The translations under genes and the position numbers were made by a program. The notes under the pieces were generated by a model that was given only the letters and a program-made list of their open reading frames with translations, was not told the DNA's origin and did not search any database. From positions 1-38,355 of IMG/VR virus record IMGVR_UViG_3300030333_006459: a DNA stretch of 38,355 nucleotides; one strand, 5' to 3'. Each line of letters begins with the position of its first letter. The first letter of the stretch is position 1. The DNA comes from a virus. Positions 1-38,355 of the stretch are shown piece by piece.

Positions 1-1148
1 ACACCGATTAATGCTTCTTTCTCTGTGGTTCTTCGCCAGATATCACGGAGGTAGTGGAAATCAGAGTAGCCTGCTTGCAGGGTACCAATAAAAGCAGCCG
101 CCTTAACTCTGGCATTCAAATCCTCTTGGCTCTCGACATCGCTTACATTCACCTCTGTTAAATTACAGAATTGATATGGACGGAGGGCAATCTCACAACA
201 AGGATTTGTGCCCCAGTCTTTATCATTAGAAAAATAAAAACCGGGCTCTCCACTACCGGACTCTTTCACTCTCTCCCAAAGATCTTGGAAGTATTCTTTC
301 GTGATACGGTGTCGAAGGAGCACAACAGAATTGTTAGCTCTACCTCTCTGTGGGGCTGTTTCCCACCAGTTGCCTGTCTTTGCGGCAATCATTTCATTAT
401 CGTCTGCTGAAAACAGGGAGATCAAGGCTGCTCTACGGATACCACCAGCCAACACTGCGTCGGCAATATGACATATCATATCGTGAGCTTCAATGGTAGA
501 TAGTTTGTCTCCGTTTTCTTTTGCCTCGAACATACCCTGCAATTTAACCAAGCACTCTTTTAATGGCTGTGGTCCGGGGGCACGACCGCCAGATGTTACT
601 AATCTTGCTCCCTTGGGTCGAATATCTGAATAGTCGAAACGCAACTTGGAGCCAGCATAAAAATAAGACCTGACCAAAGTCTTGACTGCATCTGCCCAAC
701 CCTCGATTGAATCGTTGACCAAGAAGCGACGAGTTCGTTTGGACGTGGGCTTATTGATGGCTGGTAGTTTTTCAACGTGGTGCTTTTGAACACTATACCC
801 TACGCCTGTTCCACCAAGTAGCAAAAACATAATCTCGCCAAACACTCTCCAGTCATCAATGGGAGCAAAGGCACAATTATAAATACGATTTGGAGCTACC
901 TCAATGGGCTTGCCTCCAAACTGCATAGATCTCATAGATGGTAAAACTTTCTTTTTATGCACCATCTTATAAGCATCATAAATCTCTTCTTTTAGTTCTG
1001 GATATTTTTTAACGTGCATAGCTCTATTTCTATTCACGATTTCTTTCCAAGTTTCTCTGCGCTCCTTTTTAGGGAGATAACGTGCATACTTCATATGCAC
1101 TGTGATATCTGATAAAATGTCTCTTGCTACTTGATCTTTATCTGTCAT
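1..1148 (-). CDS. nrdJ: Adenosylcobalamin-dependent (class II) ribonucleoside-triphosphate reductase, C-terminus cut by window edge
   Basis: This enzyme reduces ribonucleotides to deoxyribonucleotides for phage DNA synthesis, using a B12-generated thiyl radical. About 382 codons are visible from the ATG at 1148; the rest lies beyond base 1. An early cysteine in YNCAFAP (C92) and the pair in NPCCEI (C317) and QFCNL (C328) are visible. The 11-residue spacing of the last two matches the radical cysteine and redox cysteine of the monomeric Lactobacillus leichmannii-type RTPR, and GTNPC and CNLTEVN fit the same family. The start has an AGGAAGGTGA ribosome site formed by the end of the upstream helicase gene, six bases away. 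The T4 equivalent is the two-subunit NrdA/NrdB enzyme, so this is a different solution to the same need. Family call is firm; the class II assignment rests on motif spacing. Confidence 0.88.
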   Translation of the reverse strand, partial: MTDKDQVARDILSDITVHMKYARYLPKKERRETWKEIVNRNRAMHVKKYPELKEEIYDAYKMVHKKKVLPSMRSMQFGGKPIEVAPNRIYNCAFAPIDDWRVFGEIMFLLLGGTGVGYSVQKHHVEKLPAINKPTSKRTRRFLVNDSIEGWADAVKTLVRSYFYAGSKLRFDYSDIRPKGARLVTSGGRAPGPQPLKECLVKLQGMFEAKENGDKLSTIEAHDMICHIADAVLAGGIRRAALISLFSADDNEMIAAKTGNWWETAPQRGRANNSVVLLRHRITKEYFQDLWERVKESGSGEPGFYFSNDKDWGTNPCCEIALRPYQFCNLTEVNVSDVESQEDLNARVKAAAFIGTLQAGYSDFHYLRDIWRRTTEKEALIG

Positions 1149-1154
1149 TTACGA

Positions 1155-2522
1155 TCACCTTCCTGATTTCTTTTTAAATTTATTATATTTCTCTTTGAGT
1201 GCCCTCATTTGGTCCTCGTCGCTCTTTTGAGCATGCTCCATCATTGCTGCATCTCTCTTCATTACTTCGATCTTCACATTGGATGTATCCATAAATAGTG
1301 GGAAGATTATTCCGTCCTCTCCATTTCTATTTTTTGCTACAAACATCCTACCTGTATTGTTCTGTTTGTCTGTGTGAGTTCTAGAAATAGTGCAAATAAA
1401 ATCAGCCACGAAGCACTTGTTAAATGCCTCTGAGATTGCCTCCATTGTAATTACTTCTGCGTTCACGCCTGACCTGTTCGTTTGAGATGCTGTCCATATC
1501 GGACACTCGAACTCTTGGGCAATTCCTCGGAGTTCCTCATATATAGATTCGAGTTCTATTCTTTTCTCTTTGTGCATTGTTTTCGGACGTAACAAATCTG
1601 CGTAGTCTACGATAATCATATCGATTTTTTGTCCACGATTTTTTAATTTTTCTAGGTGTGCCCTTATGTTATTTGTCGATGCTGACTTTGTTGGATATTC
1701 TTTTACGGTTAGAGATCCATCAATATCTTTTACCTTTTCATAAATTTCTTCTTTGAGTTCCATTAAGTCTGCGAGTGGGAACTTGGTAATGCAACTATCG
1801 TATCTACTAGCCACCACCGTGTCTTGCAATTCAAGAGTATAGTGGATGACAGACTTGCCCATCTTAACTGCTTCTGCTCCGAGATGAACAAGAGCCATAG
1901 ACTTACCAGCACCAGTCGGTGCGATGACGACCCCTAGCTCTCCTTTGCCCAAGCCACCTTTACAGATCTTATCTATCTCATCCCAGCCTGTAGTAACTGC
2001 ATTTCTTGCAACAAACTCAAATCTCTTTTCAAAGTCGAGAATATAATCATGACCAAAGTTGTTTTCAGCACCCAAGGTCAGCGACTTAGTAACCATCTCT
2101 TGTATCTCATCAAATGAAGACTTCTCCAAAAGAGAGAGGGACTTCATCACAGCTTCTTTGTATTTCTGCTTTCTGCAAAAATCAAGGGCTGTATCTTTGA
2201 TAAAGCCAGCATCTTCCATAGATGTATCTGAGGAAGTTAAGATGCGTTTGTAATAATCTCTGACTTGCTTTTGCATAAGAGGACTTTCGCTTGCAAGGTC
2301 CGTCCTAAGCATTGTGGTCATCGAGCTTATGTTTGGGTGGCTATCATATTTTTCCTTATATAGCAAAATCTTCTTTACGAAGAGTTGCAGATAACTAAGT
2401 TCAAAAAAGTTTATATCAAGGACTTCTGATATCTGGCTACAAAAAGCCCTGTCCTCGAACATTAACTTTGATAACTTCTCTTGAAAGTCTTTGCCGTGGC
2501 GTGAGAAGCTCGCTTTTTCCAT
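1155..2522 (-). CDS. Replicative DNA helicase, DnaB/T4 gp41 family
   Basis: This is the ring helicase that unwinds the replication fork 5'-3'. The 455-aa length is close to T4 gp41 (about 475). Residues 1-150 form a helical N-terminal domain. A RecA-like motor follows, with Walker A APTGAGKS at 201-208, the catalytic glutamate region HYTLEL near 227-232, Walker B MIIVDYADLL at about 302-311, and an SQTNRS motif near 345. The start ATG overlaps the stop of the upstream exonuclease gene by one base (TAATG), implying translational coupling. The C-terminus is basic (KKFKKKSGR). No primase is visible in the window, so the gp61 partner must lie elsewhere or be replaced. Confidence 0.9.
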   Translation of the reverse strand: MEKASFSRHGKDFQEKLSKLMFEDRAFCSQISEVLDINFFELSYLQLFVKKILLYKEKYDSHPNISSMTTMLRTDLASESPLMQKQVRDYYKRILTSSDTSMEDAGFIKDTALDFCRKQKYKEAVMKSLSLLEKSSFDEIQEMVTKSLTLGAENNFGHDYILDFEKRFEFVARNAVTTGWDEIDKICKGGLGKGELGVVIAPTGAGKSMALVHLGAEAVKMGKSVIHYTLELQDTVVASRYDSCITKFPLADLMELKEEIYEKVKDIDGSLTVKEYPTKSASTNNIRAHLEKLKNRGQKIDMIIVDYADLLRPKTMHKEKRIELESIYEELRGIAQEFECPIWTASQTNRSGVNAEVITMEAISEAFNKCFVADFICTISRTHTDKQNNTGRMFVAKNRNGEDGIIFPLFMDTSNVKIEVMKRDAAMMEHAQKSDEDQMRALKEKYNKFKKKSGR

Positions 2523-3493
2523 TATTGTCCTTTTGATTCAATAATAATTTTCTTAAAATGCACGAATAAATCGTTCCAATCATAAACCCCAAAGCCATCT
2601 TCGAGCATCATCGTTTTGGCTTTTGTCTTATTAAAGGTAGGTTCAAATTCAAGAACACAATCTTTAATACTTTGTCTCGCTTGTGGAGACATCGATGGTG
2701 TATATAATTGCATCAATTTGTAGTTTTGTTCAATCAAATCTTGTTTCTCGACAACATTTGAATAGGCTTTTAGCTTGCTATCGACTGACGCAGCGTATTC
2801 AACAACATCTGCAATAGTGTAATCTTTATCCTCGCTCATAAATGGAAATCTCTTGGATACAGTCGGAAGTCCAACACCACCTACACCGGGAAGATTATCG
2901 GACTTGTCGCCAGCCATAGCACGAGCCAAAGCAAAATTGTTTGGATGGATTGAGTATTTTTCCACTATCCTCTTCTCGTTCAAGATTTCTTTCTGAACTG
3001 GTCTGTATAATACAGTATTGCCTGAGCAAAGCTGGATAAAGTCTTTGTCGGAACTGACGATTACCTTTTGCCAGTCTTCGATGTTTTTCATATTAGCGAC
3101 AAAGGCAATAATATCGTCAGCCTCCAAGTGATCAACCATAAGCTGGCAGACTGGTAGCTGGTTTAGATACTCGAACAATCTGGTCTGTTGCCATATCTTA
3201 TTTTCAAGTTCTTCATTTTCGGTGAGATTGCGAATACCACGATTTAGTCGAATTGGCTTTCGACCTTCCTTGTATCCACCAAACGTAGATTTGCGTCGAC
3301 TTGAACCTCCGTCCCAAGCAACAACAATATGATCTGGTTTAATTTCTCTTGTTAGTTTTTGAAGTATTTTTAAAAAGCCTTTCACACCGCCGATAGGTTG
3401 TCCGTTGGCTGAAAGGCTAGGGTCTACAATATAAGCTCTGAAATACATATTTAGAGCGTCAACAATCATGATGCGTTTATTATTCATAGACAC
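2522..3493 (-). CDS. FEN-type 5'-3' exonuclease / RNase H (T4 Rnh-like)
   Basis: This is a structure-specific 5' nuclease expected to remove RNA primers and flaps from lagging strands. PIN/FEN features appear in order: an N-terminal metal-binding Asp in IMIVDALNMYFRAY, an arch-like basic stretch after AWDGGSS, the acidic cluster EADDIIAF, SSDKDFIQL, and the helix-hairpin-helix region DKSDNLPGVGGVG. At 323 aa it is close to T4 Rnh (305). Two starts are possible: GTG at 3493 or ATG at 3487 (two codons in). Neither has a strong ribosome site, and GAAGAG near the end of the upstream gene is the only candidate. The gene overlaps the downstream helicase start by one base. In A-family polymerases of bacteria this activity is fused to the polymerase; here it is a separate gene, as in T4 and T7. 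Confidence 0.88.
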   Translation of the reverse strand: MSMNNKRIMIVDALNMYFRAYIVDPSLSANGQPIGGVKGFLKILQKLTREIKPDHIVVAWDGGSSRRKSTFGGYKEGRKPIRLNRGIRNLTENEELENKIWQQTRLFEYLNQLPVCQLMVDHLEADDIIAFVANMKNIEDWQKVIVSSDKDFIQLCSGNTVLYRPVQKEILNEKRIVEKYSIHPNNFALARAMAGDKSDNLPGVGGVGLPTVSKRFPFMSEDKDYTIADVVEYAASVDSKLKAYSNVVEKQDLIEQNYKLMQLYTPSMSPQARQSIKDCVLEFEPTFNKTKAKTMMLEDGFGVYDWNDLFVHFKKIIIESKGQ

Positions 3494-3502
3494 ACTTTAT
3501 CA

Positions 3503-3712
3503 CTACTCTTCGTAGTTGTCAACATCTATTTGCAATTCATTTAAAATACTTTTGAGATCTGATTCGAAATTTTCTTGCTCTTCTTCATCAACATAATCCT
3601 CTTGTTCTAGTCTGTCCAAAAAAACATATGCCTCTGCAAGATTGTCTTTCGCATCATCTAGCTCTTCACCTTTTCTATCAAGGACCATGCGAATTAATTT
3701 AAGATCTATCAT
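3503..3712 (-). CDS. Small acidic protein of unknown function
   Basis: This 69-aa protein is strongly acidic, with runs such as VDEEEQENFESD and a VDNYEE end, and is probably a helical hairpin or coiled coil. It has a good ribosome site (AGGAG about 11 bases before the ATG at 3712). It ends nine bases before the GTG of the exonuclease gene, so it sits inside the replication operon. I recognise no family. An acidic DNA-mimic or a replication accessory role is conceivable from composition and location, but nothing in the sequence proves it. Confidence 0.7.
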   Translation of the reverse strand: MIDLKLIRMVLDRKGEELDDAKDNLAEAYVFLDRLEQEDYVDEEEQENFESDLKSILNELQIDVDNYEE

Positions 3713-3764
3713 AGTTTGAAGTCTCCTATTAATATTACATAGTCTTTAAATTTTAAAAGGGATC

Positions 3765-4007
3765 TTAATGATGGTGGGGATGGTGCTTTCTGTAACGTTT
3801 TTTGTAGCGTTTCTTATAGTATTTTTTCTTATAAATCTTGTGTTTATGATAATGCTTATGATAATAAGTTTTATAAACAACTTTATACGGGGGTGGAACT
3901 ACGACGTAGTATTCCTCATATTCATAGTAGGGGTAGTGAACGGTATGCCCAAAAGCACAACCAGAGAACAAAACAAAAAACAAACTAAGTGCTACAATCT
4001 TTTTCAT
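3765..4007 (-). CDS. Small His/Lys/Tyr-rich predicted lipoprotein
   Basis: This 80-aa protein starts MKKIVALSLFFVLFSGC: a basic n-region, a hydrophobic h-region and a lipobox-like LFSG-C with C17 as the likely lipidated residue. The mature part contains a Tyr/Pro stretch (HYPYYEYEEYYVVVPPP). The second half is almost entirely His, Lys, Tyr and Arg and ends HHPHHH. The frame extends 11 codons upstream to a GTG, but the ATG at 4007 has a GGAGG seven bases before it and begins the signal peptide, so I choose it. It lies between uvsX and the replication genes. Envelope-anchored phage lipoproteins often act in superinfection exclusion or lysis; whether this one does is inference. The His-rich tail could bind metal, and the basic tail could bind LPS, peptidoglycan or nucleic acid. 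Confidence 0.75.
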   Translation of the reverse strand: MKKIVALSLFFVLFSGCAFGHTVHYPYYEYEEYYVVVPPPYKVVYKTYYHKHYHKHKIYKKKYYKKRYKKRYRKHHPHHH

Positions 4008-4014
4008 AACGAAA

Positions 4015-4019
4015 CCTCC
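4015..4019 (-). promoter_or_regulatory. Shine-Dalgarno fixing the lipoprotein start
   Basis: GGAGG on the minus strand lies seven bases upstream of the ATG at 4007. It supports starting the lipoprotein at its signal peptide rather than at the upstream GTG at 4040. Confidence 0.75.
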
Positions 4020-4049
4020 ATTACTTATTAGACGTAGCACTTAGTTTAT

Positions 4050-5162
4050 TTATTCATCTTTTTCTTCATAAAAGTCTTCGGCGTTGCCTTCACGGTTATC
4101 GAACTTCATAACGACCTCTTCATCCATAATTTGAAGAACACGCTTTTTGAATTTGATATCTTCAAGCTTCTGGGACCACTTAGAGGCTTGGAACTTTTCA
4201 GACGTGCCATCTTCAAACATCAGTTCAAACCAAGCACCAGATTGCTTAATTTTATCTGAGCCTTTGACAGCCTCGAACCAACTCTCCTCGTCTTGAACTC
4301 CAATGTCTTCGGTTCCCCAAAGAATCTTGAAGTTACATTGGCGACCTTGTGTTCCAAACCTGCTTTTTTCTAATTTTACCTTGACCTCGGAACCAATCCT
4401 AAATCCTTTGTCATCAGTAACAAAAGAGTTCTTTGCCTTACGACCAGTTAGCCAAACACGAAGTGAGTAGGCATAAATCATAGCCTTACCACCCGGAGTC
4501 ATATAAGGTGTTGTCAAAGCCTCAGACGGACTTCGAGTGATGTTAGTTTTCAACTGGTTAAGGACCAGAAAGGTTGATTGGCTGTTTGCAATCGGTACGG
4601 TCAGCTTTGACATACCCTTTGCCAGAATACGTGCTTTCACTGCCATGGAAGAAAGGGGGTTAAAGTCTCCTTCCACGTCGGAAATAGCAGGTGTAAGAGC
4701 AAGAGAATCCCAGATAAAAAGCATCCGATTTTCATTATTAGCCAAAAGGTCTTCGATAGTTTCGAGCACAAATTCAACAGACTGAGCCTGAACATATAAA
4801 ATAGTATTGACATCGCATCCCGCCCTTTCCAAGAACGCAGGGTCAATAGCAGACTCGGAATCGAAGTAGACAACATCAATTCCTTTTTTCTGTGCATTTG
4901 CTGCGACTTGTGCTGCCAAGAACGATTTACCTGTTGCTTCAAGACCTGCGATCTCGGTTACTTTACCGACTGGAATACCAGCCAGCTTTCCTTTACAAAT
5001 AATAGAATCAAGCCAGCGAGATCCAGTGGGGATCCAATCATTGACCTCCGTTGGATTATCCTCATTTAGATTATGAGCGATATCAGCACCAGCTTTTTTG
5101 TTAATCATCTTTCTCATTTCTTCAATGGAAAGACGACCTGTCTTCACTTTTTTCAAAGCCAT
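4050..5162 (-). CDS. uvsX: UvsX/RecA-type recombinase
   Basis: This strand-exchange ATPase coats single-stranded DNA and drives recombination-dependent replication and repair. The 370-aa length compares with 391 for T4 UvsX. Walker A is GLEATGKS (73-80), the catalytic-glutamate region is YFDSESAID (99-107), and Walker B is MLFIWDSLA (about 147-155). A conserved NQLKTN stretch and a GGKA segment match the L1/L2 DNA-binding region of RecA relatives. The C-terminus is acidic (EEVVMKFDNREGNAEDFYEEKDE), as in UvsX and RecA tails. The start ATG at 5162 has AGGAG seven bases upstream. It lies just after a strong terminator following gp32, so its expression probably depends on read-through. Confidence 0.93.
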   Translation of the reverse strand: MALKKVKTGRLSIEEMRKMINKKAGADIAHNLNEDNPTEVNDWIPTGSRWLDSIICKGKLAGIPVGKVTEIAGLEATGKSFLAAQVAANAQKKGIDVVYFDSESAIDPAFLERAGCDVNTILYVQAQSVEFVLETIEDLLANNENRMLFIWDSLALTPAISDVEGDFNPLSSMAVKARILAKGMSKLTVPIANSQSTFLVLNQLKTNITRSPSEALTTPYMTPGGKAMIYAYSLRVWLTGRKAKNSFVTDDKGFRIGSEVKVKLEKSRFGTQGRQCNFKILWGTEDIGVQDEESWFEAVKGSDKIKQSGAWFELMFEDGTSEKFQASKWSQKLEDIKFKKRVLQIMDEEVVMKFDNREGNAEDFYEEKDE

Positions 5163-5176
5163 AGTATCTCCTAAAT

Positions 5177-5206
5177 AAAAAAAGTGGAGGGGGCGAACCC
5201 CCTCCG
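5177..5206 (-). terminator. Rho-independent terminator after gp32, before uvsX
   Basis: A perfect 8-bp G/C-rich stem (5186-5193 with 5198-5205) is closed by a TTCG tetraloop on the minus strand. It is followed, after AC, by seven T (5183-5177). It starts about 13 bases after the gp32 stop and ends about 14 bases before the uvsX ATG. It probably makes gp32 message far more abundant than the downstream uvsX message. Confidence 0.92.
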
Positions 5207-5218
5207 TGGCTATGGGGT

Positions 5219-5965
5219 TTAGCCAAGTAGCTCGTTGAACGCAGAGTCAACATCGTTTCCTTTGCCACTACTATACTTGGTGGTTTCAGAAGAGTTGTCT
5301 TCTGCATCCTCTTCGCCAGCGAGGAAAGTGTCCAACATCTCTTGGACCTGAGTTGATGTCTTACGATCAAAGAGAGTATCGACATCAGGAATAGTCTCCA
5401 AATAGGTTTGGACTGTTTCCTCAGTTTCAGCCAACGGGGAGGAACGTCGGCGGGGGGTAAGTGTAGTCTGTGGGAACTGTGCCCCGGCAGGCTTTCCGTA
5501 AGTCAGAACAAGGTCTGTTCCTTCTTCGACATCAGTGATATCGCCATAGTCTGGGTTCAGAACTAGGCTCAACAACTCTTGATAAGCCATCTTGCCGTAA
5601 CCCCAGATGCGAACACCTTTGTCTTCTTCTCCACGCACAACAACAGGCGAGAAGAAACGCTGGCGAGCCATAAGAGACTTAGCCATCTTAATACTGTCTT
5701 CTGTTCCATCATTGAACAGTTCTCGAATAAAGCTATCCAATGGACAGTCTTCTCCGAAGTTCTTCTTTGGGCTTAGAAAGCCGGGGTTGTTTCCAAGATT
5801 GTAATGAAACCAAAACTCCTTGAAGGGATCGCCATCTGGTGTTGGCAGGATGCGAATTGTTTGTTCTCCGTCCTGTGGTCGCCAGAAGATGTCATTGCGA
5901 CTCTTGCGGTCTTCTCCCTTTACAGAAGCCATCTTTGCTTTCATTTTATCCATATCAATTGCCAT
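5219..5965 (-). CDS. gp32: Single-stranded DNA-binding protein, T4 gp32-like
   Basis: This protein coats ssDNA at the fork and works with UvsX, the helicase and the polymerase. It is 248 aa (T4 gp32 is 301). The basic N-terminus precedes FWRPQDGEQTIRILP and FKEFWFHYNLG, the OB-fold core pattern of gp32 relatives. The C-terminus is acidic (AGEEDAEDNSSE) and ends VDSAFNELLG, like the interaction tail of gp32. T4 gp32 holds zinc with one His and three Cys. Here only one Cys (in GEDCPLDSF) and one His are visible, so the zinc site appears lost. The ATG at 5965 is preceded by GGAGA at a long spacing (about 14 bases). It is preceded by a sigma70-like promoter and followed by a strong terminator, so it looks like its own high-level transcription unit. 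Confidence 0.88.
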   Translation of the reverse strand: MAIDMDKMKAKMASVKGEDRKSRNDIFWRPQDGEQTIRILPTPDGDPFKEFWFHYNLGNNPGFLSPKKNFGEDCPLDSFIRELFNDGTEDSIKMAKSLMARQRFFSPVVVRGEEDKGVRIWGYGKMAYQELLSLVLNPDYGDITDVEEGTDLVLTYGKPAGAQFPQTTLTPRRRSSPLAETEETVQTYLETIPDVDTLFDRKTSTQVQEMLDTFLAGEEDAEDNSSETTKYSSGKGNDVDSAFNELLG

Positions 5966-6030
5966 AATAAATTTTTCTCCATAGTTAAAGTTATAGTATG
6001 CCTGACCAATTTCTCAAGCATCTGTTAATC

Positions 6031-6059
6031 ACTATACATACCATATTTTGATATGTCAA
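6031..6059 (-). promoter_or_regulatory. Sigma70-like promoter for gp32
   Basis: On the minus strand a perfect TTGACA (6059-6054) is separated by exactly 17 bases from TATAGT (6036-6031). The -35 box overlaps the stop codon of the upstream tubulin-like gene. A second, weaker pair (TTGAGA, 16 bases, TATAAC) follows at about 6018-5991. The predicted start leaves a leader of about 60 bases before the gp32 ATG. The box match is seen directly; activity is inferred. Confidence 0.75.
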
Positions 6060-6883
6060 ATGTTTTTTTGTATTTTTGTTGTTCTTGATAGAAAATAGAC
6101 GTGATTGTCTTCGTAGTTTGTTGAATAAATACCAAAGGTTGCATCGCACTCTTGGTCTATATTTTCACGGATGTTTTTAAGTAGATTTTGATCAGATTTT
6201 AGGTGATTTTCTGGGATTGCAAAGTAGTATTTTTTCTCTCTTATTTCTTCCATATTGTAGAAAGAATACTCTTCGCTGTTTTTGGGATTGACCGTGCCGA
6301 TGGTCATAATTCTGGATGGGTCGTGTAAGTCGCTATAAGTATTGAAAACTGGGTCGGTGTTATCAAAAACGTTTAGCATATGTATTGTGGATACGAGAGT
6401 TTCGTTGATTCTTTCATAATACCCAAAAACTGGTAATCCGCCGAGAACTGTCTCAATAGTTTTGTTTTCAACGATAATCAAAGATTTAAATACACCAGAA
6501 CGTGCATACTCCTGAAAAACGTTAAAAACGGCATTTTCATTGAGAAGTTCAGTGCCGGAAAGCTCGCTCACATCTGGCTTGATGTAGAGGACATTTATTT
6601 CTGCCTTATCCCTAGCTTGCTGCAAAACACGAAGTGATGCAGAGGAGATTTTAGAGCCCCCACAAGTAATAAAAAGAGCTTCTCCGGATAAATGCTTAAA
6701 AAAGTATTCTAAATCAGGATTATAGGCATCATATAGCTCAGGATCTTCATATTTGGGATAAACATAGTAATTCATCTCATCACTGTGGCGATGGTCAATC
6801 TTATAAACATCGTATTGTGGATATTTCTCAAATCCACGAGCGATGTTGCAGCCTGCTTTTCCAAGTCCAATTATTTTATCCAT
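6056..6883 (-). CDS. Divergent tubulin/FtsZ-superfamily-like protein
   Basis: This 275-aa protein shows the order of FtsZ landmarks in degenerate form. The N-terminus MDKIIGLGKAGCNIARGF matches the FtsZ T1 nucleotide loop (IGVGGGGxNA). ALFITCGGSKISSASLRVL (69-87) sits where FtsZ has the GGGTGTG signature loop and its following helix. INVLYIKPDVSELSG (96-110) matches the VVTKPF strand, and SLIIVENKTIETVLG (134-148) matches the LIVIPN strand. VFNTYSDLHD (179-188) matches the T7 synergy-loop region. The GTP signature and the T7 acidic residue are both altered, so GTP hydrolysis is doubtful. It overlaps the polymerase end by 13 bases and precedes gp32, placing it in the replication operon. It could be a filament for DNA positioning or a factor that disturbs host FtsZ. 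The superfamily call is by eye and needs a profile search. Confidence 0.6.
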   Translation of the reverse strand: MDKIIGLGKAGCNIARGFEKYPQYDVYKIDHRHSDEMNYYVYPKYEDPELYDAYNPDLEYFFKHLSGEALFITCGGSKISSASLRVLQQARDKAEINVLYIKPDVSELSGTELLNENAVFNVFQEYARSGVFKSLIIVENKTIETVLGGLPVFGYYERINETLVSTIHMLNVFDNTDPVFNTYSDLHDPSRIMTIGTVNPKNSEEYSFYNMEEIREKKYYFAIPENHLKSDQNLLKNIRENIDQECDATFGIYSTNYEDNHVYFLSRTTKIQKNI

Positions 6884-8064
6884 AGGTCTTTCAAATCTCC
6901 AAAGTTCTTTCCAGCTTTTGCACTTGTCTTAAATACTCCGAAATCATTTTTTGCAAAAGTATCATATATGTCCTGCACCATATGCTGATCTTCTTCGCTA
7001 AAATCTAAAACAATTGAATCGTGCATGGTAAAGGCAATGGTAGATTTTCTACCTTCAAGCATTTTATATATTTTAAGCGCTTGCCTCAATATAATATCAT
7101 TGGTGGTGCTTTGTAAAATATAGTTAAGGGCGTGAAACTCGTCAGCTTCTATTTCTCTACCATATGGATTTTTAACCTTTTTTCCGTCCCAATATTTCTC
7201 CTTAACCTTCCCCCTATCATAAGCACGATTAGAAAGAAAATCATTAGAATTTGGGTTATAAAGCCAAGCAAAAACTCTTTTCTTAGCCTCTTCCCTATCA
7301 ACAGCCCCACGATAAACAACATTTGCGTTCCAATCGTGTATATCTTCCTCTGGCTGGTCTTTACCAGATAGGGCGAGGAGCGTTCTAAGTTCTGCTGCGT
7401 TATAATCCAATTCAACGAACCAATCATTATTTGGTCTTAGTATGGAGCGATAGTTCTTATCAAGATTAAGAAGTGGGAAGCAGCCTTTCTCAACTGTAAG
7501 TCTACCTGTGATAGAGCCGAATAGATTATATTTTACAAAAGGTTGAAGTCTTTTAAGTTTCTTCAAGAAATCTCTAATCCGAAGATTGTATGCTTTTTGT
7601 CTCAGTGGTGCCGTATCGATATTCAGCTTTTGATATTTGATATCAGTTAGCATCTTGGTCGCTTCAACAAGAAAATCGTAATCAGCAGGTTTTGGGTGAT
7701 TCTCCAAGACATACTCTGTTATCTCATTTTTAGCTTTGCAGTATTCAATCAGGAATTTCTCTGGTACCAATTCGTAGAAGCAGTTGTCATTCAAATCAAC
7801 CTTTGCCTCAACAAAGGAGCGATGATACGCTCTGAGTTTGCCAAAAACCTCAGACCACTTGTTTTTCATGTGCTCAGGGCAAGCCTCATCAAGCGATTTT
7901 CCACCGAAGTATATGTGTGCATATTCTATGTCAGGTAGGTCTTTAAGAAAAGCGGAGTATTTCCAAGTTTTGGTGAGATTTTGTGGTATTTCGTTCCAAA
8001 GAAGTTCACCATCCTTGAAAACAGCGACACACTCATTTTTTTCGTCTAATGTCTGAAATATCAC
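6871..8064 (-). CDS. A-family DNA polymerase, polymerase domain only
   Basis: This is the phage replicative polymerase palm/fingers/thumb. PolA landmarks are in order: SITGRLT (184-190), motif A ELDYNAAELR (218-227, catalytic D220), the O-helix R257-x3-K261-x3-F265-x3-Y269 inside VDREEAKKRVFAWLYN, NYILQSTTNDIILRQA (314-329), and motif C FTMHDSIVL (345-353, D349). Two signature positions differ from E. coli Pol I: Asn after the O-helix Tyr instead of Gly, and HDS instead of HDE. At 397 aa it is too short for a 3'-5' exonuclease domain, and the N-terminal 170 residues show no DxE exonuclease motif. Proofreading must come from another gene, as in split-polymerase phages. Translation starts at a GTG overlapping the preceding stop (GTGA), with GAAGG just upstream. 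Confidence 0.88.
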   Translation of the reverse strand: MIFQTLDEKNECVAVFKDGELLWNEIPQNLTKTWKYSAFLKDLPDIEYAHIYFGGKSLDEACPEHMKNKWSEVFGKLRAYHRSFVEAKVDLNDNCFYELVPEKFLIEYCKAKNEITEYVLENHPKPADYDFLVEATKMLTDIKYQKLNIDTAPLRQKAYNLRIRDFLKKLKRLQPFVKYNLFGSITGRLTVEKGCFPLLNLDKNYRSILRPNNDWFVELDYNAAELRTLLALSGKDQPEEDIHDWNANVVYRGAVDREEAKKRVFAWLYNPNSNDFLSNRAYDRGKVKEKYWDGKKVKNPYGREIEADEFHALNYILQSTTNDIILRQALKIYKMLEGRKSTIAFTMHDSIVLDFSEEDQHMVQDIYDTFAKNDFGVFKTSAKAGKNFGDLKDLWIK

Positions 8065-9503
8065 TGTTGACCTTCTACTAAGTCGTCCTCTTCATCTTCG
8101 GGTAATATGCTTTGGGCGATCCCAGTTACCTGCGGGTTCGCAGTCTTTGAAAATGCATATTTACCAATACTATTTACACCCTTTTGTCCTTCGGGTGCAA
8201 ACCCAGAATATAACTTAGCATACTCATTTATATAAGTCAAGGCTTGTTCATAAGATAAATATTTATTGATTTGTGATATTTTTTTAAATTGCCTATACAG
8301 TCTTTCTTCATTAACTCTAACACCGCCCTCTAGTAGTCTAAGGATTAGATATTGATTTAGCCAAAAATCTGTGGAATAATCTTTTTCTAATTGCTCCATA
8401 GTGTATTTTTCTCGTAATTTGCTTTTTACCGATATAACTGGAAACCTCATCTCTTCGGGTCCGGGGGCGCATTGCGTAATACTTGGATATGAGTAATGTT
8501 TTTTTAACGAAGCGAAATTATTGTACATGTTTAACATTGATTGCTTCAAGATTTCGATATCTCTAAAATATATTTTATCATAATAAAGAGAAAAAACATC
8601 ATCAACCTGAAAAGGCGTCCCATCGCCTCTCAGCCTAGAGGGCTTAGTTTTATCAACCAGCAAACCCTTTCCTTGTATGTAATTCAACATTCTAGGAGAA
8701 TTCAAGTTAGCTATAAATCGCCAAGGCGCATGTTTGTCCATGATGAAGCCATGGTTAGCAGCACCAGTCTTAATAACGCTATATGCAGAACTGCTTATCC
8801 AGTTTTCAAATTTTTCCTTATCATTATTGTGATCAATATCTGCGACCTCTATTACCATCCCACTTATGAGGGGGGTGGAGAAATTTGAAAGGGCGAATTG
8901 ACTTCGGAGCAAAGGCGTCTTGTTTTTTTCTAGCACGTTAGTAAAAAGAAATTTGCCGATAAACAATCGTAAAAACTCATGAAAACCAGCCATGTTGCTA
9001 TTGTGTGCGGAGTCCATCAAAAAAGGCACTAAATCACTCTGAAACAAACGCTCCAATTCCAAAGAATGCTCTGTGTCGACGTTAATAAATGCTTTTTTAG
9101 GCTCTAAGCCCCTATATTTACTATTCCTAATCTGTAAAGTATTTCTTCCGCTTCTTTCAGAAGTAAAATTTGACCTAAATTGGTTAAAGGCTTGGGCAAC
9201 AAAATTAATAGCAAATTTGGTGGAATTAGAGGCTCCGACTGAATCTAAAACGTTGAGTTTTGGAGATATAGCATCCCCATTTCCATCAACCCTACCATAC
9301 AATAAGTTAACGGAAGGTCCCATATAGTCCAATGTGCTTCCATGGTCACCTAAAAAACTAAAATTTCCCAAATCTATACCGTTGTCGATATAAAGTGAAG
9401 TATAATTATACTTTTTCAACTTAGATTCTTTGGCGCTAGCTTTTGTGCTTCCCTCGCCATCGAAAAACATATCTGGTCTTATTGGTCTAGATCTTACTGG
9501 CAT
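8061..9503 (-). CDS. Uncharacterised virion/tail-module protein, 480 aa
   Basis: I do not recognise a named family. The protein has a low-complexity charged start, a Ser/Gly-rich stretch (LGDHGSTLDYMGPSVNLLYG) and a long central region with conserved-looking aromatic motifs such as FHEFLRLFIGKFL and NHGFIMDKHAPWRF. The tail is acidic (EDEEDDLVEGQQ). No signal peptide or membrane segment is visible. It follows the baseplate-type genes directly (one base after the 967-aa gene) and its stop overlaps the polymerase GTG by four bases. Position suggests a virion or baseplate component made late; function is unknown. Confidence 0.8.
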   Translation of the reverse strand: MPVRSRPIRPDMFFDGEGSTKASAKESKLKKYNYTSLYIDNGIDLGNFSFLGDHGSTLDYMGPSVNLLYGRVDGNGDAISPKLNVLDSVGASNSTKFAINFVAQAFNQFRSNFTSERSGRNTLQIRNSKYRGLEPKKAFINVDTEHSLELERLFQSDLVPFLMDSAHNSNMAGFHEFLRLFIGKFLFTNVLEKNKTPLLRSQFALSNFSTPLISGMVIEVADIDHNNDKEKFENWISSSAYSVIKTGAANHGFIMDKHAPWRFIANLNSPRMLNYIQGKGLLVDKTKPSRLRGDGTPFQVDDVFSLYYDKIYFRDIEILKQSMLNMYNNFASLKKHYSYPSITQCAPGPEEMRFPVISVKSKLREKYTMEQLEKDYSTDFWLNQYLILRLLEGGVRVNEERLYRQFKKISQINKYLSYEQALTYINEYAKLYSGFAPEGQKGVNSIGKYAFSKTANPQVTGIAQSILPEDEEDDLVEGQQ

Positions 9504-9504
9504 T

Positions 9505-12408
9505 TTAACTTAAAACCTCCTTTGGATATATCCTATCAATATTTGCCTTACTCTCTGCGCTAGCATACTTCCCAGCGACCACATCCTGTCTCATTGCAGT
9601 TAAGCTAGTTTTCCATCCAGAGGCATCTACCTTGTTTGTAAGTTCGATTACCCTGTGATATCCTCCGATCTGTAATTTATAAGCTGCTGAGTTGGGATCC
9701 AAAAAACTGCTCATTCCGGGTAAAGTAGGTTGAATAAACATTATGGAACTATACATAATGTTTGGATTGCCAAAAAGCTCTGCTTCGAGATTAAAAGGTT
9801 CCCAAAATCCTGTTTTGGGAGACATGGTGTTTTGTGCATTAAGTGATCCAGCAACATTTATCTCCCTCGACCTCGGGATAGAGCCTTTCGTGAAATTTGC
9901 ACTTTTTAAAAATCCCCTGTCTCTAGATAAAAAATAATGCATTATTCCAAAGCTATTATCCATTATTTCATCACCCACAAAGTTAACACCACCATTGGCA
10001 GAGCCTAAACCTAAATTCTTAAAACCACCTGATATGAAAAACACATTTGATTTTAAATCTTTTCGCATTGGATTTGGAGACACCTGTCTTCCAAAATCAA
10101 CATCTGTAATGCTCTGAATCATCAGCCTGTTGGTGTCCTTAAACATATTGGTGACTTTGCTGGCGTCTCCTGAATAAAAAAACGGGAGCACAGTGTTGGA
10201 ACTCAAAACCTCATTTGGACCCAATAAGTCTGTGTTGTTAAGCATTGGATTAATAACACTATGAATAAACATTCTTAAGAAACCAAATAAGTCTAAATTT
10301 ACAATCTTTTTTGCTACAATGTTATTACTAAAAAATTGATTCCATACGTTTAAAGCTATAGGAATATCTGCCAGATTAACAAGAACTGGCTTAACTGGGT
10401 CTACGCCGTTTCTTCCTTGCAGGCTGTCGGGTAAAACTATTTGACCCAAAATAAAAACCATTTTATCATCAATCATTCTCTTCTTAATGTTAGGCTGATC
10501 AAGAATAGAGGCAAAAATGTCCCCCAAATAAACCCAATGTAATTCAACTTCTTGAGTATCTTCAATAATTAAGTTACCCACCTGATTCAAATCAAAAATA
10601 GTTTCAATGTCAGTCATATCACCAAATGATGATGGGGTCATGCGTGTTTGGTCAATCATACGTGCGGAGTCCCATACAAATGTTTCCGCATTTCCCATTG
10701 CTTCCAATGTTTGAGACATCCCTCTGCGTTCGGCTGGGCTGAGTTGTCTGACACTAATATAACTTTCTAGATCTGACCTATTTAAAGTTAACTTCTGTGC
10801 CTTGCCTAAAATAGTGCTTTTAATAGTTGCATAAACTTCATTCTGAGCTACAAAGAACTCGCTCTCTAATTCTGCAATCGCTTCCGTTTTTTCTTTACGC
10901 ATTTCTTTTGTTAAATCCACCCCGCCATCTTCGGGTGTTTGTGAGATTTTCTCTAACTCTGCGAGGTCGGCTTTTTCACTTTCCAAAGCGTCTTTAATTA
11001 TTTCAAGTGTTCCGCCAAATATATTTAATTTTGGGTCCTTAAGGTTTTCCTCAACTGTATGTCTGTATTCAATATTAAGTTGAATTCCCCCCGAGTCGGA
11101 AAAATCTAATTCATACTGTGCGGGTGCCAAGTTCAAGGAAATGTTTAAATTTGTAGCGGCTTTAAAAAATGCTGCGCTGTTATATATGGATTGTGAGTAA
11201 TTAGGGTGTACACCATATCCAATAACTGCACGGATTTTGCCCTGTTTTAACACCCGAACATCACGATCCAAGTGGTCTTTAACATCGGTGGATAAAAGTT
11301 GATTATATGAAAAACTTCTTTTTACAAATTTATTGCCTCCGGCATTGGGATCAGAGCCAAGAACAGTTCTTTTTTTCAAAATCGATTTTGCTGATTGGAA
11401 ATATAAACTAAGATTGGCTTTACCGACCCCGCCGCCACTTGTAGCGAAAAATGCACCGGTTTTGCCGCCATCAAATGACCAGTCAAAACTGATTAAACCA
11501 ACGTCATCACCACGACCCTCTCTAGATTCCAACATTTTCGTTGGATCTTTTGAAAAATATTCAGTATGCATAGAAAATGGTATCTCTGCTTCGGTTCCGT
11601 CTCCATAGACAAAAAACAATTTCACTTGCGGCGTTAATGCAGAAAACATTTCTGGTGTTCCCTGCTGAAAGGCTAGCAGGTCGCTAGTTTTATCGGACCC
11701 CATCATGTGTATTAAAAGCTCTAGATTTTTCTCAACACTTAATAGTTTTAAACCATGGTTTGCACCAATTGGTGAAGCTCCATATCCGTCTGGGCTGTTT
11801 GATTTTGCATAAGGTATAAAATGTCTCAAATTTTCCATAAAAAATGTTTGAGTCCCAAATCCACCTATTTTGTCTTGAAACTGATCTTCCCATGCTTTCT
11901 TTTCAGCTTCATGTTTCTCCTCCATTTTAGCAAATGTGCCACCGGGGTCTTCTCCATTTGTTTTTGTTGGAGTTCCTGTCGCCTCTAATGCTTGACCGAT
12001 TACATTGGCGTCATGTGCGTTTCCTAATGCGTCTCTAGTTAACCCTTCAAAGTCTCCCAGATCCATCCCTAATGATCCACCCGCATTGTTTGCCTGCTTT
12101 TGGAGAGAATTTTTGACAGCCTTTTGCATCTCCGCAAAGTTTTTAAATTCGTATTTTGTTTTTCCTAAAACAGAGCCATCATTAGCTACAGTATATTCAT
12201 ATGCATATGTTTTAGTGGATCCATCCGCTTGCTTTTCGTAATGTGGTCTGTATTTGATGGCGAAATCATCTTTTCCGCCACCAATAAGAGCATCTGTTCC
12301 GCCAACATCTTTTAGTTCATCTTCGAGCGAAGGTAAGCCATCAAGTGTTCCATCTAGATCAGTTTTTTTAAGATAATTATTAGTTGTAGATTCTATAGTT
12401 GCCGACAT
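9505..12408 (-). CDS. Large putative baseplate-associated structural protein, 967 aa
   Basis: This 967-aa protein shows no enzymatic motif I can name. It opens with a flexible acidic/Gly-rich region, then has a charged helical stretch (FAKMEEKHEAEKKAWEDQF). Later come beta-rich segments including KLFFVYGDGTEAEIPF, VGLISFDWSFDGG and LSLYFQSAKSI, a pattern typical of hub or baseplate domains. A second helical stretch lies around residues 470-550, and a long C-terminal region is rich in Asn, Phe and Gly. It sits in the baseplate cluster between the LysM-like gene and the 480-aa gene. A hub or wedge role is an inference from size, fold pattern and neighbours; a specific T4 counterpart is not clear. 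Confidence 0.82.
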   Translation of the reverse strand: MSATIESTTNNYLKKTDLDGTLDGLPSLEDELKDVGGTDALIGGGKDDFAIKYRPHYEKQADGSTKTYAYEYTVANDGSVLGKTKYEFKNFAEMQKAVKNSLQKQANNAGGSLGMDLGDFEGLTRDALGNAHDANVIGQALEATGTPTKTNGEDPGGTFAKMEEKHEAEKKAWEDQFQDKIGGFGTQTFFMENLRHFIPYAKSNSPDGYGASPIGANHGLKLLSVEKNLELLIHMMGSDKTSDLLAFQQGTPEMFSALTPQVKLFFVYGDGTEAEIPFSMHTEYFSKDPTKMLESREGRGDDVGLISFDWSFDGGKTGAFFATSGGGVGKANLSLYFQSAKSILKKRTVLGSDPNAGGNKFVKRSFSYNQLLSTDVKDHLDRDVRVLKQGKIRAVIGYGVHPNYSQSIYNSAAFFKAATNLNISLNLAPAQYELDFSDSGGIQLNIEYRHTVEENLKDPKLNIFGGTLEIIKDALESEKADLAELEKISQTPEDGGVDLTKEMRKEKTEAIAELESEFFVAQNEVYATIKSTILGKAQKLTLNRSDLESYISVRQLSPAERRGMSQTLEAMGNAETFVWDSARMIDQTRMTPSSFGDMTDIETIFDLNQVGNLIIEDTQEVELHWVYLGDIFASILDQPNIKKRMIDDKMVFILGQIVLPDSLQGRNGVDPVKPVLVNLADIPIALNVWNQFFSNNIVAKKIVNLDLFGFLRMFIHSVINPMLNNTDLLGPNEVLSSNTVLPFFYSGDASKVTNMFKDTNRLMIQSITDVDFGRQVSPNPMRKDLKSNVFFISGGFKNLGLGSANGGVNFVGDEIMDNSFGIMHYFLSRDRGFLKSANFTKGSIPRSREINVAGSLNAQNTMSPKTGFWEPFNLEAELFGNPNIMYSSIMFIQPTLPGMSSFLDPNSAAYKLQIGGYHRVIELTNKVDASGWKTSLTAMRQDVVAGKYASAESKANIDRIYPKEVLS

Positions 12409-12418
12409 ATGCTTTCAC

Positions 12419-12781
12419 CTAAACAATTTTTTCATCTATAGTAAAGAGTTCGATTACTCTTTCTAGGGGCTTTGGAATGTAAATTAAATCACCTTTTTTT
12501 AAAAATGCCTCTGTAGGAGACCTATTAAACATGGCTATCACCCACCACATTTCAACATCTGCGTAATGCTCATGTGCTAGCTTAGAATATCTATCTCCCA
12601 CTTTCCAAATATGAGTCGTCAAAGATAAGGTAGAAATTTCTCGTACTGTTGGATATCTAAAAGATTGAGTTTTAAGCTGTGCTATGCCACGGGACAAGCC
12701 TCTTGTTTCTTCTAAATACTTTTTATACATTTTATGATTGTTTTTTACAACATCACTTGAATCATATCTGTTACTAGCCAT
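12419..12781 (-). CDS. LysM-like baseplate protein (T4 gp53 / gpX type)
   Basis: This 120-aa protein carries a LysM-like fold in its C-terminal two thirds: HIWKVGDRYSKLAHEHY, ADVEMWWVIAMFN, then GDLIYIPKPLERVI. This is the pattern of T4 gp53 and of the P2 gpX family, which stabilise the baseplate or tube end rather than bind peptidoglycan. The N-terminal 40 residues are basic. It is flanked by the tube-cap-like gene upstream and the 967-aa structural gene downstream, consistent with baseplate assembly. Whether it is the true gp53 orthologue or a gpX-like clip protein cannot be settled from sequence alone. Confidence 0.75.
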   Translation of the reverse strand: MASNRYDSSDVVKNNHKMYKKYLEETRGLSRGIAQLKTQSFRYPTVREISTLSLTTHIWKVGDRYSKLAHEHYADVEMWWVIAMFNRSPTEAFLKKGDLIYIPKPLERVIELFTIDEKIV

Positions 12782-12798
12782 CTTTGTTCATCTCCATA

Positions 12799-13851
12799 TT
12801 ATTTAATTGGAATTCCTAAAACACTTATGCTTGAATCTTCAGGAATAGTTCCAACATCTACGCCCAAGACGCTAACTGTAGTCGATTGCTCCACATCTTT
12901 TTGAGTCTCATCTTTGCCTGTTGATGCGGCAGGAGCGCTTTCCCCACTGTTCGCTACGGGATTTGGTTGAGGCTCTGTCACATTTGGATTAGTGCTCTGA
13001 TTATTGTTTGCTGGGGGCTTATCTGCATCTGCGTCTTTATCTTCAGCCAAAGCTTTATTAATTGACTCTGATGAGGCAACAAAATAAGGAAAGGCAGAGT
13101 GATTTGTGAATTTGCCGTCTAATGAATGATCGTGTAAAATAGTCAAGCTTAAATCAATCGTCCATAATTTTGGATATTGCATTGTAAGATCTTCTGCCTG
13201 AACTTCTATTCCAAAAAAATCAGCAGCCTGAGTGCCGACGCTGCTCACTAGCTCAGTTTTCCCCTCGGCTCCAAAAGTCCCAACTTCAAAATTTGGAGTC
13301 GCTGTTAATGAGGTGATCGCTGAAATCAACCCATATTGTTTTGCGTCAATTGTGATTGGAGTTGGCTTCTGATCAATGGGAGTATTTCTTCCGCTGGCAA
13401 TAATATTTTGAAACTGGACTTTCACCAGTGGTGAGCCGTTCATTGTTCTAGCAGTGACAGGCTTCTCGGTATATGTAGGATATAAGAATTGTATGAGTTT
13501 ATTAATTTCTGCTGTATTTTCCTCTGCCTCCAAGCGACTTACTGATGGCACTTCCAAAGATAAGGATATTGATCTCGTAGTGTTTCTGAAATTCATTATT
13601 GGATCCATTCTGCCCATAGCCTCTGTTGAATCCCAGTTTGAAGTAAAAGAGTCGCTAAAGCCTGTAATAAAAGCTGGAAACTCCGCCCTTCTTTTAGTGG
13701 CGATAGAGTAAAATTGCACCTGCAATCCTCCTCCACGACCCTTTGGGTCTGCCATTGCCCGTAAAGAACCAATGTCGTCAAATCTTCCAGTTGGATTAGA
13801 ACGAAACCCTTTCCCAAATGCAAATCTTGAATTGTAGTCGTCTTTAGCCAT
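12799..13851 (-). CDS. Baseplate tail-tube cap protein, T4 gp48/gp54-like
   Basis: This 350-aa protein fits the gp48/gp54 architecture. A basic Gly-rich start leads to beta-strand segments (LQVQFYSIATKR, PAFITGFSDSFTSNW). SISLSLEVPSVSR and INKLIQFLYPTYT form a strand-helix pattern like the tube-type domain of gp48. GLISAITSLTATPNFEVG and PKLWTIDLSLTILHD resemble the closing strands of that domain. The last 80 residues are low-complexity Asp/Asn/Pro/Thr-rich and probably disordered. It follows the tape measure gene directly, the usual place for proteins that join tube to baseplate. The match is by pattern, not by strong identity, so the gp48 versus gp54 assignment is open. Confidence 0.6.
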   Translation of the reverse strand: MAKDDYNSRFAFGKGFRSNPTGRFDDIGSLRAMADPKGRGGGLQVQFYSIATKRRAEFPAFITGFSDSFTSNWDSTEAMGRMDPIMNFRNTTRSISLSLEVPSVSRLEAEENTAEINKLIQFLYPTYTEKPVTARTMNGSPLVKVQFQNIIASGRNTPIDQKPTPITIDAKQYGLISAITSLTATPNFEVGTFGAEGKTELVSSVGTQAADFFGIEVQAEDLTMQYPKLWTIDLSLTILHDHSLDGKFTNHSAFPYFVASSESINKALAEDKDADADKPPANNNQSTNPNVTEPQPNPVANSGESAPAASTGKDETQKDVEQSTTVSVLGVDVGTIPEDSSISVLGIPIK

Positions 13852-13861
13852 CTCTTATCCC

Positions 13862-16654
13862 CTAACCACCAATAAGTGTTCTTGACATTGCTTTCTCAGT
13901 CGCCTTTACCATTCTTGGTGCCAATTGTTTACCAACTTTCTTTCCGTCCAATACAATATCGGAACCGCCCATGGATCCCATAGCTTCTTGTAAAACTGGC
14001 TTTAGTTCTTTAGCGATTTGCTTTGCAAGAGCTTTGTGAGCCGAAGTAGCTTCCCCTTTTCCTGCTGCCATGTCATCAGCTTGCTGTCGTGCAAACGCTT
14101 CGGTATCCACGCCGAAAGAAGCCATAAATTTACCCATACTTGATTCGGTAAACTCTGAGTAGTCTGCTGTGCCATCTTTATATGCTGCTATCGATGAAGC
14201 TCCGGAAGATGCTGCAATGTTTTTAGAATCTCCATGGCTAAAAACTCTAGATCTTGGAGGAAGTGTCACAATCTCTGGACCTTCTTCTCCAACAATTGCG
14301 GTTTGTGAAAATGCCCCAATTGTCCCTCCATCAGCCATCATTTGAATCCTACCAGTCATCGGCTCAACAAAGGTACCTTTGTCTACTTCTTTTTTAACTT
14401 TTATTGTCTTTTCATCGTCTCCGCCAAATAGGTCACCAAACCAGTCGGATATCATCCCGCCCAGTTCAGAAAAAGCACCCGCAACATCTGATACCCACTC
14501 ACTTATCTCATCCCAATAGGCAACAAGACCTGCAAAGGCACCAACAACAGCAGCGACGCCAAGAACAATCAAGCCAAATGGACCTAACATAGCTTTAAAC
14601 CCAATAGATGCAATGCCTGCTGTTTTTCCTGCTAATGCTGTTGGCGCAACAGAGGCTCCTGCTGCCATACCCTGTTGAAGTTGGGCGGCTGCTAAAATTC
14701 TAGCTTGAGAAGCTGCGATAGTCGATTTTATACCAAAGTTAGAAATCATTCCCGTAAGAAGAGAAAAACCCCCGATTATAAGCGGGGCAACAAAAGGCAA
14801 AAACATTAAAGCCTTTGATAGATTTGGAAATTCTTTTATAAATTCAACGACACCTATAACAAAACTCTTAATACCTTGCGCTATGTCAACGAAACTAATT
14901 CCCATATCATCCATTGAACTAATAATCTCTTCAAATGTTGCCTTTAACATATCTGAAAAGGATTTGCTTTCTTTTATAATGTCATTAAAAGATTTTTGTG
15001 ATTCAATAGAATTTAAGGTTGAGTCATTAGCTGAATCGAACTTCTTGATCAATTCATCAATTGGCATGCCACCCATAGTTTCTGACAGTGCTTTTAAAGC
15101 CTGTCTATCCTTAACTGAACCATTGGCGAGTTTACTCAGAGATACCCCGGCATCCGAAAAGCCTTTTCTAATCATTTCAAATCTTTTTTCAGGATCTTGC
15201 TCCATAACCAACGCATTGGCGTCGAAAACGTTTTGCATTGAACCAGTCAAGTTTCCTAAAACAGCATTAAGATTCATTACTGTTGGGATGGCACTTTCGA
15301 AAGTGTCGAAAGTGTCTGAGACCTGTAAAATATCTGATATTTCCACATTTAATGCTTTGGCTTTTTTAGCAAGACTAACAAACGTTTTTGTTCCCGCTTT
15401 ACCCAAAACAGCAAATTTTGGTTGTAGTTGTGCAAAATTAGCTATAGCTTCCTTTGGAGTAATTCCAAACTTAATAAATTCTTCTGCTAAATTTTCTACT
15501 TGTTTAGCCGCTCCAACAAATGTTTCGCCTGATACAGCAGCTAGATCCATCACAGCGGCGGAAAAGTCCCCAATGTTAACATTAACAGCGGATAACCTTA
15601 AGCCTATGGCAGATATCTCTGTTCTAGCTGTTTGACCTAATGTAGTAAACACAGGAAGGCTTTGTGCTAGCTCTGCGCCAACTTCCATTGCCTCTGCTCT
15701 AGTTGCAACCAGTGAACCAGTAAGGTCGTTGGCTCTATCACGAGCCTCTGTGAAAGAATAAATAAATTCTTGACCAAGACCGGTTTCCTTGGTTAATTCA
15801 GCTTGAAGATTGATAACCTCCATAAGCTGCTCAAAAACGGCTTTTCCTAAAGTGCCTACAAGATTGATCGTGTTAAATACCTTTTTGAAAGCCGATCCAA
15901 TTCTTGCGCTAATATCTTCAAAATTAGCGCCTTTAAAGCTTTTGACCAGTTCATCAAATTTGGCGCTAAAATCTGTAGAAATACCAAAAAGCTCTGCCGT
16001 TTTTCGGAATCCAGCTTCGGCTGCGTTTTCAATGCCCTGAAAGCGATTTTCCATTTTTTTAATAGATTCATTTGTTTTTTCTATTGCTTTGCGTTGTGCA
16101 TCAAATTCTTCAGGTGTTATTTGACCATTTCTTATTTGCCTATACAGTTCCCTTATCTGAGTGGTGATTCTAACCCTTTCTTCTTCGCTTTTGATGCCTT
16201 CAGTTAAAATCTTTACATTCTCTGTCTCAGATTTGCCTATTTTGGTATTAATATCAACCATAGATTTTTTAGTATTACTAATTTGAGATTGGATAGAGGA
16301 TATCCTATCCATTGTTCTTTCGATTCTAAGTTGAGTTTGGGCATCTTTCTCGCCCTCGATATTTTCCAGTGCTTTTAAGCGGTTTTGAAGTTCCTGCTCT
16401 TGTTTTTGAAGTTGTTTAAGTCTCAAAACTTCACGCTCAAAGTTTTGTTGTATATCGAAAACTTTTGAGAGTTCTTCCATGAGTTGTTTTTGACGATTTA
16501 ACTCAATCAGTTGTTCTCGTTTTTTAGTTATAAAGTTACCTTCTTGTTTAAGCTTTTCTGCATCAAGCTTAACAAGTTCTTGTGTGGCATTTTTAAGTTT
16601 TTCTTGAAGCTCCAGCTTTTTCTCTTGGAGTTCTATTTCTCGTTCATCAGCCAT
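13862..16654 (-). CDS. Tail tape measure protein
   Basis: This 930-aa protein sets tail length and is expelled during DNA entry. The N-terminal 200 residues are almost continuous coiled coil rich in Lys, Glu and Gln. The middle is helical and Ala-rich with repeated Phe/Leu spacing. Two hydrophobic stretches follow, MFLPFVAPLIIGGFSLLTG (about 615-635) and LIVLGVAAVVGAFAGLVAYW (about 690-715). Near residue 790, GEEGPEIVTLPPRSRVF matches a motif common near the C-terminus of siphovirus-type tape measures. T4 gp29 (590 aa) is shorter and lacks that motif, so this gene looks closer to siphovirus/P2-type tape measures. It lies downstream of the chaperone-like pair, the standard order. Confidence 0.9.
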   Translation of the reverse strand: MADEREIELQEKKLELQEKLKNATQELVKLDAEKLKQEGNFITKKREQLIELNRQKQLMEELSKVFDIQQNFEREVLRLKQLQKQEQELQNRLKALENIEGEKDAQTQLRIERTMDRISSIQSQISNTKKSMVDINTKIGKSETENVKILTEGIKSEEERVRITTQIRELYRQIRNGQITPEEFDAQRKAIEKTNESIKKMENRFQGIENAAEAGFRKTAELFGISTDFSAKFDELVKSFKGANFEDISARIGSAFKKVFNTINLVGTLGKAVFEQLMEVINLQAELTKETGLGQEFIYSFTEARDRANDLTGSLVATRAEAMEVGAELAQSLPVFTTLGQTARTEISAIGLRLSAVNVNIGDFSAAVMDLAAVSGETFVGAAKQVENLAEEFIKFGITPKEAIANFAQLQPKFAVLGKAGTKTFVSLAKKAKALNVEISDILQVSDTFDTFESAIPTVMNLNAVLGNLTGSMQNVFDANALVMEQDPEKRFEMIRKGFSDAGVSLSKLANGSVKDRQALKALSETMGGMPIDELIKKFDSANDSTLNSIESQKSFNDIIKESKSFSDMLKATFEEIISSMDDMGISFVDIAQGIKSFVIGVVEFIKEFPNLSKALMFLPFVAPLIIGGFSLLTGMISNFGIKSTIAASQARILAAAQLQQGMAAGASVAPTALAGKTAGIASIGFKAMLGPFGLIVLGVAAVVGAFAGLVAYWDEISEWVSDVAGAFSELGGMISDWFGDLFGGDDEKTIKVKKEVDKGTFVEPMTGRIQMMADGGTIGAFSQTAIVGEEGPEIVTLPPRSRVFSHGDSKNIAASSGASSIAAYKDGTADYSEFTESSMGKFMASFGVDTEAFARQQADDMAAGKGEATSAHKALAKQIAKELKPVLQEAMGSMGGSDIVLDGKKVGKQLAPRMVKATEKAMSRTLIGG

Positions 16655-16664
16655 TTATTGGTCC

Positions 16665-16997
16665 TTACTTAAGCGGCCACTTAATACCAGTTTCTTTTTC
16701 AAAATTAGAAATTGCTTTTTCTAATTTATATCTGTTATTAAGAGTTCTTTTATCGCCTAAGCCGTGCTTAATATAAGCATCTGCATATTTTTTTTCACCT
16801 TTAAGAGCCTGCATGAAACTATTAACTTGCCTTTTCGTTCCCGATACTCTACCAGACAGCCTACCGAGACCGCTAGATCCAAACATAAGTTTAATCATTA
16901 GCTCTATTTTGGCACCCAAATGTGTTAAATAAGAAAACTCATTTATTTTGCCGCTTTTAACAGAATTTAAGTCAATATGTATTTCTTGCTCTTCCAT
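16665..16997 (-). CDS. Small protein of unknown function before the tape measure
   Basis: This 110-aa protein is basic in its second half (GTKRQVNSF, GEKKYADAYIKHGLGDKR) and has no signal peptide or membrane segment. It starts at the ATG at 16997 with GGGAGAG upstream and ends ten bases before the tape measure ATG. A terminator and a copy of the ACTAATTATTA spacer motif lie directly upstream, so it may begin a new late transcript together with the tape measure. Position suggests a tail assembly factor; I see no diagnostic motif. Confidence 0.75.
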   Translation of the reverse strand: MEEQEIHIDLNSVKSGKINEFSYLTHLGAKIELMIKLMFGSSGLGRLSGRVSGTKRQVNSFMQALKGEKKYADAYIKHGLGDKRTLNNRYKLEKAISNFEKETGIKWPLK

Positions 16998-17012
16998 AGG
17001 TATACTCTCCCA

Positions 17013-17023
17013 TAATAATTAGT
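17013..17023 (-). promoter_or_regulatory. Spacer motif ACTAATTATTA, candidate late promoter element
   Basis: The minus strand reads ACTAATTATTA sixteen bases upstream of the ATG at 16997 and just after a terminator. It is a variant of an 11-base motif found in five other spacers before structural genes. Its role is inferred. Confidence 0.35.
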
Positions 17024-17030
17024 ATTTAAA

Positions 17031-17057
17031 CAAAAATGAGGGCTTAACGCCCCCATT
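17031..17057 (-). terminator. Rho-independent terminator after the gp26/gp51-like pair
   Basis: An 8-bp stem with one A/C mismatch (17035-17043 with 17049-17057) and a five-base loop is followed on the minus strand by a TTTTTG tract. It begins about two bases after the stop at 17059 and separates the tube/chaperone genes from the tape measure gene set. Confidence 0.78.
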
Positions 17058-17058
17058 A

Positions 17059-17268
17059 TTATCTAGATCTGCTTTTTTTTCTAGCTTTTTCTATTTGATC
17101 TTTTTCATCTTCAAATTGTTTTGCCAATCGCCTAAGAAACCACTCTCTAATTGTGACAGGCAAATTATAGGCTTCTGTGAAGCTCCAACCACCATGATAT
17201 TTTAAAATGAAAAACTTCTCATAAACATTTTCGATGTAATCATCGTTTAGGCCAAAAAAACTCCGCAT
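17059..17268 (-). CDS. Small tail-assembly protein overlapping gp26 (T4 gp51 / chaperone-like)
   Basis: This 69-aa protein begins MRSFFGLNDDYIENVYEKFF and continues GGWSFTEAYNLPVTIREWF, ending in a basic KARKKSRSR. That is the pattern of the small second frame in phage tail-assembly chaperone pairs and of gp51-like hub factors. The open frame extends to 17337, but the ATG at 17268 has a GGAGG nine bases upstream, within gp26 coding sequence, so I choose it. It overlaps the gp26 end by 29 bases in the +1 frame. A run of seven T in the overlap is read as Phe-Phe in both frames. A +1 slip there would fuse gp26 to this protein just before the gp26 stop. Such a fusion is possible but not shown. 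Confidence 0.72.
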   Translation of the reverse strand: MRSFFGLNDDYIENVYEKFFILKYHGGWSFTEAYNLPVTIREWFLRRLAKQFEDEKDQIEKARKKSRSR

Positions 17269-18133
17269 TAAGCGGAACCTCCATCTCCTGCTCATGATCA
17301 CAATTTTTACAAGAGAAAGGAAAAGACATTCCAACATTTGGGGATATAGCTTTATATGCCTCTCTTACGTATCTAGCGTCTGCTGCTGGGGCATTTTCAA
17401 TAAATGACCCAATATACATTGGATCACTGGAACCATTAACAGATACGATAAAAGCTCCCATTGCAGAAGTGGCTAATGACTCTGGAAGCTTATGTCTTTT
17501 TCTACGTTCTTCTTGCTTTATCATTCTTTTCTCATCATGACCATTCAAGAGCCTCATCTCTACCATCGCACCAGTTCTAGGCGTTTTAACAATAAATGTT
17601 CCGTTGTCTGTTTTTTTAACATCATCAGTGATGGCGTCTTCTAAGTCAAAAGACTCTAGAGCATCGTTTAGATCAATGCTGTAAACATTTTGAGCCGTAC
17701 AGGCAGGACAAGTAATTCCAGTTGAATAATTTGATCCGTATCCAGTAATTCTTGCTGAAATGATAAGGGCATTTTTATCCCCTGTTAGGAGATCGTCAGG
17801 ATTAATCGACTTATCTACCATGATACTCTGTAGCAGGCGGTCAATGGTGAGATTTTTCTTCATTAAGGTTTTAGATGTGAGAATATCTTCTTCCTTTGCT
17901 GTCATATATTTAATTTCAATTGACGAAATACCATGAAGAGGGTGCCCCTCTAAGTAATATTCACCCTTGGATGGAAGTTCTACGAATTCTGTGGGGGCAG
18001 AAAAAGACATAGGCGCAACCTGTGGATCTGGTTGTGCCTGAGTCGTTTGATTTGTTTCTTGATTGTTATTAAGTGGGGAATCCTGATTTAAATCTCTAGG
18101 ACTAATTCTATCTGAATTGTTTCTGATTGACAT
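17240..18133 (-). CDS. Baseplate hub / tail-assembly protein, T4 gp26-like, with paired CxxC motifs
   Basis: This 297-aa protein has a disordered Asn/Gln-rich start (about 45 residues). The body includes FVELPSKGEYYLEGHPL, YMTAKEEDILTSKTL and MRLLNGHDEKRMI, the pattern of the gp26-like baseplate family in T4-type phages. Two CxxC motifs, CPAC (about 142-145) and CKNC (about 275-278), probably form one zinc ribbon. The end reads LNAEFFWPKR. It lies after the tube gene and overlaps a small +1-frame gene, the arrangement of tail chaperone pairs upstream of tape measures. It may therefore act as an assembly chaperone rather than stay in the virion. Family call is moderate. Confidence 0.72.
   Translation of the reverse strand: MSIRNNSDRISPRDLNQDSPLNNNQETNQTTQAQPDPQVAPMSFSAPTEFVELPSKGEYYLEGHPLHGISSIEIKYMTAKEEDILTSKTLMKKNLTIDRLLQSIMVDKSINPDDLLTGDKNALIISARITGYGSNYSTGITCPACTAQNVYSIDLNDALESFDLEDAITDDVKKTDNGTFIVKTPRTGAMVEMRLLNGHDEKRMIKQEERRKRHKLPESLATSAMGAFIVSVNGSSDPMYIGSFIENAPAADARYVREAYKAISPNVGMSFPFSCKNCDHEQEMEVPLNAEFFWPKR
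17278..17282 (-). promoter_or_regulatory. Internal Shine-Dalgarno for the overlapping small gene
   Basis: GGAGG inside the gp26-like gene lies nine bases upstream of the ATG at 17268. It argues that the small overlapping protein is initiated on its own, with or without frameshifting. Confidence 0.7.
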
Positions 18134-18201
18134 TTTTACCTCTCTTCATATGAATGTTATATCATACATTAAATATGAGTTAAAGATAAAAATGTCTTTT
18201 A

Positions 18202-18876
18202 TTATTCAGAACCGTTAATTAATCCATCAGGTATTTTAAAGATAGGAGCGTAACCACCTTTTGGTGTGACTCGAACATCTGCTGCAACTCCCGGCTCAGG
18301 CGAGATGCCTCCAGCATTTCGACCCGGATCAAGTTGGTTGTTGAGCTTTGGAATCGAAAGGGTTGCCCAATCGTATCTCAAAGTCACGTCCATAGATAGA
18401 ATATCATCAGCACCATAGTCCAAGTCGCCCATTGAGACGTTTTTAATCCACGGATTTTTAAGTGTCCAAGTCTCTACCTTTTCTGCTTCAGGGTTGGAGG
18501 GGTCAACTGCATCTCCTGATCCTAGAACATGAATCATGACATTCCCGACAGAACTAACAGCTTCAGCCTTGCTAATCGCTCTAGTGACATTTGAATTCGT
18601 TGGGAACCTATATCCAGAAGCCATGAGCATCTTCATTAAAATACCGGTAGAATCAGGCATAACGGCATCAACCAGAGAGAAACTTACTTCATTCCAAGTA
18701 ACTCTACCCGGATAGTAGAAAGTATGATTAATAAATTTGTGTTCAGACTCTCCTATCTCAAAAGAAGGTCTGTTAACCTTGGTAATTACATAACTCTCAA
18801 TAGGTGAAAGCTGAAGTAAAAACCTAAACGCTCTTTTTGGTTCTAAAGCTGAGTTGCTCCAAAAATTATTTGCCAT
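18202..18876 (-). CDS. gp19: Tail tube protein, T4 gp19-like
   Basis: This 224-aa protein polymerises into the inner tail tube inside the sheath. The N-terminus LEPKRAFRFLLQL, then YVITKVNRPSFEIGESEH and FYYPGRVTWNEVSFSLVDAV, is the classic gp19 pattern of beta strands. A strand near the end (DILSMDVTLRYDWA) completes the tube fold. T4 gp19 is 163 aa; here the C-terminal region is extended by a Pro/Gly-rich segment. The gene follows the sheath gene directly, the usual order. The ATG at 18876 is preceded by GGGGAT and by a copy of the spacer motif. Confidence 0.92.
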   Translation of the reverse strand: MANNFWSNSALEPKRAFRFLLQLSPIESYVITKVNRPSFEIGESEHKFINHTFYYPGRVTWNEVSFSLVDAVMPDSTGILMKMLMASGYRFPTNSNVTRAISKAEAVSSVGNVMIHVLGSGDAVDPSNPEAEKVETWTLKNPWIKNVSMGDLDYGADDILSMDVTLRYDWATLSIPKLNNQLDPGRNAGGISPEPGVAADVRVTPKGGYAPIFKIPDGLINGSE

Positions 18877-18908
18877 TTTTTATGATCCCCTATACTAATT
18901 TGTATTTA

Positions 18909-18919
18909 ATATAATTAGT
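18909..18919 (-). promoter_or_regulatory. Spacer motif ACTAATTATAT, candidate late promoter element
   Basis: This is a minus-strand copy of the recurrent AT-rich motif, 33 bases upstream of the tube protein ATG. Its ACTAATT also forms a 7-bp inverted repeat with AATTAGT at 18894-18900, so a small hairpin is an alternative explanation. Confidence 0.35.
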
Positions 18920-18933
18920 TATTTTATTTATTT

Positions 18934-21900
18934 TTAGTCCTCAAAACTTGCACCAGCGCTAGTAACAATAAAGTCAAGTGCAATAAATTCTATAGCTTTA
19001 GCTGGCTTGATGAAAATCTTCGCATACATAATATTTCTATCAACCAAGTCTGGTGTAGTAGTTGAAGAGTCCAGAACAACCTTATAAGCCTCTAGTCCCA
19101 ACCCAGCCTTAACACCGCCTAAGAAACTTTCCGATCTTGCTTTAAAATCAGACCAAGTATCAGAGATATTTTGTTGGAAAAGTGTTGTTGCAGAAATTCT
19201 TGACATTCCTTTCTTGACAAAGATTAACAATCTTCTAACATTGATTCTATCAAGTGCCGAAGGTGTTACTTGCAGTGTTTTCTGACCGAAAACAACGATT
19301 CCTTCTGCTGGGAAAGATGCTATTGGATTAATGCTGTTTTCATATAATCTGTCTCTTTCCTCTGAAGTTAATTTATGTCTAACGCCAACAACATTAACAC
19401 CAGCGCCACCTTCAGTCAAGCCACCTCTATTAAATCCTGCTGGTGCAAACCATACTGCGGATTTCGCTTCAGAGGCTCCAAGAACCCCAAGCCCAACAAT
19501 TGATGGAGGAACAAAAACCAAGTTTCCACGAATTGAATCTCTGATTTGGACCCAAGGGAAATATGCAGCACCATAACTTGAGTTAAGATTTCTTGCTTTC
19601 ATATTATCAGCAACATCTTTAGCAGCAGTTACTGATGTTCTAGTCTGCTCAGATTCAGTGTTCTCAGTATTAGGGCTATAGCCACCTTCTGGGTCGATAA
19701 TAGCTAGCGCATCTCCCCTTTCTTCACAAATATTAATAAGATGTGACGTCAAGTTCGGATTAACAATACCCGGAGCAGCGGCGAGGTTCATTTCTACAAA
19801 TTCTGGATCTGCAAGAATATCCATGCCTTTTTTCACTGAGTAATATGCGTAACTTGTTTTCTCTTGTGCGTTGCTTGGCAATGCTCTACTGTGGTTAAAA
19901 GGCTCTTTTTCTGTGACATCAAACCCGTCAAAACCACCAAAGAGAGGCATAGTAAATCTTGCGCCGCCAACATCTTCAAAAGCACTCAACAGTGCTTTAT
20001 AAGTTCCTGAAGCAGCCGTAATTGATTCACCCAATGCTCTAGAGCCAGAAACATAATAGAATCTGTCGTAAATACTTTTCGCAGCATCGGTAGCATTAGA
20101 AGACCCACTCACATCATCCAAGCTGAAAACATACGATGTAGTTGTATTTCCCCCCGGAGTAAATCCTCCGAAACCGCTAGCCAATGGATAAGCAAGGTCA
20201 ATATTAGATGGATCATACGCCAATTGTGCCGATCCGGACTTTGTTGTATCAATCCCGAAATAAACCAATCTGTGGTCGGATAAACCAAACTCTGCTGAAC
20301 TTTCGATCAATTTGTGACTTGCGAATTCAATTTTGCACTTCAAACCAATTGGCATAGCATTATCAGAATTATTTGTATCATCATCGGTAGTAAGACCAGA
20401 TCCTGAAAGCGGCGAAACTTGAATGACCGATCCAGTAAATGTATGTGCGGCATTTGCACAATTTTCTGAACCTGCTTCAACCACTGAAGATCCTGATATT
20501 ACTGCTCCGTTGAAACTTGCTTGTTCGACATCGCCACCACCAACAAACACACCAGAGTCTGAAATTGTTGCATTACTCAAAGTGCTAGTGATGGTGGTAT
20601 TTCCGGCTGCGCCCACAGTATCTTGTGTTAAGGTGACGGTAGCACCATCAGCTACTGCTGTGATTTTTGATGCATGACCAGTAGAATCATTATTATTGAT
20701 CGCAGCAGCCAGTGTTGTTGCGGACGTTGAGGTGCCGCTGTTGCAATCATAAGTACCAGCCGCTGCATTACCTGATGATTTAGCAGTATAAGTTCTCGAA
20801 GTGCCGTCAGTCGATATGATAGTGATTGTTTCATTAATCGTCGCATCACCAGTAAAGGTAATTGTTGCGGTTGCGGCATTTCCGGTGCCAAATGTATCTG
20901 TAGTATTCAAAGAGAAGCTATTATATGTAACTGGTCCAAAGAACCCAAATGGAACGAGTTCCGGATTTGCTTGCCCAGTCTCAACATCATGAGCTACTTC
21001 GACTCTGATAAACTTTGAGTTGTTAACATAAGTTCCGTAATTCTGAAGTCTTCTTCTATCGTCATCCCAAACCTCATACATATCACCAATTCTTGTAGCA
21101 ATATAGTCTGGAGAGTTTGGATTTAAGCTTAGGTTGTCATATCTTTCTACAACCTTGATTGCTTTGTCATTATCGTCTAATTTTCTAAGAACAACGGAAA
21201 ATGTTCCATATTTGTTAAAGTTGTCCCCAGAAGCTTTAATTCTCTCAATTGAGATTTTAAGATTTCTTTGTTCCCATTCACCCTCGGAAAGAGAATGAAA
21301 TTTAAACAATCTAGTAACATCAGCACCTTCATAATCAACCGTCTGTGCGTTTGCGGAACTGTTTGTTTTGTTACCAGCAGTATTTCTTAAATCTTGGGAG
21401 ATAACCCAACCAGATTGAGAAGCTCTCGCTGCCATTTGATAATTAGCTGCACTAAGGCTGCTAGTTTTAAGAGGTAAGACCATACCGAAAAGTCTTCCGT
21501 TTTGGGAACCTCCTTCTCCCTTATCAATAACATCTTGAACCTTTCTGTCAAAAGATTGACCCAAGAAATAATCTTCCTGAGAGTTTGCCGTAGTTACGTC
21601 AGAATTTGTAAGCGTGGGATTCGTATTGAACACCTTTCTAATATATTTATCATCATTCGGATTAAAGTTGAATGTAAAGCTGTTCCCTTGTCCGGAGGTT
21701 TGAGTTGAGGACTTGATAATAGCCTTAAAATTTTGATTACTGTCTGCCTTAATAGTAACGTTAGTTCCACTGGCGTTCGTATGTAATCCAGAAAGCTCGT
21801 TTCCTCCTCCTTCACTAGCACCCCTGATTGTTCCAGACAATTCAAGCGAGCCGTTATTCAAATAGAAGATGGCTCCAAGTGTTCCTGTTACATTTGTAGA

Positions 21901-22344
21901 GACAGAGGCTGATGGGAAAACAAAAAGACCGAATGCGCCACCCTTGGTCATGTCATCGCAGGCTGCTCCGCCAGCAGTTCCCACTTTATACCCAGCTTCT
22001 CCGCCAGATTCTTTACTGGGGTGTTCAGAACCTAAAGTTCGAACAATAGTGACTGGTCCGTTATTTCTTAAGTAAGCTTGAGCAGCATATGAGGCATATG
22101 TTGGCCCTTGTGGGACACCATCTCTAAATTGATCGCCGTCAGAGCCACCACCAGAGACTGGTTCTCCAAAAACCTCAAGATAATCCGAAAAAGAATCGAT
22201 TCTTGTTGGTCTAAATGCTGGTCCCCTTTTTGTTCTACCGACAATCGCTGGACCTACTGCTTGTGGTAATCTTGGTAATACAGACTGATCAACCTCGTTT
22301 AAGAAAATTCCCGGTGATACAAACTTAAATTTCTTTGCTGACAT
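18934..22344 (-). CDS. gp18: Tail sheath protein, T4 gp18-like, enlarged
   Basis: This is the contractile sheath subunit. The N-terminus FKFVSPGIFLNEVDQS, then GPAIVGRTKRGPAFRP and YLRNNGPVTIVRTLG, is typical of gp18. The C-terminal third (GLGVLGASEAKSAVWFAPAG, then FIKPAKAIEFIALDFIVTS) is the conserved sheath core that contacts the tube. At 1136 aa it is far longer than T4 gp18 (659). A Thr/Ala/Asn-rich beta domain at about residues 480-600 (ATITFTGDATINETITI, TTLAAAINNN, GATVTLTQDTVGAAGN) looks like an inserted surface domain found in many marine phage structural proteins. The spacer upstream holds the ACTATTTATTA motif, and AGGAGAG precedes the ATG. Confidence 0.93.
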   Translation of the reverse strand: MSAKKFKFVSPGIFLNEVDQSVLPRLPQAVGPAIVGRTKRGPAFRPTRIDSFSDYLEVFGEPVSGGGSDGDQFRDGVPQGPTYASYAAQAYLRNNGPVTIVRTLGSEHPSKESGGEAGYKVGTAGGAACDDMTKGGAFGLFVFPSASVSTNVTGTLGAIFYLNNGSLELSGTIRGASEGGGNELSGLHTNASGTNVTIKADSNQNFKAIIKSSTQTSGQGNSFTFNFNPNDDKYIRKVFNTNPTLTNSDVTTANSQEDYFLGQSFDRKVQDVIDKGEGGSQNGRLFGMVLPLKTSSLSAANYQMAARASQSGWVISQDLRNTAGNKTNSSANAQTVDYEGADVTRLFKFHSLSEGEWEQRNLKISIERIKASGDNFNKYGTFSVVLRKLDDNDKAIKVVERYDNLSLNPNSPDYIATRIGDMYEVWDDDRRRLQNYGTYVNNSKFIRVEVAHDVETGQANPELVPFGFFGPVTYNSFSLNTTDTFGTGNAATATITFTGDATINETITIISTDGTSRTYTAKSSGNAAAGTYDCNSGTSTSATTLAAAINNNDSTGHASKITAVADGATVTLTQDTVGAAGNTTITSTLSNATISDSGVFVGGGDVEQASFNGAVISGSSVVEAGSENCANAAHTFTGSVIQVSPLSGSGLTTDDDTNNSDNAMPIGLKCKIEFASHKLIESSAEFGLSDHRLVYFGIDTTKSGSAQLAYDPSNIDLAYPLASGFGGFTPGGNTTTSYVFSLDDVSGSSNATDAAKSIYDRFYYVSGSRALGESITAASGTYKALLSAFEDVGGARFTMPLFGGFDGFDVTEKEPFNHSRALPSNAQEKTSYAYYSVKKGMDILADPEFVEMNLAAAPGIVNPNLTSHLINICEERGDALAIIDPEGGYSPNTENTESEQTRTSVTAAKDVADNMKARNLNSSYGAAYFPWVQIRDSIRGNLVFVPPSIVGLGVLGASEAKSAVWFAPAGFNRGGLTEGGAGVNVVGVRHKLTSEERDRLYENSINPIASFPAEGIVVFGQKTLQVTPSALDRINVRRLLIFVKKGMSRISATTLFQQNISDTWSDFKARSESFLGGVKAGLGLEAYKVVLDSSTTTPDLVDRNIMYAKIFIKPAKAIEFIALDFIVTSAGASFED

Positions 22345-22396
22345 TACGTTGCTCTCCTATCTGATGTAAATTGTATAAAGCATAAATGTTTTCACT

Positions 22397-22407
22397 TAAT
22401 AAATAGT
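22397..22407 (-). promoter_or_regulatory. Spacer motif ACTATTTATTA upstream of the sheath gene
   Basis: An exact minus-strand ACTATTTATTA lies 53 bases before the sheath ATG. The same 11-mer recurs before the gp13-like and gp22-like genes. Candidate late promoter element by position. Confidence 0.45.
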
Positions 22408-22431
22408 GTGATATAGGCTCAAAGGCAAAAA

Positions 22432-23325
22432 TTATTCTCTATAACCATCGTCCACTGCTTTATTTTTATTATCGTTGTCCGAATGTTGTATAGTGTCGCC
22501 CATGATAACCCTTTCTCTAGGCATTTTAAATTCAACAGCATTCTCCCGAATTGATATTTTAGGTTGGTTATCATTAATCCCTTGACCTATCAAATACCCA
22601 ATCACATTAATTGTAATTTTGGTCTCATACATTCTAGTTTCTTCTGATAAGTTGCCAATGTTGTTTCCAAAAGAGAAATTAGAGTCGACAAATCCCGTAT
22701 AATAGTGCCCATCTTTTTGAAATCTTAGCTCGTTTATTTGACCGGGAATTGTGATAAAGGGATTTATTAAATCATTCATTTGCTCTTGGTATTCTGTCTT
22801 TATCGTTATCTCATACGTATTATAGACATAAACAGGTTGGGGCATAGTAATTGTCTTATACACAACCTTGTTTGTTTTTCTTCGGACAAAATTTGGTCTA
22901 ACACCATTGTGTCTTCTATTTGACTCAGCGTTTGCAAACTCTGAAGTTTTTTTATGATTGATTAATTTTGCAATTTCTATCGATCCGCCTTGGACGTCAT
23001 ATCCGTTACGCAGGAGTGACGGTGGTATATTTGCCTGAAAGACCCCTTTTTGGGTCGGATCCTTCGTTGTCGCCGTTCGCTCGATATATATAATAGGATA
23101 TACTAGTGTGCCTTCCAAATCACGTAATTCTTTGTTTTTCTTTATTTGAAAAGACCTTTCCGCAGTAACCCAGATTACAGGTACCTTCTTGAACCCCTCA
23201 TTAGTGTTCGCATGCAAATTAAATGCATCATTAACCTTGTCATAAACAGAAAAATCTACTGTTTCCATAGATGATGGAAGTATAAAAATCTCTTGTTGTA
23301 AACCTTCTGGGTCGCTAAAACTCAT
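22432..23325 (-). CDS. Tail completion / sheath terminator protein, T4 gp15-like
   Basis: This 297-aa protein fits the gp15 pattern. KVPVIWVTAERSFQI near the N-terminus precedes YPIIYIERTATTKD. A central strand YNTYEITIKTEYQEQMNDL precedes INPFITIPGQINELRF, and MYETKITINVIGYLIG completes the core. T4 gp15 (272 aa) has the corresponding IYELSIFTRYEDDM and a final VNGWMYPP-type strand. The last 50 residues are charged and likely flexible. It follows the gp14-like gene within a few bases and precedes the sheath gene, the standard neck-to-tail order. Confidence 0.75.
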   Translation of the reverse strand: MSFSDPEGLQQEIFILPSSMETVDFSVYDKVNDAFNLHANTNEGFKKVPVIWVTAERSFQIKKNKELRDLEGTLVYPIIYIERTATTKDPTQKGVFQANIPPSLLRNGYDVQGGSIEIAKLINHKKTSEFANAESNRRHNGVRPNFVRRKTNKVVYKTITMPQPVYVYNTYEITIKTEYQEQMNDLINPFITIPGQINELRFQKDGHYYTGFVDSNFSFGNNIGNLSEETRMYETKITINVIGYLIGQGINDNQPKISIRENAVEFKMPRERVIMGDTIQHSDNDNKNKAVDDGYRE

Positions 23326-23327
23326 TC

Positions 23328-23813
23328 TTACCTCGCATCAAAAAGACCTTTTCTTGCTCTTATGCATTTAGCAGATATCTCAACTTTATGGTCTGTTTGT
23401 CCAAATAATTCTTTTGGCTGGTTTAGGGTTACTATCTCATAATAAAAAGACCCATAATACACAAAATCACCTTCCCGCACAAAGAGATCTTGATCCTCAG
23501 TCAGTCTTCTTTTATGAAAATGCACAGTAATTGAGGATTTGCGGTCAATTGTTGGGTCAGTCGTAGTTGTCTCGCCCTCCCATTCTACAAGAGCATAAAC
23601 TCTAACTGGTGGCAGGAATGTTTTTTTAACTGCCTCTCCATAAAGGGGGTGAAAATTAGTATGTTCTAGGCTTATCGGATAATAAACTATTTGTTGCCCA
23701 ATAACTTTTTCTATTAGCTCATCATTAACTTGTTTTACAAGATCTCTCTCTTTCTTTCCTGTGAAAAGAGGAGGAGGGGGAGCAGTTGGTTGTTGCCATT
23801 TTTTATCTGTCAT
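23328..23813 (-). CDS. Neck protein, T4 gp14-like
   Basis: This 161-aa protein closes the DNA-filled head and joins it to the tail. After a Pro-rich start, the pattern GQQIVYYPISLEHTNFHPLY, then ITVHFHKRRLTED, LFVREGDFVYYGSFYYEI and PKELFGQTDHKVEIS matches gp14 (YYVPREY, GDLIYFP, FEITWVEPY, FYQLGQ). T4 gp14 is 256 aa, so this is a compact version. It lies between the gp13-like and gp15-like genes with spacers of a few bases. The assignment is supported as much by gene order as by motif. Confidence 0.75.
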   Translation of the reverse strand: MTDKKWQQPTAPPPPLFTGKKERDLVKQVNDELIEKVIGQQIVYYPISLEHTNFHPLYGEAVKKTFLPPVRVYALVEWEGETTTTDPTIDRKSSITVHFHKRRLTEDQDLFVREGDFVYYGSFYYEIVTLNQPKELFGQTDHKVEISAKCIRARKGLFDAR

Positions 23814-23818
23814 TTAAA

Positions 23819-25153
23819 TTACCCCACATGTATCGGCAATGGCACACCTTGAAGTGTCTTGCCAGAGGAATCAACGATTGCAGCATTGGACTCTGCTAAT
23901 TTTTGATATGTAAGTTCATCAAGCGTTGTTTTTAGTTCTTCACGTAGTTTTTCTTGTTCATCTTTTGCCTGCGAGACCAAATCAGAACCATTTAAGGTTA
24001 TATCGTTGCCCGGAATGGGGATCGATCCAAATTTTGACCTAATGAGACCTAGCATCTCTTTTGAAAGAGCCAAGGCAAATCTTCTAATCCATTGCTTACC
24101 TATGGAATTAATATTATTAAAAGGAATATTCGCAAAAGGCATGGTGTTCATGTTGTTGATACCTCTCACACCCACTTTTCTATCATCTTGCTCTGTCCAA
24201 GCCTCTTCGTCAACAGTAAATTCAACCCAAAAATTATCTGGGCTGTGGTCTCGGGGTTCCGGAAAAAGCCTTAACATGTTATTTCTCAATTCGTATGAAT
24301 AATGAGATAATCTTGTGTATAAATGATCCTCATACTGTTTTGCTTGGGATTTGTTTTGCCAAGTTGGAACAATTTCAAAAGTTGATTCATCTGCAAACTG
24401 ACCATAGGTTGACAAATTGCCAACTGCGTTTAAGCCACCATAAACACCATAAAATCTCCACATGGCATGAGGCGTTTTATAGAATACTTTTTTAATATTA
24501 ATTTTTTTCTTACCATTGCCAGAATCACTTAATGTTCCGTAGTAAGGAACAGTAGAGTCAGATGTTGAAGCACTGTAGATAAGTGCCTGAACATCATAAT
24601 CTTGCTGCTCTGCTACCGTTTCAATTGACGCTGAGTATATCGGCTGTGAACCCCCAAGATTTGCTTCAGTTGCCGCTCTGTCCCCTACTCTTTTTTCGAA
24701 TGATATATCAAATTTAGGATAAGCTAATTCGACTCTTTGACCACCAAGGCTTGAAGATAAATCCGCACCATCAGCGCCTTGTGCTGCCCTTAGTTCGCCA
24801 TCTTCATCAAATGAGCCAGTCATATCCCCGAGGGAGCTTCCAAGCGCATTTTTTGTCTGATGAAGGTTAACAATATAGGAATATTCTAAAACTGCTTCTT
24901 CATAAGCAGCATAAACCTGATATTCTGTGATTTCTATGTCTAAAACATCACCGCCGAGCTTCTTGTATACATATGCAACTTGGTCAACAGCGCCAGATAC
25001 AAAATCTTCTCTAGACTGCTCTTCAAAATCGTGTCTGGTGTATACACCAAAAGGCAACGGGTTTGCAGTGGAGTCAACATTTGTTAGTGTTCCCGTTATT
25101 GGAAGAACAACAGAACTAGTTTTGCTATCAGGTGTTAAAGTAGGTTTAGACAT
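23819..25153 (-). CDS. Neck protein, T4 gp13-like
   Basis: This 444-aa protein probably forms the head-completion ring with gp14. The N-terminal motif VLDIEITEYQVYAAYEEAVL followed by an aromatic segment is the gp13 pattern (T4: [21 protein letters not shown]). Later come FYKTPHAMWRFYG and a final helical region with FALALSKEMLGLIRSKFGSI. It is longer than T4 gp13 (309 aa), mainly through an Asp/Gly/Ser-rich insertion at about residues 105-215. It lies directly downstream of the capsid gene terminator. AGAGGGG lies upstream of the ATG, and a copy of the spacer motif ends only 17 bases away. Confidence 0.75.
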   Translation of the reverse strand: MSKPTLTPDSKTSSVVLPITGTLTNVDSTANPLPFGVYTRHDFEEQSREDFVSGAVDQVAYVYKKLGGDVLDIEITEYQVYAAYEEAVLEYSYIVNLHQTKNALGSSLGDMTGSFDEDGELRAAQGADGADLSSSLGGQRVELAYPKFDISFEKRVGDRAATEANLGGSQPIYSASIETVAEQQDYDVQALIYSASTSDSTVPYYGTLSDSGNGKKKINIKKVFYKTPHAMWRFYGVYGGLNAVGNLSTYGQFADESTFEIVPTWQNKSQAKQYEDHLYTRLSHYSYELRNNMLRLFPEPRDHSPDNFWVEFTVDEEAWTEQDDRKVGVRGINNMNTMPFANIPFNNINSIGKQWIRRFALALSKEMLGLIRSKFGSIPIPGNDITLNGSDLVSQAKDEQEKLREELKTTLDELTYQKLAESNAAIVDSSGKTLQGVPLPIHVG

Positions 25154-25169
25154 TGTATAGATCCCCTCT

Positions 25170-25180
25170 TAATAAATAGT
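25170..25180 (-). promoter_or_regulatory. Spacer motif ACTATTTATTA upstream of gp13-like gene
   Basis: An exact minus-strand copy of the 11-base motif sits between the capsid gene terminator and the gp13-like ATG. A transcript starting just after it would have a very short leader that still contains the ribosome site. Role inferred. Confidence 0.45.
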
Positions 25181-25188
25181 TTGTCACA

Positions 25189-25227
25189 AAACAAAAAACC
25201 CTACCTCAGAAGAATTCCAAGGTAGGG
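25189..25227 (-). terminator. Rho-independent terminator after the major capsid gene
   Basis: An 8-bp perfect stem (25199-25206 with 25220-25227) with a 13-base loop is followed on the minus strand by TTTTTTGTTTTG. It starts 25 bases after the capsid gene stop and would isolate the highly expressed capsid message from neck and tail genes. Confidence 0.85.
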
Positions 25228-25251
25228 CTTCAATTTAGTTAGCTAATGCTA

Positions 25252-27066
25252 TTAACCGTTGAGGTCAGCACAGATAACAAGACCATACATATCAGGTCTA
25301 ACCATCTTCTTAGCGTAACGGGTCATGACACCCTTACGAGGAACAAAGTCCTCTACACCGAAGATAGTTGGAGTTACCTGAAGTGGGACGTATGGAGCGT
25401 AAACATATCCGCTCTCAAGGAACGATCCACCCTTACGTCCAGCAAGAATAACATTACGTGGGAAGTATGGGTCAACATAAACATCCCATTTCTTGCTCAA
25501 TGATCCAACATTAACGGCACCAACTGTTCCCTTATCGGAATCAGCAGTGACATTAGCACGGAACCCAGCAGTGAATTCAAGGATGTTAGCAACCTCTGGA
25601 GAACAAACAACAAAGTTTGCACCACCACGAAGTGTCTTTCTGTGGATTTGAGCAGAAACATCATTGATTGTCTCAATTAAAGTCTCATACCATTCAGAAA
25701 CAGTTCCGGTGAAATCAGCACCGAGGAGTGATTCGTTGGAAAGTCCGGATCCGATTGGAAGACCAGTTCTGCGATCCAAGAATTTACCCGGACGACGTGA
25801 CCAGTAGAGAGTGTCTGCTGTTGCACCTTTAATAAGATCTTCAAGAATTTCTCTATCAATCTCAAGAGCGATTTGCTCAGAAAGAATGCTTGTAAGCTCA
25901 ACTTCTGCATCAAGGTTGTGATAAGCATTGAGATCTTGTCCCAATTCTGGTGTCCACTTAGCCTTGAGCTTCTTGGTGTTCGCAGTTACGCTGATCGAGT
26001 CAACCTTGATGTCGATTTCTGGAATAACTTCTTCCAATTCGAGATCAAGACCACCAGCGGCACCGACAACTGCACCAAGCGCTTCATTAGCAGAGGCAGC
26101 AGGTGTTCCGCTGAAATCATCTGCAAGTGCGTACTGTGCGTGAAGTGTAAGATATTCACCATCAATAGCAGTCACGGCGTCAGCAGCATCAACCCCATCG
26201 GTTGCAAAGTAAACATTAATGTTATCCCTAGCAGAACCGGAAAAAGAAGTCAAACGACGAATTTGCCTGAAAGAACCAGAAGGTGTGACTCCGCCATTTA
26301 CGCCATCAAGCGCCTCGGCACCGTTATCTCCACCATAAAGAACAATACTCTGAAGATTGTCTTTGTTAAGATTACTAAAATCACTAGTAGCAATTCTAGC
26401 AACAAAAACGTTTGTAGAGCCAGAAGTGAAATCTGGGTCAAAACGGCAAAGTTTATCAAATTCTGCTTGGGTATCACAACCACCGGGGATCATAACATCT
26501 TCATTGGCTCTAGCTCCACCGAAGGTTCCGGAAGCAACAGATGTAAGAGTAACTGCTGTTAAGGAACTGGTTGGGGAAGCATAACCATTGTTAAGTGCGT
26601 AAGGACCAAGTTCAGCGTTAACACCGGAAAGATCAACACCACCAGTGATTTGCTGTCCTAAACGACCACCACCATAAAGGGAAGTGTCTTCCGATTGTGG
26701 CGTTAAAGCCAACCCGCCTTTAGAGGCGTTGTTGTGTTGGAAGTCAAGGAAGAAAATGAGACCAGATGGAAGGCTCATTGGCTGAACCGACACAAGGTCA
26801 TTTGCAATAAGTCCACCGAATACACGACGAACGATAGGGAATGCAACTGCTGCAAAACCCTCGACATCACCACCAGAAATGCTGGATGCCTCACGGAGAA
26901 GCTCTTTTGCTTGGTTTTCAAGCAAACGTGCCATTCCATTCTTTTGGCTATCGCTACCTAATCCTTCAAGAAGTCCGGTTTTTTCCCACTTATTAAGGAG
27001 GGCTGCACCTTCTTTCTGGAGATCACGGTTAACGATGCCTTCTGTTAATTTATCTAAAACTGACAT
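25252..27066 (-). CDS. gp23: Major capsid protein, T4 gp23-like
   Basis: This is the main shell subunit. The diagnostic stretch AFPIVRRVFGGLIANDL, then VSVQPMSLPSGLIFFLDF, is the conserved gp23 core. The N-terminal segment (ENQAKELLREASSISGG) matches the part of gp23 removed by the gp21 protease. LRE at 57-59 followed by Ala fits the (L/I)xE cleavage rule, giving a predicted mature start at A60 (T4: after E65). The 604-aa length exceeds T4 (521), with extra Gly/Ser-rich sequence at about residues 115-290. The C-terminal FVPRKGVMTRYAKKMVRPD region is conserved. AGGAGAT precedes the ATG, and a strong terminator follows the stop. Confidence 0.96.
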   Translation of the reverse strand: MSVLDKLTEGIVNRDLQKEGAALLNKWEKTGLLEGLGSDSQKNGMARLLENQAKELLREASSISGGDVEGFAAVAFPIVRRVFGGLIANDLVSVQPMSLPSGLIFFLDFQHNNASKGGLALTPQSEDTSLYGGGRLGQQITGGVDLSGVNAELGPYALNNGYASPTSSLTAVTLTSVASGTFGGARANEDVMIPGGCDTQAEFDKLCRFDPDFTSGSTNVFVARIATSDFSNLNKDNLQSIVLYGGDNGAEALDGVNGGVTPSGSFRQIRRLTSFSGSARDNINVYFATDGVDAADAVTAIDGEYLTLHAQYALADDFSGTPAASANEALGAVVGAAGGLDLELEEVIPEIDIKVDSISVTANTKKLKAKWTPELGQDLNAYHNLDAEVELTSILSEQIALEIDREILEDLIKGATADTLYWSRRPGKFLDRRTGLPIGSGLSNESLLGADFTGTVSEWYETLIETINDVSAQIHRKTLRGGANFVVCSPEVANILEFTAGFRANVTADSDKGTVGAVNVGSLSKKWDVYVDPYFPRNVILAGRKGGSFLESGYVYAPYVPLQVTPTIFGVEDFVPRKGVMTRYAKKMVRPDMYGLVICADLNG

Positions 27067-27111
27067 TTTTAATATCTCCTATTAATTTAAAAATAAAATT
27101 TGTAAGCAAAA

Positions 27112-28122
27112 CTAATTTAAGCCTGCTAATCTTTTCATCCTATCCAAACGGGGATCAGCTTGTGGCTTCTCGTCCGTATGAGATACGAGTGTTGAAGAGC
27201 GTCTTGCGACTGCTTCGGTTAGTGAATTTGGAGTTGAAGTTTTTGTTTTTGCTTCTCCTCCCACTGTCCCTTGAAGAGTTTCGTAGATAACCTTCGCTTC
27301 TTCAACGGTAACGGCTTTTGAAATAGCTTCGACAATTTTATCTTTTTGTCGCCCATTCAGTGAGTTGCTGGTTAAAGCCTTATTTGAGTATAGCAATCGT
27401 GCGTTTTGAATACCCATTTCATCGAGTGATTCTTTTAAACTTACAATTGCATGCTCATATTTTGTGTTAGTGTCCTTAAGGACTTCAAATGATTTTTGCA
27501 AAGTAGAAACAGCTTCTTTCAATTCTTCTTTTTCTTCGTCAATTGTTTCTTCTTCGTCTTCGTCTAAATGTGCAGCAGCAGCTTCAGCCTCTAATTCTAC
27601 CTCGGCTGGGTTTGGATCATCCTCAATCCATCCTGATTTTTGTGGCTCAAGATCAACTGTGACTTTCTCATCTAAAAGAGAATCGATAACTTCTTTTAAT
27701 GCTTCCTCATCAATATCGATTTCTTCTTCTAGGGCGTCAAGATCGGCACCTAAGTCATCCTCTGCGCCGACTGCGATATCGTCTGCAATTTCATCTCTGT
27801 CACGCATTTCTGAACCTTCTGGTTCCTCTGCATCGTCTGCATCAATTTTCTTTGCAAGTGCCGCTAGATCTAAGCTGACGATCTTATTATCATCATTAGT
27901 AACGGAAGATGGTAGATCATTAACAACAGAAGTTGTCGTCGGCTCAATTGTGGCGGTAGTTTCTGCGCCCATTGCCATTGCTTCCTCTTCTGACAAGAGT
28001 TTATCGATGGTATCTTTAATTTCATTGGAATACTTCTCGATAACCAAGGTTTCTGCGTTCTTAATTGCCGCTTCTTTGAGGGCGTTCGCATCAATAATTG
28101 CTTGTTTTAGCATATCAGACAT
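27112..28122 (-). CDS. gp22: Prohead core scaffold protein, T4 gp22-like
   Basis: This 336-aa protein is predicted to form the scaffold core removed after gp21 cleavage. It is extremely acidic in the middle (long Asp/Glu/Ala runs between residues 95 and 205), flanked by helical segments and a coiled coil (LKEAVSTLQKSFEVLKDTN). The end reads RLDRMKRLAGLN, a short C-terminal motif common in gp22-like scaffolds of T4-type marine phages. It lies immediately upstream of gp23, the T4 order. The ATG at 28122 has AGGAGA upstream, and the spacer contains an exact ACTATTTATTA motif. Confidence 0.82.
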   Translation of the reverse strand: MSDMLKQAIIDANALKEAAIKNAETLVIEKYSNEIKDTIDKLLSEEEAMAMGAETTATIEPTTTSVVNDLPSSVTNDDNKIVSLDLAALAKKIDADDAEEPEGSEMRDRDEIADDIAVGAEDDLGADLDALEEEIDIDEEALKEVIDSLLDEKVTVDLEPQKSGWIEDDPNPAEVELEAEAAAAHLDEDEEETIDEEKEELKEAVSTLQKSFEVLKDTNTKYEHAIVSLKESLDEMGIQNARLLYSNKALTSNSLNGRQKDKIVEAISKAVTVEEAKVIYETLQGTVGGEAKTKTSTPNSLTEAVARRSSTLVSHTDEKPQADPRLDRMKRLAGLN

Positions 28123-28165
28123 GTTTTGTTTCTCCTGCTATCTGTAAATAGAGACATTTTATCAG

Positions 28166-28176
28166 TAATAAATAGT
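28166..28176 (-). promoter_or_regulatory. Spacer motif ACTATTTATTA upstream of gp22-like gene
   Basis: An exact minus-strand copy of the 11-base motif, 44 bases before the scaffold ATG. It would drive the scaffold and capsid genes if it is a promoter. Role inferred. Confidence 0.45.
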
Positions 28177-28206
28177 ATATTAAAAGGCTAAAACACCAAA
28201 AAAACG

Positions 28207-28467
28207 CTAAAAGATAACTAGATTGCCGTTTTCATCCCAACACATACCAGAATTGCCTTGTGCGTATGATACAATTGCGTCTAAATAAAAACTCATTTCG
28301 TTAGTTTTCATAGCACCAGTTTCGATTTTATTGAAACACCATTTTATCACAGTATTAATCATAAAGGCTTTTTCAGCATAGAATATATTGCCTTCTTGAC
28401 GAAAGGTAGGATCGATGTGAGACACCAATTCAAGTATATCTTTTGTGGTTTTGATTGATTTCTTCAT
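28207..28467 (-). CDS. Small protein of unknown function between fibre and scaffold genes
   Basis: This 86-aa protein (MKKSIKTTKDILELVSHIDP at the start, MCWDENGNLVIF at the end) has an amphipathic N-terminal helix and a mixed middle with CFNKIETGAMK. The frame stays open upstream into the terminator hairpin, so I use the ATG at 28467, just after the T-tract. No Shine-Dalgarno precedes this ATG; the leader is only T and A. It is either leaderless or weakly translated by read-through transcripts. No family recognised. Confidence 0.65.
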   Translation of the reverse strand: MKKSIKTTKDILELVSHIDPTFRQEGNIFYAEKAFMINTVIKWCFNKIETGAMKTNEMSFYLDAIVSYAQGNSGMCWDENGNLVIF

Positions 28468-28474
28468 AATAAAT

Positions 28475-28510
28475 AAAAAAGGACTTGAGGGTCCGAAAAC
28501 CCCCAAGCCC
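28475..28510 (-). terminator. Rho-independent terminator after the tail fibre gene
   Basis: An 11-bp stem containing two G-T pairs (28481-28491 with 28500-28510) and an 8-base loop is followed on the minus strand by TTTTTTATTTATT. It begins 11 bases after the fibre stop at 28521. Confidence 0.87.
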
Positions 28511-28520
28511 AGTCTAAGAA

Positions 28521-31500
28521 TTACTTCTTAAGGTTTGAGATAACTTTCTTCAAGTCTTCGATCTGAACCTGTTGAGCCTTTACAGCCTCAACGAGAACAG
28601 AAGTAAGTCTTGAGTAGTCAACCCCCTGAACGCCGTCTTGGGCAGTGTGAACTGCTTTTGGAACGACTTTCTGAACGTCTTGAGCGATGAAACCGAAGTC
28701 TCTTTCACCAGAATTCTTCCAAGTGAACTCAACACCTTCAAGGGACATAACAGTATCAAGGGCAGTGCTAGCCATGGAGCTAATGTCTTCCTTGAGACTT
28801 TCATCCGAGTAGGTAACAAATGCAGCAGCACGAACCTTGTTGATGTTGTTCGATCCGTCAGCTACATCAAGGGCAAATTCACTATCAGAATCACCACCGA
28901 GGTTCAACATTGTTGCACCAGAGCTATTGCGGAAATTGATAACGTGATTTGCATTGTCATACATAAACCTCTCATTGGCGGCAGCACCGTAAGCGATGAT
29001 AGATGCACCAGATCCGTCTGCACCAAGGTTGAGATTGCTGTCTGCGTTGATAGTACCATCTGCACCGATGGAGGTACCTCCGCCACCGTATCCACCAGCA
29101 AAACCAACTCCATTAGCAGCAAGAGTAATCATCTCATTACCACCACTGTGCTTGATTCCGTCTCCAGCAACTGTAAGATCTCCATGAACTGTAACGTCAC
29201 GGCTAGCAGATTCAAGTGTTAAGTTTGGCGTAGTTCCAACAGCGGAACCGAGACCAATCAACAACTTGTCTGCGGAATCGTCTAGACCCACATAGAAGTC
29301 AGCAGCGTTTCCGTCGAAAACAAGTTTAGTGTCTGCTGCTGCACCAGCACCGATAGTAACAGTGTCATTAAAGAGTGCATCACCAGTTAACGCTAAACCA
29401 TTAGAACCAGAAAGTTTACCAGCAACAGTCAAAGCATCCTGAGCAGTGATTGCGGCTTCAAAAGAAGCAGCACCTTTCGCTTCAAGAGTTCCTTGAAGTT
29501 GTGAGTTTCCAGTCACATGAAGTGTCCCAGAGAGTGCAGAGTTGCCGTTAACAACAGCACTTGTTGCAACCATTGCAGCAAATGTTCCAGCAGCGGCGCT
29601 GTTGGCACCAATCACTGTCCCGTCGATTGCACCACCATCAACATTGATGTTTGTGATTGCTTGGTTATTTGCATCAAGAGCAGAACCAAGTTGATCAATG
29701 TGTCCAACATCAACGTGAGCAGCAGACCATTGAAGTGCAGAACTACCAAGAGCACGAGCACTGTCAGTCGAAGGCACAAGGTCGGAATCAAAACGACCAG
29801 TAGCAGTAATAGTATCACTGGTTGCATCACCAAGGTCAACATTTCCACCTGCAACAAGATCTGTGAATGTACCAGCAGCAGCGGATTCTCCACCAATCAC
29901 TGTTCCATCAATTTCACCAGAACTGATATATGCAGCAGAAGGATCTGCGTCTGTACCAAGTTGGTCGATGTATCCGATTCCATTAACATAAAGATCTTTC
30001 CACTGAAGACTTGCATCACCTAAGTCATGAGTGTTATCAGCTTTAGGATCGATACTGGAAGCGACACGTCCAGAAAAAGTAATGTCATCGCCAGTAGCGT
30101 CACCAAGTGTTACTGCACCGTTGAGGCTTGAAGCACCACCTACAAGCATTGCTCCAGAAACGTGGAAACTTTCATCAGTGTGCCAGCGGTCTTCTTGAGC
30201 GTCCCATCTAAGAGATGCAACAGCAAGTGATCCTGTGGATCCAAGATAAACACCACCACCGTCAAGTGCGCCGAGAGCAGCGGCACCATCGTTTTTGCTA
30301 GTTCCGCTAGCAATAAGAATTACTTTATCTGCAATGTGAAGTTCGGTCTCATGGTTTGTGACTGTGTTAATTGCGCCTTGAACTTGAAGCTCTCCACGAA
30401 CTAAAACGTCACCGAAAGAAGAATCACCAGAAATGTAAATACCGTTTGAACCAGAAAGCTTACCAGCAACAGACAAAGCATCCTGTGCAGTGATAGCAGC
30501 CTCAAAAGAAGCAGCACCCTTTTGCTCAAGAGTTCCTTGGAGTTGAGAGTTTCCAGTAACATGAAGTGTTCCAGATAATGCAGAGTTACCGTTAACAACC
30601 GCACTTGTTGCAACCATTGCAGCAAATGTTCCAGCGGCTGCGCTGTTAGCACCGATCACTGTTCCATCGATTGCGCCACCATCAACATTAATGTTTGTGA
30701 TCGCTTGGTTGTTTGCATCAAGTGCAGAACCAAGTTGGTCAATGTGTCCAACGTCAACATGGGCGGCAGACCATTGAAGTGCCGATGTTCCGAGAGCACG
30801 AGCACTATCAGTCGAAGGCACAAGGTCAGAGTCAAAGCGACCAGTAGCAGTAATAGTATCACTGGTTGCATCACCAAGATCGACGTTTCCGTTTGCAACA
30901 AGAGTTGTGAATGTACCGGCATTGGCAGAGTTTGCTCCAATTGGAGTTCCGTCAATCGCACCACCGTCGATATTAATACCATCAAGAGCAGCACCTTCGA
31001 TGAATTCAGCACGAGTCATCTTGCGAAGAGCACCTGCATCGGCGTCATATACTGCCAAAAGGTCAGCATCTGCTGGTGTGCTTTCGCCAGTTAAGTTGTT
31101 GATATCAAGACTAAGAACACCAGAAGAATCAGAAAGACCGGTAGCTGTTACAGTTCCAGCCATGAAGCCAACAAGATCAGCGATTGATTCTTTTTTAGTT
31201 GCATTGCCGTCATTTGCATCGATGATAGCAATGCTATCATTTGCAACGTCAACAGCGGCTGCATTAACACCATTAAGATCAAGTGTAAAGGTAAGGTCAT
31301 ATTCATCACCATCGATACCGTGGGAAACATCAGTCCAGTTGATATCGACACCACCGTTACCCTCTACAAATTTTAGTTGAGCACCACCAGAAATAGGAAG
31401 CTCTGTTCCATCGCCGTCTTCCAATTTGAAAGAACCACCGAGTGGAATTTCATTACCAGCACCATCTTTCATGAAAAGCTTGGTATTACCCGATTCATCA

Positions 31501-31604
31501 GTAGAAGAGCTAGCATACAATTGGGCTGCGCCTGAAGAGTGCCCCGGTGCGGAACCGGTTACCTGATCAAAGATAAGCCCGAAATTACTCATTTGAGTAG
31601 CCAT
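28521..31604 (-). CDS. Long tail-fibre-like protein with peptidase S74 intramolecular chaperone
   Basis: This 1027-aa protein is a trimeric-fibre candidate, probably exposed and receptor-facing. The body is made of repeated units such as IDGTVIGANSAAAGTF and VDLGDATSDTITATGRF, a beta-rich pattern common in marine phage fibres. The last 100 residues are a peptidase S74 domain: YSDESLKEDIS (near 930) supplies the Ser-Asp...Lys self-cleavage site, and FGFIAQDVQKVVPKAV is the signature second half. A final coiled coil (AVKAQQVQIEDLKKVISNL) aids trimerisation. S74 domains fold the fibre and are usually cut off. Two nearly identical 155-residue segments show an internal duplication. GGAGG precedes the ATG at 31604. 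Its place among head genes rather than with tail genes is unusual and could mean a head fibre. Confidence 0.88.
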   Translation of the reverse strand: MATQMSNFGLIFDQVTGSAPGHSSGAAQLYASSSTDESGNTKLFMKDGAGNEIPLGGSFKLEDGDGTELPISGGAQLKFVEGNGGVDINWTDVSHGIDGDEYDLTFTLDLNGVNAAAVDVANDSIAIIDANDGNATKKESIADLVGFMAGTVTATGLSDSSGVLSLDINNLTGESTPADADLLAVYDADAGALRKMTRAEFIEGAALDGINIDGGAIDGTPIGANSANAGTFTTLVANGNVDLGDATSDTITATGRFDSDLVPSTDSARALGTSALQWSAAHVDVGHIDQLGSALDANNQAITNINVDGGAIDGTVIGANSAAAGTFAAMVATSAVVNGNSALSGTLHVTGNSQLQGTLEQKGAASFEAAITAQDALSVAGKLSGSNGIYISGDSSFGDVLVRGELQVQGAINTVTNHETELHIADKVILIASGTSKNDGAAALGALDGGGVYLGSTGSLAVASLRWDAQEDRWHTDESFHVSGAMLVGGASSLNGAVTLGDATGDDITFSGRVASSIDPKADNTHDLGDASLQWKDLYVNGIGYIDQLGTDADPSAAYISSGEIDGTVIGGESAAAGTFTDLVAGGNVDLGDATSDTITATGRFDSDLVPSTDSARALGSSALQWSAAHVDVGHIDQLGSALDANNQAITNINVDGGAIDGTVIGANSAAAGTFAAMVATSAVVNGNSALSGTLHVTGNSQLQGTLEAKGAASFEAAITAQDALTVAGKLSGSNGLALTGDALFNDTVTIGAGAAADTKLVFDGNAADFYVGLDDSADKLLIGLGSAVGTTPNLTLESASRDVTVHGDLTVAGDGIKHSGGNEMITLAANGVGFAGGYGGGGTSIGADGTINADSNLNLGADGSGASIIAYGAAANERFMYDNANHVINFRNSSGATMLNLGGDSDSEFALDVADGSNNINKVRAAAFVTYSDESLKEDISSMASTALDTVMSLEGVEFTWKNSGERDFGFIAQDVQKVVPKAVHTAQDGVQGVDYSRLTSVLVEAVKAQQVQIEDLKKVISNLKK
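29401..29866 (-). repeat. Intragenic duplication in fibre gene, distal copy
   Basis: The protein segment from VDLGDATSDTITATGRF through QLQGTLE to VAGKLSGSNG is repeated almost exactly 1044 bases (348 codons) away at 30445-30910. The DNA copies differ mainly at third codon positions, so the duplication is not brand new or is kept by protein-level selection. Confidence 0.88.
30445..30910 (-). repeat. Intragenic duplication in fibre gene, proximal copy
   Basis: Partner of the segment at 29401-29866, in the same orientation and frame. Protein differences are few (for example GTSALQ versus GSSALQ, TLEQKG versus TLEAKG). A different block (a region with NTVTNHETELHIADKVI) lies between the two copies. 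Confidence 0.88.
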
Positions 31605-31635
31605 AGTTATTATCCTCCATCATAGACCTATGTAT

Positions 31636-31660
31636 AAAAAAAGACGGTCTAAACCGCCTT
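31636..31660 (-). terminator. Rho-independent terminator upstream of the fibre gene
   Basis: An 8-bp stem with one G-T pair (31641-31648 with 31653-31660) and a TTAG loop is followed on the minus strand by a run of T. It lies about 130 bases after the stop of the 148-aa gene and about 32 bases before the fibre ATG. Confidence 0.85.
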
Positions 31661-31739
31661 TCAGGTCTATGAATTTAAATTTTAAGTTAAAAGTTAGAAT
31701 TACCCCGAAAGGAGTGAACTGCAATCCCTTGCAGTTCGT
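31636..31739 (-). ncRNA. Structured leader or small RNA candidate ending in a terminator
   Basis: Reading the minus strand from 31739, the spacer holds a perfect 9-bp hairpin with a GGGA loop (31737-31716), then a small CTCC-TTTC-GGGG hairpin (31714-31703). An AT-rich stretch follows, then a strong terminator hairpin with a T-tract (31660-31636). A copy of the spacer motif lies just upstream at 31740-31750. A transcript started there would end before the fibre gene, giving an RNA of about 100 bases. It could instead be an attenuator leader for the fibre gene. If the start is about six bases after the motif, the first hairpin would lose a few bases of its stem. Confidence 0.35.
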
Positions 31740-31750
31740 ATATAAATAGT
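31740..31750 (-). promoter_or_regulatory. Spacer motif ACTATTTATAT upstream of structured leader
   Basis: A minus-strand variant of the recurrent motif (two end bases differ), 136 bases before the fibre ATG and directly upstream of the hairpin region. Role inferred. Confidence 0.38.
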
Positions 31751-31788
31751 TCTGATATTGAAGTTTGGAAGGATTTTTTTGAAATATT

Positions 31789-32235
31789 TTAGTCTGGTGT
31801 TCCGCCTCCGGAAACGCCGCCGTTTGCTGCAATAGCGGTGACGGTCCAATTAAATTGTCCCATTGCGATACAACGATAGACAGTGCTCGCTGATAATGCT
31901 AGTTCTTTTTGCTGGGCAGACCCATTATCAACAGCCACTCCGTTAATTGAAGTAGCCTGACCAGAAATGACTGGTGCTCGGAGTTCCATAACAGCACCGA
32001 CAGAAATTAAAATCTCGTTCCCACCCACATATTCCGGAAGTGTAATGATGAAATCGTCTGCATCTTGTCCTTCCCCCGGTGTTCCGGCAGCGGCAGAAAC
32101 GATGCTGGCGTTAGCTGGTATCTGACCTGTGCCAGTTCCATCAGCGGTTGACGTTACAACAACAGGGTCCGACTGAACACCTTTTGTCGCTTTGATGAAC
32201 GGTGGATTACTATTGCTTGCACTAAATCTACCCAT
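31789..32235 (-). CDS. Putative virion surface protein, 148 aa
   Basis: The protein is rich in Gly, Ala, Ser and Val and lacks charged helices. Beta-strand-like stretches include DPVVVTSTADGTGTGQIP, DDFIITLPEYVGGNEILI and YRCIAMGQFNWTVTAI, and the end is Gly-rich. This composition is typical of small virion surface, decoration or fibre-base proteins. It follows a similar 168-aa gene by 12 bases (AGGAGAT upstream) and lies before the fibre gene. I do not recognise a named family; a role as capsid decoration or fibre anchor is inference. Confidence 0.75.
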   Translation of the reverse strand: MGRFSASNSNPPFIKATKGVQSDPVVVTSTADGTGTGQIPANASIVSAAAGTPGEGQDADDFIITLPEYVGGNEILISVGAVMELRAPVISGQATSINGVAVDNGSAQQKELALSASTVYRCIAMGQFNWTVTAIAANGGVSGGGTPD

Positions 32236-32247
32236 TTTTTAAATCTC

Positions 32248-32754
32248 CTATACAGTTTTAGTTCTAAAGTCAGCCGCTGTATCAACATCAGTCAATCCAG
32301 AACCAGAAAGCGCATACATATCATTTGGATGAATGCTGGTTAGTTCAGCTAGAACTTGAAAAGCACCGCCGTTGCCGCCAGACTTATTAGCAATGTATAT
32401 TTCTTTGCATTTAGTATCAAATGTAATTGAATCTTTTTTATTATCTAAGCTGATATAATGTTGACCCGCCAAAACTGCTTCTGTATGACTTAAATCAAGA
32501 GCACCTCCAGCGCCAGTGTTTGCTGTGCCATCAGTGAAGTATACATAAAGTTCCACATCGGCTCTGTTAATAACTGTAACAGACTTAGCTACTTGTGGAA
32601 AAACCACTTGAACTTGCTTATTGTTATCTATAGATGTCGATCCTGTAATAAAAGGGTGCCCTGAAACTTGATAAGCGGCAGCATTACCCAACCCTTGTCT
32701 ATAGCGGTAAGCTGTATCTTTTGGGTGTGTAATTACCCCTGCATTAGTTGACAT
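32248..32754 (-). CDS. Putative virion surface protein, 168 aa
   Basis: This protein is beta-rich with no enzymatic motif: VQVVFPQVAKSVTVINRADV, LYVYFTDGTANTG, AGQHYISLDNKKDSITF and KCKEIYIANKSGGNGGAFQV. The pattern of short strands with Asp/Gly/Asn turns suggests a compact beta-sandwich. It is flanked by bS21 upstream and the 148-aa gene downstream, with AGGAGA before its ATG at 32754. Head decoration or fibre-attachment function is plausible from position only. Confidence 0.75.
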   Translation of the reverse strand: MSTNAGVITHPKDTAYRYRQGLGNAAAYQVSGHPFITGSTSIDNNKQVQVVFPQVAKSVTVINRADVELYVYFTDGTANTGAGGALDLSHTEAVLAGQHYISLDNKKDSITFDTKCKEIYIANKSGGNGGAFQVLAELTSIHPNDMYALSGSGLTDVDTAADFRTKTV

Positions 32755-32765
32755 GATTAATTCTC

Positions 32766-32984
32766 CTAGTCTTTAAATCTTGCTTCATATTCTCTTTGGG
32801 CTTTTCTAGCAAGTCGTTTTGCCCTTTGTTTTTTAAGTCTTTTAATTTTAGAGGGCTTTTCATGAAACCTTCTATTTCTAACCTCTTCGAGAATACCAGA
32901 CCTTTTAACTTTCTTGTTAAATCTCTTTATCATTCTTTCAATCGATTCATTTGGTCTCGGCTTAACCTCTACATTAACTGGCAT
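32766..32984 (-). CDS. rpsU: Ribosomal protein bS21 homologue encoded by the phage
   Basis: This 72-aa basic protein matches bS21. MPVNVEVKPRPNESIERMIK gives the N-terminal strand and first helix, RFNKKVKRSGILEEVRNRRF gives the conserved middle, then HEKPSKIKRLKKQRAKR gives the basic C-terminal helix. bS21 sits on the 30S subunit near the anti-Shine-Dalgarno end of 16S rRNA and affects initiation. Phage copies have been reported, and bS21 is among the most frequent viral ribosomal proteins. GAGG precedes its ATG by about six bases, and it follows the 174-aa gene by eight bases, so it is expressed with prohead genes. A role in steering host ribosomes toward phage late messages is inference. 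Confidence 0.92.
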   Translation of the reverse strand: MPVNVEVKPRPNESIERMIKRFNKKVKRSGILEEVRNRRFHEKPSKIKRLKKQRAKRLARKAQREYEARFKD

Positions 32985-32992
32985 CTAATCCT

Positions 32993-33490
32993 CTACTTTT
33001 TTATCAACTGTTCCCAAAGCTTTTTGTTTCCTAAAAGGGAATCAATTGCAACCCCAGCATCATCTGGATCTACGCCAGATAACGGTCCTTGCGATGATGG
33101 ACCTTCATTCGGAACACCTGCTCTGCTTAAAGGCGTTGTTCCCTCGAAAAAATCAACCCCTTCAAGATTATATAGGTCCTTATAAGAGCTTTTACCAATA
33201 GATTCCATCATTCTATTACGTAATTCTTGCATTTTTTGCACATTTTTTTGTGCTCTTTGCTGATGCTCTTCTGTTTGTTCGTGAAAGTCTTCAAGATTTT
33301 GGTCGGCTATGCTCGAACCTAAGTTAGCTCTTAATTGGTGAACTTGACTCATTGCTTCTGTCATTGCTTCTGCGCTAACTTGATGTGTCTCATTGATCGC
33401 AGAAGCTATAGCTTCCTTTAGAAAACCATCTTCAATAAGCACTTCTTTAATACTTTCTTTAATTAAGCTTTTAAATTTTTCAACTTTCAT
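32993..33490 (-). CDS. Head-module protein of unknown function, 165 aa
   Basis: The N-terminus MKVEKFKSLIKESIKEVLIE is an amphipathic helix of a type often seen at the start of phage internal head proteins. The middle is helical and Gln/Glu-rich (coiled coil, EQTEEHQQRAQKNVQKM), and the end is Pro/Gly/Asp-rich with SLLGNKKLWEQLIKK. The frame opens nine codons earlier at 33517, overlapping the protease gene, but the ATG at 33490 has a GAGAGG ribosome site and I use it. It follows the gp21-like protease and may be a core component like T4 gp67/gp68, but no direct similarity is visible. Confidence 0.72.
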   Translation of the reverse strand: MKVEKFKSLIKESIKEVLIEDGFLKEAIASAINETHQVSAEAMTEAMSQVHQLRANLGSSIADQNLEDFHEQTEEHQQRAQKNVQKMQELRNRMMESIGKSSYKDLYNLEGVDFFEGTTPLSRAGVPNEGPSSQGPLSGVDPDDAGVAIDSLLGNKKLWEQLIKK

Positions 33491-33500
33491 ATTTACCTCT

Positions 33501-34103
33501 CTAATAGAGTATATCATTAAGAAGTCTGTTTAGTTTATCTTCTTTTGTAAAATTATTTAAATCGCTTTCTTTTGCTTCTCGCAACATAAAAGCTCCGGGT
33601 GTTGATGGTTCCGAAACAAAATCAAAACAAATCAACTGAAAGTCATCATTAACTTCTGTAACGCCATCTGTTTCTGTAACTGTCCCTAGACCTCTAGAGG
33701 AGATACCGACTTTTACACCACCTTCAACAAGAGCACGGAGAGTGTTTCCAGCATCAGTAGGCAGGACCTTTACCTTGCCCATAACATCATTGCCATCCCA
33801 CCAGACATCAGTAACCATATGGGAAGCGTTCTTAAGGTTAACAACAGAATCTTCTGGGTGATCTAATTCACCTAGTGCTCTGCGGTCCCTAACAATATCG
33901 ATATAATTTCTAATTTCTCTTTCTAAAATTCTTCTACTGTATCTTCTGCCGTTTCCGTTCTTAACCTCGGCAGTTTGCATGCGACCTGTTAGGTACATAG
34001 CGCCATTTGCTACTTCAGCTTTTTCTGCTTCTGTTAAAAGATCTTGGCATAAGCCATCTTTACAAAGCTCATAGAATTCTCTTAAAAGAACTTTCTTAGT
34101 CAT
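33501..34103 (-). CDS. gp21: Prohead core protease, T4 gp21-like (peptidase S77)
   Basis: This serine protease cleaves scaffold and capsid proteins during head maturation. The 200-aa form from the ATG at 34103 (T4 gp21 is 212 aa) contains GELDHPEDS with catalytic H82, and VKVGISSRGLG with the catalytic Ser at 135-136. MYLTGRMQTAEVKNGNGRRY matches the conserved N-terminal half. The frame extends nine codons upstream to a TTG, but the ATG has AAGGAG and overlaps the 961-aa gene stop by eight bases, so it is the better start. Its likely substrates in the window are the gp23- and gp22-like proteins and possibly the 961-aa protein. Confidence 0.93.
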   Translation of the reverse strand: MTKKVLLREFYELCKDGLCQDLLTEAEKAEVANGAMYLTGRMQTAEVKNGNGRRYSRRILEREIRNYIDIVRDRRALGELDHPEDSVVNLKNASHMVTDVWWDGNDVMGKVKVLPTDAGNTLRALVEGGVKVGISSRGLGTVTETDGVTEVNDDFQLICFDFVSEPSTPGAFMLREAKESDLNNFTKEDKLNRLLNDILY

Positions 34104-36981
34104 TTTTACTCTCCTTGATAATACCAGCAATCTTTGCCCAGCGATCTAAAGTCTCTTGAAGATTATCTTGCTCCTCAAGTGCCCTGCCACCTCTTGTTTT
34201 TCTTCTACGTTTCATAGTGCCAGCATCCGTTGGTGGTCTAACTTTCTTTTTAGATCCACCCTTTTGATTCTTGATGCCAGACTTAACACCAAGAAGATCA
34301 TCGAGACTAGTGCCTCCAGCAAGTGCAGACTTTCCAGATGGAGTTCCAGAAGTCTTGCCTACCTGATCTTTACCTTTTGGCTCATCTGCTTGCGGCTTTT
34401 CATCCTTTGGTTTTTCATCCGACATACCCCTTCTTCTCTTTAGTTCGGGCACCATTACATTTTCCCAGTCTTTTACTTTTTGATCCCTGTCTTTTGAGGT
34501 GACCAATTGATCCGTATAGGATTTCAAAAACTGTTTAAACACTTTATCAGATCGTATAACATCTTTTATATTTAATCTAGCTTCGTAGCCCTCTGGGACT
34601 TTTGCAGCGGGGGAAACGCTTTTATCCCCTTTCGGTGTTTTTTTACCTTTTGGATTATAAATGTAGTTCAGGGACGCTGCCGTAACGTTCTCACCTATGT
34701 TCCTGATTTTGATTGTTCTCTTAGTGGCTCCTTTCTCGTCAAGAGTTTGTTCCTCCATTCTCATCCCAGTTTCCATATTAAAACTTATAAAAGCTGGTCC
34801 TTGGATATACCTTCCGCCGTTAGCCTCACATTGCTTTTCATAGTCAATAACATCGCCAACTGTCTTTATTTCGCCACCACGCCAGCCATCAATTTGTTTC
34901 ATACCCTCGACAGCGACAACCATAGCTTGTTTTTCCACGCCTTTTGAGGTGGTATATGTAAAGATATCCCCAACTTTAAGATCGAGATCCCTTACAGGCT
35001 GAACCAATTGTTCGCAAGCGCTACCTTCTTCATATACTCCTGCTCCCGGTCCTTCTTCTCCGCCTTCTTCTGGTTCTGGATCAAGCACTGGGTCTTCTAC
35101 TGCAAATTTTTTAATATAATCTCTTGCAGTTTGTAGATCTGCTACCCTAGAAGACTTCTTTCCCTTCATTCTTAATAATTTAATAGCCAGACCACCACTC
35201 GCAACAGTGATACCCATTGGTGCTAAAATAGCCCCAAGACCGGGAACCAAAGCGGCGGCTTGTGTGCCAGCAGTTACGGCTCCTTGTTTAATCGCTGTCT
35301 TTGCAGCAGATGTAGCTATTTTACCAGCTAAGTTCATTACTGCACCCCCCGGCTCCATACCGAGAAGTGTAAATCCGGCATGTTTTACAGCACCAGATCC
35401 AAGGGCTGCTGTGGCTGCTGCCTCTTTGATCTTCTTCATAAATGGCTTCATCAAGAAATTATTAAACTCTATCCTATACCGCCTCTTCAAAGTCTGTCCG
35501 GGTCCAAATGCGCCCTTCTTCATTTTTTCGAATTCTTCTGGGTTGTTTGCTTTAAAATTATTAAAATAATCATTAAAAGTTCCTTTTTGTTTCACGAACT
35601 CTTCTTTAGCCGCCGCCCTTTCTGCCGCACTGAATTCTTTTGCGCCAAGGTAAGTAGAACTTCCTCTAGCCTGATCTTTCATTGCCTTCGCCATGCTAGC
35701 GGGGATTTCATCTGGTGAATCAGCGGCAGTAGCTGCTGCTTGCTTTGTAACATCTTTGGCTGCACCTGCAACATCATCTGCATCTGGTAAGGACGTTACA
35801 GCATCTGATGCGGCAGAACTTGCTGCTTGTTTTGCAGCAGCTTTTGCAGCGGCTGCTGCTTTTTCAGCGGCTTCAAATTTTGCCACCAACGCATCGGATG
35901 CCCCTGATTCTTTTGCAAATTCAACAAACTCTGGCTTTATTGCCGTGGCATTTACAACATCCCCTACGCTTCCACCTTCTTTAGCATAGTTATACATCAA
36001 GGTGCTTAACTCGCCACTTACTTCTCTGTGTTCTTCTCGCCCTAAAGTCCCCATAACGTCTTTTATAACTTCTTCTGGGCTGTTTCCTGTTTTTTGAGCA
36101 ATAATATCAACACTTTTTGCAAAATCCATTGGTCTTACAGTCTCGCCAGACAAGGCAGACGCTGAATCACTAAATGTTTTTAACATACCTTTGCCACGGC
36201 TATCAACCACAGCATTAAAATATTCCTTTGTAGCGTCGGGGACTTGAGTTAATTTACCCGGATCTGTAACAAAGTCCTTTGTATACATAAGCGGAGCAGT
36301 AGCAGCAACAACTTGACCTGCTGTATAAGCAGCACCACCTAGCAAACTAAGTGCTGCTGGTAAGAAATTACTTTCAAGACCAGCCATAGCCGTTGATTTC
36401 TTGTCGTAGAATTGCTCCTCTGGTTCTTCATCCTGCTCGGCTAGCATTTCAGCAAGAGTATACCCCTCCTGCTCTAAACTCTCTTTGAAGTGTTTATAGA
36501 CATCGGACAACTTATTATCCATCACATTAACAAGATATTGGTGGAGAACCTCAACAATTGCATTCGCTGCTTCTGGAGACATTGCCCCTTCTGGTTGCTC
36601 CTCTTTTCCGGGCTGATATTTTTCTACGCTTGCTTTCAGGGAATCATAATAAACTAAAATAGAAGCCAAAGCGCTTTGGAAAGCAAACTGGTCTTTCATA
36701 TTTGGAAATTCTTTTGTGTCTTCGTCAGCTTTGATGGCATCAATCAAATCCTTAACAGCTTTGTTGGAGTGCTTATCTAAAGCTGTTTCTAATTTATCTT
36801 GCGCCGCTTTTCTAGCCTTATCTTTACCAAGCAGTTTCCCACTAGCTTCAAGGCTACCAAGTTTCGCAATTCCATATTTAATCGAGTCCCAAACGCCTTC
36901 ATCAATCTGTCGACGGACTTCATCCGTCAATTGTTGTCTCACTAAATTTTCTAATTGACCTTTTGTTAAGCGATTTTTCAT
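34096..36981 (-). CDS. Very large Ala-rich head/core protein of unknown function, 961 aa
   Basis: This is an unusual giant member of the head module. The N-terminus (LTKGQLENLVRQQLTDEVRR) is a charged helix and the next 200 residues are helical. A Lys/Ala-rich coiled region (FEAAEKAAAAAKAAAKQAAS) lies near 365-390. Residues about 540-600 form a long hydrophobic Gly/Ala segment including ALVPGLGAILAPMGITVA, which could cross or insert into a membrane. A compact beta-type domain follows (VGDIFTYTTSKGVEKQAMVV), then a low-complexity basic linker. The end, LDRWAKIAGIIKESKND, resembles the DRMKRLAGLN end of the gp22-like scaffold. It is directly upstream of the protease. Internal/ejected head protein or core protein is inferred from these features. 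Confidence 0.8.
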   Translation of the reverse strand: MKNRLTKGQLENLVRQQLTDEVRRQIDEGVWDSIKYGIAKLGSLEASGKLLGKDKARKAAQDKLETALDKHSNKAVKDLIDAIKADEDTKEFPNMKDQFAFQSALASILVYYDSLKASVEKYQPGKEEQPEGAMSPEAANAIVEVLHQYLVNVMDNKLSDVYKHFKESLEQEGYTLAEMLAEQDEEPEEQFYDKKSTAMAGLESNFLPAALSLLGGAAYTAGQVVAATAPLMYTKDFVTDPGKLTQVPDATKEYFNAVVDSRGKGMLKTFSDSASALSGETVRPMDFAKSVDIIAQKTGNSPEEVIKDVMGTLGREEHREVSGELSTLMYNYAKEGGSVGDVVNATAIKPEFVEFAKESGASDALVAKFEAAEKAAAAAKAAAKQAASSAASDAVTSLPDADDVAGAAKDVTKQAAATAADSPDEIPASMAKAMKDQARGSSTYLGAKEFSAAERAAAKEEFVKQKGTFNDYFNNFKANNPEEFEKMKKGAFGPGQTLKRRYRIEFNNFLMKPFMKKIKEAAATAALGSGAVKHAGFTLLGMEPGGAVMNLAGKIATSAAKTAIKQGAVTAGTQAAALVPGLGAILAPMGITVASGGLAIKLLRMKGKKSSRVADLQTARDYIKKFAVEDPVLDPEPEEGGEEGPGAGVYEEGSACEQLVQPVRDLDLKVGDIFTYTTSKGVEKQAMVVAVEGMKQIDGWRGGEIKTVGDVIDYEKQCEANGGRYIQGPAFISFNMETGMRMEEQTLDEKGATKRTIKIRNIGENVTAASLNYIYNPKGKKTPKGDKSVSPAAKVPEGYEARLNIKDVIRSDKVFKQFLKSYTDQLVTSKDRDQKVKDWENVMVPELKRRRGMSDEKPKDEKPQADEPKGKDQVGKTSGTPSGKSALAGGTSLDDLLGVKSGIKNQKGGSKKKVRPPTDAGTMKRRRKTRGGRALEEQDNLQETLDRWAKIAGIIKESKND

Positions 36982-37001
36982 TAATTGATATTCCTTGTGG
37001 G

Positions 37002-37030
37002 CAAAAAACTAGTGCGGCCGTTAGCCGCAC
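37002..37030 (-). terminator. Rho-independent terminator before the 961-aa gene
   Basis: A perfect 7-bp stem (37012-37018 with 37024-37030) with a five-base loop is followed on the minus strand by TAGTTTTTTG. It lies between the small membrane-protein gene set and the 961-aa gene, so the latter likely has its own promoter or depends on read-through. Confidence 0.82.
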
Positions 37031-37033
37031 GAG

Positions 37034-37084
37034 TTAGGATCCTTTACAGCATCTTCTGACTGGTTGTAGTCTCCACTTTTTCAT
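37034..37084 (-). CDS. Possible 16-residue mini-ORF after the membrane protein
   Basis: MKKWRLQPVRRCCKGS is encoded from an ATG overlapping the stop of the 100-aa gene (ATGA), with GGAGGT six bases upstream and a terminator right after it. The initiation context is as good as that of the real genes, but the length is so short that chance cannot be excluded. The peptide is basic, with a CC pair. If made, it could be a small regulatory or leader-type peptide. Confidence 0.3.
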   Translation of the reverse strand: MKKWRLQPVRRCCKGS

Positions 37085-37383
37085 TTTTTACCTCCATCGA
37101 TTTTTATACCTTCATCACCAAAGACCATATTCAGGACATACGATGTGCCCGACGAAAGACAGCCCAAAACGAGCAAATTTGCATAATTATACTCAAACGT
37201 AAATAGTTCTGTAAAAGCGTTTATACCAAACAAAAACACCCCTACCCAGAACCCCATACACATAGCACAGCGGAATAGTTCTCCTAGCTTGCCTTCTTTT
37301 GGTCTGATTGGGTTAAATATAGAGCCATACACTAAGATTTGTGTTAAGCCGTATGCGGTGAGAATAAAGTAAACAAGATCCAT
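37081..37383 (-). CDS. Small membrane protein, 100 aa
   Basis: The protein has an N-terminal hydrophobic helix (MDLVYFILTAYGLTQILVYG), a loop with FNPIRPKEGKLGELFRC, a second segment AMCMGFWVGVFLFGINAF, and a third, NLLVLGCLSSGTSYVLNMVF. It therefore looks like a three-span inner-membrane protein. CAMCMGFWVG resembles the CPxCxGFW motif of DUF1360-type membrane proteins. Its place at the head of the capsid module is odd for a membrane protein; lysis control, superinfection exclusion or prohead assembly at the membrane are possibilities, none proven. GAGG precedes its ATG. Confidence 0.72.
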   Translation of the reverse strand: MDLVYFILTAYGLTQILVYGSIFNPIRPKEGKLGELFRCAMCMGFWVGVFLFGINAFTELFTFEYNYANLLVLGCLSSGTSYVLNMVFGDEGIKIDGGKK

Positions 37384-37391
37384 TTAGCCTC

Positions 37392-37970
37392 TTATTCGTA
37401 AAGTGAGCCGTAGTAATAGGCAGGATAGTAGTCAATGACCCCTTGAGTTCCTTTTCTTTCTTCGTGCGGAACCTCTCCAAGTTCTGTTGAGTCTGCGGCG
37501 TCAGGATCAAAGAGTCTTGCTTCTTCTTCTCTTTCAACATCTGCTTTCAATTGCAAGAACTTGCCTTCGTCTTGCATAAACTCATGGACCAAATATAAAG
37601 CTACATTAGTTGTGTCTGCATATTTGCTTTCTGTTGGGTAAGAAGCTTCGAGTGATCCATAGATATTTCCAGACTTTACGCTCTCAGGCATAATCAAACC
37701 CTTAGACTGCATAAGTCTAAAGAGCCTGTCTTGTGCCTCGTAAGCAAGGTCGTTTTGATTTGATTTAGAAAAAGTAGTAATCTTGCCTTCCTCTGGTGCG
37801 ATTACAACATCGATAAGGTTGTGATCAAAAACCATAATCTTACCGTCAACTGCTCGTCTTGCAACAAGTTCAATTGTTCTTGGTTTTAAATCAGGATTTG
37901 ATGGGACGATCTTAACTTTGATCTCACCACTCTGATCTTCTTCCCTCTCGATCTTTACATTAATCGCCAT
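37392..37970 (-). CDS. Head-module protein of unknown function, 192 aa
   Basis: A mixed alpha/beta protein opening with MAINVKIEREEDQSGEIKV and LVARRAVDGKIMVFDHNLID, probably a small beta domain. Then come an acidic helix (LQLKADVEREEEARLFDPD) and a Tyr-rich end (VIDYYPAYYYGSLYE). It overlaps the upstream gene by 11 bases and has AGGAG upstream. It lies just before the small membrane protein. I do not recognise a family; its place near the presumed portal suggests a head assembly role. Confidence 0.75.
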   Translation of the reverse strand: MAINVKIEREEDQSGEIKVKIVPSNPDLKPRTIELVARRAVDGKIMVFDHNLIDVVIAPEEGKITTFSKSNQNDLAYEAQDRLFRLMQSKGLIMPESVKSGNIYGSLEASYPTESKYADTTNVALYLVHEFMQDEGKFLQLKADVEREEEARLFDPDAADSTELGEVPHEERKGTQGVIDYYPAYYYGSLYE

Positions 37971-38349
37971 TTGTTTCTAACTCCTGAACCAACTCTTGTA
38001 CTTTTAAGATAGTCACCAAAGAGTCATCATCTAATCTTTGTTTCTTCATGTCTTCTAGCTTTTCTAAAACTTGACCAATCTTTTCACTGATTGTCTCTGG
38101 TTGATCATCGGAAGCCATATGAGTATTGAGCGCCTCTTTGATTCTGCCGATCTCATCATTAAGAAAAACATTAAATTGAAGCATTGCCTCTTGATCAACA
38201 GAGGTAGCCAACTTGCTTAAAAGATTAATTTGATTTTCATTTAAAGAATTGTATCTATCATTGAACCTGTCAACAAACTTTGAATAAACAATGTTATCGA
38301 CTGGTTCCATATTGCTTTCTTTGATCTGCTTTTTTCCGTGAGAAGTCAT
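37960..38349 (-). CDS. Head-module protein of unknown function, possibly 5'-truncated
   Basis: The visible 129 aa are helical: VYSKFVDRFNDRYNSLNENQ, LQFNVFLNDEIGRIKEAL and a final charged coiled coil. The first in-frame ATG is at 38349, only six bases from the window edge. No stop and no ribosome site are visible upstream, so this may be the C-terminal part of a longer gene. It overlaps the 192-aa gene by 11 bases. The segment order (helical repeat, then LNDEIGRIK) looks like a conserved protein between portal and protease in distant T4-type phages, from memory and unverified. Confidence 0.6.
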   Translation of the reverse strand: MTSHGKKQIKESNMEPVDNIVYSKFVDRFNDRYNSLNENQINLLSKLATSVDQEAMLQFNVFLNDEIGRIKEALNTHMASDDQPETISEKIGQVLEKLEDMKKQRLDDDSLVTILKVQELVQELETNGD

Positions 38350-38355
38350 ATAGTT

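Follow-up and report, generated by a model that had tools for sequence, protein, structure and literature searches.

A ribosomal protein bS21 gene in the head module of a lineage of T4-like phages

The window analysed here is the whole of a linear IMG/VR virus record of 38,355 bases. Almost all genes that can be recognised in it are encoded on the minus strand, and among these is a gene for ribosomal protein bS21 (Ribosomal_S21) at 32766-32984. An earlier note on this DNA had reported a complete bS21 there and named no strand. The gene is indeed complete; it encodes 72 amino acids (pI 11.4, net charge +17) on the minus strand, and the plus strand of the same interval is not the bS21 gene. PF01165 recognises the gene with 58.7 bits (E 1.9e-17) in a profile search of the genome and the protein with 58.9 bits (E 3.9e-16; profile positions 1-52 of 55) in a protein scan, the curated cut-off being 27. 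PHROG 21469, "ribosomal protein S21", matches with an E value of 4.7e-12, and every significant match by sequence in the PDB is a bS21 or an organellar bS21 chain.

Aligned with bS21 of E. coli, F. johnsoniae and others, the protein retains the core of the family, i.e., the basic helix, G-x-x-x-E-hydrophobic, R-x-R and K-P-S; R38, K43 and P44 are almost invariant. The conserved middle quoted in the earlier note, KKVKRSGILEEVRNRR, is found exactly at residues 24-39. The N- and C-terminal parts are unlike bacterial bS21. The AlphaFold model shows two or three helices (15-29, 31-39, 44-71) with a mean pLDDT of 83, and bS21 or bS21m chains account for 12 of its 13 Foldseek matches, which are all weak (best E 0.09). 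Comparison with a near relative, contig L002, yields a dN of 0.035 and a dS of 0.52 for bS21 (dN/dS ~0.07); the prohead protease has 0.032 and 0.88, respectively (dN/dS 0.04), and the dN values of h174, h168, h961 and the fibre gene (0.23-0.61) are far above both. As judged from these substitutions, bS21 is under strong purifying selection. A chance open reading frame is excluded by the PF01165 score, by the dN/dS against the close relative and by the conserved position in at least ~130 other contigs.

The gene belongs to a block of six co-directional genes with gaps of -8 to 12 bp, in the order h961 - prohead protease - h174 - bS21 - h168 - h148. The first, h961 (34096-36981, minus), evolves fast and is 41% identical to its counterpart in L002. 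The prohead core protease (33501-34103, minus) is gp21-like (PF03420, Peptidase_S77, E 2e-36; PHROG 207); the ATG at 34103 is the start with the better Shine-Dalgarno sequence (SD). Directly upstream of bS21 stands h174 (32993-33490, minus), the reading frame of which opens at 33517; its start was taken at 33490, where the SD is good. Directly downstream, after 11 bp, follows h168 (32248-32754, minus), which is conserved in relatives, and after a further gap of 12 bp the last gene, h148 (31789-32235, minus). PHROG and Pfam gave no match to h961 and no significant match to h174, h168 or h148. Terminator-like hairpins flank the block on the minus strand: one upstream at 37012-37030, with an 8-bp stem and a T-run, the other downstream at 31636-31658, before the fibre gene (GGCGGTTTAGACCGTC followed by T7). 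The latter was missed by the terminator scanner; it is visible in the fold and conserved in L002. From the tight gaps and the flanking hairpins we infer a single transcription unit from h961 to h148. The fibre gene would be a separate unit. The T4-type late promoter TATAAATA has two matches in the window versus 2.4 expected, none of them on the coding strand, and an Rfam search revealed no RNA family.

The block is followed by a gene for a fibre-like protein with an S74 chaperone (28521-31604, minus; PF13884; PHROG tail fibre), by a scaffold-like protein and by the gp23-like major capsid protein (MCP; 25252-27066, minus; PHROG 138, E 7.7e-70), which marks the head module. The earlier note had placed bS21 between prohead and virion-surface genes. 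Upstream this is correct, as the protease and h174 are found there. Downstream it is less so: h168 and h148 come first, and the first recognisable virion-surface gene, the S74-chaperone fibre, is only the third. That bS21 does not reside in a host-like operon, in turn, is right when compared to E. coli, whose rpsU stands between tsaD and dnaG.

The non-coding gap before the fibre gene (31605-31788, minus) harbours the downstream hairpin, nested between CATAGACCT and AGGTCTATG. It is almost wholly identical in L002, though the fibre gene is only ~66% identical there. The gap is possibly a regulatory element or a recombination point. An apparent third copy of it in contig L427 had to be rejected, the contig being unrelated. 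The fibre gene itself contains an internal duplication of 300 nt (29379-29678 and 30423-30722; 87% identical).

Two scans of IMG/VR, one for the protease and one for bS21, each considered for its best 80 matches, yielded at least 160 loci. Some contigs are near-copies or present twice (e.g., L002 = L088), and for these reasons the following counts do not represent independent events. At least ~130 viral contigs have bS21 on the same strand as the prohead protease, usually 0.25-3.1 kb downstream of it. Among the matches listed, loci found through the protease and followed by 2 kb or more of sequence show such a bS21, 0.25-3.1 kb away, in 50 of 52 cases; in the remaining two, PF01165 gives weak matches below the threshold ~0.5 kb downstream. 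Conversely, the protease precedes bS21 on the same strand in all 60 listed loci that were anchored on bS21 and have enough flank, and no relative among the protease- or bS21-anchored loci listed has the two genes on opposite strands. Three contigs of 191-204 kb contain a single bS21 copy each. The distances among the proteases and those among the bS21s are correlated (n = 90; Mantel r 0.48, against at most 0.09 in the permutations). By gene order and sequence, a large lineage of T4-like phages has inherited this arrangement. A search of GenBank with an 8-kb head/tail stretch of the window gave no match, i.e., near-identical phages were not found there.

Assembly contamination had been considered in the earlier note as a possible refutation. 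It can be rejected, as can a chance, decaying passenger gene, since nothing speaks for either, the gene order recurs in at least ~130 viral contigs and in one cultured isolate, the gene is under purifying selection, and its product forms a group of its own in phylogenetic trees.

Two observations concern bS21 genes in other surroundings. In L005, L006 and L007, which represent another phage group, the genes around bS21 are unrelated and may belong to the tail or baseplate; no prohead protease adjoins it. An uncultured huge phage of 484 kb (LR756508, a record without annotation; L394:9762-10001) encodes a bS21 homologue of 79 amino acids on the same strand as, and just upstream of, a scaffold-like gene and the MCP.

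The first tree comprised 127 rows and 80 columns: 76 distinct phage bS21s, that of the cultured Microcystis phage Mel-JY01, and 50 other rows. The 76 and Mel-JY01 are split from the others with a support of 97/96, and the bS21 of Pelagibacter phage HTVC008M joins an alphaproteobacterial one (96/91). A second tree included phage bS21s of the Bacteroidota type. These, L400 and L404 among them, group with Bacteroidota (100/99), which the window bS21 does not; the outlying L005 and L006, with their tail-gene context, leave the lineage group, and the backbone lacks resolution. The trees are built from few columns and an uneven bacterial sampling, in which SAR11 and cyanobacteria are absent. The phylogeny proposed in the earlier note thus separates the lineage from the sampled bacterial bS21s. 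The safe reading of these alignments is that the lineage bS21 was not recently transferred from any sampled host. The HTVC008M and Bacteroidota-phage proteins group with the bS21s of their hosts, so that these two and the lineage bS21 probably are separate acquisitions. If so, bS21 came to the neighbourhood of the prohead protease at least twice. Lentisphaeria, the main matches of a bS21 scan (~45%), were dismissed as host: the pattern used in the scan is degenerate and biased towards that motif, and in the tree the lineage falls inside no sampled bacterial group.

The upstream neighbour h174 deserves attention of its own. Its predicted structure consists mostly of helices, but confidence is low (pLDDT 62) and the fold not usable; the family shares the C-terminal consensus FEGT.P...GV.P.D.GVDIS. 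In 90% of the 131 loci listed, less than 100 bp separate the end of an h174 homologue from the bS21 frame. There are 47 loci in which bS21 and the protease are over 900 bp apart; h174 stays with bS21 in 36 of them, and in 11 another ORF-sized stretch lies between h174 and bS21. A scan anchored on h174 found bS21 downstream in all 66 testable loci among the matches listed, immediately adjacent in 59, and thus no h174 without bS21 among these 66. h174 was not detected in the Flavobacterium phage vB_FspM_immuto, which also lacks bS21, nor in HTVC008M, Mel-JY01 or Bacteroidota-type phages. A different conserved neighbour, bS21_CN, has been described, which is also absent from phages without bS21 (PMC9723584). 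Tentatively, h174 and bS21 might be a dedicated cassette, in which h174, as an obligate partner, would load the phage protein onto ribosomes, strip the host copy from them or take bS21 along into the capsid. If that were true, no phage factor for bS21 exchange would have been named before h174. In any case it is a concrete protein for follow-up, and the pair is what we consider most worth pursuing.

Phage bS21 genes are not new. bS21 is the dominant viral ribosomal protein, making up 88% of those detected (PMC6375957), and S21 is core to pelagimyophages, where it is found outside any specific gene cluster (PMC7029224). In 310 of 900 published bS21 phages a prohead protease is encoded within ten genes of bS21 (PMC9723584). 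Also the idea that bS21 exchange favours phage mRNA late in infection is a published hypothesis (PMC6375957, PMC9723584). Thus, both the observation and the idea of the earlier note are established in kind. New here are the near-universal same-strand layout in the lineage, its separation from two other bS21 types, a negative SD test and the pair with h174.

The closest parallel in culture is Mel-JY01 (PP395634). As in the window, a protease, one ORF of 154 amino acids, RpsU/bS21 and then the MCP are encoded on one strand, and its bS21 falls with those of the lineage, albeit on a long branch. The layout is almost the same, but the ORF before bS21 is no detectable homologue of h174, and the two bS21s are only ~48% identical over 44 residues. 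The freshwater Bacteroidetes phages of Chen et al. 2022 (PMC9723584) likewise encode bS21 only a few genes away from TerL, portal, protease and MCP; in the window this region is matched by the protease two genes upstream and the MCP downstream of bS21. For them, too, a conserved hypothetical neighbour, bS21_CN, and a late-stage hypothesis have been put forward; in the window the conserved neighbour is h174. Their bS21 gene, however, runs against the structural genes, whereas all these genes are on the minus strand in the window, and their protein is of the Bacteroidetes type, in which residue 54 is aromatic; the window protein has Arg57 there. IMG/VR contigs of this layout (L400, L403, L404) lack h174; in L400 and L404 bS21 and the nearby protease are on opposite strands, in agreement with PMC9723584. 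HTVC008M (Mizuno et al. 2019, PMC6375957) is a T4-like myovirus with bS21, too. There, in contrast to the head-module position in the window, bS21 has cobS on one side and, on the other, a gene 90% of the way to the sliding clamp; ~18 kb separate it from the protease. Its product groups with alphaproteobacterial bS21, which that of the window does not. Finally, the cultured phage closest by prohead protease (48%), and one of the closest by MCP, is vB_FspM_immuto; its head module is similar, yet its whole 160-kb genome contains no bS21.

In this lineage bS21 is a near-universal and strongly selected part of the head module, and it is not of the Bacteroidota type. With a probability of about 0.55, we consider it a functional phage bS21 that is made late and displaces the host bS21 on the 30S subunit, so that initiation on phage mRNA is kept up or favoured. 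Because of its presumed co-transcription with the prohead protease, bS21 should appear late. It would then take the place of the host protein, which is loosely bound to the platform of the 30S subunit next to the anti-Shine-Dalgarno (anti-SD), and the altered 30S would keep or favour initiation on phage mRNA during the synthesis of virion proteins. h174 may aid this exchange or may be co-produced for another reason. Late expression, as claimed in the earlier note, is here deduced from gene order; it has been shown for other phages, in which bS21 is expressed along with structural genes (PMC9723584). bS21 homologues are also known to alter gene expression in a bacterium (PMC9578407). The bS21 of HTVC008M is incorporated into E. 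coli ribosomes, which then are ~95% inactive in a GFP assay, GFP synthesis being reduced to ~5% (PMC6375957). In view of this inactivity, bS21 replacement might shut translation down instead of redirecting it.

The earlier note had gone further and proposed that phage bS21 biases ribosomes towards strong AGGAG sites of late messages. bS21 is indeed located near the anti-SD (PMC9723584), and late genes do have strong SDs, with AGGAG before MCP, scaffold, h148 and h168. AGGAG, however, also precedes the early UvsX. With genes classified as early or late by function, not by expression, the median SD duplex energies in the window are -6.95 kcal/mol for 8 early and -7.3 kcal/mol for 21 late genes (p = 0.26); for orthologues in two relatives of ~200 kb they are -6.3 (13 early) and -6.8 kcal/mol (33 late; p = 0.70). 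The comparison suggested by the earlier note therefore yields no difference, early SDs being equally strong. SDs are used across the phage genes as a whole, far stronger than at non-start ATGs (-2.7; p 5e-15), and host genes may use SDs too. The proposal thus is very unlikely to hold. The SD of the bS21 gene itself is ordinary (-5.8 kcal/mol). For the favoured displacement of host bS21 it follows that any mRNA feature selected would be something other than SD strength.

A Bacteroidia-type mechanism is also at odds with the data. In Bacteroidia the anti-SD is sequestered by a tyrosine of bS21, Tyr54 in F. johnsoniae (PMC9976891, PMC9723584). Arg57 at the corresponding position of the window protein rules against such sequestration, and, together with the use of SDs throughout the phage genes, makes the mechanism unlikely. 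In relatives the position is mostly Arg or Lys; 7 have Y, H or F, and in 31 the anchor motif is absent.

In a simpler scheme, bS21 might become limiting late in infection, and the phage copy would just top up the 30S subunits without any selection of mRNA. The loose association and ready exchange of bS21 (PMC9578407) would fit, SD strength gives no hint of mRNA selection, and strong purifying selection suits a plain ribosomal role. The lineage bS21, however, has diverged more than a plain copy needs (below 60% identity to any record; own group in the tree), and we regard the scheme as possible but doubtful.

Still less probable is a role in the virion, with bS21, perhaps together with h174, as a prohead core or internal protein that is packaged and injected, and either acts early in the next infection or binds DNA in the head. 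Encapsidation has been proposed also in PMC9723584, and the fixed position beside the prohead protease as well as the very basic nature of the protein are in line with it. Against it speak the retained bS21 core signature and the distance of ~18 kb between bS21 and the head genes in HTVC008M. To our knowledge, bS21 has no capsid-targeting leader like that of the T4 internal proteins, which also counts against this role.

In the window, T4-like gp32, UvsX, gp21 and gp23 occur alongside a family A DNA polymerase, which is only 397 amino acids long (6871-8064) and has its 5'-3' exonuclease encoded by a separate gene (2522-3493). A ribonucleotide reductase gene at 3-1148 is cut by the contig end; its product has an insertion domain of the B12-dependent kind (class II). 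The stretch 3765-4040 encodes a small protein of 91 amino acids that is predicted to be secreted; it has no family match and ends in a tail rich in His, Tyr and Lys.
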